Assembly: GCF_003148465.1 (NCBI RefSeq)
Contig: NZ_QGGI01000005.1
Span: 1-64,000 of the forward strand
Length of the DNA: 64,000 nucleotides
Direction of reading: 5' to 3'
Source: Oceanotoga teriensis
Lineage (GTDB): Bacteria > Thermotogota > Thermotogae > Petrotogales > Petrotogaceae
The translations under genes were made by a program, and so were the position numbers. Below the pieces are notes generated by a model that had not been told where the DNA came from, made no database searches, and saw only the letters and a list, made by a program, of their open reading frames with translations. Below, piece by piece: positions 1 to 64,000 of the stretch. The stretch's first letter is position 1; each line of letters opens with the position of its first letter.

Positions 1-73
1 TTGCTATATCTACTCCCACTACTAATGTTTTTTCATCCACTTGTTTTATTTTATTATTTTGTGTATAATTCAT
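1..73 (-). CDS. IS110-family transposase, 5' end only (cut by window edge)
   Basis: Only the first 24 codons are in the window. They read MNYTQNNKIKQ then VVGVDIA. This is the usual start of IS110-family transposases: a short polar leader followed by the first beta strand of the RuvC-like DEDD domain, whose Asp (in GVDIA) is the first catalytic residue. The ATG at 71-73 is preceded on the minus strand by a strong ribosome binding site, AAGGAGG (81-87), at 7-nt spacing. IS110 enzymes move circular elements by a recombinase-like mechanism without terminal inverted repeats. Whether the rest of the gene is intact cannot be seen. Another DEDD transposase is possible but less likely. Confidence 0.75.
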   Translation of the reverse strand, partial: MNYTQNNKIKQVDEKTLVVGVDIA

Positions 74-379
74 TTAGGTTCCTCCTTTGTAAAATATTTG
101 ATGGATTCTTGTTACACTTTTATTTTACGGGGAGGTTCCTTTTTTTTCAACCTCTTTCTTTTTTTATTTCAGGAATGCTCCTAACTAAAATTATTCATTC
201 ATCTGATATTTTAATATATTCATATATTAAATACAATTAAATACTCACGTTGTATTTCCATAATGATGTGGCAAAAAATTCCTAATCAATAAACTTTCTA
301 ATAAAAACATAATATTTGATACAAAAAAGCTTTTTTTGTTCTTTAATCACCATTATTTGATAATATTCAAATATAATCA
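74..379 (-). mobile_element. Non-coding region upstream of the IS110 transposase (candidate left end / bridge RNA)
   Basis: About 300 bases with no plausible gene lie upstream of the transposase start. A 6-bp inverted repeat (gaggtt at 132-137 with aacctc at 149-154) forms a small hairpin on the transposase strand, and an aacct just before the start codon could pair with the same arm. A palindromic run (acaaaa...ttttgt) lies near 320-339. In IS110-group elements the bridge RNA that guides target choice is encoded in this upstream left end, so this is where it should be. The element boundary cannot be fixed from one copy. Confidence 0.35.
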
Positions 380-419
380 AAAATAATCACTATAAGCAAA
401 ATCTTATAGTGATTATTTT
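380..419. terminator. Bidirectional intrinsic terminator
   Basis: A perfect 17-bp inverted repeat (380-396 with 403-419, 6-nt loop) ends in A/T runs on both sides. It lies directly after the stop of the minus-strand gene that ends at 420, so it should end that transcript. It could also insulate the gene from the neighbouring IS element. Confidence 0.85.
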
Positions 420-1076
420 TTATTCAAATCTATTAAAAATTATTTCAGTTGTATATAATTTTGGGTATATATTCAATCCTTTATATTTAAGATAAATTTT
501 ATCTTCTGAATCTATCCAAAAATCTCCAGTCCAAAAAGTAGATAAGAATCCATCTATTTTCATTTTTATATTCATTGTGTTATAGTCTTTATTATTTATT
601 CGAATATTTTCAAAAGAATTGAAATATACATACATTTTCTTAAAATTTAAGTCTTGAGGATTAAATGTCCAAAAATATATATTATCAGAACTATAATCTA
701 TTAAAGATAAAGAATATCCATAAATTTGAAACCATGGCAAATCATCTAATATAAATTCTTTTTCTATTTTTTTATTTTCTTTTTCTCCCATTAGAAATAC
801 TTTATTTTCTTTTCTTTCGAGAATGAAATGACTATCTTTTGATATATATTCTAATTTATTAACCTTTTCATTATCATGATAGACCTTATATTTATCTTCA
901 TTTCCTATCCATTCCACATAAAAATTTTCTTTATTATAAAGCATTTTACTCTCATTTATTCCATCTGGAAGTGATTCATCATAAACCATTTTTAATGATT
1001 CTTTTGACTCAAATATGTTAGAATAAGCAAAAGTAAAACAGTTCAATAGAATTAGTAAAAAAAATAATTTTTTCAT
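420..1076 (-). CDS. Secreted protein of unknown function
   Basis: The 218-residue product starts with a clear signal peptide: two Lys, a hydrophobic core, and a likely cut after AYS near residue 19. The mature part is polar and rich in Asn, Lys, Tyr and Phe and looks mostly beta-stranded, with alternating hydrophobic residues. It has no cysteines after the signal and no second membrane helix, so it is probably periplasmic or attached to the outer sheath. I recognise no family; a DUF3108-like beta fold is only a vague guess. ATG with GGAGG 6 nt upstream (1083-1087). It is a single-gene unit, with a strong terminator downstream and a divergent gene (1148) upstream. Confidence 0.7.
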   Translation of the reverse strand: MKKLFFLLILLNCFTFAYSNIFESKESLKMVYDESLPDGINESKMLYNKENFYVEWIGNEDKYKVYHDNEKVNKLEYISKDSHFILERKENKVFLMGEKENKKIEKEFILDDLPWFQIYGYSLSLIDYSSDNIYFWTFNPQDLNFKKMYVYFNSFENIRINNKDYNTMNIKMKIDGFLSTFWTGDFWIDSEDKIYLKYKGLNIYPKLYTTEIIFNRFE

Positions 1077-1147
1077 AAAATTCCTCCAATATCAATCGTA
1101 TTTTTATGTTATAATTTTATTAACTCCTAAAAGCAAAAGGTGAATAT

Positions 1148-2788
1148 ATGGATAAACGAAAAAAAGTTGTTTATTATATTTTAATCATAACTGGAATATT
1201 ATTGACTTCTTATATTCCATTTGAAAAATTTAATATAGAGTTTAAATATTTAATACCATTATTTTTAATAACTTATATATCGGATAATTTAAAAATATAT
1301 TGGCGATATGATAGAAGACTTGTTAGCAATATTGTTGGATTTACATTTTCCTTCATTTTAGGATTGCCATATATATTTTTAAATTCTTTTATAACTTTTT
1401 TTAGATTAAAAAAGAGTTCTTTAAATGGTAGGCTCTATGTATTTTTAGTATACTATAACACTTATATATTATCAGCTATCATAGCTTATAAATTTGATGG
1501 AATTCTCTCAATATTTTTATTTTTGACTTTATCAAAAATATTTAATTCCATAATAATGAATACTTTAAAAACTTTTGATTTTAATATTTTTTTATTAGAA
1601 TACTTACATTTTTTAACTTTGATACCTTTTTCATATTTCTATTTAATTTCAGATCAATATATAATTAAAATGGCTCTGATAACAGTAAATTTATTATTAT
1701 CTATCTTATATTATTTATTGATTAAATTAAAAAATGAAAAAAATGATGAAATAATAAAAAATCAAAGACTTCAAAAATTTAATGAAATAACTTTAAAATT
1801 CTCAAATATTTTAAAGCAGTTCAGTGTAAAAGATACTGAATATTTTGTTTTGGATGAAATTGCAAAAATTATTCATTCGCAGTTGAAATATAAACATGTT
1901 TTAATAAGTATGTTCGATTTTAAAAAAAATACTGTTGAAAGAATAACTCAAAAAGGTTTGAGCGAAAATGATTTTAATAAAATAAAAAATAAAAGAGTTA
2001 GTATAGATAAAATAATGAATTTACTCGATATCTCAAACAAATATCTTGAAACTTATTTCATCCCAAATAATGGCAATGATAAAGATTATCTTTTTTCTTT
2101 AAGAAATGAAGTAAATATAAATGATAGTTTAAAACCATCTAATCTATGGAGATATGATGATTTATTGTTAATAACTTTAAAAAATGATATGAATGATATA
2201 ATTGGTTATATATCTTGTGATGAACCAGAATCAGGTCTTAGACCTACAAAAGAAGAATTAAATATTTTGACTGTATTGACTCAATTAGCATCTATAACTT
2301 TAGAAAATTCTTATAAATATGATGAGGTTATTAATATAGCTGAAAGAGATGGATTAACTAAATTATATAATCATTCAAAGCTATTTTCAGATTTAAAATT
2401 ATTTGAAAAAGATGGGAAAAATATATCTATTGCTTTTTTTGATATGGATAATTTCAAATCCTTCAATGATAATTATGGACACTTAGAAGGAGATAAAATA
2501 TTGAAAAAAATTTCTAAACTATTTAAAAACAATATAAGAGATAATGATAGAGTTTATAGATATGGTGGCGATGAATTTGTATTTATATTTAATAATATTA
2601 AAAAAGATAAATCTAAAGATATAATTAAAAGATTTATTGAGAAAACTTCTTCAATAAATTCAAATATAACTTTTTCAATAGGAATTGCTGACTCCTCTGA
2701 AACATCAAAATATAAAGAACTTTTAGATTTAGCCGATAAAAGAGCCTATAAATCTAAAAAACTTGGTAAAGATAGAATAACTATTTAA
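1148..2788 (+). CDS. Membrane diguanylate cyclase (7TM-like + GAF + GGDEF)
   Basis: Makes the second messenger c-di-GMP from two GTP. The N-terminal ~195 residues contain about seven hydrophobic segments, followed by a short charged coil, a GAF-like sensor domain (about 230-390), and a C-terminal GGDEF domain (about 395-546). The active site is intact: FDMDNFKSFND, then GH, then GGDEF at 473-477. An inhibitory RxxD site (RDND, 464-467) sits five residues before GGDEF, so product inhibition is expected. ATG with AAAGGTG upstream. It is alone on its strand after a divergent gene; the next gene starts about 50 nt later and may be co-transcribed. The signal sensed is unknown. Confidence 0.9.
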   Translation: MDKRKKVVYYILIITGILLTSYIPFEKFNIEFKYLIPLFLITYISDNLKIYWRYDRRLVSNIVGFTFSFILGLPYIFLNSFITFFRLKKSSLNGRLYVFLVYYNTYILSAIIAYKFDGILSIFLFLTLSKIFNSIIMNTLKTFDFNIFLLEYLHFLTLIPFSYFYLISDQYIIKMALITVNLLLSILYYLLIKLKNEKNDEIIKNQRLQKFNEITLKFSNILKQFSVKDTEYFVLDEIAKIIHSQLKYKHVLISMFDFKKNTVERITQKGLSENDFNKIKNKRVSIDKIMNLLDISNKYLETYFIPNNGNDKDYLFSLRNEVNINDSLKPSNLWRYDDLLLITLKNDMNDIIGYISCDEPESGLRPTKEELNILTVLTQLASITLENSYKYDEVINIAERDGLTKLYNHSKLFSDLKLFEKDGKNISIAFFDMDNFKSFNDNYGHLEGDKILKKISKLFKNNIRDNDRVYRYGGDEFVFIFNNIKKDKSKDIIKRFIEKTSSINSNITFSIGIADSSETSKYKELLDLADKRAYKSKKLGKDRITI

Positions 2789-2836
2789 AATTTATATTTC
2801 AAATCTCAAATATAAAATAAATGAGGAGTGTTTATT

Positions 2837-3604
2837 TTGAAAACAAAAAAATTAACTTATACATCAATGATGTTGGCATTAGTTTTTATATCAACACTTT
2901 TAATAAAGATACCAGTTCCAATAACCAATGGTTATATTCATCTTGGAGATTCTATGATATTTATAGCATCCATAATATTTGGATGGAAAACAGGAATGAT
3001 ATCTGGCGGATTGGGTGCCTCCATGGCTGATTTAATTGGAGGTTATGCATTTTGGGCATTACCAACTTTAATAATAAAATCTATAATGGCAGGAATAATT
3101 GGTCTATTCACAAAGAAAAAATCTAAAAACATTGCATTTATTATGACAATATTGGGAATTATAATATGGATATTATTTAGTTCAATTATTTATATATCTT
3201 TAAATAACTTAAAAATCGATATAAAAAATGATTTAAATTATTCACAAAAAATAATAAATGAAACTGGTTTAGATAACATCAAAAACCTTGATTCGACAAT
3301 AAAAAAGATACAAAATATACTTCTATATATATCTATAATAATCCCAATTTTAAGTTTTATACTAATATCAATTTTTAGAAAAAGGGATAAAGATTTATTT
3401 AATTTAAATACCTTTTTAGGTATAATTATTTCTGGTCTTTGGATGGTGATGAGTTATTATATAAGTGGAATATTCATATATGGAAATTCTATAATACCTA
3501 TATTTGAAATACCTTGGAATATAACTCAATTTATTGGAAGTGCTATAATAGCAATATTAATAGTATTTTCTTTGAATAAATTAAATTTAAAAATAAAATT
3601 ATAA
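2837..3604 (+). CDS. ECF transporter S component (substrate-binding membrane subunit)
   Basis: The N-terminal part has the S-component hallmarks: an early hydrophobic helix, then HLGDSMIF, FGWKTGMISGG and GGYAFWALPT, as in the DUF1393-like ECF S subunits that take up vitamins or their precursors. TTG start at 2837, 8 nt after GAGGAG; the upstream in-frame GTG overlaps that ribosome binding site. The product is 255 residues, longer than the usual ~180-200: a polar, partly coiled segment (about residues 115-165) separates the first three helices from the last. No EcfA or EcfT genes are nearby, so it would use a shared energising module. No riboswitch fits in the 48-nt gap, so the substrate is unknown. 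Confidence 0.75.
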   Translation: MKTKKLTYTSMMLALVFISTLLIKIPVPITNGYIHLGDSMIFIASIIFGWKTGMISGGLGASMADLIGGYAFWALPTLIIKSIMAGIIGLFTKKKSKNIAFIMTILGIIIWILFSSIIYISLNNLKIDIKNDLNYSQKIINETGLDNIKNLDSTIKKIQNILLYISIIIPILSFILISIFRKRDKDLFNLNTFLGIIISGLWMVMSYYISGIFIYGNSIIPIFEIPWNITQFIGSAIIAILIVFSLNKLNLKIKL

Positions 3605-3628
3605 AGATTTAGGTTAGGAGATTAAAAA

Positions 3629-5101
3629 ATGAAGAAAACCATTTATTTATCAATAATTTTTTTGATATTACTTATAACTATTTTTCTTATCTTTTTTGCA
3701 GGTTTTATAAAAATATCTGATAAAAGAATATTTTATATTGGATCAAAAGAAAAAGCTTTAAAAGAATTCTTTGAAAAAGAAAAATATGAAATAATAAATG
3801 ATTATAAAAATAAATATAAGGACGATTATTTATATTATTTTGTAAAAGATATAGTTCAGAGCGATTATCCTTATTTGAACTTAAAAGAAAAGAAATATGA
3901 TTTCGATTGGAAAGATTTATCTGATTTTTATATCGATAAAATAAAAAATACTGATAATGAAGATAAAAAAATGTATTTATTGAATGAAATGATTAGTTTT
4001 TTAAATGATTCAAATATTAAAATAGATTCGAATCATGACAACTTTTATAATTTAACCCTTCCAATAAAATTAAAGGAATTTGGAAATGATATAAAAATAG
4101 AAGCTTATAATATTCATGCAATAGAATTTCAGGATAATATACAAATAGGTGACACTTTATTAAAAATAGATGATATTCCAATAGACGAAATCATCCAAGA
4201 AATCTCTTCAAAAACTTATTATGGAAAAGTCAAAAATGGTAAAGATTTAATATTAAAAAAAATTTTTAATCTTTATAATTTTTATATTAAAGATGAAAAA
4301 TATGATTCTTCAACTCTAACATTAAAGGATTCAGAGCAAAATGAATATACTATTTCTCAAAAGTACAATCCAAATGATATATATTTTAAAAATAATTCTT
4401 TTATGATAAATGAATATGCTTATAATTCAACAAAAAACAATTTTGAAATATTTGATAAAGATATCGGTTATCTAAAAATAGGTTCTTTTGAAGATGAAAA
4501 TTTTGAAGATTTCATTCAAAATATAGAACTTGAAAGAACTAAAGGATTGATAATAGATATAAGGGGTAACTCTGAAAAGAGCAATGAAAAAAATATGTTT
4601 TTGTTATTATCGAAGTTCATGAATACAAATGATGAATTTTTATATAAAAGAATTAAAAATTCTGAATTTTTACATATATTCGGGAGAAATTCTAATGATT
4701 ATCCAAATGATATAGAATTCAATGGAGAATTTTATCCGGATATTAAACTAAATTATGAACCCTCAAATAATAAATATGATAATCCTGTAATACTTATAAT
4801 AGATAATATAAACTATAATTCAAGTGATCTTTTCATATATTACTTTAAAAATAATAGTATTGGAAAAGTAATAGGTAGAAATACTATCATGAATATAGGT
4901 AAAACTTTTGATATTAAGTTTGATGATATTATTTTGAAATTTCCTTATTTAATGTATTTAAATCATTATAAAGAAATACTAGAAGAATACGAAATTAAAC
5001 CAGATATATATATTCCTTATACGGATAATGAAGTTAGAGGAGAAGATATTATATATGAAACATCATTTAACTTAATATTGGCTTCAATTGAGCAAAAATA
5101 A
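3629..5101 (+). CDS. S41 peptidase-like (C-terminal-processing-protease family) protein, exported
   Basis: The 490-residue product has one N-terminal membrane helix (about 5-28), a polar central region with a PDZ-like stretch (about 140-200), and a C-terminal S41-type core. The core shows IGYLKIGSF, LIIDIRGN, VILIID, a later GxxT...GK stretch, and near the end a segment like the usual GIxPD strand. Aligned on that core, the nucleophile region reads NYNSSD (395-400), so the usual Ser three residues before the acid appears to be Asn397, with Ser398/399 beside it. Activity is therefore uncertain. Ribosome binding site AGGAG; terminator directly downstream. Likely anchored and facing outward. Confidence 0.7.
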   Translation: MKKTIYLSIIFLILLITIFLIFFAGFIKISDKRIFYIGSKEKALKEFFEKEKYEIINDYKNKYKDDYLYYFVKDIVQSDYPYLNLKEKKYDFDWKDLSDFYIDKIKNTDNEDKKMYLLNEMISFLNDSNIKIDSNHDNFYNLTLPIKLKEFGNDIKIEAYNIHAIEFQDNIQIGDTLLKIDDIPIDEIIQEISSKTYYGKVKNGKDLILKKIFNLYNFYIKDEKYDSSTLTLKDSEQNEYTISQKYNPNDIYFKNNSFMINEYAYNSTKNNFEIFDKDIGYLKIGSFEDENFEDFIQNIELERTKGLIIDIRGNSEKSNEKNMFLLLSKFMNTNDEFLYKRIKNSEFLHIFGRNSNDYPNDIEFNGEFYPDIKLNYEPSNNKYDNPVILIIDNINYNSSDLFIYYFKNNSIGKVIGRNTIMNIGKTFDIKFDDIILKFPYLMYLNHYKEILEEYEIKPDIYIPYTDNEVRGEDIIYETSFNLILASIEQK

Positions 5102-5108
5102 AAAAATT

Positions 5109-5143
5109 TCCGTTATAATTTTTAAATTATAACGGATTTTTTT
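5109..5143 (+). terminator. Intrinsic terminator after the S41-like gene
   Basis: Inverted repeat with 11-13 bp arms around ccgttataa / ttataacgg, followed by seven T, starting 8 nt after the stop codon. Confidence 0.85.
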
Positions 5144-5224
5144 ATAAATAATCTCACCTAAATGAACAAAAAAAGATAAGATATAAATTTTTTATTATGC
5201 TAAACTCTATTTTGGAGGTGCAAA

Positions 5225-6070
5225 ATGAATTGGATAAACATTTTAAATGATGTAATAAACTATATAGAATCAAATTTGAATTCTGAGATCTCTCATGAAG
5301 AAATTTCTAAAATATCTTGCTGTTCTTATTATCATTTTCAAAAAGTTTTTTCATACATAACTGGTTTATCTTTGGGTGAATATATAAGAAATAGAAAAAT
5401 GACTTTAGCTGCCTTCGATATACAAAAAGATGAAGGAAGAATCATTGATATTGCTTATAAATATGGATATGCCTCCCCAAATTCATTTAATAAAGCTTTT
5501 AAAAGTGTGCATGGTATTCCTCCAATAAAAGCAAAAAATAATAAAGCAATTTTAAATATATTCCCTAAGTTAAGTTTATCCCTTGAAATATCGGGAACAG
5601 AAGATGTTAAATATTCGATAGTAGAAAAAGAAAGTTTTAAAATTATAGGAAATAGAATTTCATTATCAGAAAATATGAATGAAAATTTTAAAATAGTCCC
5701 AAATTTTTGGAAAAAAATGATAAATAATGATTTTATAAATAAATTGAAAGAATTCAACAATAATTATCCAAAAGGTATATTAGGAGTTAATTATTTTAAA
5801 AATTCAAGATATATTTACTATTATATTTCAGTGTCGAGTAATAAAAAGGCTCCAAAAAATATGTATGAAATTAATATACCAAAATCAACTTGGATAATTT
5901 TCAAGTCAGAAGGAGATTTTGAAAAATCAGTTCAAAAAATTTATACTAAATTCTTTAAAGAATGGCTACCTTTTTCGAATTATGAATATGGTAAATTACC
6001 TGATATTGAAGTATATCCTTTTGACAAAAGCAAAAATTTTGAAGTGTGGATTTCTATAAAAAATAAATAA
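5225..6070 (+). CDS. AraC-family regulator with GyrI-like ligand-binding domain
   Basis: Residues 8-107 form the double helix-turn-helix of AraC/XylS proteins (YYHFQKVFSYITG in the first, IAYKYGYASPNSFNKAFK in the second, typical of the Rob/MarA/SoxS branch). The C-terminal half (about 125-281) is a GyrI-like / AraC_E_bind domain, which in Rob and BmrR-type proteins binds amphipathic drugs. ATG 8 nt after GGAGGTG. The next genes encode a free GyrI-like protein and an ABC exporter on the same strand with short gaps, so this is probably the local regulator of a drug-responsive efflux operon (inference from context). Confidence 0.85.
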   Translation: MNWINILNDVINYIESNLNSEISHEEISKISCCSYYHFQKVFSYITGLSLGEYIRNRKMTLAAFDIQKDEGRIIDIAYKYGYASPNSFNKAFKSVHGIPPIKAKNNKAILNIFPKLSLSLEISGTEDVKYSIVEKESFKIIGNRISLSENMNENFKIVPNFWKKMINNDFINKLKEFNNNYPKGILGVNYFKNSRYIYYYISVSSNKKAPKNMYEINIPKSTWIIFKSEGDFEKSVQKIYTKFFKEWLPFSNYEYGKLPDIEVYPFDKSKNFEVWISIKNK

Positions 6071-6085
6071 GAAAGGGGTTTTTTG

Positions 6086-6541
6086 ATGAATGAATCTATA
6101 ACTATTGAAAATGTAGAACCATTAAAAGTCGCATCAATTAATTATGAAGGAATTTTGAAAGGAGCAAATAAATTTTTCCCAAAGATATTTAAATCAATAA
6201 AAGGGCAAAATAATGGAGCACCATTTTTTAATTATTATTTTTTTGATAAAAATAATCAAATGGCAAAAATAGAATTATGTGTTCCAACAAATGAAATTCC
6301 CAACAATAATTCTATCGAATCAAAAACTATTAAAGGAGGTTTATTTCTATGTAAAACACATAAAGGTTCTTATTCAAATTTACAAAAAAGTTATGAGGAA
6401 TTAACTATTTATGCCGAAGAACATAATTTAAAATTGTCTACTCCTTGGAGAGAAATTTTTGTGAAAGGACCTGGATTATTTCTAAAAGGTAATGAAGATA
6501 ATTATATAACTTTAATACAAATTCCTATTTTAGAGGAGTGA
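6086..6541 (+). CDS. Stand-alone GyrI-like small-molecule-binding protein
   Basis: A 151-residue protein made only of a GyrI-like fold: the start ENVEPLKVASINYEG and the end ITLIQIPI match the first and last strands of AraC_E_bind / GyrI-like domains. It has no DNA-binding part. It begins 15 nt after the AraC-type regulator. ATG at 6086 is preferred over the adjacent TTG because AAAGGGG lies 7 nt upstream. Such proteins bind hydrophobic compounds, and some relatives hydrolyse or sequester them. Here it may buffer or present the ligand that the regulator senses; that role is inferred. Confidence 0.7.
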   Translation: MNESITIENVEPLKVASINYEGILKGANKFFPKIFKSIKGQNNGAPFFNYYFFDKNNQMAKIELCVPTNEIPNNNSIESKTIKGGLFLCKTHKGSYSNLQKSYEELTIYAEEHNLKLSTPWREIFVKGPGLFLKGNEDNYITLIQIPILEE

Positions 6542-7503
6542 TAAAAATATATATAATAGAATCTAGAAATGTAACGAAAAAATTTAAAAATGGTGTAAAA
6601 GCTTTAAATAATTTTGATTTGAAAGTAAAAGAAGGACAAATTTTTTCATTACTTGGACCAAATGGTGCTGGAAAATCTACTTTAATAAAAATACTCACAA
6701 CTTATTATAAATATAATTCTGGTGAAATAAATATTTTTGGAACAGATCTTATAAATAATTCAAAAGAAATAAGAAAAAACATTGCTTGTGTATCTCAAAA
6801 TATTTCTGTAGATAATCATTTATCTTTAAAAGAAAATATTATATTTCAAAGCCACCTTTATAAAATAGATAGAAAAGAATCTAATCGTAGAATGAATGAT
6901 TTAATAAATATATTAAAATTAGAGAAATATATAGATTTTCCTACAAAAACTTATTCTGGAGGAATTAAAAGAAGATTGGATATTGCTATAAATATGATAT
7001 CCAATCCCAAAATACTTTTTCTTGATGAACCTACAACTGGTATGGATATAGAATCTAGAAAGATATTATGGGATATAATATTAAAAATAAACAAAAATTA
7101 TAATACTACTATATTTTTGACAACACATTATCTCGAAGAAGCTGATCATTTAAGCGATGAAATTTGTATAATGAAAGATGGTAAAAATATAATTCAATCA
7201 TCTCCAGATAGTCTAAAATATTTAACTAAAAAAAGAGTTATTAAGATAGAGTTTACAGATATGAAAAATCTTGAAAATTTTGAAGATTTAAATAAAATTT
7301 TAAAATTAAATCTAAGATATGAAAAAAAACAAAATATATTATTTATAAGTATTCAAAATGGAAAAAATATTTTTAAAGATTTAAACAATCTTTTATTGAA
7401 AAAAGATATTGATTTTAAAGGAATCTCTATCATAAAACCTACCCTCGAAGAAGCTTTTATAGATATTATAAATAAAGATAAAGAGGTGAATAATAATGTT
7501 TAG
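6538..7503 (+). CDS. ABC exporter ATP-binding subunit (DrrA-type)
   Basis: Carries all nucleotide-binding motifs: Walker A GPNGAGKST, signature YSGGIKRR, Walker B LFLDEP, and the switch His (TTHYLEEADH). The ~80-residue C-terminal extension is typical of the DrrA/NatA drug and antibiotic exporter ATPases. It overlaps the upstream gene's stop and is followed by its permease with an 8-nt overlap. The start is unusual. The only standard start in frame, GTG at 6538, lies inside the ribosome binding site GAGGAG (6533-6538). The spacing instead fits an ATA codon at 6547, which would give MYIIESRNVTKKF, the length expected for the family. Confidence 0.88.
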   Translation: MIKIYIIESRNVTKKFKNGVKALNNFDLKVKEGQIFSLLGPNGAGKSTLIKILTTYYKYNSGEINIFGTDLINNSKEIRKNIACVSQNISVDNHLSLKENIIFQSHLYKIDRKESNRRMNDLINILKLEKYIDFPTKTYSGGIKRRLDIAINMISNPKILFLDEPTTGMDIESRKILWDIILKINKNYNTTIFLTTHYLEEADHLSDEICIMKDGKNIIQSSPDSLKYLTKKRVIKIEFTDMKNLENFEDLNKILKLNLRYEKKQNILFISIQNGKNIFKDLNNLLLKKDIDFKGISIIKPTLEEAFIDIINKDKEVNNNV

Positions 7504-8245
7504 TATTATGTTGAGAAATATGAAATGGAGATTTCAAAATCCAATTTCAATAATTATAACAATAATTCAACCTCTTTTATGGTTAATTCTATATAGTACA
7601 GTAGCATCTCAAACAATGGAAAAAATTAATATTTCGAATTATACTGCTTTTGTTTTACCTGGAATAATGTTTTTAGTGACATTTTCTTCTTGTTCAAGTG
7701 GTGGTATTATAAATTTCATAATGAAATCTAATGGAAGTTTTTATAGAATTTTGATATCTCCAATAAAAAGATCTTCTATGATTCTTGGACAGATATTAGA
7801 AGCTATTTTATTATCACTTTTAGAAATTTTTATATTGTTTTTTATATCTTTATTTTTTAATGTGACTATTAGTTCTGGATTTATAGGATTTCTTTGTATA
7901 TTAGTATTAATATTTTTAAATGCTTTCTTTTTATCTGGATTAGCTTATTTTATAAGTTTAAAAATGCCAAATGAAGTAATATATGAAACTATAATGACTC
8001 TTATAGTATTACCAATATTTTTTTTAAGTTCTGCACTTTTTCCAATAGATAATATAAATGGTATTCTAAAATCTATTATACTATTTAATCCTTTTACCCA
8101 TTTTATAAATTTAATAAGAGATCTTTTATTCTCAAATCAAATAGACTATAATATGTTTTTTTCAGTTGTGATCTTATTTTCAATTCTATCCATATTAATA
8201 TTTTTACTTTCAATTTTTACATTAAATAAAGAAATAAATCAATAA
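7496..8245 (+). CDS. ABC-2 type exporter permease (DrrB-like)
   Basis: A 249-residue membrane protein with six hydrophobic helices and the ABC-2 layout: N-terminal amphipathic segment, PGIMF in the first periplasmic turn, an LxxLxISPIKR coupling helix, and NPFTHFINLIRDL near the C-terminus. It partners the preceding ATPase; its ATG (7496) overlaps that gene's 3' end and follows AAAGAGGTG. The pair would pump a hydrophobic compound outward. Given the AraC-GyrI regulator, drug or bile-type amphiphiles are plausible but unproven. A strong terminator ends the operon. Confidence 0.85.
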   Translation: MFSIMLRNMKWRFQNPISIIITIIQPLLWLILYSTVASQTMEKINISNYTAFVLPGIMFLVTFSSCSSGGIINFIMKSNGSFYRILISPIKRSSMILGQILEAILLSLLEIFILFFISLFFNVTISSGFIGFLCILVLIFLNAFFLSGLAYFISLKMPNEVIYETIMTLIVLPIFFLSSALFPIDNINGILKSIILFNPFTHFINLIRDLLFSNQIDYNMFFSVVILFSILSILIFLLSIFTLNKEINQ

Positions 8246-8292
8246 AATAAAATGGAGAATGATATTTATTATATCATTCTCCATTTTATTTT
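8244..8292. terminator. Bidirectional intrinsic terminator with 22-bp perfect stem
   Basis: Arms 8244-8265 and 8271-8292 are perfectly complementary around a 5-nt loop and flanked by A/T runs. It ends the efflux operon. The stretch from 8293 to the next gene is AT-rich and shows no clear structure; it presumably holds the promoter for the decarboxylase gene. Confidence 0.88.
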
Positions 8293-8499
8293 ATATATAC
8301 CAATTATTAGCTTTTAATCATTATTTCAACCATTAATAATATCATAAAATGAGATCATATATATATAATTTTTCTTGTTTAATAATATTTACACACCTTG
8401 TATGTTTTATTAACTTTTCTATATTATCTCTGTTACTTTAAAAGTATTAAATAGACAATAGTTTTATGAAAAAAATTCAACTCTAAGGAGGTCTTTATT

Positions 8500-9675
8500 A
8501 TGAAATTAACCCCTCTTATTAAAAAGGCAGCTGAAACACTTGATACACCATTTTTGGTATTAGATTTATCTTATGTAAAAGAAAATTATAAAAAATTAAA
8601 AAAAGCTATAAATAATGTTGATGTTTTTTATGCAGTAAAAGCTAATTCACATACAAAAATTTTAGAACTGTTAAGGGATGAAGGCTGTAGTTTTGATGCC
8701 GCATCAAGAGGTGAAATCGATAAATTATTATCTTTAGGAGTTTCTCCTGATAAAATAAGTTTTGGAAATACTATAAAAAAAGAAATAGATATAAAATTTG
8801 CTTGGGAAAATGGTATAGAATATTATGCTGTAGATTCTGAAATGGAAGTAGAAAAAATAGCAAGAAATGCTCCCAATGCAAAAGTATATGGAAGAATCTC
8901 AACCAGTTCAAATGATGCCGATTGGCCTTTATCTGACAAATTTGGAACAGATGTAGATCATGTTATACAAATACTTGAATATGCTCATAGAAAAGGTTTA
9001 AATGCTTATGGTGTTAGTTTTCATGTTGGTTCACAATCATATAATAAACATAAATGGAAAGAAGCTATATTAAATGCAAGTGAAGTATTTGAAAAACTTG
9101 CCGCAAAAGGTATAAACCTCAAACTTCTAAATTTAGGTGGAGGTATGCCAGTTCAACATGTTAAACCAATACCTATGGTTGAAGAAATAGGTGAGGTAAT
9201 TAATCAATCTATTGAAGAATATCTTGGATGGGTTGATGGTTTGAAAGTATTCACTGAACCTGGAAGATCCATGGTTGGGAATGCAGGAATAATGGCTTCT
9301 AAAGTATTGTTAAGAAGTATAAAAGGAACAAAACACTGGGTATATCTTGATGTAGGTGTATTTCATGGTTTAATGGAAACAATTGAAAACTTTAGATATG
9401 AAGTAGTAGTAAATAATAAAGAAAATCATGAAACAGCTGAAATGACCCTCGCTGGTCCTTCATGTGATAGTGTAGATACTATATATGATGAAATAGAATT
9501 ACCTGTTGATATAGATTATAATGATATAGTTTATTTTATAAATACTGGAGCTTATACAATAGAATATGCTTCACCACATTTTAATGGAATAACTCCACCA
9601 AAAGTTTTTACAGTGGAAGAATTGAAAGAAGAACTTCAAAAATATAAAATAAAATCTGAAGAAATTATGATATAA
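8500..9675 (+). CDS. Lysine/ornithine decarboxylase, fold-type III PLP enzyme
   Basis: Converts ornithine and/or lysine to putrescine or cadaverine for polyamine synthesis. The 391 residues match the alanine-racemase-fold ODC/DAPDC/ADC group: PLP lysine in FYAVKAN (Lys47), SFHVGSQ, the phosphate-binding NLGGGMP, EPGRSMVGNAG, and the second-subunit motif GPSCDSVD with the catalytic Cys. YTIEYASPHFNG near the end is also typical. T. maritima has a similar bifunctional enzyme. ATG 8 nt after AAGGAGG; it has its own terminator, so it looks monocistronic. Lysine versus ornithine preference cannot be read from sequence here. Confidence 0.9.
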   Translation: MKLTPLIKKAAETLDTPFLVLDLSYVKENYKKLKKAINNVDVFYAVKANSHTKILELLRDEGCSFDAASRGEIDKLLSLGVSPDKISFGNTIKKEIDIKFAWENGIEYYAVDSEMEVEKIARNAPNAKVYGRISTSSNDADWPLSDKFGTDVDHVIQILEYAHRKGLNAYGVSFHVGSQSYNKHKWKEAILNASEVFEKLAAKGINLKLLNLGGGMPVQHVKPIPMVEEIGEVINQSIEEYLGWVDGLKVFTEPGRSMVGNAGIMASKVLLRSIKGTKHWVYLDVGVFHGLMETIENFRYEVVVNNKENHETAEMTLAGPSCDSVDTIYDEIELPVDIDYNDIVYFINTGAYTIEYASPHFNGITPPKVFTVEELKEELQKYKIKSEEIMI

Positions 9676-9707
9676 AAAAAGGCTGGATATAAATCCAGCC
9701 TTTTTTT
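9674..9707. terminator. Shared bidirectional terminator
   Basis: ggctggat / atccagcc with a 4-nt loop (9681-9700), flanked by a run of A and a run of T. It serves the decarboxylase on the plus strand and the convergent minus-strand gene, whose stop it touches. Confidence 0.9.
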
Positions 9708-10476
9708 ATAATTCAATAATAAATTCATTTTTTATTTTTTTCGCTTCAAAAATTTCTTCTTCTTTAATATTTTCATAATATATTTCTTGATCAAATATTT
9801 TAGAAAATTCATTTCCAAAATTTTTTAATACTTGATCAAAGTTTATTTCATCGTTGAGATATTCATTTATATCTGCAACATTTTTTTTCAAATGTTCTTT
9901 CATCTTTTCTTTATTCTTTAAGGTAAAAGAATTTATATAATTATCATAATCAAATTTAATTGGTATTGATCCATGTTGTAAAACATATTTTTCATTTCTA
10001 TACTGAGCAGATCCTATAAGCTTTTTTCCATCTATAGTAACTTCATATATAGAAGGTACATCATAACATATATCTTTGCTTAAAACTTCTTTTTTTGCTT
10101 TTTGTACATCACATGGAATACCTAATTTTAAAAGAGCGTTTGTTAATCCCTTAGATATTTCCATATAGCTTTTAATTATATTTTTGGGTAATTTTTCATT
10201 TTTAGAAGAACATGAAAACAAATAAGTTATTTCGTCATTATGTAATACTGCCCTTCCTCCTGTAGGTCTTCTAACTACATTTATATTATTATTTTTTATA
10301 TACTCTATATCTATATTATTTATCTTTTGATTCCTTCCTAATGATAAAGTTGGTCTATCCCATCCATATATTCTTATTATTATATCTTCAAAATTATTTA
10401 TAGATTCTGAAAGAACTTTATCTATTGCCATATTCATCTCACCAGAATAATAATCATCTTTTATTAATCTTATCAT
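9706..10476 (-). CDS. Lipoate-protein ligase A / octanoyltransferase LipM family protein
   Basis: Attaches an octanoyl or lipoyl group to a lysine of lipoyl-domain proteins. It has the BPL/LplA/LipB fold markers: GWDRPTLSLGRNQ, VVRRPTGGRAVLHNDE (68-82), and DGKKLIGSAQ. A cysteine at 137 (DICYDVPS) sits where LipM octanoyltransferases keep their catalytic Cys, so LipM-type acyl transfer is as likely as ATP-dependent ligation. No separate lipoate ligase accessory gene is nearby. It overlaps rsmG by 4 nt, so the two are translated in tandem. The 256 residues match the usual family length. Confidence 0.8.
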   Translation of the reverse strand: MIRLIKDDYYSGEMNMAIDKVLSESINNFEDIIIRIYGWDRPTLSLGRNQKINNIDIEYIKNNNINVVRRPTGGRAVLHNDEITYLFSCSSKNEKLPKNIIKSYMEISKGLTNALLKLGIPCDVQKAKKEVLSKDICYDVPSIYEVTIDGKKLIGSAQYRNEKYVLQHGSIPIKFDYDNYINSFTLKNKEKMKEHLKKNVADINEYLNDEINFDQVLKNFGNEFSKIFDQEIYYENIKEEEIFEAKKIKNEFIIEL

Positions 10477-11198
10477 TTAGATCCCCCCAAAGGCATTTTA
10501 TTTGGTACGCCAGTCTCTCTTGGATATTTTAAAGGGGTTTTATCATATTTTTTAAATATTATCATATATCTATCTTTTTGTTCTTCTTCAAACAAATTAT
10601 ATTTTATGATTTTTTCTTCTTTAACTTTTAATAATTTAGATGCTTTTTTTGCAAATTTTTGTTCTTCTTCCATATATAAAGGACCCTTAAAAAGAGCTAT
10701 ATAACCATTTCTTTTAGTTGCGAGTGCTGAATACTCAAGTGCAATATCAGCTCTTGCAAGAGCTCTCGATGATACTATATCAAATTTTGAAATATTTTCT
10801 CTTGCAAATTCTTCTATTCTTTTATTTATAACATTAACATTTTTGAGTTTGAGTTCATGATAAAATTTTTTTAAAGCTTCTGTCTTTTTACCAATACTAT
10901 CAACTAAATAAAAAGTTTTTTCTGGATATAATATAGCCCATATTATTCCTGGAATACCACCACCAGAACCTAAGTCTGCTATAATTTTTGCATTTGAAAA
11001 TTCATCAGTTTTTTCAGCTGCTAATATAGAATCAATCACATGATATTCAAATGCAATATATTTATCTTTTATAGCTGTCAAATTAGCTGGATAGTTTAAC
11101 AACATATTCAGATAATATGAGATTTGTTGCAACTTATTGTTTTCAATATCTAAAGAATAACTTTCCATAATTTTTACATATTTTTCGTCTAAAAACAT
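10473..11198 (-). CDS. rsmG: 16S rRNA (guanine527-N7)-methyltransferase RsmG
   Basis: Methylates G527 of 16S rRNA using SAM. The Rossmann core is clear: IADLGSGGGIPGI (SAM loop), FYLVDSIGKK, and SSRALA after strand 4, all diagnostic of RsmG/GidB. ATG at 11198 is preferred because AGGAGC (11208-11213) lies 9 nt upstream; the upstream in-frame TTG at 11204 is only 3 nt from it. The start region overlaps the divergent promoter of the tRNA-Ser gene. The following minus-strand lipoate-family gene overlaps it by 4 nt. Confidence 0.92.
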   Translation of the reverse strand: MFLDEKYVKIMESYSLDIENNKLQQISYYLNMLLNYPANLTAIKDKYIAFEYHVIDSILAAEKTDEFSNAKIIADLGSGGGIPGIIWAILYPEKTFYLVDSIGKKTEALKKFYHELKLKNVNVINKRIEEFARENISKFDIVSSRALARADIALEYSALATKRNGYIALFKGPLYMEEEQKFAKKASKLLKVKEEKIIKYNLFEEEQKDRYMIIFKKYDKTPLKYPRETGVPNKMPLGGSK

Positions 11199-11226
11199 TG
11201 ACAACTTGCTCCTTTTATGTTAAAAT
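11198..11226 (+). promoter_or_regulatory. Sigma-70 type promoter of tRNA-Ser
   Basis: TTGACA (11198-11203), 17-nt spacer, TAAAAT (11221-11226): nearly perfect consensus, about 26 nt before the tRNA. The -35 element overlaps the first codon of rsmG on the other strand and the spacer contains the rsmG ribosome binding site, so transcription of the tRNA and translation of rsmG share the same bases. Confidence 0.85.
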
Positions 11227-11251
11227 ATATTTGGCTTTGAAGCCGAGGATT

Positions 11252-11338
11252 GGAGACGTAGTCTAATTGGCAAGGCGTCGGTCTTGAAAACCGATGAGGT
11301 AACCCCTCGTGTGGGTTCGAGTCCCACCGTCTCCGCCA
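11252..11338 (+). tRNA. tRNA-Ser (anticodon UGA)
   Basis: Acceptor stem ggagacg / cgtctcc with discriminator G and encoded CCA. The anticodon arm reads tcggt-cttgaaa-accga, giving anticodon TGA. A long variable arm (gaggtaacccctc type) and the T arm gtggg-ttcgagt-cccac are present. The long variable arm is diagnostic of a class II tRNA, and with TGA this is serine. Confidence 0.97.
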
Positions 11339-11341
11339 TTT

Positions 11342-11366
11342 AAAAACCGCCTAAAAGGCGGTTTTT
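11342..11366. terminator. Shared terminator of tRNA-Ser and lepB
   Basis: aaaaaccgcct / aggcggttttt, 11-bp stem with a 3-nt loop, 3 nt after the tRNA CCA. It overlaps the lepB stop region, so it probably works in both directions. Confidence 0.9.
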
Positions 11367-12351
11367 ATTTTACTTTACCAAATCTATCAAGTGGTCCTAT
11401 TCTTAAAAATATATTACCTATAATATTGTTTTCTGGAACAAAACCAAAAAATCTACTATCCCAGCTTTCAAGAGAATTATCTCCCATGAAATAATAATAT
11501 CCTTCAGGAATTTTTATATTTATAAGTCCTTCTTCATCTCTATATATTATTTCTTTTAAATCAAAATCTTTTTCAAATTTTTTATATGTTTCATCATAAT
11601 CATATGCATAATTACTTTGCTTATAAAATTCTAAATTAGGTCTTAAATTATATAAAGCATAATTCCCATCAAAATTATCTTTGTAAAACATGGTATATTT
11701 TGAAAGATTTATTTTTCTTTCATTTTTTTCTGGATAAGCTAAAAAATCATAAAAATTTGGTTCATAAAAAACTCCATCTATTAGATAATATCTATTTTTT
11801 AATGATTCTGGAATTTTACCATTTATTTCGAGTTGTGCCACTCTTGATTTTACTGAAGAAGGTATATATTCTATTCTTTCATAATATTTTATTATGAATT
11901 GCAAAAAATCTGGATAATTTTTTATATTTTCTTCATTTAAATCAAGTTTTTCCCAAAAACTATCTTCAACAGGAACTAATCTTAAATTATCTCCTGGTTT
12001 TCCCACAAGTCTTTTTACATATTTTGCATGACCTTCAAACTCTTTTGGTGCAAAAAAATCCATAAAATTATCAAATGCTCTCAATTTAGCTTGTGCTCTA
12101 ACATCAACAAAAGGTGTCCAAAATACTACTATATCACCTGTATTTGGCCTTTCAAAAGAGTATGTTATTTTTTCAACGAGAAAACGGTCCTGCTCTTTAA
12201 TGGTTGGAACCATTGAAGGAGTCGGGACCATCATTGTCTCTAAAACAAATAATCTAATTATTGTACCAAATATAACTGCATATATAATAGCACCAAGCCA
12301 GTCAAGAGCTTCATGTTTTATTTTATTCTTGACTTCGCTATTATTTTTCAA
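11365..12351 (-). CDS. lepB: Signal peptidase I
   Basis: Cleaves signal peptides of exported proteins at the outer face of the membrane. One N-terminal helix (about 18-38) is followed by the S26 boxes: PTPSMVPTI with nucleophile Ser46, GDIVVF, YVKRLVGKPGD with general base Lys113, and YYFMGDNS-x-DSR. The 328 residues exceed many bacterial enzymes because of a large insert (about 122-260) between the Lys box and MGDN, as in other Thermotogota. It starts with TTG at 12351, 5 nt downstream of the rplS stop, with AAGGGA upstream. Last gene of the ribosomal/secretion operon. Confidence 0.93.
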   Translation of the reverse strand: MKNNSEVKNKIKHEALDWLGAIIYAVIFGTIIRLFVLETMMVPTPSMVPTIKEQDRFLVEKITYSFERPNTGDIVVFWTPFVDVRAQAKLRAFDNFMDFFAPKEFEGHAKYVKRLVGKPGDNLRLVPVEDSFWEKLDLNEENIKNYPDFLQFIIKYYERIEYIPSSVKSRVAQLEINGKIPESLKNRYYLIDGVFYEPNFYDFLAYPEKNERKINLSKYTMFYKDNFDGNYALYNLRPNLEFYKQSNYAYDYDETYKKFEKDFDLKEIIYRDEEGLINIKIPEGYYYFMGDNSLESWDSRFFGFVPENNIIGNIFLRIGPLDRFGKVK

Positions 12352-12356
12352 AGGGC

Positions 12357-12704
12357 TCAGTCCCTTCTTTCTTTTATCTTGATCTTACCTTTCACGTTTC
12401 TTAAATAATAAAGTTTAGCTCTTCTAACTTTACCTTTTCTTACAACTTCTACAGAATCTATTAAAGGTGTATTCATAGGAAATACTCTTTCAACACCTAT
12501 TCTATCCGCACCTATTCTTCTAACTGTGAATGATTTACCCATTCCAGCTCCTCTTTTTTTAATAACTATTCCTTCATATGCTTGAAGTCTTTCTCTTCCA
12601 CCTTCAACAACTTTTACCTGAACTCTTACAGTATCTCCTGCTCTAAATTCTGGTATATCATTTCTTTTATAATTGCTTTCTATCGCTCTTATTAAGGAAT
12701 CCAT
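12357..12704 (-). CDS. rplS: 50S ribosomal protein L19
   Basis: The 115-residue product has typical bL19 signatures: [45 protein letters not shown], and the basic C-terminal RRAKLYYLR. bL19 lies at the 30S-50S interface. It follows the TM1570-type methyltransferase gene by 11 nt, the order seen in Thermotoga, and is followed closely by lepB. Confidence 0.97.
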
Positions 12705-12715
12705 GTTTTTCCCTC

Positions 12716-14025
<1,310 letters not shown>

Positions 14026-14051
<26 letters not shown>

Positions 14052-14580
14052 CGAGAAACTCCATTCTTTTAACGATGAATTTTTTTTCTTCTTTATTCAT
14101 TTCTATTATATATTCTTTGATTAAAGGTATTAAATATTCTTCTTTTTTATTTTTAGTTACTTGAATAACATCATTGGCACCAGTTTGAATAACATCTGTT
14201 ATCTTACCGGCATGTTCTCCATCTTCAAAATAAACTTCTGAACCAATGAGTTCAAATATATAATATTCGTTTTTTTCAAGAGAAGGTAAATCTTCTTTTT
14301 CAATATACACTTCAAATCCTTTTAATTTTTTTGCTTCATTTATTCCTTCTACTCCATGAAGTTGAAAAACATAAAGCCTGTTTAAAGGCTTAACTTCTTC
14401 AACTCTTGAAAAGAAAAATTTTTTGTTCCCTGGATTATAAAGTAATATTTCATCTAAAGAAAAAACTAATTCTCTTATATTTGTATAAGGAAAAAATTTT
14501 ACATTTCCATACAGACCATGATTATTGGTTATTCTTCCTATTGCAATTTTGCCATCGAGAAGATCATCAAGCCTTTTCAT
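14026..14580 (-). CDS. rimM: 16S rRNA processing protein RimM
   Basis: Assists 30S maturation by binding uS19. The N-terminal beta-barrel shows AIGRITNNHGLYGNVKFFPYT, followed by a PRC-barrel domain with the typical LIGSEVYFEDGEHAGKITDV and EYLIPLIKEYI. Length 184. The order khpA-rimM-trmD is standard. The gap to khpA is 4 nt and the overlap with trmD about 26 nt if trmD begins at 14051. Confidence 0.94.
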
Positions 14581-14584
14581 ATAA

Positions 14585-14815
14585 TCACCTTATAACTTTC
14601 AAAACAAACTTTTTATCGTTTTCTCCCTTTGCTGCATTTAAAATTGTATTTATGGATTTTATAGTTCTTCCATCTCTTCCAATTATTTGTCCAACATCTT
14701 GAGGATTAACAACTATTTCAAAGATTATACTATCTTCTTCGTCAAATTCAACAATAGTAACTTCTTCAGGCTTCTTAACAATTCTTTTCAAAATGCTCTC
14801 AAGAAGTTCTTTCAT
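14585..14815 (-). CDS. khpA: KH-domain RNA-binding protein KhpA
   Basis: A 76-residue single KH domain with the GxxG loop in IIGRDGRTI and the preceding VNPQDVGQ. The family (YlqC/KhpA) binds RNA and acts with KhpB in cell elongation control in Gram-positive bacteria. It sits between rpsP and rimM as in most genomes. Its ATG overlaps the rpsP stop by one base. Confidence 0.9.
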   Translation of the reverse strand: MKELLESILKRIVKKPEEVTIVEFDEEDSIIFEIVVNPQDVGQIIGRDGRTIKSINTILNAAKGENDKKFVLKVIR

Positions 14816-15111
14816 TAATTACTTTCTCCCTTTTTAGCCTGTCTCTTTTCATATTTTATTTCATCTAATCTCTTCATTACACCAAATTTAGATAATATAC
14901 TTCTTGCTGTATCTGTTGGTTGAGCACCTTTTAATAACCATTCTAAAGCCTTATCTGCATCAAGTCTGTATTTATCATTATCATCTATTGGATTATAATA
15001 TCCTAAAGATTCTATGTACTTTCCGCTTCTCTTTTCTCTTGAATCAACTACTACTATTCTGTAAAATGGTTGATGTCTTCTTCCCATTCTGTTTAATCTT
15101 ATTTTTACCAT
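14815..15111 (-). CDS. rpsP: 30S ribosomal protein S16
   Basis: The 98-residue product begins [23 protein letters not shown], the bS16 signature, and continues with GYYNP and [12 protein letters not shown]. It lies 50 nt after ffh on the same strand. AGGAGGTG-type ribosome binding site upstream. Confidence 0.97.
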
Positions 15112-15162
15112 GTGTAAAATACACCTCCTGATTTTTTACTTTATATTTATTAGTTTTTTAAA

Positions 15163-16491
15163 TTACATTCCAAATGGCATTTTATTTCCAAAAAATTTCT
15201 TCTTACCAAATTTTTTAAATTGTTTCATCGTTTTTTTCAATTGATCATACGATTTCAAAAGTTTATTTATATCTTGAAGTGATGTTCCTGAACCTTTTGC
15301 TATTCTTTGCTTTCTTGAATAAGTAAGAACCTTTGGATCTTTTCTTTCTTTAGGCGTCATAGAGTTTATTATGGCTTCCATCTTGGTCATCTCTTTTTCA
15401 CCTTTATCTGTATCAACATCTACCCCTTGTGTTCCAGGTATCATTTCAAGTATTTTACTCAAAGGACCCATTTTTCTTATTTGTTTTATATTTTGAAGAA
15501 AATCTTCAAGGGTAATCTTCCCTTCCATCATTCTTTTAGCATCTTCTTCAGCTTTTTCTTTATCTACTTCTTGTTCAACTTTTTCAATTAATGAAAGAAC
15601 ATCTCCCATACCCAATATTCTTCCAGCATATCTTTCTGCATAGAATGGTTCGAATTCATCTAATTTTTCTCCAACACCTACAAATTTCACTGGTTTTTTA
15701 GTTATTTCTCTTATTGAGATAATAACTCCACCTCTTGAATCACCATCTAGTTTGGTAACTATGAACCCAGAAAGCTCGAGTCTATCATTAAATTCTTTTG
15801 CAGAAGAAACAGCATCTTGACCCATCATAGAATCTACAACCATTATTATTTCTTCTGGATTAACTATATTTTTTATATCTTCAACTTCATCCATCATTTG
15901 CTGATCAATATGAAGTCTACCAGCAGTATCAACTATAACAATGTCATGTAATAATTTTTCTGCATATTTTTTACCTTCTTTTACTATATTTCTCGCATCA
16001 GTCTTATCTCCAGTAAAAACTGGTACTCCAAGACTATCTCCCAATTGAACTAATTGATCTATAGCTGCAGGTCTATATGTATCTGCCGCAATCAATAAAG
16101 GTTTTCTTCCCTCTTTTTGATACATTTTTGCAAGTTTGGCAGCATGAGTAGTTTTACCACTACCCTGTAAACCGACTAACATTATAAAACCAGGATTTCT
16201 CGATAAGGAAATCTTTTCAGGTTTATTTCCACCCATAAGTTCTATTAAATTATCTCTAACAACTCTTATGAATTCCTGATCAGGTGTTAAGCTTTCTAAA
16301 ACCTTTGCGCCCATAGCTTCTTCTTTAACCTTGTCTATAAAGTCTTTAACGACTTTATAATTAACATCAGCTTCAAGCAAAGAAAGCTTTACCTGTCTCA
16401 CAGCTTCTTTTATGTTCTTTTCACTTATTTTACCCTGTCCTGATAAATTCTTAAAAGCACTTGACAGCTTTTTTTGTATGTTTTCAAACAT
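15163..16491 (-). CDS. ffh: Signal recognition particle protein Ffh (SRP54)
   Basis: GTPase that binds 4.5S RNA and targets membrane proteins to FtsY and Sec. The N domain starts MFENIQKKLSSAF. The G domain has GLQGSGKTT, DTYRPAA, DTAGRLHID, and TKLDGDSRGG. The M domain follows, with KMGPLSKILEMIPG and a Met-rich tail ending KMPFGM. ATG at 16491 is preferred over the upstream GTG at 16500 because AGAGGTG lies 6 nt before it and the GTG is part of that site. First gene of the minus-strand operon down to lepB; its promoter should lie in 16500-16600. Confidence 0.95.
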   Translation of the reverse strand: MFENIQKKLSSAFKNLSGQGKISEKNIKEAVRQVKLSLLEADVNYKVVKDFIDKVKEEAMGAKVLESLTPDQEFIRVVRDNLIELMGGNKPEKISLSRNPGFIMLVGLQGSGKTTHAAKLAKMYQKEGRKPLLIAADTYRPAAIDQLVQLGDSLGVPVFTGDKTDARNIVKEGKKYAEKLLHDIVIVDTAGRLHIDQQMMDEVEDIKNIVNPEEIIMVVDSMMGQDAVSSAKEFNDRLELSGFIVTKLDGDSRGGVIISIREITKKPVKFVGVGEKLDEFEPFYAERYAGRILGMGDVLSLIEKVEQEVDKEKAEEDAKRMMEGKITLEDFLQNIKQIRKMGPLSKILEMIPGTQGVDVDTDKGEKEMTKMEAIINSMTPKERKDPKVLTYSRKQRIAKGSGTSLQDINKLLKSYDQLKKTMKQFKKFGKKKFFGNKMPFGM

Positions 16492-17035
16492 TTTTTTCAC
16501 CTCTCAGGAAATAATACCTATAAAGTATACTATAAAAAATATTACTTTTGGTAAAAATGATGATAAATCTTATGCATAGCTTATACATTATTGTTGCAAT
16601 TTTATTAAATTTTAAAGAACATTTTTGATGAGTAATTATTGATATTTTTTTCACTTTCTTTTATTTATAACTATTATATCATTTTTTACATAAAATCAAT
16701 TAACAGTCTTTTCATATATTTTAAGCCTAAAAACTCAAATCAATTAACAATAAATATAGATTAATTTATTTTCTATATTAAAAAAATTATAACAATATTC
16801 TTATAAAAATAATGATTTTTTTAAAAAAAATACCCCTTTTTAGAGATATAATTAATTGAATATAATTTTAAATTAAGCAATTTTAATGATTTAATTCTAA
16901 TTACATTAGTTTAATTATAAATATGAGAAAAAAATTCATAATATGCTCAAAAACTTAAATAAAGCTTAACTAAAACTAAATTATAAAGTTGTTAATATAT
17001 ATATACATCAACGAATATTTTTAAATGGAGGAATT
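16492..17035. other. Long AT-rich intergenic region between divergent genes, with a spaced direct repeat
   Basis: About 540 bases without a plausible gene. It must carry the promoters for ffh (minus) and the permease at 17036 (plus). The only clear pattern is a 13-bp perfect direct repeat, aaatcaattaaca, at 16693-16705 and 16737-16749. The 44-bp spacing is close to four helical turns, as expected for a regulator binding one face of the DNA. No tRNA or GC-rich structured RNA is visible. Confidence 0.4.
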
Positions 17036-18319
17036 ATGATGAGCTCAGTATTAGTTTTGGCAATTGCGGTATTAACTTATTATTTTATAATCTTCGCAAG
17101 AAAGATTAAAAAATCTATTATAACTTTCTTTTTAGGTGTTTTATTGTTTATGTTTAAACCCGTACCCGGTTTAAATTTTGAAAATGTAGGTAATATAGTA
17201 AGTTTTGAAACTTTAGGTATATTATTGGGTATGATGATTATAGTAGAAATTATGAAGGAAAGTGGTTTTTTTACTTTTACAGCGGTTAATGTAATCAAAC
17301 TCAGCAGGAATAAGTTTTGGACGGCAATATTTTTATTGATGATAGTTGTAATTCTGTTTTCTGCTTTTCTTGATAATTTGGTAACTATAATTTTAATAGC
17401 TCCAATAATATTCTTGATCTCTGATACATTAAATATAGATCCAGCTCCATTGATGATGCTTTCTATATTCGTTGATAACATAGGTGGTATGAGTACTCTT
17501 ATAGGTAGCCCTTTAAATATAGTTTTAGGTTCTGTAGGAAAACTTGATTTCACACAATTCTTGATAACCATGCTCCCCCTAACCATAATATCTTTTCTAA
17601 TAACTTTCTTTATGTTTAAAGCTACTTATAAAGAAGATACTTCAAATTTTTCTGAAAAATTAAAAAAACTTTCAGAAATGGATCCTAAAAAAGCTATTCA
17701 AGATAAAAATTCTATGATAAAATCTTTAATAATCTTTGTAATTGTTTTATTAGGCTTTATGTTTCATAGTATGATAAATATGAATATTGCAATAATAGCA
17801 ATATCTGGTTCCATGGTTTTGATGTTATTAACAAAAAGAGATTTTGAATCGATGGCAAAACAATTAGATTGGGATACAATGTTTTTTTATGCCGGATTGT
17901 TCATAGTAACTTTTTCATTACAAGAAATTGGAGTAATAGATGTAATTTCAAATTTATTCATTCCATTGATAAATACTCCATTAGTATTAATGTTAATAAT
18001 AATGTGGGTTGGTGCACTAGTAATTCCTTTCTTAAGTGCTGTTCCAGGAACTCTTTTAATCGCCCCAGTAGTCGGCGTCTTAATATCAAAAGGAGCTCCT
18101 TTTGAATTATGGTATGCTTATGCAATTGGTGCCAATCTTGGAACTAATTTAACCCCTCTTGGAGCAGTTCAAAACATTGTGGGAGCATCTCTAATTCAAA
18201 AACAGACAGGAAAAGAGATTGGTTTTGCTGAATATATGAAAATGGCTTCTTTAACTGTACTTGCCACTTTAATAGTTGGAACTTTATACCTTTTTTTCCA
18301 TTATTATGTAATTTTATAA
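17036..18319 (+). CDS. ArsB/NhaD-type ion permease (IT superfamily)
   Basis: The 427-residue membrane protein has about 11-12 hydrophobic helices and the two half-repeats of ArsB/NhaD/SLC13 carriers. Typical stretches are SFETLGILLGMMIIVEIMKESG, FLDNLVTIILIAP, NIGGMSTLIGSPLNI, and in the second half SAVPGTLLIAPV and GANLGTNLTPLGAVQNIV. Candidate substrates are arsenite, Na+/H+, or a dicarboxylate; the DN and GSP motifs fit ArsB/NhaD better than citrate carriers. No arsR or arsC is nearby, so Na+/H+ exchange is as plausible. Two ATGs (17036, 17039) follow GGAGGA. It stands alone, with a hairpin downstream. Confidence 0.8.
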   Translation: MMSSVLVLAIAVLTYYFIIFARKIKKSIITFFLGVLLFMFKPVPGLNFENVGNIVSFETLGILLGMMIIVEIMKESGFFTFTAVNVIKLSRNKFWTAIFLLMIVVILFSAFLDNLVTIILIAPIIFLISDTLNIDPAPLMMLSIFVDNIGGMSTLIGSPLNIVLGSVGKLDFTQFLITMLPLTIISFLITFFMFKATYKEDTSNFSEKLKKLSEMDPKKAIQDKNSMIKSLIIFVIVLLGFMFHSMINMNIAIIAISGSMVLMLLTKRDFESMAKQLDWDTMFFYAGLFIVTFSLQEIGVIDVISNLFIPLINTPLVLMLIIMWVGALVIPFLSAVPGTLLIAPVVGVLISKGAPFELWYAYAIGANLGTNLTPLGAVQNIVGASLIQKQTGKEIGFAEYMKMASLTVLATLIVGTLYLFFHYYVIL

Positions 18320-18338
18320 ATAATTTTTTAAATACAAG

Positions 18339-18405
18339 ATATTCGTTTTTGAATATAATCCTCCAAAATTATTGGTATGATAAATTCAAAAACGAATATT
18401 TTTTA
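18339..18405 (+). terminator. Long-loop hairpin / terminator after the permease
   Basis: Perfect 16-bp arms (18339-18354 and 18384-18399) separated by a 29-nt loop and followed by a T-rich run. The stem and T tract fit an intrinsic terminator, but the loop is much longer than at the other terminators here. Confidence 0.7.
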
Positions 18406-18421
18406 TATTATATTAATATTT

Positions 18422-18467
18422 TTGAAAAATAAATGAGTTATTATATAGTACCCCCTATATAGGGGTA
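18422..18467 (+). promoter_or_regulatory. Promoter with CsoR-type operator
   Basis: TTGAAA (18422-18427), 16-nt spacer, TATAGT (18444-18449), then TACCCCC-TATAT-AGGGGTA (18449-18467), a G/C-tract palindrome of the kind bound by CsoR/RcnR repressors. The operator starts within the -10 element, so a bound repressor would block RNA polymerase. The CsoR-family gene lies one gene downstream, so autoregulation is expected. The site stands out because the surrounding DNA has almost no runs of C or G. Confidence 0.8.
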
Positions 18468-18489
18468 TAAGTTTTAGGAGTTGATTTAT

Positions 18490-18744
18490 ATGATGCATTA
18501 TTACTCAAATGGTTTTTTTGGAGGTGGTTTTATGTTTTTTATACTAATCGTAATAATCATCGCAATTGTTTGGATAATATTTAGAAATGAGAATAATAAT
18601 AGAAATTATTATGAAAACAGATATAGAAATATACCTAATGATAATATCGATGATAATTCTTTGAAAATTTTGAATGAAAGATACGCAAAAGGTGAAATAA
18701 GTGAAGATGAGTATCTCAGAATGAAGGAAAATATAAAAAAATAG
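18490..18744 (+). CDS. Small membrane protein with C-terminal SHOCT domain
   Basis: About 84 residues: a glycine- and aromatic-rich N-terminus (HYYSNGFFGGG), one membrane helix (about 14-32), an Asn/Arg/Tyr-rich linker, and a C-terminal SHOCT motif (LKILNERYAKGEISEDEY). SHOCT domains are short oligomerisation or targeting modules. ATG at 18490 has AGGAG 9 nt upstream; a second ATG follows directly. It is the first gene behind a CsoR operator and 9 nt before the csoR-like gene, so it may take part in copper/metal stress at the membrane (inference). Confidence 0.75.
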   Translation: MMHYYSNGFFGGGFMFFILIVIIIAIVWIIFRNENNNRNYYENRYRNIPNDNIDDNSLKILNERYAKGEISEDEYLRMKENIKK

Positions 18745-18753
18745 AGGTGCAAT

Positions 18754-19029
18754 ATGAAAAAACATCAAAATGCTTTAAAAATACTAAAAACAGCAAGAGG
18801 CCAAACAGAAGCCGCTATAAAAATGATAGAAGATGAAAAATATTGTATTGATATCTCTAATCAAGTACTTGCATCTATAGCTTTATTAAAAAAAGCTAAT
18901 ACAATTATTTTAAAAAATCATATAGAATCTTGCGTAAAAGAAGCCGCTTTTGGAAAAGATGAAAATGAAATAAATGAAAAACTTAAAGAACTTGAAAATG
19001 TTATAAGTTATCTCAATAAAAATATGTGA
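18754..19029 (+). CDS. csoR: CsoR-family metal-sensing repressor
   Basis: A 91-residue all-helical DUF156 protein. The Cu(I)-binding triad Cys31, His56, Cys60 (C-x24-H-x3-C) matches CsoR rather than the His-rich RcnR or sulfide-sensing CstR (which lacks the His). Apo-CsoR represses, and Cu(I) releases it from DNA. RARGQ-like helix 1 (ILKTARGQTEAAIKMIE) is typical. GAGGTG 6 nt before ATG. It is co-transcribed with the SHOCT gene from a promoter carrying a matching palindrome. No CopA or CopZ gene is in this window, so its other targets must be elsewhere. Confidence 0.9.
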   Translation: MKKHQNALKILKTARGQTEAAIKMIEDEKYCIDISNQVLASIALLKKANTIILKNHIESCVKEAAFGKDENEINEKLKELENVISYLNKNM

Positions 19030-19040
19030 TATTAATTTTG

Positions 19041-19072
19041 AAAGGTGAAGATTTTATTCTTCACCTTTTTTT
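19041..19072 (+). terminator. Intrinsic terminator after csoR
   Basis: aaaggtgaaga / tcttcaccttt, 11 bp with a 6-nt loop, followed by T8. It ends the SHOCT-csoR unit. Confidence 0.88.
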
Positions 19073-19194
19073 TATAAAAAAATTATACAAAAATATATAT
19101 TTTTTGATTCTCTTTCAAAAAATATGTAATGAAATAATGTTATAATAATATGGTGAATTAATAAGTTTTATGTTACATTTATCAAAAATAAAAA

Positions 19195-19223
19195 TTGACA
19201 ATTTTTAATTACATAAATAAATA
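19195..19223 (+). promoter_or_regulatory. Candidate polA promoter
   Basis: A consensus TTGACA at 19195-19200 is followed after 17 nt by TAAATA (19218-19223), a weak -10. The start codon of polA is 18 nt further, which would leave an unusually short leader. The rest of 19073-19194 is AT-rich with no other feature. Confidence 0.35.
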
Positions 19224-19240
19224 TACAAAGGAGATTTAAT

Positions 19241-21904
19241 ATGGCTGATTTATATTTAATAGATGGTTCTGGAATAGCTTATAGAGCATTTTTTGCTATA
19301 GGTAATTGGATGAGTACTTCTGATGGTAAACCAACAAATGCTATATTTGGTGTATCAAGAATGATGTTAAAAATTTTAAATGATTATATAAAAAAAGATG
19401 AAGATTCTATATTATTTGTTATGGATAAAAAGACAAAAACTTATAGACATGAATTACTTGAGAGTTATAAAGCTCAAAGGCCTAAAGCACCAGATGAATT
19501 TATTGCTCAACTTCCAAATATAAATGAAATGGTTGAAAATCTTGGAATAAATGTAATAGCCTTTGATAAATATGAAGCAGATGATGTAATAGCTACTGCA
19601 GCAATAAAATATAAAAATGATTATGATAATATTTTTATAATAACTTCTGATAAAGATATGATGCAATTAATAAAAGAGAATATTTTTATTTTGAGACCTG
19701 AAAAAGGCACTACCGACATTAAAAAATATGATTCAAAAGAAGTTAAAAATAAAATGGGTGTTTTCCCAAATCAAATTATAGATCTATTAGCTTTGATGGG
19801 TGATAGCTCTGATAATATACCAGGTGTGAAAGGGATAGGTATCAAAACTGCTCAAAAATTGCTTGCAGAATTCAAAACTCTTGAGAATATATATAAAAAT
19901 ATAGATTCAGTAAAAGGTGCAACTAAGAAAAAATTGATCGAAAATAAAGAGATGGCTTTTTTAAGTCAAAAGCTGGTTAAATTAATGTTGGATGCCCCTT
20001 TAGATTTTAAAAAAGAAGATATTTTATACACTGGCTATAAAAAAGAATTAAAAAAATTTCTTGAAAAATTAGAATTTTCATCCTTAATAAAAGAACTTGA
20101 ATTAGGTTCTTCAAATGATACTGAAAATAAAATTGATTATTCAAAAAAAGGAACTTATAAGGAATTAAAACCTGAAAATATAGATGAATTAATATCAATG
20201 ATGAAGAAAAATGATTTCATATGTTTTGATACAGAAACGACTTCTTTAGATCCATTTGAAGCCAAACTTTTAGGAATTGCCTTTTCATTTAAATCTTTTG
20301 AAGGATTTTATTTAAATTTAAAAAATATAAATGAAAATGAAAAGAAAAATATATTGAAAAAAATCATACCAATTTTAAATGAAAAAAAAGTAATAGGACA
20401 AAATTTAAAATATGATATTTCAATATTGAACAGGTATGGTTATACTATCAATAATCCATATTTTGATACTATGATAGCTGCTTATTTGATAAATCCTGAT
20501 TCAAGAAAATTTAATATGGATGATCTCGCACAAAAATATTTAAACTATACAACAAAAAAATATAAAGAAGTTATGAATGGAAAACTTTTTTCATCTACTC
20601 TTGAAGATATAGATGAAAAAACAGTGCTTGAATATGCAGCAGAAGATTCTGACATAACTTTTAGGCTTTATGAAGTACTTTCAAAAGAACTTCATAAAAA
20701 AGATTTAATAAAAATTTTCACGGAAATAGAAATGCCAATAGTTCCAATTCTTGCCAATATGGAGTTAAATGGTGTTTACTTTGATTCAGAAGATTTAAAA
20801 AAATTGAGTACAGAATATCAAAAAATATTGAATAAAATTGAAGAAAAAATGTCTAAATTTACCGGAGAAGAGTTTAATCCAAATTCTCCCAAACAAGTTG
20901 GAGAATTATTATTTGAAAAACTTGGCTTAAAAGGAAAGAAAAAAACAAAATCTGGTAATTATTCTACGGATGCAGAATCACTCGAATTATTAAAAAATGA
21001 TCATGAAATAATATCAGAAATACTTGAATATAGAAAATATCAAAAATTACTCTCAACTTATATAAATTCAATCCCAAAACTTATAAATAAAAAAACAGGT
21101 AGAGTCCATACTTCATTTAATCAAACAGGTACGGCAACTGGTAGATTAAGTAGTTCAGATCCAAATTTACAGAATCTACCAATAAGAGAACCTGAAGGAG
21201 AAAAAATAAGAAAAACTATTAAAGTACAAGATAACAATAATATATTGATAAGTGCAGATTATTCTCAAATAGAACTAAGAGTATTGGCTCACATATCACA
21301 AGACGAAGTTTTATTAAAAGCTTATAATACAAATGATGATATTCACAGTATCACAGCTTCAAAAATATTTAATGTAGATCAAAAAAACGTAGATTCTAAT
21401 ATGAGAAGAATAGGAAAAATGGTTAACTTTTCACTCGTATATGGTTCAACTCCTTACGGTCTTTCTCAAAAATTAAATATACCTTTTAAAGATGCGAAGT
21501 TATTCATAGATAGATATTTTGAACTTTATAAAGCTGTTGAAAAAAATCAAGAGGATTCTATCAATAAAGCTAAAGAAAATGGATTTGTAGAAACTCTTTT
21601 TGGCAGAAAAAGATTTATGAAAAATATAAGAACTGGATCTCATGATTTGAAAAGAATAACTATAAACACACCTATTCAAGGTACTGCAGCTGATATTATG
21701 AAAATAGCAATGATAAAACTTTTTAAAAATTTACCAGATTATGCAAAAATGATACTTCAAGTACATGATGAAATCTTAATAGAAGCTCCAGAAAATAAAA
21801 AAGAAGAAATCAAAAATATATTAGTTGACTGTATGGAAAATTCTGTAAAACTTTCTGTTCCTTTAAAAGTCGATGTTTCCTTTGGAAAAATATGGAATAA
21901 ATAA
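19241..21904 (+). CDS. polA: DNA polymerase I
   Basis: Fills gaps and removes RNA primers. The 887 residues contain three domains: 5'-3' exonuclease (1-~285; YEADDVIAT, SDKDMMQL, GDSSDNIPGVKGIG), 3'-5' exonuclease (about 300-470; FICFDTETTSLD with the metal-binding Asp and Glu present, so proofreading is probably active), and polymerase (about 500-887; TATGRLSSSDPNLQNLPIR, SADYSQIELRVLAHIS, the O-helix RRIGKMVNFSLVYG, and VHDEILIEAP). Length and order are standard. ATG with AAGGAG 8 nt upstream. It forms a single-gene unit. Confidence 0.97.
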   Translation: MADLYLIDGSGIAYRAFFAIGNWMSTSDGKPTNAIFGVSRMMLKILNDYIKKDEDSILFVMDKKTKTYRHELLESYKAQRPKAPDEFIAQLPNINEMVENLGINVIAFDKYEADDVIATAAIKYKNDYDNIFIITSDKDMMQLIKENIFILRPEKGTTDIKKYDSKEVKNKMGVFPNQIIDLLALMGDSSDNIPGVKGIGIKTAQKLLAEFKTLENIYKNIDSVKGATKKKLIENKEMAFLSQKLVKLMLDAPLDFKKEDILYTGYKKELKKFLEKLEFSSLIKELELGSSNDTENKIDYSKKGTYKELKPENIDELISMMKKNDFICFDTETTSLDPFEAKLLGIAFSFKSFEGFYLNLKNINENEKKNILKKIIPILNEKKVIGQNLKYDISILNRYGYTINNPYFDTMIAAYLINPDSRKFNMDDLAQKYLNYTTKKYKEVMNGKLFSSTLEDIDEKTVLEYAAEDSDITFRLYEVLSKELHKKDLIKIFTEIEMPIVPILANMELNGVYFDSEDLKKLSTEYQKILNKIEEKMSKFTGEEFNPNSPKQVGELLFEKLGLKGKKKTKSGNYSTDAESLELLKNDHEIISEILEYRKYQKLLSTYINSIPKLINKKTGRVHTSFNQTGTATGRLSSSDPNLQNLPIREPEGEKIRKTIKVQDNNNILISADYSQIELRVLAHISQDEVLLKAYNTNDDIHSITASKIFNVDQKNVDSNMRRIGKMVNFSLVYGSTPYGLSQKLNIPFKDAKLFIDRYFELYKAVEKNQEDSINKAKENGFVETLFGRKRFMKNIRTGSHDLKRITINTPIQGTAADIMKIAMIKLFKNLPDYAKMILQVHDEILIEAPENKKEEIKNILVDCMENSVKLSVPLKVDVSFGKIWNK

Positions 21905-21978
21905 TTGTTAATTTTTTTAACTTTATTTTTTTTAAACCCGTTTTTTGATATAATTTTTATATAATCTATTCAAAATAC

Positions 21979-21998
21979 GGGCGAACTAAAGTTCGCCC
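21979..21998 (+). other. GC-rich hairpin in the rimO leader
   Basis: gggcgaac-taaa-gttcgccc, a perfect 8-bp stem with a tetraloop, lies about 25 nt downstream of a TATAAT (21949-21954) and 33 nt before the rimO start. It lacks a following T tract, so it is not a normal terminator. It could stabilise the mRNA or serve as a weak attenuator. Confidence 0.55.
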
Positions 21999-22030
21999 TA
22001 ATGTCTGATGTAAATTGTGGAGGTTAACAA

Positions 22031-23332
22031 ATGGAAAAGTTTCATATTGTAAGACTCGGTTGTCCAAAAAATGATGCTGATATGGATATACTGAGAGGTA
22101 TTTTAGAAAACAAAGGTTATAAATACGAAGAAAATGCAGAAAATTCAGATATGATAATAATAGATACATGCGGTTTTATAGAAAACTCTAAAAAAGAATC
22201 TATAGATACTATATTTGAATATAATTCATTAAAAGAAAATAATCCCGCTTTAAAAATAATTCCTATTGGTTGTATGATTGAAAGATATTATGATGAATTT
22301 AGAGAAGAATTAAATGAAGCTGATGGATTGTTTGGAGTTATAACTCCTCAAATGATAGTTGATAAAATAGAAAATAATGAATTTTTTTATAAACATCCTT
22401 TTCCCATCGACACATATAAATGTGAATATAGATATATACCTGAAACTCCATATGCTTATGTGAAAATATCAGATGGTTGTTCAAGAAAATGTGCTTTTTG
22501 TTCTATTCCTTATTTTAAAGGTGATCCAAAAAGTAGAGAAATCGAAGATATAAAAAAAGAAGTTGAATTTCTTATAAAAAATGGAAAAAAAGAAATAATA
22601 CTTGTATCACAAGATAATACTCTATATGGTGCAGATCTTTATGGAAAACAAAGTTTACCTAAACTTTTGAATGAACTGAATAAAATAGATGGTGATTTTT
22701 GGATAAGGGTTATGTATCTTCACCCCGATTTTATAAATGATGAAATAATAGATGCCATACATAATAACGATAAAATCTTAAACTATTTTGATATTCCTAT
22801 GCAAACAGGTTCAAATAAAATGTTAAAAGCCATGGGTAGAATAAAGATGAGGGAAAATTTATTAGAAATTGTAAAAAAAGTTAGAAAAGTTCCTTCAATT
22901 CTAAGAACTTCTATAATAGTTGGTTTTCCTGGTGAAACTGATGAAGATTTCAAAGAGCTCTTAGATTTTGTAGATAAAGTTGAATTCGATAAACTTGGAG
23001 CTTTCATATATTCACCAGAAGAAGGAACTCCTTCTTATAATTTTAAAAATAAAGTAGATGAAGAAACAAAAGCTGAAAGATTAGATGAATTAATGTCTTT
23101 ACAAAAAGATATTTCAAATATAAACTTAAAAAAATTTGAAAATCAAATTATAAAATGTATACTCGAAGAAGAAAATGATGGAGTATACATAGCAAGATCT
23201 TGGATGGATGCACCTGAAATAGATGGAAATGTGTTTTTCAAAAGCAAAAAAGACTTATTAAAAGGATCTTTAATTAAAATAAAAATAAATGAAACTTTTG
23301 ATTATGATATGGAAGGAGAATTAGTAGATTGA
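22031..23332 (+). CDS. rimO: Ribosomal protein S12 methylthiotransferase RimO
   Basis: Radical-SAM enzyme that adds a methylthio group to the conserved Asp of uS12. N-terminal UPF0004 domain with the three cluster cysteines (LGCPKNDAD, DTCGF, IGCM), radical-SAM motif DGCSRKCAFCSIP, and C-terminal TRAM domain. The CPKNxxD start and the 433-residue length separate it from MiaB. It is first in a chain rimO-pgsA-thpR-recA-recX-rny with overlaps or gaps under 35 nt, so one transcript is likely. Confidence 0.94.
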   Translation: MEKFHIVRLGCPKNDADMDILRGILENKGYKYEENAENSDMIIIDTCGFIENSKKESIDTIFEYNSLKENNPALKIIPIGCMIERYYDEFREELNEADGLFGVITPQMIVDKIENNEFFYKHPFPIDTYKCEYRYIPETPYAYVKISDGCSRKCAFCSIPYFKGDPKSREIEDIKKEVEFLIKNGKKEIILVSQDNTLYGADLYGKQSLPKLLNELNKIDGDFWIRVMYLHPDFINDEIIDAIHNNDKILNYFDIPMQTGSNKMLKAMGRIKMRENLLEIVKKVRKVPSILRTSIIVGFPGETDEDFKELLDFVDKVEFDKLGAFIYSPEEGTPSYNFKNKVDEETKAERLDELMSLQKDISNINLKKFENQIIKCILEEENDGVYIARSWMDAPEIDGNVFFKSKKDLLKGSLIKIKINETFDYDMEGELVD

Positions 23333-23844
23333 ATATACCTAATTGGTTATCATTTTCAAGAATTTTAGCAGTATTTCCATTGTATATATTAACTGTTATG
23401 GGTGAAAATTATTTTTTACCAGCCCTCATAGTATTCATAATAGCTTCTTTCACAGATCTATTAGATGGCTGGATTGCAAGAAAATATAATATGGTTACAG
23501 ATCTTGGAAAATTTTTTGACCAAATAGCAGATAAAATAATGATAAATGCTGTTTTAATATCATTACTTACCATTGGATTTGTGCCTGGTTGGTTTGTTGC
23601 AATAATAGTAGTTAGAGATACTTTCGTAAGTGGATTGAGAATGTTTCTTGCAAATAAAAATATAGTAGTTGCTGCAGATAAATTTGGAAAACTAAAAACA
23701 TTTTTACAAATAGTTTTAATAATTGCTATATATTTGAATTTCTCTATCTTATTAAACAATGTATTAATATATACAACAGCTTTTGTAAGTTTATTTTCTG
23801 GTTTTAACTATTTAATAAAAAACAAAGAAGGCTTTAAAATGTAA
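23329..23844 (+). CDS. pgsA: CDP-diacylglycerol-glycerol-3-phosphate 3-phosphatidyltransferase
   Basis: Makes phosphatidylglycerol phosphate, the first step to PG. The 171-residue membrane protein starts NIPNWLSFSRI and carries the CDP-alcohol phosphotransferase motif D-x2-DG-x2-AR-x8-G-x3-D-x3-D in LLDGWIARKY...DLGKFFDQIADK. TTG start at 23329 overlaps the rimO stop (4-nt overlap) and follows GGAAGGAG. Neighbours rimO and recA are typical of Thermotogota and Firmicutes. Confidence 0.93.
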   Translation: MNIPNWLSFSRILAVFPLYILTVMGENYFLPALIVFIIASFTDLLDGWIARKYNMVTDLGKFFDQIADKIMINAVLISLLTIGFVPGWFVAIIVVRDTFVSGLRMFLANKNIVVAADKFGKLKTFLQIVLIIAIYLNFSILLNNVLIYTTAFVSLFSGFNYLIKNKEGFKM

Positions 23845-23875
23845 ACAAAAAAAGGTGGCGGAGGGGTGTATTCAA

Positions 23876-24463
23876 ATGATGGAAAATAGAAATTCAATAA
23901 GAACTTTTATTGCTATAGAGTCTAATGAAGAACAAAGAAATCTTTTAACTGATAGCATATTAAAACTCGATAGAATGGGTTTTAAATCAAATTGGACTAA
24001 GAGAGAAAATATACATCTAACTTTATTTTTTCTTGGTAATTTAAATATGTCTTTAATAGCAAAATTAGCTTATAAAATAGGCGAAAGAATTTCAGGTTTC
24101 CCAACTTTTGTTTACACCACGAGAGGAATAGGTTACTTTTCTTTTGAGAATGAACCAAAAAGCATATGGTTCGGAGTAGAAGAAGAACAAATTCTAAAAG
24201 GTCTTTATTCAGAAATAAAGAAATCTTTATTACTTTTAAATATTAATGTTAAAGACGAAAAGTTTGTTCCACATATAACTTTGGGAAGGGTCAAAAAACA
24301 CCCCGAACATTGGGATACTCTTATAAAATCTATAAGCTTTGAACCAATACAGATACCTGTAAACTCTGTAGGAATTTTTTCATCTACACTAACAAAAACA
24401 GGTCCTGTATATAAAAAGCTTTACAGTATTGACTTTGAAGGAGGCGTAATAATAAATGGCTAA
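23876..24463 (+). CDS. thpR: RNA 2',3'-cyclic phosphodiesterase ThpR (2H family)
   Basis: Two HxT motifs define the 2H phosphoesterase fold: HLTLFFLG (first half) and HITLGR (second half). The start region [10 protein letters not shown] is also typical. The family opens 2',3'-cyclic phosphates and was first described as a 2'-5' RNA ligase. ATG at 23876 (or 23879) is preferred over the upstream GTG at 23855 because GAGGGG lies 9 nt before it. It overlaps recA by 8 nt at the 3' end. Confidence 0.9.
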
Positions 24464-25589
24464 GAAAAAAACAACAAATAATAATGATAATAACAAAGAT
24501 CAATTATTAGAAAAATTGGTAAAAGAACTTGAAAAAAGTCATGGTACAGGTTCTGTTATGATAATGGGACAAGGTGTAGATAATAATAATATATCTACTA
24601 TACCAAGCGGTTGTTTATCTTTAGATGTCGCACTTGGTGTTGGAGGGTTTCCTCGTGGAAGAATAATAGAGGTTTATGGTAATGAAAGCTCAGGAAAAAC
24701 TACTCTTACTCTTCAAGCACTCGCAGAAGTTCAAAAAAATAATGGTATAGCTGCATTTGTAGATGCAGAACATGCTCTTGATGTTGAATATGCTAAAAAA
24801 TTGGGTGTAAATATTGATAAATTAATAGTTTCTCAACCTGATTTTGGAGAACAAGCATTAGAAATAGTTGATTCTCTTGTAAGATCAAATGTTGTAGATA
24901 TGGTTGTTGTAGACTCAGTAGCTGCTTTAGTTCCAAAAACTGAAATCGAAGGTGCTATGGGAGATTCTCATGTTGGTTTACAAGCGAGATTAATGTCTCA
25001 AGCCTTAAGAAAATTAGCGGGAAGTGTTAGTAAATCTAAAACTATAGTAGTCTTTATAAACCAAGTTAGAATGAAAATTGGAGTTATGTATGGTAGCCCA
25101 GAAACAACTACAGGAGGAGTAGCTCTAAAATTTTATTCTACTATAAGAGTCGAAGTAAGACGTGGTTCTCAGATAAGAGAAGGAAAGGATGCTGTTGGAA
25201 ATGAAACAACTTTAAAAGTTGTGAAAAACAAAGTTGCACCTCCTTTTAAAGAAGCAAAAGTAGATATGATCTATGGAAAAGGTATTGCAAAAGAATATGA
25301 TATCTTTAATCTTGCAGTCGAAAATGAATTTATTCAAAGAAAAGGAGCTTGGTTTTCTTATATAAATGAAAATGAAGAAGAAGTAAGTATAGGACAGGGA
25401 AAACTAAACTCTGTAAATTATCTAATGGAAAACCCTGAATTACTCGATTATCTTGAATATAAAATAAGAAAAAAAATGGAAATAGCAGTTCCAGAAGATC
25501 TCGAAGAGATGTTTAAAGATAAATCTAAAAAAAATAAAAAAGAAGAAGTAAAAGAAGATGCTGGTGAAGTAAAAAAAGATGAAAAATAA
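24456..25589 (+). CDS. recA: Recombinase RecA
   Basis: Strand-exchange ATPase for recombination and SOS signalling. It has the GNESSGKTT Walker [21 protein letters not shown] (Walker B), MSQALRKL, and the L2/ATP-cap region GGVALKFY. The acidic/Lys-rich C-terminal tail is usual. Upstream GAAGGAGG. No SOS-box-like sequence can sit directly upstream because the gene starts inside thpR, so its expression depends on the rimO-led transcript or an internal promoter. Confidence 0.98.
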
Positions 25590-26046
25590 AAAAATAGACC
25601 CAGATGACCCAGCAGCTGTTGAAAAAGCTGCTGCTTCTTTATTAAAATATAGAATGCGTTCTGAACATGAATTAAAGTTTAGATTAAAAATGAAAGGATA
25701 TTCAGAACAAAATATAGAAAATTTAATAAAAAAATTAAAAAAACATAACATTATAAATGATAATATGTTTGCATATTATTATTCTTATGATAAAATTACA
25801 TTGAGCGAAAAAGGTCCTAAGTATGTTTTCATAGAACTTAAGAAACTTGGTGTAGATGAATCAATAATTTATACCACCCTTGAAAAAATAAAAGAAGAAG
25901 TCGACATTTATGAAATTGCAAAAAATGTTTCTTCAAAATATTATCAAAAAACAAAAGATATTTTAAAAACAAAAAACTATTTATTCAGACGAGGATTCGA
26001 AACCGATACAATAGAATTCGTGATTAGAGATTTAGGAGGTGACTAA
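25579..26046 (+). CDS. recX: Regulatory protein RecX
   Basis: A 155-residue helical protein with the three-helix repeats of Rec[28 protein letters not shown], then [20 protein letters not shown], then [19 protein letters not shown]. It binds RecA filaments and usually inhibits them. Its ATG overlaps the recA 3' end by 11 nt, so the two are translationally coupled, the standard arrangement. Confidence 0.9.
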
Positions 26047-27597
26047 ATGTTAGTAATCCAAATAATTATTACTTTAATAATTGCAATAATTACACTTTTT
26101 ATTGGATTATATATGGGAAATTCGAAATTTATTTCTACTTTAAAAACAAAAAAAGAAGAGCTTGAAGAAGATATTGCAAAAGCAAGAGTTGAAGCTGCTA
26201 AAATAAGGGAAAAAGCCTTAGAAGAAGCATCTGCAATAAAGAAAAAAGAAATTGTAGAAGCGAGAGAAGAAGTTCATAAATTAAGACAATCATTTGATTC
26301 AGAAGTTAAACAACAAAAAGAGGATCTAAAAAATCAAGAAGAAAGACTCATAAGAAAAGAAGAAAATATAGATAGAAAAGATCAAAATATTGAAAAATTA
26401 AAAGAAAAACTTGAAACTGAGAAAACTGAAATAGAAGAAATTAAAACTCAAGCAAAAGAAAAATTAAATGAAATTGCCAATTTGAGTGAAAATGAAGCAA
26501 AAGAAATTGTTATGAATGAGGTAAAAGAAAAATATGAAAGTGATTTAGCATTGAAATTCAAAGAAATTAAAGATCAATATGAAGAAGATGCAAAAAAATA
26601 TGCTAAATGGGTTATAACAACATCTATTCAAAGATACGCTTCAGATATAACATCAGAAATTACAACATCTACTGTAGTTTTACCAACCGATGATATGAAA
26701 GGTAGAATAATAGGTAGAGAAGGAAGAAATATTAGAACCTTTGAAAAGCTCACTGGAACAGATTTAATAATTGATGATACACCTGAAATAGTAGTTCTTT
26801 CATGTTTTAATCCATTGAGACGTGAAATAGCTAAAAGATCTTTAGAAATGCTAGTGGCAGATGGAAGAATACATCCAGCAAGAATAGAAGAAATGTATGA
26901 AAAATCGAAAAAAGAAGTTGAAGAATATATAAAAGAAGCTGGTAAAGAAGCAGTCATGAGAGTTGGAATAAAACCACCTCATTCTGAATTAGTTAAACTT
27001 CTTGGAAGATTAAAATTTAGAACAAGTTATGGTCAAGATGTTTTAGAACATTCTATAGAAGTTGCACAATTTGCCGGTTTAATGGCTTCCGAACTTGGTT
27101 TAAATGTTGAACTTGCAAAAAGAGCTGCTCTTTTCCATGATATAGGTAAAGCTATTGATCATGAAGTTGAAGGTTCTCATGCAGTTGTAGGTGGCCAAAT
27201 AGCTAAAAGATATAATGAGAAAATCGAAGTTGTCAATGGTATACAATATCATCACAATGAAGTAGATGCCATGACACCTGAAGCTGTTTTGGTTGGAGCT
27301 GCTGATGCATTATCAGCTGCAAGACCTGGGGCAAGACGTGAAACTTTAGAAAATTATGTCAGAAGAATAGAACAATTAGAAGAAATAGCAAAATCATTTA
27401 GATATGTTGATAAAGCTTATGCTATACAGGCTGGCCGTGAATTAAGAATAATAGTTCAACCTGATAAAATAGAAGATGCGATGGCTGAAAAATTAGCACA
27501 AGATATTTCCATACAAATAGAAGAAAAGATGCAGTATCCAGGAGTAATAAAAGTAACAGTTATCAGAGAAAAAAGATCAGTTTCTTATGCCAGTTAA
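26047..27597 (+). CDS. rny: Ribonuclease Y
   Basis: Membrane-anchored endoribonuclease that starts mRNA decay. N-terminal helix (about 3-25), long charged coiled coil (about 30-200), KH domain with GRIIGREGRNIRTFE, then HD domain with LFHDIGKAID and VEGSHAVVGG. The 516 residues are the normal length. It starts directly after the recX stop (GGAGGTGACTAAATG). It ends the operon before a strong shared terminator. Confidence 0.96.
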   Translation: MLVIQIIITLIIAIITLFIGLYMGNSKFISTLKTKKEELEEDIAKARVEAAKIREKALEEASAIKKKEIVEAREEVHKLRQSFDSEVKQQKEDLKNQEERLIRKEENIDRKDQNIEKLKEKLETEKTEIEEIKTQAKEKLNEIANLSENEAKEIVMNEVKEKYESDLALKFKEIKDQYEEDAKKYAKWVITTSIQRYASDITSEITTSTVVLPTDDMKGRIIGREGRNIRTFEKLTGTDLIIDDTPEIVVLSCFNPLRREIAKRSLEMLVADGRIHPARIEEMYEKSKKEVEEYIKEAGKEAVMRVGIKPPHSELVKLLGRLKFRTSYGQDVLEHSIEVAQFAGLMASELGLNVELAKRAALFHDIGKAIDHEVEGSHAVVGGQIAKRYNEKIEVVNGIQYHHNEVDAMTPEAVLVGAADALSAARPGARRETLENYVRRIEQLEEIAKSFRYVDKAYAIQAGRELRIIVQPDKIEDAMAEKLAQDISIQIEEKMQYPGVIKVTVIREKRSVSYAS

Positions 27598-27628
27598 AAA
27601 AGCTTGCACTTTCGTGCAAGCTTTTTTA
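27595..27628. terminator. Shared bidirectional terminator of rny and the feo operon
   Basis: aaaaagcttgcac-tttc-gtgcaagcttttt: a perfect stem of at least 13 bp between convergent genes, touching both stop codons. Confidence 0.92.
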
Positions 27629-27898
27629 ATTTTTATACTTTAATAAATTTTTACCCTCTTCTGTTAAAACTATTTTTGGCATTACAAATGTTTTTATCGA
27701 ACATGAACTATTTATGCTACATATTCTACAATTAGAACTTATACACGTTTCTGTATTTAAAAATTTTATATAGTTCATATCTCTTAACAAAAAAATCAAA
27801 TTTTTTATTTCAAAAACTTCTTTATCCATTATTTTAGAAATTTCATAATAAGTAGATATATTATTTTTTTCTATGATGGATAAAAGTTCTATAATCAT
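27626..27898 (-). CDS. feoC: FeoC-like winged-helix protein with four cysteines
   Basis: A 90-residue protein with an N-terminal winged helix (MIIELLSIIEKNNISTYYEISKIM...) and a cysteine cluster C52-x4-C57-x2-C60-x5-C66. FeoC proteins bind an Fe-S cluster or act as small regulators/stabilisers of FeoB. ATG at 27898 is preferred because AAGGTG lies 8 nt upstream; the GTG at 27907 overlaps the feoB stop and has no spaced ribosome binding site. Last gene of the feo operon. Confidence 0.8.
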   Translation of the reverse strand: MIIELLSIIEKNNISTYYEISKIMDKEVFEIKNLIFLLRDMNYIKFLNTETCISSNCRICSINSSCSIKTFVMPKIVLTEEGKNLLKYKN

Positions 27899-27903
27899 AT
27901 AGC

Positions 27904-29913
27904 TCACACCTTTTTTTGCTTTTTCTTTTTAGAATAATTACTATAAATTCCAAGCAATACGGTTATGAATACAAATATAAAATATACTATTAATAGCATT
28001 TGCAAACCTGTCAAGTTTAAAATAGATCCGAGACTGAATATAAAAACGGCAAATATAAAACCTATAATAACTGGATAAATAGAGGTAAAAACAGCTATTT
28101 TCCATCCAGCTTCAGTTGCAATAGTTATTATAGTTGCTATACATGGAGGTGTTAAAGCCATGAAAAATATCATAGCAGCTGCATGTAAAGAAGTCCAACC
28201 ACTTTCCATATCAGAAATTTTTTGGCTCAATTCTTTTGATTCAACTCCATCTTTATATATACTACCAAGTGTAGAGACTGTATTTTCTTTTGCAGCAAAT
28301 GAACTTAAAAGACTTACATTTATTCTCCAATTAAAGCCTGCATATTTTGTAACTGGTTCTAAATATATACCTAATTTTCCAAGCATACTACCCATAAGAT
28401 TTTCTTCATGTTTTTTTAATCTTAATTCTTTTCTACTTCTATCTATTCCTTTTAAATTCTTATTCATTTTTGAAGCTTGTGCATTGAATAATGTTGAACT
28501 TTTATAATTGGAATCTCCATCTTTAACAAAACTAAAATAAACAGGATTAGCACTTTGCCAAGCTTTATAAAAATCATAATAGATTAAATAATTTTGATTA
28601 TTTATACTGCCATATGATGTTATAAGATTATTTAGTGATTTATTATAATCATTAAAATATCTTTCAAAGTTTTCTTTTTCAGAATCATATATATTAACCT
28701 TTCCATTATTATAAACTATAAAAAATTCAGGGTTTATACGCCTATATTTAAAATCTATTCTTTCTTTATCTGAATCATCTTTTGCATTTCTCAAACTACT
28801 TCTATATCTTGAAGAATAATCAAAATATTCTGCTATTATTTCTGAATTTGAAAAAGTCTTTATATATGGATTTTCAATATTATTTAAATTATGCTCTAAC
28901 ATAATAGTATTTATATTATTTTCAAAGTTTTCTTTTTCTATATTATTTACTCCTGGATAATTCAAAAAGAAATAAATTACAGCCATAACAACTACTATAA
29001 CAGTCAAAACTTTTTTTATAAATATCCATGTTCTTTCAATAACTCTTCTTGAAACATTATTAAATGAAGGTATATGGTATGGGGGCATCTCCATAACAAA
29101 AGGAGCTGTCTCTTTATTTTTTAAAACTGTTATAGAAAGTAATTTACTAACTGTTAATGCTATAAATATAGTAATAGTAGAAATCAAAAACATAGTTAAT
29201 CCACTACTTTCCTTAAAAAAAACATCTATCATGAGAAGATAAAAAGGTATTTTAGCTAAACAATTCATAAGTGGAGTTACCATTATAGTTGCATTTCTAA
29301 CTTTTTCATCTTTTATAGATCTCGTAGCCATAACTCCAGGAACCGCACAACCACCTACATAAAGACCAGCTAACATTAAAGGTAAGGCCGATTGTCCATG
29401 TAATCCATAAGGTTTAAAAACTCTATCCAATATAAAAGCAATTCTTGCCATATATCCTGAATCTTCCATTATCGCAACTAAAGCAAATAAAATTATAAAT
29501 ATAGGAATATAATTTAAAACCGCCATTATTCCTTGAACCATCCATATAACAAAATCTCTGATAAAAGGGTCATTTAAAAACCCTTCTGCTGGAAGTATAT
29601 TAACTATAGATTTTTGAATTCCTCCAAGAATAGGCCACCAATAATCAGTTAATTTATAACCACCAACAATGGCAAGTTCATATACAGCAAACAAAGTCAA
29701 AAAAAGTACTATAGGACCTAAAAATCTATTACAAACAAAAGAATCTATTATATCAGTAATAGTTCTTTTTCCATGTCCTGAACTTTTTAAACATGAATTT
29801 ACTATATTTTCTGCATTTAAAAATCTTTTTTCTGCCACTATTACTTGTGAAGGTACTTTATTTTTTTCCATTATTTCTTCTTTTATTTTTTCCATTTTTT
29901 TCTTTTCAGACAT
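27904..29913 (-). CDS. feoB: FeoB permease part (split FeoB, C-terminal protein)
   Basis: The 669-residue membrane protein begins with the end of the FeoB helical linker domain, followed by the Gate and nucleoside-recognition-type membrane domains of ferrous-iron transporter FeoB: CNRFLGPIVLFL, GYMARIAFILDRVFKPYGLHGQSALPLML, GGCAVPGVMATRSIKDEK, VTPLMNC, and FNWRINVSLLSSFAAKENTVSTLG. The two core cysteines (GCAVPG, MNC) are kept. It lacks the GTPase domain, which is the preceding gene; the reading frames overlap by 8 nt (ATGTCTGA). A polar stretch of about 190 residues (roughly 320-510) forms an unusually large loop between membrane segments. Confidence 0.9.
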   Translation of the reverse strand: MSEKKKMEKIKEEIMEKNKVPSQVIVAEKRFLNAENIVNSCLKSSGHGKRTITDIIDSFVCNRFLGPIVLFLTLFAVYELAIVGGYKLTDYWWPILGGIQKSIVNILPAEGFLNDPFIRDFVIWMVQGIMAVLNYIPIFIILFALVAIMEDSGYMARIAFILDRVFKPYGLHGQSALPLMLAGLYVGGCAVPGVMATRSIKDEKVRNATIMVTPLMNCLAKIPFYLLMIDVFFKESSGLTMFLISTITIFIALTVSKLLSITVLKNKETAPFVMEMPPYHIPSFNNVSRRVIERTWIFIKKVLTVIVVVMAVIYFFLNYPGVNNIEKENFENNINTIMLEHNLNNIENPYIKTFSNSEIIAEYFDYSSRYRSSLRNAKDDSDKERIDFKYRRINPEFFIVYNNGKVNIYDSEKENFERYFNDYNKSLNNLITSYGSINNQNYLIYYDFYKAWQSANPVYFSFVKDGDSNYKSSTLFNAQASKMNKNLKGIDRSRKELRLKKHEENLMGSMLGKLGIYLEPVTKYAGFNWRINVSLLSSFAAKENTVSTLGSIYKDGVESKELSQKISDMESGWTSLHAAAMIFFMALTPPCIATIITIATEAGWKIAVFTSIYPVIIGFIFAVFIFSLGSILNLTGLQMLLIVYFIFVFITVLLGIYSNYSKKKKQKKV

Positions 29914-30607
29914 TAATATCACTCATTTCTAATCCTTCAAAAGAAGAATTTATAAGATCTATTATTGTTTTATCATTTTCAAGATACTTTATAGCAAGCC
30001 ATCTTGGTGGATAATTTTTAATGTTTAATTTTTTTATTATTTCTGTTATTTGATCAATCTCTTTGTTTAATTCTTTACCATAATCAACTTTAAAATTAGA
30101 AATTTTTTTATCCTTTAAACAAAAATCAAATATTCGATTTTTTAATTCAATAATTCCTTTATTTTTATTGGCAATACATTCTATTATAGGAATATCTATT
30201 TTATTTTGAAGTTTATCTATATCTACTTCAATTCCTCTTTTTTTAGATATATCTACCATATTTAAAACTCCTATTATAGGTATTTCTAACTCTAAAAGCT
30301 GAAAAAACAGATAAAAACTTCTTGTAAGATTAGAAGCATCTAAGACCTGAATAACGAGTTCTATATCAGAATTAAGAATAAAATCTCTTGAAACTCTTTC
30401 TTCTTTGGTATATGAAGAGAGACTATAAGTTCCCGGAAGATCAATAACTGTAAATTCTGTATCTTTATAAACATACTTTCCAAATCTTTTTTCAACAGTA
30501 ACCCCAGGATAATTTGCAACAAATTGTCTCACTCCAGTTAATGCATTAAAAAGAGTAGATTTTCCCACATTTGGTTGTCCGGCAAGGGCAACATTAAAAT
30601 TTTTCAT
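29906..30607 (-). CDS. feoB: FeoB GTPase part (split FeoB, N-terminal protein)
   Basis: The 233 residues cover the FeoB G domain and the first part of the helical domain: G1 GQPNVGKST, switch region NYPGVTVEK, G3 DLPGTYSLSSYTKEE, G4 NMVD, then YPPRWLAIKYLENDKT. In most bacteria this is fused to the permease. Here a TGA ends it in the middle of the helical domain, and a new ATG restarts the permease in another frame with no residues missing. The ATG at 30607 overlaps the FeoA stop. A real split is favoured over a sequencing error because the restart codon overlaps the stop, but a frameshift cannot be excluded. Confidence 0.9.
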   Translation of the reverse strand: MKNFNVALAGQPNVGKSTLFNALTGVRQFVANYPGVTVEKRFGKYVYKDTEFTVIDLPGTYSLSSYTKEERVSRDFILNSDIELVIQVLDASNLTRSFYLFFQLLELEIPIIGVLNMVDISKKRGIEVDIDKLQNKIDIPIIECIANKNKGIIELKNRIFDFCLKDKKISNFKVDYGKELNKEIDQITEIIKKLNIKNYPPRWLAIKYLENDKTIIDLINSSFEGLEMSDINV

Positions 30608-30837
30608 ATTATTTCAACACCTATTAAACTTGCTTCATCTCTTCTTATACTTATATTACAACCTCTAATAAGAATTTCTATTGGATCTGCAAAAGGGGCA
30701 TTTCTTACAACTTTTAATTCAGTCCCTCTTATAAAACCCATATCCAAAAGTCTTTGACCTTCTATACCACTTGAATTTAAAGATCTTATTATACATTTTT
30801 GCCCTGGTTTTAAAGAATGCAAATAAATTTCTTTCAT
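30604..30837 (-). CDS. feoA: FeoA-domain protein (second copy)
   Basis: A 77-residue SH3-like FeoA protein: SLKPGQKCIIRSL, RLLDMGFIRGTELKVVRNAPFADPIEILIRG, and ISIRRDEASLIGVE are family signatures. FeoA is a cytoplasmic partner needed for FeoB transport. GAGGTG upstream of ATG; the stop overlaps the FeoB GTPase start. This copy is closer to classical FeoA than the preceding one. Confidence 0.92.
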   Translation of the reverse strand: MKEIYLHSLKPGQKCIIRSLNSSGIEGQRLLDMGFIRGTELKVVRNAPFADPIEILIRGCNISIRRDEASLIGVEII

Positions 30838-30849
30838 ATATAAAACACC

Positions 30850-31086
30850 TCACATTTCAGATATAACATATACAGATTGTGCAAGATCCGGTTCTAAAGC
30901 AACTCTAAATGAATCTACTCCTATAAGATATGGAGAATTCTTACTGCCTTTTACAAGGACTTCTATATTTGCCCCTATGTTAAGGCCCATATCATTAAGT
31001 CTTTTCAATATATCTTCATTTAAATCCATAGAAATAATCATTGATTTTTTACCTTGTTTTAATTTATCTAAACTTAAACTTACCAT
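30850..31086 (-). CDS. feoA: FeoA-domain protein (first copy)
   Basis: A 78-residue FeoA-like SH3 barrel: LDKLKQGKKSMIISMD, ILKRLNDMGLNIGANIEVLVKG, and DSFRVALEPDLAQSVYV. Tandem FeoA proteins are common when FeoA/FeoB interaction is split over several subunits. ATG at 31086 is preferred because TGGAGGGA lies 6 nt upstream; the upstream ATG (31101) is inside that site. The gap to the next feoA is 12 nt. Confidence 0.88.
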   Translation of the reverse strand: MVSLSLDKLKQGKKSMIISMDLNEDILKRLNDMGLNIGANIEVLVKGSKNSPYLIGVDSFRVALEPDLAQSVYVISEM

Positions 31087-31114
31087 ATAAAATCCCTCCA
31101 TTATATTAAAAGGC

Positions 31115-31136
31115 GTCCTGCTTTAAAAAGCAGGAC
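31115..31136 (-). other. Hairpin between the DUF4198 gene and feoA
   Basis: gtcctgctt-taaa-aagcaggac, a perfect 9-bp stem in the only sizeable gap inside the feo operon. On the minus strand it is followed by gccttttaata, a poor T tract. It may be a partial terminator or a processing/stability element that sets different levels of the secreted and membrane proteins. Confidence 0.6.
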
Positions 31137-31145
31137 TAATTAAAA

Positions 31146-31949
31146 TTAGGGTAAGTCATGTACTCTTAACATAAAACATGCGCCAAGTTCTTGATCTTGG
31201 CCTTTATACTGTTCCCCCTCCATAAGTGCTGCAAATCCCCACACTCCTGACCAAGGAAAAGTAAAAGAAAATTGTCCATTGCTATCTGTTTTTATTAACA
31301 TTGCTGGAGCTTCTCCTCCATCAAAATTTATTTCTTTTTCATTAAAAGCATTTTTAAAAGCTTTTGCATTTAAATATTCAATTTCTATTTCAACATTAGG
31401 TTCTGGTTTTCCATCTTTCATTACAACTCCTCTAAAAGTACTACCAGCATATATATTTGTTGGCCAAGTTAAAGGAACTATTTCTGCTGGTAAGCCAAGT
31501 TCTGCATCCCAATCTGAAGGTAATCCCGCTTTATTAACTATAGCTTTTGTATATTGAGTTATATAAATTTCTTCTGAAGCTTCCCAATATGGTTCTGGCT
31601 CTATAACAAAAACAAAATCTCCCATACCTCTAAGTCTATAATTTAGTTTATAGGCATCTGCATTTCTTTTTCCATGTGAAAAAGTATATGCTTTTAATGA
31701 ATCTGTTAAATCGGTATATTCACCTTTATTCCATACACCAAATTTTTTAGGTTTTCCCATATTCATAGATAAAGGATCTGAAATAACATCATGTGTTCCT
31801 CCACCTGGATGTGTAAATATTAATTGAATATCTAAATTACTTGAATCTCCTTCACCAATAAAATCCTTTTCTGTATAAACTAGTTGAAAATGTGAAAAGG
31901 CAGTTATTAACATAAGAATACTAAAAATTACCAAAATGCTTTTTTTCAT
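31146..31949 (-). CDS. Secreted DUF4198-type (NikK-like) metal-uptake accessory protein
   Basis: A 267-residue exported protein with a signal peptide (cut near residue 19, SFS/H region). The mature part resembles DUF4198 proteins: IQLIFTHPGG, SHGKRNADAYKLNYRLRGMGDFVFVIEPEPYWE, then an Ig-like C-terminal domain (FRGVVMKDGKPEPNVEIEIEYL, KTDSNGQFSFTFPWSGVWGFAALM). Such proteins accompany Ni/Co ECF transporters (NikK) and other metal importers as outer components. Here the linkage to feoA/feoB makes ferrous iron the likely metal (inference). Histidines and acidic residues near the N-terminus could bind metal. Confidence 0.75.
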   Translation of the reverse strand: MKKSILVIFSILMLITAFSHFQLVYTEKDFIGEGDSSNLDIQLIFTHPGGGTHDVISDPLSMNMGKPKKFGVWNKGEYTDLTDSLKAYTFSHGKRNADAYKLNYRLRGMGDFVFVIEPEPYWEASEEIYITQYTKAIVNKAGLPSDWDAELGLPAEIVPLTWPTNIYAGSTFRGVVMKDGKPEPNVEIEIEYLNAKAFKNAFNEKEINFDGGEAPAMLIKTDSNGQFSFTFPWSGVWGFAALMEGEQYKGQDQELGACFMLRVHDLP

Positions 31950-31967
31950 ATAATTACCCCCTTAAAT

Positions 31968-32573
31968 TTATTTTTTATTTTTTGAAGTTAAATTTAATAT
32001 AGATGTAAAAGCAATTATTAAAAGACATACCGCTATAAAAGTCAATAATATATTTGTAGTAATAAGCGTTCTTTCTATACCATCATCAGATGAATTATAA
32101 TTCATCTGTGGATAGATCATAGAGCTGTTTACTGGCATATATTGTCCTACATTTTGATTGTTTTGAGAATTATTTTCTTTTTGAACAGGTTCTTCTATTT
32201 TAGTTTCTACTTGTTTTTCTTCTTCAAAAGAAACTTCTTCTGATTTATTTGAATTGACTATGCCATCTTTAGTAACAATATGACCAGGACCTGCATCAAA
32301 TATAACAAAATATTTTTCAACTTCTGGTATAGGTATAGATTCTATAGAATTAAAATCATCCAATACACCTTTGTATAAAATATTACCCGATTCATCTTCA
32401 AGTCTAATTTCAAGACCTTTAGCACCACTTCCATCTGAAAATCCTGCTTCAACATATATTGTTCCATCGCCATTATCTTCTATCAAAAGAAGTGGAGAAT
32501 GTGAAAAAGATAAAATCGATATTGATAAAATCATTAAAAATAAAAATGTTTTTTTTATGACAAACACCCCCAA
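31968..32573 (-). CDS. Membrane-anchored surface protein (NikL-like) of the feo operon
   Basis: A signal peptide is followed by a beta-rich domain (DGTIYVEAGFSDGSGAKGLEIRLED...), a polar Glu/Gln/Asn-rich linker, and a C-terminal membrane helix (about 168-193) with KNKK inside. The layout is like NikL of nickel transport systems. It is first in the feo operon, 18 nt before the DUF4198 gene. The start is odd. TTG at 32573 and GTG at 32567 lie in or next to the ribosome binding site GGGGGTG (32565-32571). An ATA at 32558, 6 nt downstream, would give KKTFLFLMILS, an ideal signal-peptide start. Confidence 0.7.
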   Translation of the reverse strand: MGVFVIKKTFLFLMILSISILSFSHSPLLLIEDNGDGTIYVEAGFSDGSGAKGLEIRLEDESGNILYKGVLDDFNSIESIPIPEVEKYFVIFDAGPGHIVTKDGIVNSNKSEEVSFEEEKQVETKIEEPVQKENNSQNNQNVGQYMPVNSSMIYPQMNYNSSDDGIERTLITTNILLTFIAVCLLIIAFTSILNLTSKNKK

Positions 32574-32581
32574 AAAAATTT

Positions 32582-32634
32582 TGTAGTTTTATCTACATTT
32601 TTATTGTTATACTACATTATTTAGTTTAAATCAA
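32582..32634 (-). promoter_or_regulatory. feo operon promoter with palindromic operator
   Basis: On the minus strand: TTGATT (32629-32634), 17-nt spacer, TATAAC (32606-32611), then the palindrome tgtag-N6-ctaca (32582-32597) at about the transcription start and early leader. A repressor bound there would block initiation. The sequence does not look like the classical Fur box, so a DtxR/MntR-type or other iron regulator is possible. Confidence 0.6.
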
Positions 32635-32710
32635 AAATAATTAAAAGTAACCTTTAAGTTACTTAATTTATTATTATTTTTTTTAAAAAAAATAATCTAA
32701 AAAAAGAATA

Positions 32711-32748
32711 AAAAAAAACAGAATTATATAAAAATAATCCTGTTTTTT
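32711..32748 (-). terminator. Terminator of the chemoreceptor gene
   Basis: aaaaaacagaattat and ataatcctgtttttt pair over 15 bp with one G-U when read on the minus strand. They lie just after the chemoreceptor stop and end in a T run. Confidence 0.75.
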
Positions 32749-32759
32749 ATTTTTAAATT

Positions 32760-35057
32760 TCAAATATTAAATTTTTTACATTTATCTTCGAGCAAAGAAG
32801 AAATTCTATCTATACTTTGAGAATCATTGTTTAATCTTTCAAAAATTTCTAAATTCTTTTCCAATGTGTTTAATAAATTATCTAATTCATCTTTTGAAAT
32901 ATTTATATTGTCTTTTATATTTGTAATACTTTCTTTAAAATTTTCTACATTTAATAATTGAATATCTATAGAGCTTTTAAGGTTTTTAGAATATTCTATA
33001 GATTCTTTCGTTGAATTATTTAAATCATTGAATCCTAAATTAAGATTTTTAACAGATGATTTTAAATTGTCTACACCATTTTTAGATGAATTTAACCCCT
33101 TTATAAGCTCTTTAAATCTTTCAGAAAGATTTAAAACATTTTCATTTATATTTGTTGCTGTACTTTGAGTTTTCTCTGATAATTTTCTTATTTCTTCTGC
33201 AACAACAGAAAATCCTTTTCCTGATTCACCTGCCCGAGCAGCTTCTATAGATGCATTTAATGCAAGTAAATTTGTTTGTTCAGATATATTCATTATATTT
33301 TCTATATATGAATTTATATTTTCAAATTCTTTTTTAAATTTTTCAAGATCTATAAAAGTTTTACTCATAAAATTCTCAATATCTTCATTATTGACGTTTA
33401 TAGTTTTTACTTGTTCTAAACCTATTTCAGAAAAAATCTTAACTTCTTTGTTTATATTAGAAAGTTTATCAGAATTATTTTTTAATTCAAATGAATTTTT
33501 TAAGAGTTCTTGCATTTGAATCAATGCATTATTTAAAATATTTTCTATTTTGTTATCTAAATTCTTTGTTTTATTTATAATATCTTTAATATTTTCTTGA
33601 AAAAATTCTAAATCATTAGAATCATTGTTTATATTCTTTGAAACATGTAAAAGGTTTTGAGTATTTTCTTTTATACTATTTATAATATCTTTTAAGGATT
33701 TTTTTGTATTTTCTAAATTATTTTTCATTAAGAAAAATTCCCCATCATTTTTCTTAATAGTTTTATTAAAATAATTTAGATTTCCATCTGAAATATTCCT
33801 TAATTCATCATTTATATTGTTTACATTTTTTCCTATTTTTTTACTTATATAATAAGATATTAAAAAAATAATCACTATTATAAAAAATAATATTATGAAT
33901 ATATTTTGGATTATTTTATCAAGATCTATATTAAAATTAAATTTTTGTTTTTCAGGAACATAAAAATCCACTTTGAAATCAGTTTTTAAAGGTATTTCTA
34001 TGTCAGCTTTTGCATCTTTAAACACATCAGATACTTGTATATATATGCCATCAAAATCATCTATTTTTTTATAATGACTTCTCAAATTTTTACCTATTAT
34101 TTTATCTGTTGAATATTCTTCAATAATTTTTTTATCATCTATTTTTAGACTATCTAATGGTAAATTTGAATATAGTGGACTTTTATCTTTTGAATAAACT
34201 GTTATATATGAATCAAGTATCAAAGAAATATCAATAAGTTTTTGATAATTAAATTCATCAAATATGATTAAAAATCCATTTATAGTATCAACTTTGTCTA
34301 TACCAGTTATAGGAAATATTCCCATATAATATGGTAAATTATCTATAGATAATGTAACTATTTTTGGATGTTTATTTGTCGAATTCAAAAAATCTTTAAA
34401 ATATTTTTCAAGATATTTTGACATATCTTGAGATTTTATTATATTATTACTATCCTTAAAATATTCTGATTTTTTATTGATAATATCATTTTTTACTTGT
34501 ACTATATTATCTTTGTTTGTTTTCTCTGGATTCACAACCCAAAGTTGCATTCCAGTCATATAAAGATGCATTGCAAATGGTTCTAAAAGATTGTACCTTT
34601 GCATTAAACTTATTTTTTTATTCGCTGTAATTTCTCTTAAATCTCGATTTTCAGTTATTAACCTTCCTATCTTTTCTATATCAGATTTTTCATTTCTTAT
34701 AAAATTAACAAAAACATTTGTCAATGTTTTTAATTTTGAATCAAAAGATTCTTGATAAGAATTTGAAAATTTATCATTTATATCTTTTTCAATATTTTTT
34801 ATTTCTTCAACTATGTATAAATTATAATCATTTATATTTTCGATAACGTTTTCATTATAACTTTCAAATTCTTTTTCATAATTTTCTTCAAGTATAGAAA
34901 TTTTCTCATTTAAATTATTTTGTACTTTTATACTTTCTTTATCAACATTTGTTTTCATATAAAAAACTATAAATAAAGTTGGTATAACAGCTATTAAAAG
35001 CATTATAATTGCTATTTTATTACTTATTTTATTAAACCAATTAACCTTATAATTCAT
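32760..35057 (-). CDS. Methyl-accepting chemotaxis protein
   Basis: A 765-residue chemoreceptor. Helix 1 (about 14-32), large sensor region (about 33-390, including helical segments and a Cache-like core with [11 protein letters not shown]), helix 2 (about 392-412), HAMP, and a C-terminal signalling domain with the invariant hairpin tip [21 protein letters not shown] and [11 protein letters not shown]. It relays ligand binding to CheA/CheW, which are not in this window. A LacI/CcpA-like operator lies 17 nt upstream of the start, suggesting sugar-related control. AGGGGGA-type ribosome binding site. Confidence 0.93.
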
Positions 35058-35073
35058 TTAAATCCCCCTTTTT

Positions 35074-35087
35074 TGAAAACGTTTTCT
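35074..35087 (-). promoter_or_regulatory. CRE / LacI-type operator upstream of the chemoreceptor
   Basis: TGAAAACGTTTTCT matches all 14 positions of the catabolite-responsive consensus TGWAARCGYTWNCW and contains the 12-bp palindrome gaaaacgttttc (35075-35086). It sits between promoter and start codon of the chemoreceptor gene. A LacI-family sugar regulator is the likely ligand-dependent binder (inference). Confidence 0.65.
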
Positions 35088-35314
35088 AATAATATTATAT
35101 CAAAAAAGATTTTTTTATCGATATATAAATATACGGTATATCTCCAATTAACATACATTATGTATAATTAAATTGGATTAAGAGAGTAAATCTTTATTTT
35201 TCAAAAAAAGAAAGATTTATGTTACAAAAAATTATTATATTAAATAATTAATTAATATAATAATGATATAATTTAATTGAGATAAAAAATATCCGAATTA
35301 GGAGAGGTGATATT

Positions 35315-35413
35315 ATGTATTTTAAAAAGAAAAAAGAAAATATTGATAAAAAGGTTGATAGAGTAAATAATATGATGGAAAAAAACTTTTTCTTTTTCTT
35401 CTATTATCAATAA
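35315..35413 (+). CDS. Small 32-residue protein, unknown
   Basis: A short gene with full gene-like signals: GGAGAGGTGA upstream of ATG, a stop at 35411-35413, and an intrinsic terminator starting at the stop. The peptide has a strongly basic N-terminal half (KKKKEN, DKKVDR) and an aromatic, hydrophobic end (NFFFFFYYQ), so it probably meets a membrane or a hydrophobic surface. A nearby TATAAT (35267-35272) could be its promoter. It overlaps nothing else. I recognise no family. A leader peptide is unlikely because no gene follows on the same strand. Confidence 0.6.
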   Translation: MYFKKKKENIDKKVDRVNNMMEKNFFFFFYYQ

Positions 35414-35448
35414 AAAAAGGCTTAGATGATAAAATCTAAACCTTTTTT
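35412..35448. terminator. Terminator of the small gene and malic enzyme
   Basis: aaaaaaagg-c-ttagat and atctaa-a-ccttttttt pair with one internal mismatch and a 6-nt loop, followed by T8. The convergent malic enzyme gene stops 4 nt away, so it probably serves both. Confidence 0.82.
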
Positions 35449-35451
35449 TTA

Positions 35452-36588
35452 TTATATTATAGATTTTGCAACTTTTTCTGATATTCCTTCATCAAAAGCC
35501 TTTGGAAGTATATTATCTTCATTTAAATCTTCTTCTTTTATCATAGAAGCAATCGCAAAAGCTGCTTTTATTTTCATTTCTTGAGTTATTTGTTTCCTTG
35601 AAATGAGAGCACCTTTAAATATTCCGGGAAATGCAAGAACATTATTTATTTGATTTGGAAAATCAGATCTACCAGTACCAACTATTCTTGCACCTGATTT
35701 TTTTGCAATATCTGGCATTATTTCAGGAATTGGATTTGCTAAAGCAAATATTATAGGATTTTTATTCATGCTTTTTATCATCTCTTCTTTAAGAATATTT
35801 GGTGCAGAGACCCCTATAAATATATCTGCTCCCATCAAAGCTTCTTTTAATCCACCTTTTATGTTTTCAGGATTTATAGATTTTGCGATTTCATCATGCG
35901 CCCAATTTGAATTTTTTTCTTCTTTCTTTAATATACCATCCCTATCACATAAAATAATATTTTCTATTTTAAAATCTTTTAATAGTTTTGTAATGGCTAT
36001 ACCAGCTGAACCAGCACCATTTATAACAACTTTTAAATCTTTTTTTTCTTTCTTTACTATTTTTAAAGAATTTATTATAGCTGCTAATACTATTATTGCA
36101 GTTCCATGTTGATCATCATGAAATACTGGAATATTCAGTTCTTCTTTTAATCTATTTTCAATTTCGAAACATCTTGGTGCCGAAATATCTTCAAGATTTA
36201 TTCCCCCGAAAGCAGGGGATATTATTTTTATTGTGTTTATTATTTCTTCTGTATCTTTAGTATTTAAACATATTGGTATTGCATTTATTCCCGCAAATTC
36301 TTTAAATAAAACACATTTTCCTTCCATAACAGGTAATGCCGCTTCTGGGCCTATATCTCCAAGGCCTAAAACTGCTGTCCCATCAGTTATTACAGCAACA
36401 GTATTGGATTTCATAGTATACTTATACACATTTTCAATATTTTTATTTATTTCTTTACAAGGTTCTGCAACTCCTGGAGTATAAGCAATTGCAAGATCTT
36501 CTGCATTATTAACTTTTGCTTTTGATAATATTTCAAGTTTACCATTCCATTTTTCATGCATTTTAAGTGCTTTTTCTTTATTATCCAT
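35452..36588 (-). CDS. NAD(P)-dependent malic enzyme
   Basis: Decarboxylates malate to pyruvate. The 378-residue short bacterial form shows AYTPGVAEPC, TDGTAVLGLGDIGPEAALPVMEGK, FGGINLEDISAPRCFEIE, PVFHDDQHGTAII, the NAD-binding INGAGSAGIAI, and FALANPIPEIMP. It lies 23 nt after the two-subunit fumarase on the same strand, so fumarate to malate to pyruvate is encoded as one operon. AGGAGTGAG upstream of ATG. Confidence 0.93.
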   Translation of the reverse strand: MDNKEKALKMHEKWNGKLEILSKAKVNNAEDLAIAYTPGVAEPCKEINKNIENVYKYTMKSNTVAVITDGTAVLGLGDIGPEAALPVMEGKCVLFKEFAGINAIPICLNTKDTEEIINTIKIISPAFGGINLEDISAPRCFEIENRLKEELNIPVFHDDQHGTAIIVLAAIINSLKIVKKEKKDLKVVINGAGSAGIAITKLLKDFKIENIILCDRDGILKKEEKNSNWAHDEIAKSINPENIKGGLKEALMGADIFIGVSAPNILKEEMIKSMNKNPIIFALANPIPEIMPDIAKKSGARIVGTGRSDFPNQINNVLAFPGIFKGALISRKQITQEMKIKAAFAIASMIKEEDLNEDNILPKAFDEGISEKVAKSII

Positions 36589-36611
36589 AAACTCACTCCT
36601 TAGATTTCATT

Positions 36612-37100
36612 TTACCATAAGCTTTTTCCATATTTATCTATCCCAACCATCAATGGAAATTTCTCAACAAAAAGTCTTTGAATAGCTTCTGTTCCCAAAT
36701 CTTCAAAAGCTAAAATTTCATATTTTTTTACTTTTTGAGATAATAAAGCAGCCATTCCACTGGGAGTTATAAAATAATGTTTTTTATATTTTTTATTCAC
36801 TTTGCATGCTTCCAAACTTCTTTTCCCTTTACCAATTGTAGCAATAACACCAAGTTTATAAACAAATTCTAAATATTTATCCATCCTATTGCTTGTTGTT
36901 GGTCCTATTGCTCCAATAACTTGAAAATCTGGTTTCTTTGCAGGGCCAGCATAAAAAATTATTTTATTATCTAATTTTATTGGAAGTTCTTTACCAGAAA
37001 TATATATTTCTTTCAATCTTTTGTGAGCTGCATCTCTCATAACTATAAGTTCCCCCGTATATTCAATTTGATCTCCAACTCTTAGATTTTCAAAGTTCAA
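36612..37100 (-). CDS. Fumarate hydratase beta subunit (class I, two-subunit)
   Basis: About 162 residues equal to the C-terminal part of class I fumarases / L-tartrate dehydratases: GPAKKPDFQVIGAIGPTTSNRMD, IGKGKRSLEAC, FITPSGMAALLSQK, and EAIQRLFVEKFPLMVGID. It works with the alpha subunit encoded directly upstream (11-nt overlap). TTG at 37100 fits AAGGAG (8-nt spacing) better than the TTG at 37106. Fumarate or tartrate substrate cannot be told apart by motif, but the malic enzyme neighbour favours fumarate. Confidence 0.88.
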   Translation of the reverse strand: MNFENLRVGDQIEYTGELIVMRDAAHKRLKEIYISGKELPIKLDNKIIFYAGPAKKPDFQVIGAIGPTTSNRMDKYLEFVYKLGVIATIGKGKRSLEACKVNKKYKKHYFITPSGMAALLSQKVKKYEILAFEDLGTEAIQRLFVEKFPLMVGIDKYGKSLW

Positions 37101-37899
37101 TTTCAACCTCTCCTTTTCTAACTAGATAACAATCTATACTTATTGCGAGTGGAAGTGTTGCTATATGAGTTGGATATGATTTTATATGTACAGAATGAAC
37201 TGTTTTTCCATATCCAAGTCCCTGAAATCCTATTCTTAGATCATTTAAATCGTTTATTAATTCTTTTTCAAAATCAGAATATTCTGTAATTGGATTTCTT
37301 TCATTAAAATCTTCTGTTAAAGCTAATTTAGATAATATCATAGCTTTATCTGATGTTCCACCTATTCCTATTCCTATATTCATAGGTGGACACCCTCTTG
37401 CTCCATTTTCTTTTATATGCTCTTTTATAATTTTTTTTATTTCTTCTTTATCGGCAGAAGGTTTTAACATATAAAGTGCAGAAAGATTTTCACTTCCACC
37501 ACCTTTTATTAAAAATTTTATTTTTATATTTTTATTTTCATGAAAAAAATAATGTATTATAGCTGGAGAATTATTTTTCATATTTTCCCTTTTAAATAGA
37601 GGTTCTTTAACTGTAGAATACCTAAAATTATTAGAAGTATATGCTTTTATAACAGACTGATTTATTATATATTCAATATCTAAATCTATACTTTTTTTTG
37701 GTAAAAAAACAAAAAATTCAACCATACCTGTATCTTGACATAAAGGTATATTAAGCTTTTCAGATATTTTATAATTTTCATTTATTTCTTTAGAAAATGG
37801 GCCATCATATTCTATTAAACTTTTTAATACATCTTTATTTATATGATTATTTGCAATTTCTATTTTTTTCGCTATTTTATTTATTATATTTTCAAACAT
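37090..37899 (-). CDS. Fumarate hydratase alpha subunit (class I, two-subunit)
   Basis: The 269-residue 4Fe-4S subunit. Three expected cluster cysteines are visible (PLCQDTGM, ARGCPPMNIG, SIDCYLV), with GIGGTSDKAMILSKLAL between them. Together with the beta subunit it hydrates fumarate to malate. It is first in the alpha-beta-malic enzyme operon; the upstream gap to hppA contains that gene's terminator. ATG with GGAGG. Confidence 0.9.
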   Translation of the reverse strand: MFENIINKIAKKIEIANNHINKDVLKSLIEYDGPFSKEINENYKISEKLNIPLCQDTGMVEFFVFLPKKSIDLDIEYIINQSVIKAYTSNNFRYSTVKEPLFKRENMKNNSPAIIHYFFHENKNIKIKFLIKGGGSENLSALYMLKPSADKEEIKKIIKEHIKENGARGCPPMNIGIGIGGTSDKAMILSKLALTEDFNERNPITEYSDFEKELINDLNDLRIGFQGLGYGKTVHSVHIKSYPTHIATLPLAISIDCYLVRKGEVEIEL

Positions 37900-37999
37900 T
37901 TTTAACCTCCAATAAAATTTACTTTCTTTAATATTATAAAGTATTTTTTATTATTTATATTAAAAATAAAATACATTTAAGAAAAATCAATAAAAATAA

Positions 38000-38028
38000 A
38001 AAATGGTGAATATTAAATTCACCATTTT
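38000..38028 (-). terminator. Terminator of hppA
   Basis: aaaatggtgaat / attcaccatttt, a perfect 12-bp stem with a 5-nt loop, 18 nt after the hppA stop on the minus strand, in an A/T-rich context. Confidence 0.85.
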
Positions 38029-38045
38029 CATTAATCATTAGAGTT

Positions 38046-40220
38046 TTAAAATAAATGATATACTTTGAATATAGATACTGTTATCAAAGATGAAACAGAC
38101 ATTATTTTTATTAATATATCTAAAGATGGACCAACTGTATCTTTTAATGGATCTCCAACTGTATCTCCGACAACAGAAGCTTTATGAGCTTCTCCACCTT
38201 TCTTTTCATCTTGTATATTTCCTTTTTCAATATATTTTTTTGCATTATCCCAAGCACCACCAGAATTAGCTGAAAATATTGCAAGCATTATACCACTTAA
38301 AGTTGTACCAACTAATAATCCACCAACAAAATCTACTCCAAATATAAATCCAGTAACTATTGGAGTGAATACAGAAATCATGGCAGGTATTTTTATTTCT
38401 TTTAAAGAGCCCTCTGAACTTATTTTTATACATCTTTCATAATCAGGTTTGGCAGTTCCTTCCATAAGTCCTGGAATCTCTTTAAATTGTCTTCTGACTT
38501 CATCTACCATCTTATTTGCAGCTTTTACAACAGCATCTATTAAAAAAGCACTGAAAAAATAAGGTAATGCTGCACCAAAAAGAGCTCCTCCAATAGTTCT
38601 TGAATTGACTATATTTAAATTCAATATATGAGTTAAATCTCCTATACCTGCATCTTGAGGTCCAGCTCCAGAATATATATATGATGCAAATAGTGATAAT
38701 GCAGCCAATCCAGCAGAGCCTATTGCAAAACCTTTACCAACAGCTGCTGTTGTATTACCAACAGAGTCTAATTTATCAGTTATATCTCTAACTTTTTTAG
38801 GTAAATGAGCCATTTCTGCAATTCCACCAGCATTGTCAGCAATAGGTCCATAAGAATCTACAGTTACAGTTGCTGCTACAAAAGACAACATACCAGCTGC
38901 AGCCATGGCAACACCATAAAGTCCAGATATTTCATATGAAAATAATATAGATATCATTAATACTCCAACTGGTAAAAAAACACTTTTCATTCCAAGTGCC
39001 AATCCTTTTGAAATAACTATTGCAGGTCCACCTTTTGCAAATTTAGATAATGTTTGAGTGGGTTTATAATCATCACTCGTATAATATTCTGCAAGAAGGC
39101 CTATGAATATCCCAGAAAATATACCCGCTATAGATGCAACCCATGGAGATATTTTACCAAAAACAAAACCTATATTTTTCAATTCTTCTGCCGTCATGGA
39201 ATCGAGATAAAAAAAGGTCATTATGAATGAAAATAATATTGTTAAACCGGCAGATATGGTCAAAGATCTATTTAAATCTTTATGAGGATTACTACTACCT
39301 TTAGATTTCAATATATAAAATATTCCTATCATAGCACTTACAAGGCCTATGCTCATAAAAATTAAAGGATATAATGTCAGATTTATAGCTGAATTATGTG
39401 TTAAATTTGAATCTCCCAACAAAAATTGAGTATATAATACAAGTACTACTGAAGAAATTATAGCCCCTATATAACTTTCAAGCAAATCAGCTCCCAAACC
39501 AGCTACATCTCCAACATTATCTCCAACATTATCTGCTATTGCCGCTGGATTTCTTGGATCATCTTCATCAAGTTCAAGTTCTGTTTTTCCAACTAAATCT
39601 GCTCCCATATCAGCTGCTTTAGTATATATACCTCCTCCAACTCTATCAAACATGGCTATTAAAGAACAACCTAAAGCATATCCAGAAACAGTCATAGTAA
39701 AAGGTATATAATTTATTTTTAACCAATTAACTTTTATTATCATATTTTCTGGATCTAATTGTCCAAGATAATGTCCAAATATCAAATAAATCAATATCAT
39801 ACCACTGAGTGCAAACCCAGCTACCGCAAGACCCATAACACTACCACCTTTAAAAGCCACTTTTAAAGTGGAACTTATATCTTCTGTGTTTCTTGCAGTA
39901 TTAGCAACTCTCACATTGGTTTGTGTTGCGCTCTTCATTCCAACAACACCTGCCATGGCACTCATAAAAGCACCGATGGCAAAAGCAACACCGACATACC
40001 ATTCTATTATCACTGATAATACGATACCTATTATTATTACATAAAATAATATCGTAGTCATCTCATGTTTTAAAAACGCGTTTGCCCCTATTCTAATAGC
40101 TTTAGAAACTTCTTTCATTTCTGAAGTTCCTTCATCAAGCTTTAGAATACCTTTATAATTAATCCTGGCGAACAACAAAGCTAATAATGGTACTATTAAC
40201 AAGAACCACAAAAATTGCAT
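38046..40220 (-). CDS. hppA: K+-dependent membrane pyrophosphatase (H+ or Na+ pumping)
   Basis: Couples pyrophosphate hydrolysis to ion export. About 724 residues with 15-16 helices. Catalytic segments: KAADMGADLVGKTE, DDPRNPAAIADNVGDNVGDVAG, DSYGPIADNAGG, and GDTVGDPLKDT near the C-terminus. GNTTAAVGKG has Ala where K+-independent enzymes have Lys, so it should need K+. Na+ transport is likely by analogy to the T. maritima enzyme but is not proven here. ATG at 40220 follows CGGAGGTG; the longer frame start at 40262 lacks a ribosome binding site. Confidence 0.93.
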   Translation of the reverse strand: MQFLWFLLIVPLLALLFARINYKGILKLDEGTSEMKEVSKAIRIGANAFLKHEMTTILFYVIIIGIVLSVIIEWYVGVAFAIGAFMSAMAGVVGMKSATQTNVRVANTARNTEDISSTLKVAFKGGSVMGLAVAGFALSGMILIYLIFGHYLGQLDPENMIIKVNWLKINYIPFTMTVSGYALGCSLIAMFDRVGGGIYTKAADMGADLVGKTELELDEDDPRNPAAIADNVGDNVGDVAGLGADLLESYIGAIISSVVLVLYTQFLLGDSNLTHNSAINLTLYPLIFMSIGLVSAMIGIFYILKSKGSSNPHKDLNRSLTISAGLTILFSFIMTFFYLDSMTAEELKNIGFVFGKISPWVASIAGIFSGIFIGLLAEYYTSDDYKPTQTLSKFAKGGPAIVISKGLALGMKSVFLPVGVLMISILFSYEISGLYGVAMAAAGMLSFVAATVTVDSYGPIADNAGGIAEMAHLPKKVRDITDKLDSVGNTTAAVGKGFAIGSAGLAALSLFASYIYSGAGPQDAGIGDLTHILNLNIVNSRTIGGALFGAALPYFFSAFLIDAVVKAANKMVDEVRRQFKEIPGLMEGTAKPDYERCIKISSEGSLKEIKIPAMISVFTPIVTGFIFGVDFVGGLLVGTTLSGIMLAIFSANSGGAWDNAKKYIEKGNIQDEKKGGEAHKASVVGDTVGDPLKDTVGPSLDILIKIMSVSSLITVSIFKVYHLF

Positions 40221-40470
40221 AGTCACACCTCCGATTAAAAATTTATTTAAAAATTCCCCCATTATAATTTTATAACAATTGATTCATTATAAAAAATACG
40301 ATTAATTATTTTCTGAATCAAAAAAATAACATTATATTCAATTAATTCTTTTTTTCACAAATTTTCTCTTTTAGACTTTTAAATATATAAATTGCATAAA
40401 ATTATCATGATATAATAATGTTAACAAGAGAAATGTTTTTTAACAAAATAATTAAAGGAGGTGTTTTTAT

Positions 40471-41124
40471 TTGAACCTTATAAATTATATATTAATAAAT
40501 TATAATAAAATTTTATTTGAAACATTGCAGCATATGAAACTTATAGCTTTATCTTTACCTTTTTCGATATTAATAGGAGTACCTATAGGCATTTTTATAT
40601 CTAAAAATTCAAAAATAGCCAATATTACTCTTCAAATTGCTGGAATATTGATGACAATTCCTTCATTGGCTTTATTTGGTATAATGGTTGTAATTCTTGC
40701 ACCTATAAAAGCTGGAATAGGGACAACTCCAGCTGTAATTGCTTTAATAATATACTCTTTGATGCCAATAATAAGAAATACATTGATAGGTATTAAATCA
40801 ATAAACATTAAAATAATAGAGTCTGCTAAAGGAATGGGTATGACTTCTTCTCAAATTTTGTTAAAAATAAAGTTACCTTTATCTATACCGATAATAATGT
40901 CTGGAATAAGAAATGCAGTAGTGATGGGAGTTGGAATAGCAACATTGGGATATTTCGTATCTTCTGGAGGACTTGGTTATTTTATATTTGCAGGGTTGAG
41001 TAGATCAAGATATGAAATGGTAATAACAGGAGTTATACTTATTTCTTTTCTTGGAATTATGACAAATTATTTACTCATAAAATTAGAAAATTTAATAACT
41101 TCAAAGGGGTTAAAAATTAAATAA
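40471..41124 (+). CDS. OpuC-like ABC importer permease (first)
   Basis: A 217-residue permease with five to six helices and the coupling EAA loop ESAKGMGMTSSQILLKIKLPLSIPII, typical of the OpuCB/OpuCD (quaternary amine) branch of the binding-protein-dependent permeases. TTG start at 40471 after AAAGGAGGTG. First gene of a tightly packed eight-gene operon running to 46030. There is no fused substrate-binding domain. Annotation as betaine/choline transport would be routine, but the operon partners are cobamide genes, so the substrate is open. Confidence 0.82.
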   Translation: MNLINYILINYNKILFETLQHMKLIALSLPFSILIGVPIGIFISKNSKIANITLQIAGILMTIPSLALFGIMVVILAPIKAGIGTTPAVIALIIYSLMPIIRNTLIGIKSINIKIIESAKGMGMTSSQILLKIKLPLSIPIIMSGIRNAVVMGVGIATLGYFVSSGGLGYFIFAGLSRSRYEMVITGVILISFLGIMTNYLLIKLENLITSKGLKIK

Positions 41125-41136
41125 GAGGTGATTTAT

Positions 41137-42231
41137 TTGTCTATAAAACTAAAAAACATATATAAAAAATATGATGATTTTACAGCAATAGAAAATATTA
41201 ATATAGAGTTTGAAGATCATAAAATAATTGTTTTAATAGGACCTTCCGGTTGTGGTAAAACAACTCTTTTAAAAATTATAAATAAATTAATTGAAAGAAG
41301 TTCAGGCGAAATTTATATAAATAATAATTCAATAGATGATATAGATACTATATCTCTTAGAAGGAGTATTGGTTATGTAATTCAAGAAATAGGACTTTTT
41401 CCACACATGACAGTAAAAGAAAATATTTCTATTGTACCTAAACTTTTAAAATGGCCGAAAAAAAAGATAGAGGATAGGATCAAATATTTGATGGAACTTG
41501 TTAATCTTGATTATGAAATAAATATTAATAAATATCCAGCTCAACTTTCTGGTGGTCAAAGGCAACGTGTAGGTGTTGCAAGAGGTTTGGCTGCAGATCC
41601 AGAAATTTTATTAATGGATGAACCATTTGGTGCTATAGATCCCATAAATAGGGAAACACTTCAAAATGCATTTTTAGAAATTCAAAATAAAATAAAAAAG
41701 ACTATAATATTCGTAACTCATGATATAAGAGAGGCTATTAAACTTGGAGATAAAATAGCTATTTTGAATAAAGGAAAAATAGAACAATATGATAATACGA
41801 TCAATATCATAAAAAGACCAAAAAACTCTTTTGTAAGGAATTTATTGGGAGAAGATAGTGAATTTAAAGCTCTTGAATTTATAAAAGTTTCAGAATCTTT
41901 GAGTCAAAACTATACAGTTCTCAATATAAATAATTACGAAGATCAAGTCTTTAATATGATAAAAAATAACAATTTAAAATTTATTATTTTTAATGATGAA
42001 AATAATAAATTTTCTGGATATCTTGATTTAATGAATAAAGATAAGTTTAATATTGAAAAGATAAAAAAATTAAATGTAAAAAGTGATTTTAGCCTTTTTG
42101 ATTCTTTGAATATAATGTTAAAAGCTGGAGTATCTAAAATTCCTGTTATAAATAATAAAAATGAAATAATTGGTTTACTTGAATTTGAAAGTATTTTTAA
42201 ACATTTTTCTCTTTCAGAGGTGAATAAATGA
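41137..42231 (+). CDS. OpuCA-like ABC ATPase with tandem CBS domains
   Basis: Walker A GPSGCGKTT, signature LSGGQRQRVGVARGLA, Walker B ILLMDEPFGA, switch His FVTHDIREA, then a C-terminal pair of CBS modules (about 255-364), as in OpuCA/ProV-type ATPases where CBS senses ionic strength or nucleotides. TTG at 41137 is preferred (AGAGGTG, 6-nt spacing) over GTG at 41128, which is part of that site. The end overlaps the second permease by 4 nt. It energises both OpuC-like permeases. Confidence 0.88.
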   Translation: MSIKLKNIYKKYDDFTAIENINIEFEDHKIIVLIGPSGCGKTTLLKIINKLIERSSGEIYINNNSIDDIDTISLRRSIGYVIQEIGLFPHMTVKENISIVPKLLKWPKKKIEDRIKYLMELVNLDYEININKYPAQLSGGQRQRVGVARGLAADPEILLMDEPFGAIDPINRETLQNAFLEIQNKIKKTIIFVTHDIREAIKLGDKIAILNKGKIEQYDNTINIIKRPKNSFVRNLLGEDSEFKALEFIKVSESLSQNYTVLNINNYEDQVFNMIKNNNLKFIIFNDENNKFSGYLDLMNKDKFNIEKIKKLNVKSDFSLFDSLNIMLKAGVSKIPVINNKNEIIGLLEFESIFKHFSLSEVNK

Positions 42232-42881
42232 ATATTTTTAAATTTTACAATGAAAACTTAGATTATTTATTTTTAAAAACTTATGAACATCTTTATATTT
42301 TTATTATTTCATGGTTATTAGCTGTTATAATTGGTATATTGATAGGTATTTTTGTAAGCAGACCAAAAAGAAAAAAAACTGGAGAATTAATTATAAACAT
42401 AATGAGTACAACACAAGCAATACCATCAATAGCTGTAATAGCTCTTGTTTTCATATTTTTAGGTATTGGAGCAACTCCTGCAATCTTTGCTTTATTTCTA
42501 TATAGTTTAGTACCTATTATATTCAATACTGCTTCTGGATTATTAAGTGTTGATAAAAAATTGATCGAAGCTGCTAAAGGGATGGGTATGACAAACTTTC
42601 ATATACTTTTTAGAATAGAAATACCAATGTCAATTTCATCAATATTTTCTGGTCTTAGAAATTCAGCTGTGATAAATATTGCAACAACAACAGTAGCTTC
42701 AGCAGTTGGAGCTGGAGGACTTGGAGAATTAATTTTCATAGGTTTAAGTGCTTTTGATTATACAATGATATTAGCTGGCGCTTTACCTGTTTCTTTGCTT
42801 GCAGTAATTATAGATCAGATTTTAGGTCTAATAGAAAAATTTTTAACTTCTAAAGGAATCAAAATGATAACAGAAAATTAG
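42228..42881 (+). CDS. OpuC-like ABC importer permease (second)
   Basis: Paralogue of the first permease (217 residues) with EAAKGMGMTNFHILFRIEIPMSISS and the conserved GAGGLGELIFIGL end found in OpuCD. It completes a permease-ATPase-permease transporter, but the usual OpuCC substrate-binding lipoprotein gene is missing between or after them. The stop (TAG) is followed 2 nt later by the ribosome binding site of the AIR-synthase-like gene, so the cobamide genes are physically coupled to it. Confidence 0.82.
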   Translation: MNIFKFYNENLDYLFLKTYEHLYIFIISWLLAVIIGILIGIFVSRPKRKKTGELIINIMSTTQAIPSIAVIALVFIFLGIGATPAIFALFLYSLVPIIFNTASGLLSVDKKLIEAAKGMGMTNFHILFRIEIPMSISSIFSGLRNSAVINIATTTVASAVGAGGLGELIFIGLSAFDYTMILAGALPVSLLAVIIDQILGLIEKFLTSKGIKMITEN

Positions 42882-42893
42882 GAGGCGATATAC

Positions 42894-43634
42894 ATAAAAA
42901 TAATAAATACTTATAGAGATACTACTATTTATAAATTTAAAGATATTTATCAGGTTATAGCTTTAGATACTCTTGGTTCAATTGGTGAAAAAAAAAATGA
43001 TGAATTATCTTTTAATGTTGTAGATTCGGCTATGTTCACTTTAAATGTTTGTTTAAATGAATTATATAGTTTAAATGTAAAACCATTAACAGTGCTTTCT
43101 ATGGTTAGTAATGAATGGAATCCAACAGGAATGAATGTATTAAAAGGTATTAAAAAAGGTCTTTCAAAGTTAGAATTAGACATTCCTATTAATGGAAGTA
43201 CAGAAGAAAACTTTAAAACTTCAATGACTGCTTATGGTATGGCTGTTTTTGGATATACAGAAAATATTATATGGAGAAATTCAAAAGAAAATGATCATAT
43301 ATATTTGATAGGTATTCCATATGTAGGTGAAGAAGTTATCAAAAATCAAAATAATATTTTAAATCCTAAAATAATAGCTCAAATAATTAAAGAAAATCCA
43401 ATAGGAGATTTTCTTCCCTGTGGTTCGGGTGGCATATATAAGGAACTCGAAATTTTATCAAAAGAAAATGAATTAAAATATATTTTATTCGATGATATAA
43501 TAGAAAATAAAAATATCAATATAAAAAAATCTGCAGGCCCAGCAACCTGCGGAATTTTTACTTCTAAAAAAGAAATAAAAAGAAATGATATACCTTTATT
43601 CGAAATAGGGAGGATTAAAAAATGTATACATTGA
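42894..43634 (+). CDS. AIR-synthase-like kinase, candidate alpha-ribazole kinase (CblS-like)
   Basis: About 246 residues of the PurM/ThiL/HypE ATP-binding fold: ALDTLGSIGEKKND (metal/ATP strand), SMVSNEWNPTG, INGSTEENFKTSMTAYGMAVFG, IPYVGEEV, DFLPCGSGG, and KSAGPATC. CblS proteins, which phosphorylate alpha-ribazole in bacteria lacking CobT, belong to this fold, and the genes after it are cobU, a CbiR-like gene and cobS, so that role fits. No ATG, GTG or TTG exists in frame before 43032, which would cut off 46 conserved residues. GGAGG (42881-42885) points instead to an ATA start near 42894, 8 nt away. Confidence 0.65.
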   Translation: MKIINTYRDTTIYKFKDIYQVIALDTLGSIGEKKNDELSFNVVDSAMFTLNVCLNELYSLNVKPLTVLSMVSNEWNPTGMNVLKGIKKGLSKLELDIPINGSTEENFKTSMTAYGMAVFGYTENIIWRNSKENDHIYLIGIPYVGEEVIKNQNNILNPKIIAQIIKENPIGDFLPCGSGGIYKELEILSKENELKYILFDDIIENKNINIKKSAGPATCGIFTSKKEIKRNDIPLFEIGRIKKCIH

Positions 43635-44146
43635 TAACTGGAGGACAGGCATGTGGTAAATCAACTTATGCCCAAATTCTTGCCGAAAAAGAAAAACCAA
43701 ACAGAGTTTATATAGCTACTGCTCAAATATTTGATGAGGAGATGAGAATAAAAGTAGATAATCATATAAAAGAAAGAGGAGAAAATTTCTTTACAGTAGA
43801 AGAACCCTTTAATCCTATTGATGCTTTTAAAAAGGCTTTAACTTATAATCCCAATGTTATTTTAATGGATTGTATTACAATGTGGACATCTAATTTACTT
43901 TTAAAACATGAAAAAGATGATGATTATATAATCTTTGAAAAAGTAGATAAATTTATAGATTTTCTTAAAAAGAATGATATACCTAAAACTATTTTTGTTA
44001 CAAATGAAGTAGGTTGGGGAATAATCCCTGAAAATACCTTAGCAAGAAGATATGTAAGAATATTGGGCACTGTAAATAAAAAATTTGCAAAATTATGTGA
44101 TAATGTATTTTTAATGGTTTCAGGAATAGAGGTGAAAATAAAATGA
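43622..44146 (+). CDS. cobU: Adenosylcobinamide kinase / guanylyltransferase
   Basis: The 174-residue bifunctional CobU: Walker A GGQACGKST, YIATAQIFDEEM, DCITMWTSNLL, and TNEVGWGIIPENTLARRYVRILGTVN. It phosphorylates adenosylcobinamide and transfers GMP to give AdoCbi-GDP. It overlaps the previous gene by 13 nt and the next by 4 nt, indicating coupled translation in a cobamide loop-assembly operon. Confidence 0.93.
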   Translation: MYTLITGGQACGKSTYAQILAEKEKPNRVYIATAQIFDEEMRIKVDNHIKERGENFFTVEEPFNPIDAFKKALTYNPNVILMDCITMWTSNLLLKHEKDDDYIIFEKVDKFIDFLKKNDIPKTIFVTNEVGWGIIPENTLARRYVRILGTVNKKFAKLCDNVFLMVSGIEVKIK

Positions 44147-44799
44147 TAGTAGGAACAACTTCATGGCAAATACCTGGAACATATCTTGAAAATTTAAAAA
44201 TATTAAAAGATGAAGTAGATTTTGTAGAATTATTAATATATTCATGGGATGAACATATTCAATCTATAATAAAAAAAGAATCCGAAGAACTTTTTAACTC
44301 TGACATAAAACTCAGCATTCATCTCCCAACAGATAATATGAAAAGCATTAGAAATGTTTGTTCTTATTTTAAAGATTTTAATGTTTATAGACTAACAATG
44401 CATCCATTTGGAGAAATAGAGGAATTTAAAGATACCTTCAGATATTGTCAGGATATTTTTAAAAAAAGATTATGTGTTGAAAATTTAGAAGATGGAAAGT
44501 TCTTCGAATATTATAATAAAATAAAAGAATATAATCCTTCTATAACAATGGACTGGGGACATTTAACTCTACTCGGAGAGAATCCTGAATATTTTATAAG
44601 TCGTGTTAAAAGTAAAATAAAAGAAATACATTTTCATGGCATTCAAAATGGCAAAGATCATTCTTTACCAACGAAAGAACAGTATAAAAGCTTTATAAAA
44701 ACTTATAAAAAATATTTTAAAGATACTCCTGTATGTGTAGAATTATTTAAACTTGAAGAGACATTACAAGTAGTAGAGGTATTAAAAAATGCTAAATGA
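44143..44799 (+). CDS. CbiR-like TIM-barrel hydrolase (cobamide remodelling candidate)
   Basis: 218 residues of the AP-endonuclease-2 / xylose-isomerase-like TIM barrel. Metal ligands lie at expected strands: LSIHLPTD, TMHPFGE, CVENLE, TMDWGHL, EIHFHG, and a final VELF. CbiR, described in Akkermansia, belongs to this superfamily and opens the nucleotide loop of cobamides so that the lower ligand can be replaced. Placement between cobU and cobS, overlapping both, supports that role, but other sugar-isomerase-like functions are possible. Confidence 0.65.
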   Translation: MIVGTTSWQIPGTYLENLKILKDEVDFVELLIYSWDEHIQSIIKKESEELFNSDIKLSIHLPTDNMKSIRNVCSYFKDFNVYRLTMHPFGEIEEFKDTFRYCQDIFKKRLCVENLEDGKFFEYYNKIKEYNPSITMDWGHLTLLGENPEYFISRVKSKIKEIHFHGIQNGKDHSLPTKEQYKSFIKTYKKYFKDTPVCVELFKLEETLQVVEVLKNAK

Positions 44800-45496
44800 T
44801 ATATTTGTAGCTTTTGGTACTATTAGTAGAATTCCGGTCCCAACTGTAAAAAATGTAAATATTAAAAGGTCTGTAATTTATTTTCCATTGGTAGGAATAT
44901 TTGCAAGTTTTGTTTTGTGGTTATTTCAAATGATTTTCATCAATATATTCAATATAAATATAACCTTTATATTGAATATGATTTTATATTTCTATCTTTT
45001 TCAATACTTTCATTTTGATGGTATTTTAGATTTATTCGATGGATTTGGTGCTCAAATAAGAGATATTGAAGAAAGACGAAAAATACTTAAAGATTCAAGG
45101 ATTGGAGCTTTTTCTTTATTATATGGGATTTTTTATATAATATTATATATTTTTTTAATATTTCAAAATAAAGACTTTTGGTATATGATGCCAATTTTTT
45201 CAAGATTTTCTGTACCAGTTTTGTTATCTATCTCAAAACCAGCATTTGATGAAGGACTTGGAAAAATGTATTTTCCATTCAAAAAATTATATTTAATTCC
45301 TTCATTCTTAATAGTTTCAATAACAGCCTTTATCTCTTTGAAAATCTTTTTAATCGGTATCATATCTTCTATAATAAGTTCTTTTTTATTAAATATTATA
45401 TCGAATAAAAAAATCAATGGTATAAATGGTGATGTAATAGGAGCTAATATATGTTTAACTGAAATAATATTTCTTTTGATTATAAATATAAAATAA
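44789..45496 (+). CDS. cobS: Adenosylcobinamide-GDP ribazoletransferase (cobalamin synthase)
   Basis: The 235-residue membrane enzyme joins AdoCbi-GDP with alpha-ribazole (phosphate). CobS motifs are FGTISRIPVPT, YFHFDGILDLFDGFGAQ, ILKDSRIGAFSLLYG, and near the end INGDVIGANICLTEI. Six or so helices. It overlaps the CbiR-like gene by 11 nt. No corrin-ring genes are in the window, so the operon serves salvage or remodelling rather than de novo synthesis here. Confidence 0.93.
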   Translation: MLNDIFVAFGTISRIPVPTVKNVNIKRSVIYFPLVGIFASFVLWLFQMIFINIFNINITFILNMILYFYLFQYFHFDGILDLFDGFGAQIRDIEERRKILKDSRIGAFSLLYGIFYIILYIFLIFQNKDFWYMMPIFSRFSVPVLLSISKPAFDEGLGKMYFPFKKLYLIPSFLIVSITAFISLKIFLIGIISSIISSFLLNIISNKKINGINGDVIGANICLTEIIFLLIINIK

Positions 45497-45508
45497 GGAG
45501 AATTCAAT

Positions 45509-46030
45509 ATGATAATATTGGTAGGTTCAAAAAACCCAGTTAAAATAAATGCTTGTAACTTAGCTTTTAAAGAGTATTTTGAAGACTTTGAACTGAAAAG
45601 TTATGATATAGATTCTAAAGTTTCAGCCCAACCTTTAGAAGAAGAAACCTTTAAAGGGGCTTATAATAGAGCTTCACAACTAAAACAAAATTTTTTAGAT
45701 GGTGACTTTTTCATTGGTATAGAAGCTGGAATAAAAATAATGTTCAATAAACCTTTTTTATTCACCGTAGTTCATACAATAAATAAATTTGGAAAAGAAG
45801 GAATAGGAATATCCCCAATATATCAACTTCCAACTTTTATAATGAAAGACATAAAAAAAGGTGCTGAACTTGGAGATATAATGGAAGAAATTTCAAAAAT
45901 TGAAAATATAAAACAAAAGGGTGGTGCTATTGAATTTTTTTCAAAGGGGATTTTAACAAGGACTAAAATATACATACCTGCAATAATAAGTTCTTTGATA
46001 CCTATATTAAATGCCGATATATATCAATAA
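45509..46030 (+). CDS. Non-canonical NTP phosphatase, DUF84/YjjX family
   Basis: A 173-residue protein with the Maf/HAM1-like strand VGSKNPVKINACNLAF, then GAYNRASQLK, FFIGIEAGI, and GGAIEFFSKGILTRT, which match inosine/xanthosine triphosphatases of the YjjX type. AGGAG before ATG. Last gene of the transporter-cobamide operon. Its link to cobamides is unclear: it may clean up purine NTPs or simply be carried along. Confidence 0.82.
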   Translation: MIILVGSKNPVKINACNLAFKEYFEDFELKSYDIDSKVSAQPLEEETFKGAYNRASQLKQNFLDGDFFIGIEAGIKIMFNKPFLFTVVHTINKFGKEGIGISPIYQLPTFIMKDIKKGAELGDIMEEISKIENIKQKGGAIEFFSKGILTRTKIYIPAIISSLIPILNADIYQ

Positions 46031-46031
46031 A

Positions 46032-46055
46032 AAAAGGGGTTAATTAACCCCTTTT
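46032..46055. terminator. Shared bidirectional terminator
   Basis: aaaaggggttaa / ttaacccctttt, a perfect 24-base palindrome between two convergent genes. It begins right after one stop codon and overlaps the other. Confidence 0.9.
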
Positions 46056-47247
46056 AATTATTTTTTACAGCATCTGCCATAGCTTTGGCGAGTTCATCGA
46101 GTTTCTTTAAATCATCTTCCTTCGCAGATAATTTAGCTTCCACAGATTCATTTACTATAGGCCATTTAAAGTTTTCAGCATATTTTTCTATAGTGGAAAC
46201 TCCACCTCCACTCCAACCATATGTTCCAAATATTCCTAATACACGATTTTTTAAACCTGTATGAGATATCCATTGTACTATCTCTTCCATTGGTGGAAAT
46301 AATCCTGTATTATAAGTACAACTTCCAAGCATTACGCCTTTAAATCTCCATATTTCATTTATAATATGTGAAAGATGAGTTTTAGAAGCATTTATTACTT
46401 TTATATTTTTTATACCTTGTTCAGCTATTTTTCTTGCCAAATGATCTGCCATCTTTTCAGTATTACCATACATGGAACCATATATTATAACAACGCCTTC
46501 TTCTGATTCATATTTACTCCATCTATCATATTTTTCTATTATTCTTTCAGGATGTTTTCTCCAAACTGGCCCATGTGTTGCCGCTATTATTTTTATATCG
46601 ACATCTGACAACTTTTTTAAAGCTCTTTGCACCATAGGAGAATATTTACCAACTATATTTGAATAGTATCTTCTTATTTCATCTTCAAAAAAATCCAAAT
46701 TAACCTCATCATCAAATATTCCACCATCAAGACTTCCAAATCCTCCAAAAGCATCTCCTGTGAACAAAATCTTACTCTTTGTTTCATATGTCATCATAGT
46801 TTCTGGCCAGTGAACCATTGGTGTCATATAAAATTTTAATTTATGTTCTCCGAGATCTATTTCATCTCCATCTTTTACTTCATATAAATTCTTTTGTATA
46901 CCATATAAATCATTCAAAAATTCAAATGTTTTTTTATTTCCAATTATTTTCATATTAGGAAATTCTTCAAGTATTTCCTGTATAGATCCTGAATGATCTG
47001 GTTCCATATGATTTATTACAAGATAATCTATATCTTCACCATTTAAAAGATTTCTAATTTTTTCAATGAAAACACTGAATTTGTTTATTTTTACAGTATC
47101 CACTAAAACATTTTTTTTGTCTCTTATAATATAAGAATTATATGAAACTCCTTTATCCAAAGGCCATAAATTTTCAAATATAGCCGTTTCTCTATCATTA
47201 ACACCAACATAAAAAATATCTTCAGTTATATTTATGAATCCATTCAC
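46054..47247 (-). CDS. A-type flavodiiron protein (FprA)
   Basis: Reduces O2 (or NO) to water using electrons from rubredoxin or NADH:rubredoxin reductase, protecting an anaerobe. N-terminal metallo-beta-lactamase domain with the di-iron motif NHMEPDHSG, HW, GDAFGGFG, and ATHGPVW, then a flavodoxin domain (about 253-397) with IYGSMYGNTEKMA. The 397 residues are the normal class A length. GTG start 8 nt after GGGGG. It has no rubredoxin gene beside it. Confidence 0.93.
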   Translation of the reverse strand: MNGFINITEDIFYVGVNDRETAIFENLWPLDKGVSYNSYIIRDKKNVLVDTVKINKFSVFIEKIRNLLNGEDIDYLVINHMEPDHSGSIQEILEEFPNMKIIGNKKTFEFLNDLYGIQKNLYEVKDGDEIDLGEHKLKFYMTPMVHWPETMMTYETKSKILFTGDAFGGFGSLDGGIFDDEVNLDFFEDEIRRYYSNIVGKYSPMVQRALKKLSDVDIKIIAATHGPVWRKHPERIIEKYDRWSKYESEEGVVIIYGSMYGNTEKMADHLARKIAEQGIKNIKVINASKTHLSHIINEIWRFKGVMLGSCTYNTGLFPPMEEIVQWISHTGLKNRVLGIFGTYGWSGGGVSTIEKYAENFKWPIVNESVEAKLSAKEDDLKKLDELAKAMADAVKNN

Positions 47248-47333
47248 AAATAATACCCCCTTTAGTCGATTGTTTGAGTCGTATTTAATTATACCATAAA
47301 AATTGTTCCCTTTTAATTAAATAAATTCAAAAC

Positions 47334-47948
47334 TTAAATTAATGTTTTTATATTTTCAACAATATCATTAACAAGTTTAGGTTTTTCAATTATATCAAAT
47401 TCATTTCCATCAACTATATAAATAGGTGATTGATCATAATCATTTATCCAATTATTATATAAATCATTTAATTGTTCCCAATATTCAATTGGTGTCTGAA
47501 TCTCCATTTGTCTACCACGTTTATTTATACGTTTTAAAATTGTTTTTACATCTGTTTTTATGTAAATTAGTAGATCTGGTTTCTTTAAATATTGCAACAT
47601 AGTATCAAATATTTGCTTATATGAATCATATTCGGGTTTGCTCATTTTATTGTTCATATAGAGATTTTTTGCAAATATTTCAGAGTCTTCATAAATAGAT
47701 CTATCGAGTACAGCATTAACTTCTTTATCTATTATATCTTTTATACTTTTAAATCTATGAAATAAAAAATATGTTTGTAAATGATATGACCATCTTTTTT
47801 GATTATAATAAAAATCTTCAAGAAATGGATTATCCACAACAGATTCATAATATGGTTTAAATTCTATTTTATTGGAAATTATATTTGTAAATGTAGATTT
47901 TCCTGCACCTACATTTCCAGCAAAGACGATCATTTTATTTTTTTTCAT
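47334..47948 (-). CDS. Deoxynucleoside kinase (dAK/dCK-like)
   Basis: Phosphorylates deoxynucleosides for salvage. P-loop GNVGAGKST (11-19), substrate-binding ESVVDNPFLEDFY, the ERS/DRS motif VLDRSIYEDSEIFAKN, and the LID region RINKRGRQME. 204 residues, similar to the Bacillus Dck. It overlaps its paralogue by 14 nt, and together they probably cover complementary bases (inference). Confidence 0.87.
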   Translation of the reverse strand: MKKNKMIVFAGNVGAGKSTFTNIISNKIEFKPYYESVVDNPFLEDFYYNQKRWSYHLQTYFLFHRFKSIKDIIDKEVNAVLDRSIYEDSEIFAKNLYMNNKMSKPEYDSYKQIFDTMLQYLKKPDLLIYIKTDVKTILKRINKRGRQMEIQTPIEYWEQLNDLYNNWINDYDQSPIYIVDGNEFDIIEKPKLVNDIVENIKTLI

Positions 47949-48531
47949 CTATTTTCACCTCTATTATTTTTATAAGTCTTTCAAAATCTTCATTATTAAA
48001 AACATCAAATTTATCTCCATCCAAAATTATACAGTTTTTAATTTTTTTAAAAGTTTTTTTATAAGCTTCATCGACTTTTTTTAAATATTCAATATCTATT
48101 TTATTTTCAAACTCTCTTTTTCTGCTTTTTATTCTTTTAACAACTGTTTCAACAGAAGTGTCTATATATATTATTAAATCTGATTTTTCAAGATTTTCTG
48201 TGAGAATATCATATATTTTATAAAATTTTAATTTTTCTATTTCATTTTTTATAGTGATATTTGAAAAAATTTTATTTTTAATCATATCATAATCACTTAT
48301 AATTAAAGAACTTTCTGACATGGAATTATATTGTTTATATCTGGATACAAGAAAAAACATTTCAGTTTGAAATCCAACATCTTCATTTCTATATAATAAA
48401 GGTAAATAAGGATTATTTTCAAACTCTTCTAATATCAATTCATCTGCTTTAAATTCTTTAAATAGAGCATTTGCTAATGTTGTTTTTCCACTACCTATAT
48501 TTCCTTCTATATTTATTCTTATTTTATTCAT
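47935..48531 (-). CDS. Deoxynucleoside kinase (dGK-like)
   Basis: Paralogue of the next gene: P-loop GNIGSGKTT, EEFENNPYLPLLY, SDYDMIKNKIFS in place of the DRS box, and RIKSRKREFE as LID. The divergent DYD box resembles deoxyguanosine kinases. ATG at 48531 has TAGGAGTG upstream; the longer frame to 48558 lacks a ribosome binding site. Promoter presumably in 48532-48700, where nothing distinct is visible. Confidence 0.84.
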   Translation of the reverse strand: MNKIRINIEGNIGSGKTTLANALFKEFKADELILEEFENNPYLPLLYRNEDVGFQTEMFFLVSRYKQYNSMSESSLIISDYDMIKNKIFSNITIKNEIEKLKFYKIYDILTENLEKSDLIIYIDTSVETVVKRIKSRKREFENKIDIEYLKKVDEAYKKTFKKIKNCIILDGDKFDVFNNEDFERLIKIIEVKIDEKK

Positions 48532-48720
48532 AAGAATCACTCCTAAGTATTTTCTCAATATATTGTACCATAATACATTTTTTTGTCAATAAACATACAA
48601 CAAATATTTATAATACCCCGTAATAGTATTTTTATTTTTTATTATCTGAAAATACAAAATAATATGTTAAAATTTAAATGTATTTATTATTAAAAAATTA
48701 ATTAAATGGAGGAGATAAAT

Positions 48721-49710
48721 TTGAAATTATCTATAATAGGACTTGGTAGAATGGGATATAATATGGCAATTAGATTACTAGAAGACGGCCATGAAGTTTT
48801 TGTATACAATAGAACTTCAGAAAAATCTGAAACTCTAAAGGAATACGGAGCAAAAGTTATTTATGATTTAAAAACAATTAAAAATGTTTTATCTACACCA
48901 AGAGTAGTTTGGTCAATGCTTCCAGCTGGAGATATAACTGAAAAAAACATTGAAATACTTTCAGAAATATTGGATGAAGAAGATATAATAATAGATGGAG
49001 CTAATACTAATTATAAAGATGATATTAAAAGATTTAATACCTTAAAAAATAAAGGTATTAATTATATAGATGCAGGTGTTTCTGGAGGAGTATGGGGATT
49101 GAAAGAAGGCTACTGTACAATGGTTGGGGGAGATGAAAAAATATTTGAATATATAGAACCTATAATAAAGTCTTTAGCTCCAAATAATGGGTATATGTAT
49201 TGTGGTTCTACAGGAGCAGGTCATTATGTCAAAATGATACACAATGGTATAGAATATGGATTGATGGAAGCTTATGCAGAAGGTTTTGAACTTTTAAAAG
49301 CTTCAAAATATGGTGAAAATTTAAATCTTTCAGATATATCAAAAATGTGGAATAATGGAAGTGTTATAAGATCTTGGTTATTAGAATTGCTTGAAATAGC
49401 TTTTAAAGATGATTCTTCTCTCAAAGATATTCAAGGTTATGTTGAAGATTCTGGAGAAGCACGTTGGACTGTAAATGAAGCAATAGATAATGGTGTTTCT
49501 GTTCCAATAATATCAGCTTCTTTATTTAAACGTTTTCAATCAAGACAAAAAGATGTTTTTTCTGATAAAGTAGTAGCTGCTTTGAGAAATCAATTTGGTG
49601 GTCATGCACTTTATAAAAAAGATAGGAATATCAAAAAAACTTCTACCGGTGCCGGTAAAGTTGAATCAGCTAATCCAGATAAGAGGGATTTCTATGGAAA
49701 AAATAAATAA
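48721..49710 (+). CDS. 6-phosphogluconate dehydrogenase, decarboxylating (GndA/YqeC type)
   Basis: Converts 6-phosphogluconate to ribulose 5-phosphate. The 329-residue short form has GLGRMGYNMAIRLLEDGHEV (nucleotide loop), IDGANTNYKDD, DAGVSGGVWGLKEGYCTMVGG, GAGHYVKMIHNGIEYG, and the end ALRNQFGGHAL. TTG at 48721 is 7 nt after GGAGGA; the ATG at 48706 overlaps that site. First gene of gnd-zwf-pgl, so the whole oxidative pentose phosphate branch is in one operon. Confidence 0.92.
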   Translation: MKLSIIGLGRMGYNMAIRLLEDGHEVFVYNRTSEKSETLKEYGAKVIYDLKTIKNVLSTPRVVWSMLPAGDITEKNIEILSEILDEEDIIIDGANTNYKDDIKRFNTLKNKGINYIDAGVSGGVWGLKEGYCTMVGGDEKIFEYIEPIIKSLAPNNGYMYCGSTGAGHYVKMIHNGIEYGLMEAYAEGFELLKASKYGENLNLSDISKMWNNGSVIRSWLLELLEIAFKDDSSLKDIQGYVEDSGEARWTVNEAIDNGVSVPIISASLFKRFQSRQKDVFSDKVVAALRNQFGGHALYKKDRNIKKTSTGAGKVESANPDKRDFYGKNK

Positions 49711-51208
49711 AAAAATAATAAGCCAAAGTAATAGTTGTGAAGAAATAAAAGCTGATAAATCATCAATAATAATATTTGGTGCTTCAGGTGATTTAACTTC
49801 AAGAAAGTTAATTCCGGCAATATTTAAACTTTTTAAAAGAAATCTTTTATCAGAAAATTTTTATGTTTTAGGTGTTGCAAGAACTCAAATGAATGATCAA
49901 AATTTTAGAGATAAAACAAAAAATATTATTTCAAATCTTTGCAAAGATGAAAAAATAATAAATAGATTTTTAAAAATAATATATTATCAAAATGGACAAT
50001 ATAATGATATTAATCTTTATAAAATACTAAATGATAAGATTAAATATTTGGATGATAAATACAAAACAAATGGAAATAATTTATTTTATTTTGCAACTCC
50101 ACCAGATATACATTCAATAATAATAAAAAAATTAGGTGAAGTTGGTTTAAATGATCAAAAAAATAATTTCAAAAGAGTTATAATTGAAAAACCTTTTGGT
50201 AGTGATTTAAATTCTTCTAACTCTTTAGATGATGAACTTCATAAGTATTTAGAAGAACAGCAAATATATAGAATCGACCATTATCTTGGAAAAGAAACAG
50301 TTCAAAACATTATGATGTTAAGATTTGCGAATATAATATTTGAACCTATATGGAATTATAAATATATAGATAATATTCAAATAACAGTATCAGAATCCCT
50401 TGGTATTGGTCATAGAGCTGGATACTTTGAAAATGCAGGTCTTTTAAGAGATATGTTTCAAAATCATATGCTTCAACTTTTGACTCTTGTCGCAATGGAG
50501 CCTCCAGCATCCTTAGAACCTGTAAGCGTTAGAAATGAAAAAGTTAAACTTTTAAAATCTATAAGACCTTTTAACAATAAAAACATAGATGATAATCTTG
50601 TCAGAGGACAATATATTTCCTCCAAAATCGATGATGAAATAGTTCCAGGGTATAGAGAAGAAAAAAATGTAGCCAAGAATTCTTGCACTGAAACATATGT
50701 AGCTGGAAAATTTTTTATAGATAATTGGCGTTGGAGTGGAGTTCCATTTTATCTTAGATCCGGCAAAAGACTTAAAAAAAAATTAAGTCAAATTGCAATA
50801 ATATTTAAAGATGTTCCACATTCCATTTTTTCACATGATTTTATAAATTTAGAACAAAATTCTTTAATTTTAAATGTACAACCAGATGAAGGATTTTCTC
50901 TTTATATACAGGCAAAACAACCTGGTTCTAAATTATGTTTAAACACTTTAAATATGGATTTTAAATATAAGAATCATTTTGATTTTGATCCACCAGAAGC
51001 TTATGAAAGATTAATTTTAGATGCTTTAATAGGTGATCAAACTTTATTTGTAAGAAGCGATGCTATGAAAATATCTTGGGAACTTTTAGAACCCATAATT
51101 AATAAATGGAAAAAAGAAAATACTTTGAATTTTTATGAAGCAGGAACATGGGGGCCTAAAGAGAGTAGTAGATTATTTAAAAATGGTACATGGTATCCAT
51201 TGAGGTGA
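49694..51208 (+). CDS. zwf: Glucose-6-phosphate 1-dehydrogenase
   Basis: About 504 residues: GASGDLTSRKLIPAIFKLF (NADP loop), EKPFGSDL, the active-site RIDHYLGKETVQN, GRAGYFENAGLLRDMFQNHMLQ-type stretch (HRAGYF...LQ), and YLRSGKRLKKKLSQIAI. It oxidises glucose 6-phosphate to the lactone that Pgl hydrolyses. ATG at 49694 overlaps the end of gnd by 17 nt and follows AAGAGGGA, so translation is coupled. The longer open frame back to 49595 lies inside gnd and is not the start. Confidence 0.95.
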   Translation: MEKINKKIISQSNSCEEIKADKSSIIIFGASGDLTSRKLIPAIFKLFKRNLLSENFYVLGVARTQMNDQNFRDKTKNIISNLCKDEKIINRFLKIIYYQNGQYNDINLYKILNDKIKYLDDKYKTNGNNLFYFATPPDIHSIIIKKLGEVGLNDQKNNFKRVIIEKPFGSDLNSSNSLDDELHKYLEEQQIYRIDHYLGKETVQNIMMLRFANIIFEPIWNYKYIDNIQITVSESLGIGHRAGYFENAGLLRDMFQNHMLQLLTLVAMEPPASLEPVSVRNEKVKLLKSIRPFNNKNIDDNLVRGQYISSKIDDEIVPGYREEKNVAKNSCTETYVAGKFFIDNWRWSGVPFYLRSGKRLKKKLSQIAIIFKDVPHSIFSHDFINLEQNSLILNVQPDEGFSLYIQAKQPGSKLCLNTLNMDFKYKNHFDFDPPEAYERLILDALIGDQTLFVRSDAMKISWELLEPIINKWKKENTLNFYEAGTWGPKESSRLFKNGTWYPLR

Positions 51209-51212
51209 TTTT

Positions 51213-51899
51213 ATGAAAATTTATTTGTTTAAAAATGAAGATGAAATGGCTAATAGATCTGCAAAATTATTCTATGAAGAATATTTAAAAAATAGTAATT
51301 CTTTTAAAGTAATGCTTTCAGGAGGATCTACTCCAATAAATATGTATAAAATAATAATATCTGAATATAAAGATAAAATAAACTGGGAAAATGTTTTAAT
51401 ATTTTTTGGCGATGAACGATTTATTTCTGAAAATTCTTCAAATAACAATTATAAAAATACTTATGAAAATTTTTTAAAACATATTCCAATACCAAAGTCA
51501 AACATATTTAAAATAAGAACAGATATTCCAATAGAAAAATCTATAATAGATTATGAAAATAAAATTATAACAAAAACTAAAAATTATAAATTTAATTTAA
51601 TATATTTAGGTATAGGAAATGATGGTCACACAGCTTCTTTATTTCCAGATGAGTTAAAGAAAAAAGGATTTATCATATACACAGAAAAAGAACATGGAAA
51701 TCCTCCATTAAAAAGAATCTCTGTCAACTTTGATTTAATAGAAAAAGCTGACAAAATTATTTTTATGTCAAATTATAAAAAAAAGGAAAAAGTTTTAAAT
51801 CAAATAATAGAAAATTTTGAAACAGTAAAAAATAAATATCCTACAACATCATTAAAAAATCAAAATATTTATTATTTAATTGCAAAAGACGGATATTAA
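51213..51899 (+). CDS. pgl: 6-phosphogluconolactonase
   Basis: The 228 residues show SGGSTPINMYK, VLIFFGDERFISENSSNNNY, LIYLGIGNDGHTASLFP, and RISVNFDLIEKADKIIFM, the glucosamine-6-phosphate isomerase/Pgl fold with the lactonase-specific GNDGH. ATG 6 nt after GAGGTG and 4 nt after zwf. Completes the oxidative branch. Confidence 0.94.
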   Translation: MKIYLFKNEDEMANRSAKLFYEEYLKNSNSFKVMLSGGSTPINMYKIIISEYKDKINWENVLIFFGDERFISENSSNNNYKNTYENFLKHIPIPKSNIFKIRTDIPIEKSIIDYENKIITKTKNYKFNLIYLGIGNDGHTASLFPDELKKKGFIIYTEKEHGNPPLKRISVNFDLIEKADKIIFMSNYKKKEKVLNQIIENFETVKNKYPTTSLKNQNIYYLIAKDGY

Positions 51900-51913
51900 A
51901 ATATCCGTCTTTT
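51884..51913. terminator. Shared terminator of pgl and the encapsulin operon
   Basis: aaaagacggatat-taaa-atatccgtctttt, a perfect 13-bp stem whose loop contains the pgl stop codon. The convergent encapsulin gene ends 15 nt away. Confidence 0.88.
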
Positions 51914-51927
51914 ATAAATTAAAAATA

Positions 51928-52713
51928 TCATTCAAATTTTACTATTATATCTGGATCTAAGATTCTAAATGTGAAAGACTCCATAATAAAAAATTTTATC
52001 TTATCTTCTGTACAATTATGATATCCTATAGAAAAATCTTGTCCAACAATTAATTCTATGTCTTCATGTTTTAATGGCATTAAAATAGCTCCATCTAAAA
52101 CATGGGACAAAATTATTTTTGTTCCTAAAGATTCTTCTATTTTCTTTTTTAATGGATAATTATCAGAAAATTTATTTATTTTTTTCCAATTATCTGGTCC
52201 AACAATTAAAACTAAATCAGATTTAACATATGAACTTCTCAATTCAAGAATTCCTTTTGCAAGTGATTCCATAATTTCAGATGATGAGTTACCAAATTCA
52301 ATTTTATTTGAAGATGTTTGAATTATACCTTTTATATTTGCTTGCGATAAAGAATTATAAATGGCATTTTCTTCAAAAAGAGCCGCTCTTTTAACAGCAT
52401 CTTCCAATGGTGAAAAATCTATATCTTTAGCTCCTCTAAATATGTTATCTAATTCCCATCTGTTCAATTCAAAATCTATTCTTTGTTCAACTAAAGGTTT
52501 TACTTTATATATACCGAAATTAACTCCTTCTTTACTTTCTTCAACTGCAATTCTTCCTTCTGATAAAACATTATAATCAATTCCAAAAGGACCTATGAAG
52601 TTAACTACTTTTCTGGCAGATAAATACGAATTAAAAACATCTTTAGCTCTTTCGTCTATTTCTGACCAAATTTCTTTTGAAATTGGAGCTAAATCTCTTT
52701 TAAATATACTCAT
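51928..52713 (-). CDS. Encapsulin shell protein (family 1)
   Basis: HK97-fold protein that self-assembles into a nanocompartment. The 261 residues align with T. maritima encapsulin from start (RDLAPISKEIWSEID) through FIGPFGIDY, EQRIDFELNRWELDNIFRGAKD, AALFEENAIYNSL, VGPDNWKKI, and the ending RILDPDIIV. It is 21 nt after a ferritin-like cargo gene, so the shell probably stores iron. GGGGGAG upstream. The small shell protein without insertions is consistent with a T=1 particle, but size cannot be read from sequence. Confidence 0.94.
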   Translation of the reverse strand: MSIFKRDLAPISKEIWSEIDERAKDVFNSYLSARKVVNFIGPFGIDYNVLSEGRIAVEESKEGVNFGIYKVKPLVEQRIDFELNRWELDNIFRGAKDIDFSPLEDAVKRAALFEENAIYNSLSQANIKGIIQTSSNKIEFGNSSSEIMESLAKGILELRSSYVKSDLVLIVGPDNWKKINKFSDNYPLKKKIEESLGTKIILSHVLDGAILMPLKHEDIELIVGQDFSIGYHNCTEDKIKFFIMESFTFRILDPDIIVKFE

Positions 52714-52734
52714 AAATTTAAACTCCCCCTCTTT

Positions 52735-53082
52735 TTATTTATTCATGTCTTTTATTCCTAAAGATTCATCTTTTGAATCTTCACTTTTTTCAATTTCTTC
52801 TTCCAAATCTGTTATATTTCCCTCTTTAAAAAGGTATGTTTTCATTTCTTCATCCCAACCATCCATATTTCTTCTAAGCCATTCAAGTGTCATAACAGCA
52901 TGTTCTATTTCTTCATCTCTATTATGAGCCATAATAGATTTTAATTCTTCATTTTCTGCGAGGGCAACTCTTTGATTATACCAATCAACTGCCTCTATTT
53001 CTTCTTTTAAACTATTCAAAGCTCTTGTTAAATCTCTTGTTCTTTGATCTAAAGCATCATATGATTCATGATAATCTCCCAT
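52735..53082 (-). CDS. Encapsulated ferritin-like protein (EncFtn) with cargo-loading peptide
   Basis: A 115-residue two-helix EncFtn. Iron ligands on the helix pair: Glu near 28 (EEIEAVDWYNQR) and E58-x2-H61 (RDEEIEHAVMTLEW). The acidic linker leads to the C-terminal SLGIKDMNK (107-115), which resembles the SLGI/SLR-type loading peptide that docks to the shell interior. It oxidises Fe(II) at the dimer interface for mineralisation inside the encapsulin. First gene of the two-gene operon. A hairpin overlaps its ribosome binding site (GGAGG at 53088-53092). Confidence 0.9.
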   Translation of the reverse strand: MGDYHESYDALDQRTRDLTRALNSLKEEIEAVDWYNQRVALAENEELKSIMAHNRDEEIEHAVMTLEWLRRNMDGWDEEMKTYLFKEGNITDLEEEIEKSEDSKDESLGIKDMNK

Positions 53083-53087
53083 ATTTT

Positions 53088-53104
53088 CCTCCGGAAAATC
53101 CGGA
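53088..53104 (-). promoter_or_regulatory. Hairpin overlapping the EncFtn ribosome binding site
   Basis: tccgga (53090-53095) and tccgga (53099-53104) can pair across a 3-nt loop. On the minus strand the 3' arm shares three bases with the GGAGG that precedes the EncFtn start. When folded, the ribosome binding site is partly hidden, so this may control translation. Confidence 0.5.
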
Positions 53105-53148
53105 TTATCACCTACCTTTAAATAAAATATTAGTTTGTTCTAAGTACC

Positions 53149-53157
53149 ATTATAACA
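53149..53157 (-). promoter_or_regulatory. Extended -10 promoter of the encapsulin operon
   Basis: On the minus strand TG-T-TATAAT (TATAAT at 53149-53154, TG at 53156-53157) forms an extended -10 element with no clear -35. It lies about 60 nt before the EncFtn start, so the leader would include the hairpin at 53090-53104. Confidence 0.5.
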
Positions 53158-53277
53158 TTTTTTCTTTATATATTTTTAAACATAAAGTAAAACACCCTTT
53201 TAAAAATTAATATTATACAATTTTAAGAAAAAATCAAAAAAAATATTGTATAATAATATATGAAATATATTTTTCTA

Positions 53278-53299
53278 TAGTATTAATAATGTAATACTA
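53278..53299. repeat. 8-bp inverted repeat in the divergent promoter region
   Basis: tagtatta-N6-taatacta, a perfect dyad located 24 nt downstream of a plus-strand TATAAT (53249-53254) and 40 nt before the unknown gene at 53339. It fits an operator; it lacks a T tract, so it is not a terminator. Confidence 0.45.
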
Positions 53300-53338
53300 T
53301 TTATAAAAATATTAATATAATTATACAGGGGGACTATT

Positions 53339-54076
53339 ATGAATTTTAGACCTTATTATTTTAAAAATAATAAATCTTTTTTTATGTCGATTTTTGATAA
53401 AATAAACAAATTTCTTGATAAAAACTATCACAAGATAAATGATATTTATGAATTGAATGAATATGATGCATATTTAATGATGTTATATATAGATTCAATA
53501 GGAATAAATTATATTTATTGGGATAATTTTATAAAAAAAATAAATAATATTTTAAAAATAAATAATGATACAAATTCAATTGAAATAATGCAAAATGTAT
53601 ATCTTAAACTTATAAATGAAATAAAAAATACTTCTCATTATACAAAAGATAAAAATTTAAACTTGATTTTAAATGATATATTTGAAATATATATAATCAA
53701 TTATAATGACAAAATAAATACCATTTTAAATAAAATGAACACCCTCGAAAAAGAAAATTTTATTGATTATATTTTAAAATCTAACTTAAATTCTGATAAA
53801 AGTGAAATCCCAGAATATAATTTGTTTATTTTTCATGCCATACAAGAAAATAATAAACTTTTCGATGAATATATAATAGATCTTTTGAAATCAATATACA
53901 AAAAAAGTCATGATTCAAAAGAAGAAAAAAAATCTTTAAATGAACAATCAGAAAATATTTTAAAAAAAGTGGATTATGAATTTTTATTGAAAGAAAATGA
54001 AAGACTTTCGAAAGAAAATTCCGAATTAAAAAAACTCTTGAAACAAATACTTCATAAAATAGATGATGTTGTTTAA
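53339..54076 (+). CDS. Unknown protein with C-terminal coiled coil
   Basis: A 245-residue, highly polar, Asn/Lys/Ile-rich protein predicted to be mostly helical, with no signal peptide or membrane helix. The last ~40 residues (about 205-245; LLKENERLSKENSELKKLLKQILHKI) form a clear leucine-heptad coiled coil and probably dimerise. I do not recognise the N-terminal 200 residues. ATG with GGGGGA 5 nt upstream. It has its own terminator, and the promoter region carries an inverted repeat. Confidence 0.7.
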   Translation: MNFRPYYFKNNKSFFMSIFDKINKFLDKNYHKINDIYELNEYDAYLMMLYIDSIGINYIYWDNFIKKINNILKINNDTNSIEIMQNVYLKLINEIKNTSHYTKDKNLNLILNDIFEIYIINYNDKINTILNKMNTLEKENFIDYILKSNLNSDKSEIPEYNLFIFHAIQENNKLFDEYIIDLLKSIYKKSHDSKEEKKSLNEQSENILKKVDYEFLLKENERLSKENSELKKLLKQILHKIDDVV

Positions 54077-54123
54077 TTAATTAGACAATTTGTATGATAT
54101 AATAAATTTGACTTAATTCTTAC

Positions 54124-54146
54124 AAAAAGGGGATTTACCCCTTTTT
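54124..54146 (+). terminator. Intrinsic terminator before the maltosyltransferase gene
   Basis: aaaaagggg-attta-ccccttttt, 9-bp stem ending in T5, 48 nt after the unknown gene and 27 nt before the maltosyltransferase start. It could also act as an attenuator in the leader of that gene. Confidence 0.75.
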
Positions 54147-54172
54147 ACCCTTTTATTAAAGGAGGTTAAAAA

Positions 54173-56200
54173 ATGAAAGACTTAAAAGATATAAATGAAT
54201 ATCTTAAATCTAAAGTAAAAAAAGGTAAAAAAAATTATGCTGTTCCAAAAAATTGGATGCCAGAAAATTATTCGGGTGATGTTAAATTAAATGGAAGAAA
54301 ATTTTTCTTAAACCCTTATGAATACGTTTCCAGCGTTATTGATGAAATTTTAAAAAACTCTGATGAAAAAAAAGATTATTCTAATCCTTTGTCTTTTATA
54401 AAAGAAGAAAAAGATCCTTCATGGGTAAATTTATCAACTATGTATGGGGCACATATAAGAGCTACAGCTGCATATATACATGATCAAAAAACTATTTTTA
54501 TGCCTATAGATAAACTCGGATATACAGAATCTGGTACATATTTAAAAATGATCGCTATGATACCTTATTTTAAAAAAATGAATATCGATTGTATATATCT
54601 TCTACCTATAAGCCAAAGCTCTAATAAATTTAAAAAAGGTGAAGTGGGATCACCATATGCAGTAAAAGATTATTTTAGTGTGGAAAAAGATTATAAAGAT
54701 ACTCTTTTGGATGATGAATTTTCATCTAATCAACAATTTGCAGCTTTTGTACAGGCCTGCCATATAATGGAAATAAGAGTTATGTTAGATTTTGTTCCAA
54801 GAACTGCTGCAAGAGATAATAAATTAATATTAGATCATCCAGAATGGTTTTATTGGATAGACTTAAAAGAATTAAATTCTTATGCACCACCAAAAATAAA
54901 AAATTTAAAATTTGAACAACCTACAAAAGAAAATTTAGAAATTTTATATAATGATGATGAAGTAAAAAAACATCTATCTAAATTTAGATTTGATCCAAAA
55001 ACTACAAACCCTAAAAAATGGGAAACTTTTTTGAAAAAAAATAAGGATAATCCTGATTTCTTTGATGAATTAATAAAATCATTCAAAATTATCACTGTAC
55101 CAGGTTTTTCTGATTGGATAAACGATACTCAACCCACTTGGGATGATATAACATTCTTAAGACTCTATTTATCTCATCCTGAAGAAGCCGAAAAATATTT
55201 ACCTAAGAATCAACCTCCATATGTACTTTTTGATGTTGTTAAATCGAGTAATTTCCCAGGTAAAGAAAAAAATCAAGAACTTTGGACATTAATTTCAGAT
55301 ATAATGCCATTTTATCAAAAAAATTTTGGTATTGATGGTGCAAGACTTGATATGGGACATGCTTTACCTTCTGAGCTTGAAGATATGATAATAAAAAAAG
55401 CCAAAGAATATGATCCAGCTTTTGCTATAATAGCAGAAGAATTGAATATGGATAATCATAACAGAGCTAAAAATAATGGTTATGATGGAATTTTAGGCAA
55501 TTCTTGGTGGTCAGAGCCTCGTATAGATGAGGGATGGACTAAAAAATTCGTTTCTAAAATAATGCCTGAACTTTCTTTACCAGCATTTGCAACCTCTGAA
55601 ACACCAGATTCGCCAAGAGCAATAACAAGAAAATATGGAGAAAATTTCTCAAAACTTTCTGCTGTAATAAATACATTTATGCCAAATGGGATAACTTTTA
55701 TAAATTCTGGATCAGAGATATTCGAATCTCAACCTATGAACACAGGTCTTGATTTTGAAAAACCTTTAGAAGAAAAATTTAAATACTTAAAACCGGATGA
55801 TCAATTTTATGGGAAACTTGCTTTTTTTGATTGGTATGCTCTTCATTGGGATACAGATCATCATATGATAAAACTCTTAAAATATCTTGGGAATATAAAA
55901 AATAATCATAAAAATCTATTATTGAAAAAAGAGAATTATAGATTTTTAGATTTTGGAGAAAAATCATTCGTGATGTTTTGGTGGGACGGAAAAGATGGAA
56001 TAGTAATACCAATAAATTTAAACTTTGATAATCCTTATTATTTTGAAATTAATCTTGGATATCATACATGGAGAGGAAATCATTCCATAAAAACGACTAT
56101 AGAAAATTATAGAAGAAGCGAAAGCTCTTGGGATATAAATGATGGAATACTGAGAGTAACTATAAATCCTGGAGAGGCTAGAGTATTTACTATTAAATGA
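54173..56200 (+). CDS. Maltosyltransferase / alpha-glucanotransferase (GH13, Thermotoga type)
   Basis: A 675-residue cytoplasmic GH13 enzyme that aligns end to end with the T. maritima maltosyltransferase, which moves maltosyl units between maltodextrins. Shared segments: YAVPKNWMP, DCIYLLPISQ, VMLDFVPRTAARD, HPEWFYWI, PGFSDWINDTQPTWDD, and FGIDGARLDMGHALP. Catalytic residues: Asp393 (nucleophile), Glu422 (IAEELN), Asp479 (SETPDSPR). No signal peptide. AAAGGAGG upstream. It is a single gene with terminators on both sides; no maltose transporter is beside it. Confidence 0.9.
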   Translation: MKDLKDINEYLKSKVKKGKKNYAVPKNWMPENYSGDVKLNGRKFFLNPYEYVSSVIDEILKNSDEKKDYSNPLSFIKEEKDPSWVNLSTMYGAHIRATAAYIHDQKTIFMPIDKLGYTESGTYLKMIAMIPYFKKMNIDCIYLLPISQSSNKFKKGEVGSPYAVKDYFSVEKDYKDTLLDDEFSSNQQFAAFVQACHIMEIRVMLDFVPRTAARDNKLILDHPEWFYWIDLKELNSYAPPKIKNLKFEQPTKENLEILYNDDEVKKHLSKFRFDPKTTNPKKWETFLKKNKDNPDFFDELIKSFKIITVPGFSDWINDTQPTWDDITFLRLYLSHPEEAEKYLPKNQPPYVLFDVVKSSNFPGKEKNQELWTLISDIMPFYQKNFGIDGARLDMGHALPSELEDMIIKKAKEYDPAFAIIAEELNMDNHNRAKNNGYDGILGNSWWSEPRIDEGWTKKFVSKIMPELSLPAFATSETPDSPRAITRKYGENFSKLSAVINTFMPNGITFINSGSEIFESQPMNTGLDFEKPLEEKFKYLKPDDQFYGKLAFFDWYALHWDTDHHMIKLLKYLGNIKNNHKNLLLKKENYRFLDFGEKSFVMFWWDGKDGIVIPINLNFDNPYYFEINLGYHTWRGNHSIKTTIENYRRSESSWDINDGILRVTINPGEARVFTIK

Positions 56201-56202
56201 TA

Positions 56203-56253
56203 AAAAATATCCTGTGAATAATATTTTTAAGTTATTTTCACAGGATATTTTTT
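56203..56253. terminator. Terminator between maltosyltransferase and cheX
   Basis: aatatcctgtgaa and ttcacaggatatt form a 13-bp stem with a loop of about 20 nt, flanked by A and T runs, between convergent genes. Confidence 0.8.
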
Positions 56254-56720
56254 TATTTTTTTACAACTAAAAATATTTCTATTTCTTTTCCATCTAATAA
56301 TGTTCCAGCAAACTTTAATATATTTCCTTCTACACTAACTCTCATTTCTTTTCCTTCAACAACAGAAGGAGGAGTTATGTCTATTGAATATCCCACTTTT
56401 TCAAGTGATACAGCTATTGCACCAGATATCATATTTCCCAATTCACCTATGGCACTTATTGCCATATCATCAACTTCGGTTAATTTCATCATTCCACCCA
56501 TCATACTATTTACTATTTCTAATGAAGTTTCAGAAGTTAAAGTATATATTACATTACCTTCTAAAACTCCATTAAATCCTATTGTTGTAACTATTTCATA
56601 TGTTTTTTCAATTGTTTTAACAAGTTTAGGGCTTTGTAAATTTATATCTGTTTGTGCAGCTGATTTAAACGTATCTGTCAAAGAACTTAAAACTGAATTG
56701 ATTATTTTTACATCTATCAT
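56253..56720 (-). CDS. cheX: CheX-type CheY-P phosphatase
   Basis: A 155-residue CheC/CheX/FliY fold with the single catalytic pair Glu93-x2-Asn96 in AIGELGNMISG, as in CheX, which works as a dimer. GKEMRVSVEG in the C-terminal half fits. It removes phosphate from CheY-P and resets the flagellar signal. ATG at 56720 follows GGGAGG; the TTG further upstream is inside the frame but precedes that site. No other chemotaxis kinase genes are nearby; the receptor at 32760 is the only other chemotaxis gene in the window. Confidence 0.9.
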   Translation of the reverse strand: MIDVKIINSVLSSLTDTFKSAAQTDINLQSPKLVKTIEKTYEIVTTIGFNGVLEGNVIYTLTSETSLEIVNSMMGGMMKLTEVDDMAISAIGELGNMISGAIAVSLEKVGYSIDITPPSVVEGKEMRVSVEGNILKFAGTLLDGKEIEIFLVVKK

Positions 56721-56822
56721 ATTAATACCTCCCAAATACTTGATAATAAAATTATAACATTAATTGAATATTTTATTTAAACGTTTATTTTATTTTATGT
56801 TAATTTTTGAATTTTTTTAAAA

Positions 56823-56848
56823 ATAAAAGGGATTTCTCCCTTTTATTA
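56823..56848 (-). terminator. Terminator of the gltX-cysS operon
   Basis: aataaaaggga-tttc-tcccttttatt, a perfect 11-bp stem starting after the cysS stop on the minus strand. Confidence 0.85.
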
Positions 56849-58243
56849 TTTTATTTTATATGTTGTTCCTTCAATATTATCTTTTATTTCTATTCCTATT
56901 TCATTTAATTTATCTCTAATATAATCAGACATTTCATAGTTTTTTTGATTTCTCATTTTATTTCTTATGTCTATGAGAAGGTTTATAACTTCATCAGAAC
57001 TCATATTCTGCTTTTCAATATAATTGTCCTCAAAAATTCCAAATATTGGGCCAAATATATTCTTCAAAAGATGATAATTTTCAAGTATATTTTTTTTATT
57101 TTTTTGCTCAAGTGATTTATTTAACTCTTTACTTATATCAAATATTAAAGCAATTGCCTTTGTTGTATTAAAATCATCTGAAAGATATTCTTTAAAAATA
57201 TTTATTTTTTCTTTCATATAATCTGTATAGGCTAAATATGGTATATCATTTTCAAATAAATCTTCAGTTTTTTTGAGTGTTTCATTGAGTCTATCAACTG
57301 ATTTTTTTTGAGATATCAATCCTTCTTCACTGAAATCAAGCGGCGATCTATAATGTTTAGATAACATAAATATTTTTAATGTATCTGCACCATATTGTTT
57401 TACTATATCTCTAACAAGCCATATATTTCCAGTAGATTTTGACATTTTACTTCCAGAAAGCTTTAACATTCCATTATGCATCCAATAATTGGCAAACTCA
57501 CACCCATGTCTTGCAACAGATTGTGCTCTTTCATTTTCATGATGGGGAAATATCAAATCATTTCCTCCTGCATGAATATCAAAAGTTTTACCTAAGATTT
57601 GAGTTGACATTACAGAACATTCTATATGCCATCCAGGTCTTCCATCACCCCAAGGACTGCTCCAACTTGGTTCGTTTTCTTTTGATGCCTTCCATAAAGT
57701 AAAATCTAGAGGATCTCTTTTATTTTCAGAAATTTCTATTCTACTTCCAGAACGCATATCATCCGGATTTCTATGAGAAAGTTTTCCATAATCTTCAAGT
57801 TTTCTAACATCAAAATATACATCATTATTTTCTGATTTATAAGCATATCCTTTTTTAATAAGATCTTCTATAAATATTATTATTTCATCTACATAATCTG
57901 TAGTTTTTGGATGAAAATTTGCAGGTCTTATATTTAAAAGATTTGAATCTTTCCAATATTCATTTATAAATCTTTCTGGAATTTCTTTAAAAGGAGTATT
58001 TTCTTCATTTGATTTATTTATTATCTTATCATCTATATCTGTAAAATTTTGAACCATAGTAACTTTATACCCTGAAAATTCTAAGAATCTTCTAAAAGAA
58101 TCAAATACAATCATAGGTCTGGCATTTCCAACATGTATTATATTATAAACAGTTGGTCCACATACATATATTTTAACATGATTTTTTTCTATAGTTTTTA
58201 ATTCTTTTAAACTTGAAGATAAAGTATCATAAATTCTTATCAA
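56846..58243 (-). CDS. cysS: Cysteinyl-tRNA synthetase
   Basis: A 465-residue class I synthetase: [10 protein letters not shown]-type zinc/HIGH region ([16 protein letters not shown]), WHIECS and [15 protein letters not shown] (zinc ligands), and KMSKSTGN (KMSKS loop). TTG start at 58243 overlaps the gltX stop (TTGA) and follows AAAGGG at 8 nt, so translation is coupled to gltX. Last in the nudix-gltX-cysS operon. Confidence 0.95.
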
Positions 58244-59697
58244 TATTCAATCACCCTTTCGAATCTTTCTAAAGCTCTTGCTCTTCCTATTAAGTGTATG
58301 GACTTCACAAGATCTGGGCCATGGAATTCATTTGTTAAAGTTTTTCTTAGAGCCATATAAAAAGATTTTTTCTTAGGTTTATTTTCTTTCATAGCTATTT
58401 TTAGATTTTCAAGCACACTATCTGATGTCCATTCATCATCATTTAAAAATAGTTTATAAGCTTGTTTAATAGCTTCTTTAACACCTTCATCATTTAGATA
58501 CCCTATGAATTCTTCATCTTCCATATTTATTTTAAAGTCTTCTATAAATATTTTTAATTCATTTGGAATATCATTTAATTCTTCTGAAGATGTTCTAACA
58601 AGTTCTATTGCTTCAAGAAGCCATTTTTTATTGTTTTCACATTGTTCTTCTGTTAATATACCACTTTGAACTATAAAAGGAATTGATAATTTATATATTC
58701 TATCGAGTTTTGCACTTCTTATATAGTTTCCATTCATCCATTTTAATTTTACATCATCAAATACTGCTGCACTCGAATTTACTCTTTCAAGTCCAAAATT
58801 TTCTATCAATTCATTTATATCTAATAATTCTTTTCCTTCTGGATGTGACCATCCCAATAATGCTAGAAAATTTACAACAGATTCTGGTAAATATCCTCTA
58901 TTTCTAAATTCTTCTGCAGAAGTGGCACCATGTCTTTTAGATAATTTTTTTCCATCTGGTCCCAATATCATAGAAACATGAGCAAATTCTGGTAATTCTG
59001 AGTTAAAAGCTTCATATATGGCAACTTGTCTTAATGTATTTGATAAATGATCATCTCCACGTATCACATGAGTTATTTTCATCATCATATCATCGATTAC
59101 AACAGCATAATTATATGTAGGAAAACCATTACTTCTAATCAGTATAAAATCTCCAACAGATCCTTCTTTGAATATTACAGGACCTTTTATTAAATCATTT
59201 AATTTATAATCTTTTCTTGGCATTTTAAAAAATATAACAGGTGTTAATCCCTTTTCTTTATATTCCTTTTTTCTTTCTTCTGTATTATATACTTTAAGCA
59301 TGTCATAATTATAATGAGGAGCTTTTCCTTGAGACAATAATTCTTCTCTTATACTTTCCATTTCTTCTGGATAAACATAACATTCATAAGCTTTTCCTTG
59401 TTCAACAAGCTCTTTAGCTTTTTGAAGATAAATTTCTGTTCTTTCCGTTTGTCTATAAGGGCCATAAGAACCCCCAACATTAGGTCCTTCATCCCAATCT
59501 AAACCTAACCATGTTAGAGCATCTATCAATTGATCCTCAGATTCTTTAGTAGATCTCTCAACATCTGTATCCTCTATTCTCAAAATAAATTTTCCATTAT
59601 GCTTTCTTGCAAATAAGTAATTGAATAAAGCTGTTCTTGCTCCTCCAACATGTAAAAAACCAGTAGGACTAGGAGCAAATCTTGTTCTAACTTCCAT
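58240..59697 (-). CDS. gltX: Glutamyl-tRNA synthetase
   Basis: A 485-residue class I enzyme: [21 protein letters not shown] (HIGH), [42 protein letters not shown], and KLSKRHGA (KMSKS). Whether it also charges tRNA-Gln (non-discriminating) cannot be told here. ATG after GGGAGGA, which lies within the end of the nudix gene. Confidence 0.96.
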
Positions 59698-59698
59698 T

Positions 59699-60241
59699 TC
59701 ATATTCCTCCCAATAATTTAGCTCTTGTATATGCAGCTATAGTTTTTGCATCATTTATTTCACCATTTTTTATTAATTCTTCAAACTCATCTAAATTCAT
59801 TTCTATTATTTCTATAAATTCATCTTCATCAGTATGTTGATGAGTTTTTCTCAAATTTTTAGCTAAATAAAGATGTATTATTTCATTAGAAAATCCAGGT
59901 GTAGTATATATATATCCAAGATATGTCCAATTTTCAGATATATATCCAGTTTCTTCTTCGAGCTCTCTTTTACCACATTCTATAGGGTCTTCTTCCGGAG
60001 AATCAAACTTCCCTGCAGGTATTTCAAGAAGATTTGCTCTAATAGGAAATCTATGTTGTTTCGTCAAAATAACTTTATTATTCATATCTTCAAAAGCAAA
60101 AACAGCTACTGCTCCAGGATGCAAAACAAGTTCACGAGTTGATTGTCTACCATTTGGAAGTTCTACTTCATATTTTCTAACATCGAGAAGGTTTCCTTTA
60201 AATATCTGTTTTTCAGATATTTCGATTTCTTCAAGTTTCAT
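59699..60241 (-). CDS. NUDIX hydrolase, ADP-ribose pyrophosphatase type
   Basis: A 180-residue NUDIX protein with the box GKFDSPEE...[12 protein letters not shown] (G-x5-E-x7-REUxEE) and the upstream [15 protein letters not shown] and downstream [16 protein letters not shown] regions of the ADP-ribose pyrophosphatase branch (NudF/YqkG). It cleaves ADP-ribose to AMP and ribose 5-phosphate. GAGGAG upstream of ATG. First of three genes with gltX and cysS. Confidence 0.9.
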
Positions 60242-60272
60242 AATTATTACTCCTCACATTTAGATTATAAAA

Positions 60273-60302
60273 ATAGCCTATAAGCTTTTTGCTTTAGGCT
60301 AT
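60273..60302 (-). terminator. Terminator of the response regulator-phosphatase gene
   Basis: atagcctataagc and gctttaggctat pair with one bulged base and a 5-nt loop. On the minus strand it is followed by TTTTT just before the nudix start region. Confidence 0.78.
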
Positions 60303-61450
60303 AACTTTATCCCTGATACTATTGTTATATCATCTTCAGGTGTATTATTGTTTAAAAATAAATTTAATTCTTTTTTAATTTGGTTTACTAATTTGTTAGG
60401 ATTTATCTCTTGAAGATTATTTATTATATTTATTATATTTTCTTCAGAAAATTCTTCTTTTTTAGAGTTATGTGCTTCAACTAATCCATCAGTATATATT
60501 AAAAACATATCTTCTTTATTAAATTCAACACTTATTTCATCTATATTTTTTATGTTTTCTATAAGGCCCATTCCAAGTGGTAAATTAGTATTTCTTATTA
60601 TTTCTGTTTTTTTATTTTTTCTTATTATAAAAGGTTGTCTATGTCCAAAATTAATTATTTTAATCTCATCTTTTTTTATTTTTAAAAAAACAGCAGTAAA
60701 ATAAGAACCATCATTGAATATATTTTTTTCTTTTTCATCGAGATATTTCCCGAGTTCACTTATATTAACTATTTTCTTTTCGTATATCAAATTTTCTATT
60801 TCTTGTTTAACAAGTAATGACAACATGGCAGCAGCTGCTCCATGCCCTGAAACATCTATAACATAAATAAATTTAGAACCATCAGTCATATCAAGAACCC
60901 CAAATATATCTCCGGAAACGTTAAAAGATTCTTTAAAATACCAATCCAATTCTATATGATCATAAATTTTCTTCTTAGGTAACATGGCGTATTGTAATGT
61001 TTGAGCTGTTTTTAGATCATTTTCAAAGAGTTGTATATAATTTTTTAATTCTTTTTGAGCATTATAAAGTTCGGCATGAGTTTTAATTCTTGCAACAAGC
61101 TCCTGAGGCTCAACTGGCTTGATTATATAATCAACAGCACCAAGTTCAAAGCCTTTTTCTTTGTTTTCTATTTCATCGAGAGCACTTATTATTATTATAG
61201 GAATTTCTTTTGTGAACTTATTCTTTTTTAAAAGTTCACAAACCTCATAGCCATTCATTTCCGGCATCATTATATCCAACAATATAACATCTGGAAGAAT
61301 TTCTAAGGTTCTTTCATATCCAATTTTCCCATTTTCAGCTTCATAAAATTCAAAATTCGAATCTTTTTGAAGTATTGTTTTTACAAGAGTTCTTATTATC
61401 ATAGAATCTTCTATGATCAAAACTTTAAATTTTTTATTTTTTTGTATCAT
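60299..61450 (-). CDS. Response regulator fused to PP2C-type phosphatase (RsbU-like)
   Basis: Residues 1-125 are a CheY-like receiver (LIIEDSM, phospho-acceptor Asp59 in VILLDIMMPEMNG, KPVEP). A short linker leads to a SpoIIE/RsbU-type PP2C domain (about 165-383) with metal-binding YVIDVSGHGAAAA, NFGHRQPF, DMFLIYTDGLVEAHNSK, and a final DDITIV. It dephosphorylates an anti-anti-sigma-type protein when its receiver is phosphorylated. ATG at 61450 has AAGGA 8 nt upstream and overlaps the end of cdd by 17 nt. No sensor kinase or anti-sigma gene is nearby. Confidence 0.88.
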   Translation of the reverse strand: MIQKNKKFKVLIIEDSMIIRTLVKTILQKDSNFEFYEAENGKIGYERTLEILPDVILLDIMMPEMNGYEVCELLKKNKFTKEIPIIIISALDEIENKEKGFELGAVDYIIKPVEPQELVARIKTHAELYNAQKELKNYIQLFENDLKTAQTLQYAMLPKKKIYDHIELDWYFKESFNVSGDIFGVLDMTDGSKFIYVIDVSGHGAAAAMLSLLVKQEIENLIYEKKIVNISELGKYLDEKEKNIFNDGSYFTAVFLKIKKDEIKIINFGHRQPFIIRKNKKTEIIRNTNLPLGMGLIENIKNIDEISVEFNKEDMFLIYTDGLVEAHNSKKEEFSEENIINIINNLQEINPNKLVNQIKKELNLFLNNNTPEDDITIVSGIKL

Positions 61451-61844
61451 CCATATCATCCTTGCTAAACCCGTAAGGAAGCAGTTCTTTTGTAGAAGTT
61501 TTTTTTATTTCTCCATTTAAATTAGCAAGATAAACTTCATAATCTCCAAATTCATTCATAACTTGTCTACAAGCTCCACAAGGGCTCACTGGATCTGGGG
61601 TATCAGCAATTACAAATAAAGCTTTAAACTTTCTTTTCCCTGAATTATTTGCTGAAAAAATTGCATTTCTCTCTGCACATATAGAAAGACCATAAGAAGC
61701 ATTTTCAACATTACAGCCTGTAAAAATTTCATCATCTTGTGTAAGTAATGCAGCCCCAACTTTAAAATTAGAATAAGGTACATAAGCATTTTCTCTTGCT
61801 TTTAAAGCTTCTTTATAAAGTTTCTGAATCATCATCTCTGTCAT
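61434..61844 (-). CDS. cdd: Cytidine deaminase
   Basis: About 136 residues with the zinc motifs CAERNAIF (His replaced by Cys, the tetrameric form) and PCGACRQV, plus VPYSNFKVGAAL. It deaminates cytidine/deoxycytidine in pyrimidine salvage. ATG at 61844 is favoured (AAAGGTG, 6-nt spacing); further upstream ATG/GTG codons are in or next to that site. It overlaps the end of the preceding transporter gene by 32 nt. Confidence 0.92.
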   Translation of the reverse strand: MTEMMIQKLYKEALKARENAYVPYSNFKVGAALLTQDDEIFTGCNVENASYGLSICAERNAIFSANNSGKRKFKALFVIADTPDPVSPCGACRQVMNEFGDYEVYLANLNGEIKKTSTKELLPYGFSKDDMDDTKK

Positions 61845-63183
61845 TTTCATCACCTTTTATATTTACATCGGGAACAACAATTATCTTAACTTTATCTATT
61901 TTATTAACAGTAACAGATATAACTTCAAATTCATAATTTTCAAATATTATATGTTCGCCTGGTTTTGGAAATCTTTCGAGTTGTTCTAATAAAAAACCAC
62001 CTATAGTTTCAAAATCTGTTTCTGGAAAATCTATATCTAATTCTCTTTCTATATCATTTATAGGAGTAGAACCATTAACAAGTATAATATTTTCATCAAT
62101 CCTTGTTATATTAGATTCTTCAATTATATCATCATATTCATCAAGAATTTCTCCTGTGAGTTCTTCTATTACATCTTCAAGTGTTACCAATCCTGCAGTT
62201 CCTCCATATTCATCAACAACTATAGCCATATGAGTATGATTTGTAAGAAACATCTTGAGAATATCTTTAACTTTCATGGTAATCGGTACAAAAAAAGGCT
62301 TATGTGAGATCTTTAAAACACTCATATTTCTTAGTTTATCTGAATCACTAACCTCATCCATGAGTTTAAAAATATCTTTTGCATAACATATTCCAACTAT
62401 AGTATCAAGACTTTCTCTATAAATAGGAATTCTTGAATAACCATCATCATTTATAATTTTAATCAAATCATTTATTTTTTCATCATCTTCAAGTGAGACC
62501 ATTTCAACTCTTGGGGTCATTATTTCTTTTACAGAAGTTTCACGTATTTCAAGACTTCTTTGCATGAGATATTTCTCATACTTTTCAATTACCCCTTCTT
62601 CATGTCCCATATCAAGATAAGTCATTATTTCACTTTCTGTCACAAAAGGAGGTGTCTGACCAAATCCCTTTCCACCAAATATTTTTATTACTACATTTGA
62701 CAAATTAACAAGTATCCATACAACAGGAGTTAAAATATAATTTAAAACATTTACTATTCTAAATGAGAATTTAAAAAATTTTTCTTTATTTTCTCTTGCA
62801 TATACTTTAGGGGTTATTTCACCAAATATTAAAATCATTAATGTCATAAAACCCGTTGCAATACCAACAGCAACTCCTTTAGAGTTTGGAAGAAGATTTG
62901 CAACAAACAATGTAGTAAGTGATGATGCCAAAATATTTACTACATTATTTAAGATTAAAATAGTCGTTAAATATTGATTTGGACTATTCATAAACTTTTG
63001 AAGCATACTTTTTTTCTTTTCATCTTCTTCATTTTCGAGATAATCCTTAAGTTTTCCTCTTCCCATAGAGGTGAATGCTGTTTCAGAACCTGAAAAAAGT
63101 GCCGATAACATGAGTAAAACAAATATAAACATAAGTGAAAATATCAGCTGCGAGCTACTTTGGGGGTCGTCCAATTCCCACAC
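61813..63183 (-). CDS. CNNM/CorC (hemolysin-C-like) transporter with DUF21-CBS-CorC domains
   Basis: A 456-residue membrane protein: DUF21 domain with about four helices (13-190; FSGSETAFTSMGRGKL, LNNVVNILASSLTT, FGEITPKVYARENKE), paired CBS domains (about 210-340; IMTPRVEMVSLE, SRIPIYRESLDTIVG), and a C-terminal CorC_HlyC domain (FETIGGFLLEQLERFPKPGEHI). The family is linked to Mg2+/Co2+ efflux or Na+-coupled Mg2+ transport. Start is GTG at 63183 or TTG at 63174; the AGGTG spacing slightly favours the latter. It is probably co-transcribed with the YitT gene upstream. Confidence 0.9.
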   Translation of the reverse strand: MWELDDPQSSSQLIFSLMFIFVLLMLSALFSGSETAFTSMGRGKLKDYLENEEDEKKKSMLQKFMNSPNQYLTTILILNNVVNILASSLTTLFVANLLPNSKGVAVGIATGFMTLMILIFGEITPKVYARENKEKFFKFSFRIVNVLNYILTPVVWILVNLSNVVIKIFGGKGFGQTPPFVTESEIMTYLDMGHEEGVIEKYEKYLMQRSLEIRETSVKEIMTPRVEMVSLEDDEKINDLIKIINDDGYSRIPIYRESLDTIVGICYAKDIFKLMDEVSDSDKLRNMSVLKISHKPFFVPITMKVKDILKMFLTNHTHMAIVVDEYGGTAGLVTLEDVIEELTGEILDEYDDIIEESNITRIDENIILVNGSTPINDIERELDIDFPETDFETIGGFLLEQLERFPKPGEHIIFENYEFEVISVTVNKIDKVKIIVVPDVNIKGDENDRDDDSETL

Positions 63184-63197
63184 CTACCTTTTAATTT

Positions 63198-64000
63198 TTA
63201 AGTTATTTTTTTAAATCCATACCCAATAGCTTCACTATTGGGTAGAACTATTATAAATGCATTTGAATCTATTTCTTTTATCAAAGATTTAAGTCTTCCA
63301 ATCTCAGATCTCGTTATTGTAACCATTAAAATATCTTTATCTTTTTTAGTGTAACCACCTACACCTTTAATATATGTAATTCCTCTATCTAAATCATTAA
63401 ATATACTTTCTTTAATTTTATCATGATATTCACTTATAATCAAAAAAGTTTTTGATGAAGATAAACCATTAACTATACCATCTATTGTCTTTGCTGCTAT
63501 AAAAATAGTTATTATACCATACATTGGTAATATAGGATTTATAAAAATAGAAGATGCCGTTATCAAACTATCTGATATTAAAAGTCCCGTACCAACAGAT
63601 ACAGAAAAATACTTGTTGAATATCATTGCAAGAATATCAGTACCACCAGTAGTTGCACCTCTCCATATAACAAGTCCCATTCCAAATCCCGATATAACTC
63701 CTCCATAAACAGCTGACATCAATATTATATCTATATTATAACTTTGACTTTGGGCTATTAAATTCGGTATCATTTGATCCATCTCAAAAAACTGTTGTAA
63801 TACATCAGTAAAAACAGACAAAGTAATCGCTGAAAATATACTTTTCATCCCAAATCCAAGTCCTAACAACCAAAAACCGAGTGCAAAGAGAATTACATTA
63901 AAAACTAACATTTGTAATCCAATCCACCAACCGAACAATGAATTCAATACTATAGCCAATCCACTAACTCCACCAGCCACAATATTGTATGGAACAAAAA
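63198..64000 (-). CDS. YitT-family membrane protein, 5' end cut by window edge
   Basis: The open frame runs through the right edge: the residues before VAGGVSGLAIVLN read FVPYNI, as inside the first helix of YitT proteins, so the true start lies beyond 64000. About 267 codons are present: DUF161 membrane repeats (two halves, GFGMGLVIWRGATTGGTDILAMI in the second) and a C-terminal cytoplasmic DUF2179 domain (about the last 80 residues). YitT proteins are of unknown function and resemble transporters. It ends 15 nt before the CorC-type gene. Confidence 0.85.
   Translation of the reverse strand, partial: FVPYNIVAGGVSGLAIVLNSLFGWWIGLQMLVFNVILFALGFWLLGLGFGMKSIFSAITLSVFTDVLQQFFEMDQMIPNLIAQSQSYNIDIILMSAVYGGVISGFGMGLVIWRGATTGGTDILAMIFNKYFSVSVGTGLLISDSLITASSIFINPILPMYGIITIFIAAKTIDGIVNGLSSSKTFLIISEYHDKIKESIFNDLDRGITYIKGVGGYTKKDKDILMVTITRSEIGRLKSLIKEIDSNAFIIVLPNSEAIGYGFKKIT

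Follow-up and report, generated by a model that had tools for sequence, protein, structure and literature searches.

Four overlapping genes on the forward strand of a 64-kb window (the whole stretch of DNA analysed here) raise the question of how a bacterium without CobT would attach lower ligands to its corrinoids, and whether it would also exchange them. A preliminary description had read the four as a CblS-like kinase, CobU, a CbiR-like hydrolase and CobS, together forming a putative complete cassette for remodelling scavenged cobamides. The gene coordinates were confirmed (Table 1), and the genes overlap as described, by 13 bases (cblS/cobU), 4 bases (cobU/cbiR) and 11 bases (cbiR/cobS). 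The four identities were borne out as well, by NF041277, PF02283 and PF02654 for CbiR, CobU and CobS, and by homology and fold for CblS. Judging from sequence evidence, we consider it likely that the locus is a nucleotide-loop assembly and remodelling operon in which CblS, as an alpha-ribazole kinase, would replace CobT.

Table 1. Features of the cblS-cobU-cbiR-cobS locus and its flanks (window coordinates)
Feature	Coordinates	Strand	Evidence or remark
ABC permease, ProW/choline type	40471..41124	+	PF00528 73.2 bits; ProW is best NCBIfam match, below cut-off
ABC ATPase with CBS domain, ProV family	41128..42231	+	PF00005, PF00571; TIGR01186 296.7 bits, cut-off 326.6
Second ABC permease	42228..42881	+	PF00528 99.9 bits
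Shine-Dalgarno-like AGGAGG, 5' of cblS ATA codon	42880..42885	+	Sequence
cblS, predicted alpha-ribazole kinase, PurM/ThiL fold, apparent ATA start	42894..43634	+	Homology, fold, locus
cobU, adenosylcobinamide kinase / AdoCbi-P guanylyltransferase	43622..44146	+	PF02283 173.2 bits; NF004469 160.2, cut-off 161
cbiR, predicted cobamide-remodelling phosphodiesterase	44143..44799	+	NF041277 155.9 bits, cut-off 105
cobS, adenosylcobinamide-GDP ribazoletransferase	44789..45496	+	PF02654 146.8 bits; TIGR00317 97.8, cut-off 110
DUF84 / inosine-xanthosine triphosphatase-like	45509..46030	+	PF01931 161.4 bits; TIGR00258 138.8 bits, cut-off 117.1
Bidirectional terminator-like hairpin	46032..46055	.	Would close transcription unit

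The first gene is assigned to CblS by homology. Its product matched no Pfam family, and the Pfam and NCBIfam copies used hold no CblS model that catches either this protein or the reference CblS proteins. By blastp, it resembles an ORF that precedes cobU-cobS-cobC in Listeria monocytogenes (28.8% identity, E 8e-27). This ORF is annotated as hypothetical; from its locus, we take it to belong to the same family as the characterised L. innocua CblS. The product also matches CblS of plasmid pMF1298-5 (33% identity, E 1e-36), and its identity to named CblS proteins is only 29-33%; the operon of that plasmid is given as CblT, CblS, CobS and CobC in PMC6722938. PF00586 (AIRS) was detected in 7 of 17 scanned family members (best E 3.8e-10), the window protein not being among them. 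An AlphaFold model of the product (pLDDT 93.7, pTM 0.92) resembles PurM-superfamily structures along its whole length (Z 18-20), with the kinase ThiL as top Foldseek match (E 2e-15), and SelD, HypE and ThiL were not separable by VIA-align (Z about 19-20). The company that the gene keeps is that of a CblS: cobU and cobS are linked, CblT is encoded elsewhere in the genome, and CobT is absent. We predict that the protein is an ATP-dependent alpha-ribazole kinase. Matches to a tail tube protein (window product, E 0.008) and to plant HTL receptors (family profile, E 0.4) were dismissed as chance.

The reading frame of cblS is open from 42882 and has no ATG, GTG or TTG before codon 47 (43032). The stretch encoded 5' of this first ATG is conserved among relatives, with R8, D9, D25, G31 and D36 invariant, in an alignment from which L029 (a near duplicate of L027) and the broken copy of G041 were omitted. 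Eight bases ahead of the ATA at 42894 lies AGGAGG, and a standard start is likewise missing after GGAGGTG in three loci of the Marinitoga group (L026, L027 and L029) and in the broken Marinitoga lauensis copy (L039/L116); this comparison is confined to Thermotogota cases read by eye, since the landmark of the start-codon scan was misplaced in at least L049, L107, L110, L114 and L119. It seems that cblS begins at a non-standard ATA codon, as a start of the AUA/AUU type.

The remaining three genes were assigned by family models and, for the third, by structure. Both Pfam scores far exceed their cut-offs (27 for PF02283, 23.2 for PF02654), while CobU missed NF004469 by 0.8 bit and CobS fell under the cut-off of TIGR00317. 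The HMM search proposed for the third gene placed its product about 50 bits above the cut-off of the CbiR equivalog NF041277. The proposed structural check agreed: a TIM barrel was predicted by AF2 (pLDDT 95.2), with matches to UlaE and endonuclease IV, and H60, H87, E113, D137, H140, H163, H173 and E200 are invariant in the eight Thermotogota CbiR sequences compared. ThiL and sugar isomerases had been named as unrelated families to which the first and third genes might belong, and both were rejected. With E values up to 1 admitted, NCBIfam models for thiL and selD matched 3 and 1 of the 17 cblS-family members, respectively, and the window protein was matched by neither model; for the third gene, PF01261 reached only 19.7 bits, against a clear NF041277 match.

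The transcription unit seems to be longer than these four genes, with ABC-transporter genes before them and a DUF84 gene and hairpin after them. Three ABC-transporter genes lie upstream, the last of which stops 12 bases 5' of cblS, and the first permease is probably on the same transcript as cblS-cobU-cbiR-cobS. By gene order, the second permease occupies the position held by cblT in two close relatives (L022 and L023). The search for the neighbouring genes in these loci covered ABC-transporter matches at E 1e-20 or better. A role for the transporter as a CblT substitute was rejected; none is needed because CblT is encoded at another genome site. The DUF84 gene has no match near the operon in these relatives (L022 of G052, L023 of G038); it is thus probably an incidental neighbour, and its candidacy as the missing CobC was rejected on the same ground. 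Riboswitch control of the cassette was rejected, as no riboswitch was found within the window. A promoter scan was uninformative, with 54 candidates against 45.8 expected, and ten window proteins scanned away from the locus showed no B12 connection.

The wider genome changes the picture of a pure scavenger. The host is a heat-loving bacterium, and its assembly (completeness 99.86%) gave no match to CobT (PF02277), extending to the whole genome the absence previously noted at the locus. A CblT gene does occur, away from the operon (G000:C2:31767-32231, E 1.8e-57); strong CblT matches occur in 12 of 103 phylum genomes, all of which carry CblS, and nine further genomes have weak matches only. The claim that corrin-ring genes are lacking held for the locus, where no cobT, cobC or corrin gene adjoins the four, and failed for the genome. 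A different contig carries a riboswitch-led corrin operon from G000:C1:232588 onward, with CbiC, CbiD (243.6 bits), CbiE, CbiF, CbiG, CbiH and CbiJ (the last recognised by eye), then CbiA, CbiP, CbiB and a CobD-like gene. An adenosyltransferase gene lies directly upstream, and the genome encodes nine cbi/cob-family proteins besides CbiD. The genome does not fit a cobinamide salvager that lacks corrin-ring genes. CobU and CobS must therefore also finish home-made rings, and the four genes form the nucleotide-loop module in an organism that also carries genes for ring synthesis, rather than a pure scavenger's cassette. Of the five riboswitches found genome-wide, one belongs to the corrin operon, one to a cbiMNQO-like set, two to btu-like loci and one to a locus with a downstream YitT-like gene (gene names assigned by eye). 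The genome also has six matches to the B12-binding domain, so that cobamides are probably used.

'Complete' was too strong a word for the cassette, since the operon has no CobC. Two His-phosphatases of the genome were considered; one is a phosphoglycerate mutase, and the other scored 146.5 bits with the CobC model TIGR03162 (cut-off 162.9) and higher with a phosphoserine phosphatase model.

To place the kinase in context, we compared CobS, CobT and the family of the first gene across 103 Thermotogota genomes, which contain 42, 24 and 19 carriers, respectively. CobS never occurs without CobT or CblS, nor either of these without CobS, and only one genome (G052) has both CobT and CblS. By genus, CobT is present in 11 of 19 and CblS in 9 of 19, with one in common. 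The single shared genome compares with 10.9 expected (hypergeometric p 5e-11, a value that ignores shared ancestry). Gene order tells the same story: three operons read cobT-cobU-cbiR-cobS (L150 in G068, L151 in G019, L152 in G054), the two close relatives read cblT-cblS-cobU-cbiR-cobS, and the window reads cblS-cobU-cbiR-cobS. Adjacent cobT in relatives had been counted beforehand against the proposed reading; cobT does precede cobU-cbiR-cobS there, and this argues for the CblS assignment of the first gene, not against it. By position and family, CblS stands in CobT's place in this operon. The near-perfect exclusion of CblS and CobT across the phylum gives strong genomic support to CblS as a drop-in replacement, and absence of cobT should not be taken as inability to complete cobamides.

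Gene trees suggest how this arrangement arose. CobS of this lineage groups with CobS of the CobT operons in one clade of 22 rows (SH-aLRT 100; rows of 180 residues or fewer left out), while its CblS adjoins CblS of Thermoanaerobacteraceae (SH-aLRT 90; tree built without L039, L116, L122 or any row shorter than 200 residues). On this evidence, this lineage retained its native last three genes and probably acquired a foreign first gene. Both CobS and CblS of Marinitoga are placed among Clostridia, and there the whole cobUSC-cblS block was probably acquired. A single CblS origin within the phylum, with all Thermotogota CblS in one clade, was weakly rejected (AU p 0.042), as was joining this lineage's CblS with that of Marinitoga (AU p 0.04), whereas joining it with family f7 was not rejected (AU p 0.415).

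Taken together, the gene families support the cut-and-rejoin logic of the preliminary description as a prediction. By analogy with the Akkermansia enzyme, CbiR would split scavenged cobamides, releasing AdoCbi-P and alpha-ribazole. CblS would phosphorylate alpha-ribazole, whether released by CbiR or imported through the unlinked CblT; CobU would convert AdoCbi-P, supplied by CbiR or by endogenous corrin synthesis, to AdoCbi-GDP; CobS would join this to the activated alpha-ribazole; and a phosphatase would complete the cobamide by removing the remaining phosphate. Since the genome lacks CobT, a free base cannot be activated by the CobT route. A new ligand could therefore enter only as ready-made alpha-ribazole, through CblT or CbiR, and the proposed exchange of lower ligands is not supported in its general form; it would extend only to ligands accepted by both CblS and CobS. 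CblS, if selective, would thus act as a ligand filter, in that only the alpha-ribazoles it accepts would be installed. Each rejoining consumes one alpha-ribazole, so a cell that simply removes a ligand and puts it back gains nothing; a net benefit needs imported alpha-ribazole as a second ligand source, rings that are otherwise unusable, or a coupling to uptake. A closed cycle, in which any captured cobamide donates its lower ligand through CbiR, CblS chooses among ligands and CobU and CobS reattach them to either the scavenged or the home-made ring, is an idea we hold only tentatively and consider unlikely in its entirety. If true, ligand choice would shift from base activation by CobT to nucleoside phosphorylation by CblS, and ligands could be obtained even from corrinoids whose ring is unusable.

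Remodelling may also have been lost. CblT and CblS, with CobU and CobS, could simply use imported alpha-ribazole to complete cobinamide of endogenous or salvaged origin, with CbiR as a relic of an ancestral cobT-cobU-cbiR-cobS operon and no longer important. The corrin operon and CblT in the genome fit this account, as does the lack of CbiR above the cut-off in 13 of the 19 CblS genomes of the phylum; the six that have it are G000 (the window genome), G007, G013, G017, G038 and G052, and CbiR and CblS lie on separate contigs in G017. A relic is nevertheless hard to reconcile with the conservation of all eight His/Asp/Glu positions in every sequence compared, with a score well above the cut-off and with the position of cbiR, which in G007 is flanked by cobU and cobS and in G000, G038 and G052 overlaps both of them. 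We consider it doubtful that CbiR has become dispensable here. A different concern is the substrate of CblS, which could be another nucleoside such as alpha-adenosine, or a small molecule of the ThiL, HypE or SelD type, in which case the product cobamide or the role of the gene would differ. Fold comparison cannot tell ThiL, SelD and HypE apart (Z about 19 to 20), and PMC6167548 describes pseudo-B12 made by a strain with cblTS and without cobT; its own Lactobacillus result is judged there to be contrary to the preference of Geobacillus CblS for ribazole over adenine (Mattes 2017, as cited in that paper). The constant linkage to cobU, cobS and cblT and the exact complementarity with CobT point the other way, and make another substrate rather improbable.

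The missing CobC step invites one more reading, that in CbiR operons it is carried out by CbiR, which would then be partly biosynthetic, or by a generic phosphatase. CbiR above the cut-off occurs in 26 of the 42 CobS genomes, and a His-phosphatase adjoins CobS in at least eight (G018, G039 and G041-G046); among the matches listed, the two never occur together. Eight CobS genomes have neither among these matches, including G056, where a CbiR match scoring 101.5 adjoins CobS. Four genomes with CobS, CobT and CbiR (G077-G080) show no His_Phos_1 among the matches listed, as this reading would have it. The division between CbiR and His-phosphatase, however, tracks two operon lineages in the CobS tree and hence reflects few independent events, and the CbiR reaction described in PMC7733943 concerns a different bond. 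A CobC role for CbiR appears very unlikely to us, and remodelling with CblS in place of CobT remains our preferred reading of the operon.

One of the closest known systems is that of Akkermansia muciniphila, whose CbiR is described in PMC7733943 as cutting at the phosphoribosyl bond to yield AdoCbi-P and alpha-ribazole, after which the cobamide is rebuilt. As in the locus described there, CbiR lies near cobS and cobU; unlike there, where cobT activates the free base, CobT is absent genome-wide here and CblS is present instead. CbiR was described in a CobT-bearing bacterium, and a kinase-led CbiR operon would give the alpha-ribazole that it releases a use. The CblT and CblS system by which Listeria innocua and Geobacillus salvage alpha-ribazole (Gray 2010 and Mattes 2017, via citing papers) shares CblS with cobU and cobS, the CblT transporter and, as far as those papers report, the lack of CobT. 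The L. monocytogenes locus has cobC and no annotated CbiR, whereas the window operon has CbiR inside and, if CbiR acts as in Akkermansia, can make alpha-ribazole within the cell, unlike the Listeria salvage locus.

Within the literature and genomes searched, the operon is a new combination of known enzymes. CbiR and CblS occur together as whole words in no paper of the literature searched, with Swithers 2012 as a possible exception; this study, cited in PMC8123684 for the transfer of B12 genes into Thermotogales, may have described some of these operons. CbiR above the cut-off was found in none of 50 CblS genomes reached through other loci (50 loci taken in sequence from a set of 80). Several Clostridia CblS loci have a match to a CbiZ-fusion query nearby, some of which may be due to the ABC part of the query. 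The Clostridia cblT-cblS and cobUSC loci share CblS, CblT, CobU and CobS with the system described here; a CbiR match is present here and in none of 80 such loci within the retrieved DNA (80 of 117 CblS places). The Thermotogota operons of G068, G019 and G054 share cobU-cbiR-cobS in identical order and a common CobS clade, and differ in their first gene, which is cobT there and cblS here.

The gene immediately downstream of an ABC transporter set in the window, cblS (42894; predicted alpha-ribazole kinase), lacks an ATG, GTG or TTG start, as do the Marinitoga-group copies at L026, L027, L029 and L039. A strong Shine-Dalgarno sequence precedes ATA, ATT or ATC in all of these copies, and these codons seem to be their starts; ATG is present in the sister genes. 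In Marinitoga lauensis (L039/L116), cblS and cobC-like matches are both fragmented on one contig, representing either pseudogenes or sequencing errors.

No binding-protein gene was recognised beside the ABC set. In the close-relative loci L022 and L023, none of the set's genes had a match with an E-value of 1e-20 or lower.

Among the Thermotogota genomes, G077-G080 all encode CobS, CobT and CbiR. They lack a histidine phosphatase match, and thus any obvious enzyme for the final step of cobamide assembly.

The Cytobacillus spongiae ORF, whose N-terminal portion resembles an ABC ATPase on reading, is lined up with cobU, cobS, an adenosyltransferase gene, cblT and cblS.

Coordinates of the additional features
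Feature	Location	Strand	Remark
Annotated adenosylcobinamide amidohydrolase ORF	L131:529-1998		Cytobacillus spongiae
ProW/ProV-type permease-ATPase-permease set	window 40471-42881		immediately 5' of cblS
Two neighbouring deoxynucleoside-kinase-like ORFs	window 47334-48558	-	by eye from translations
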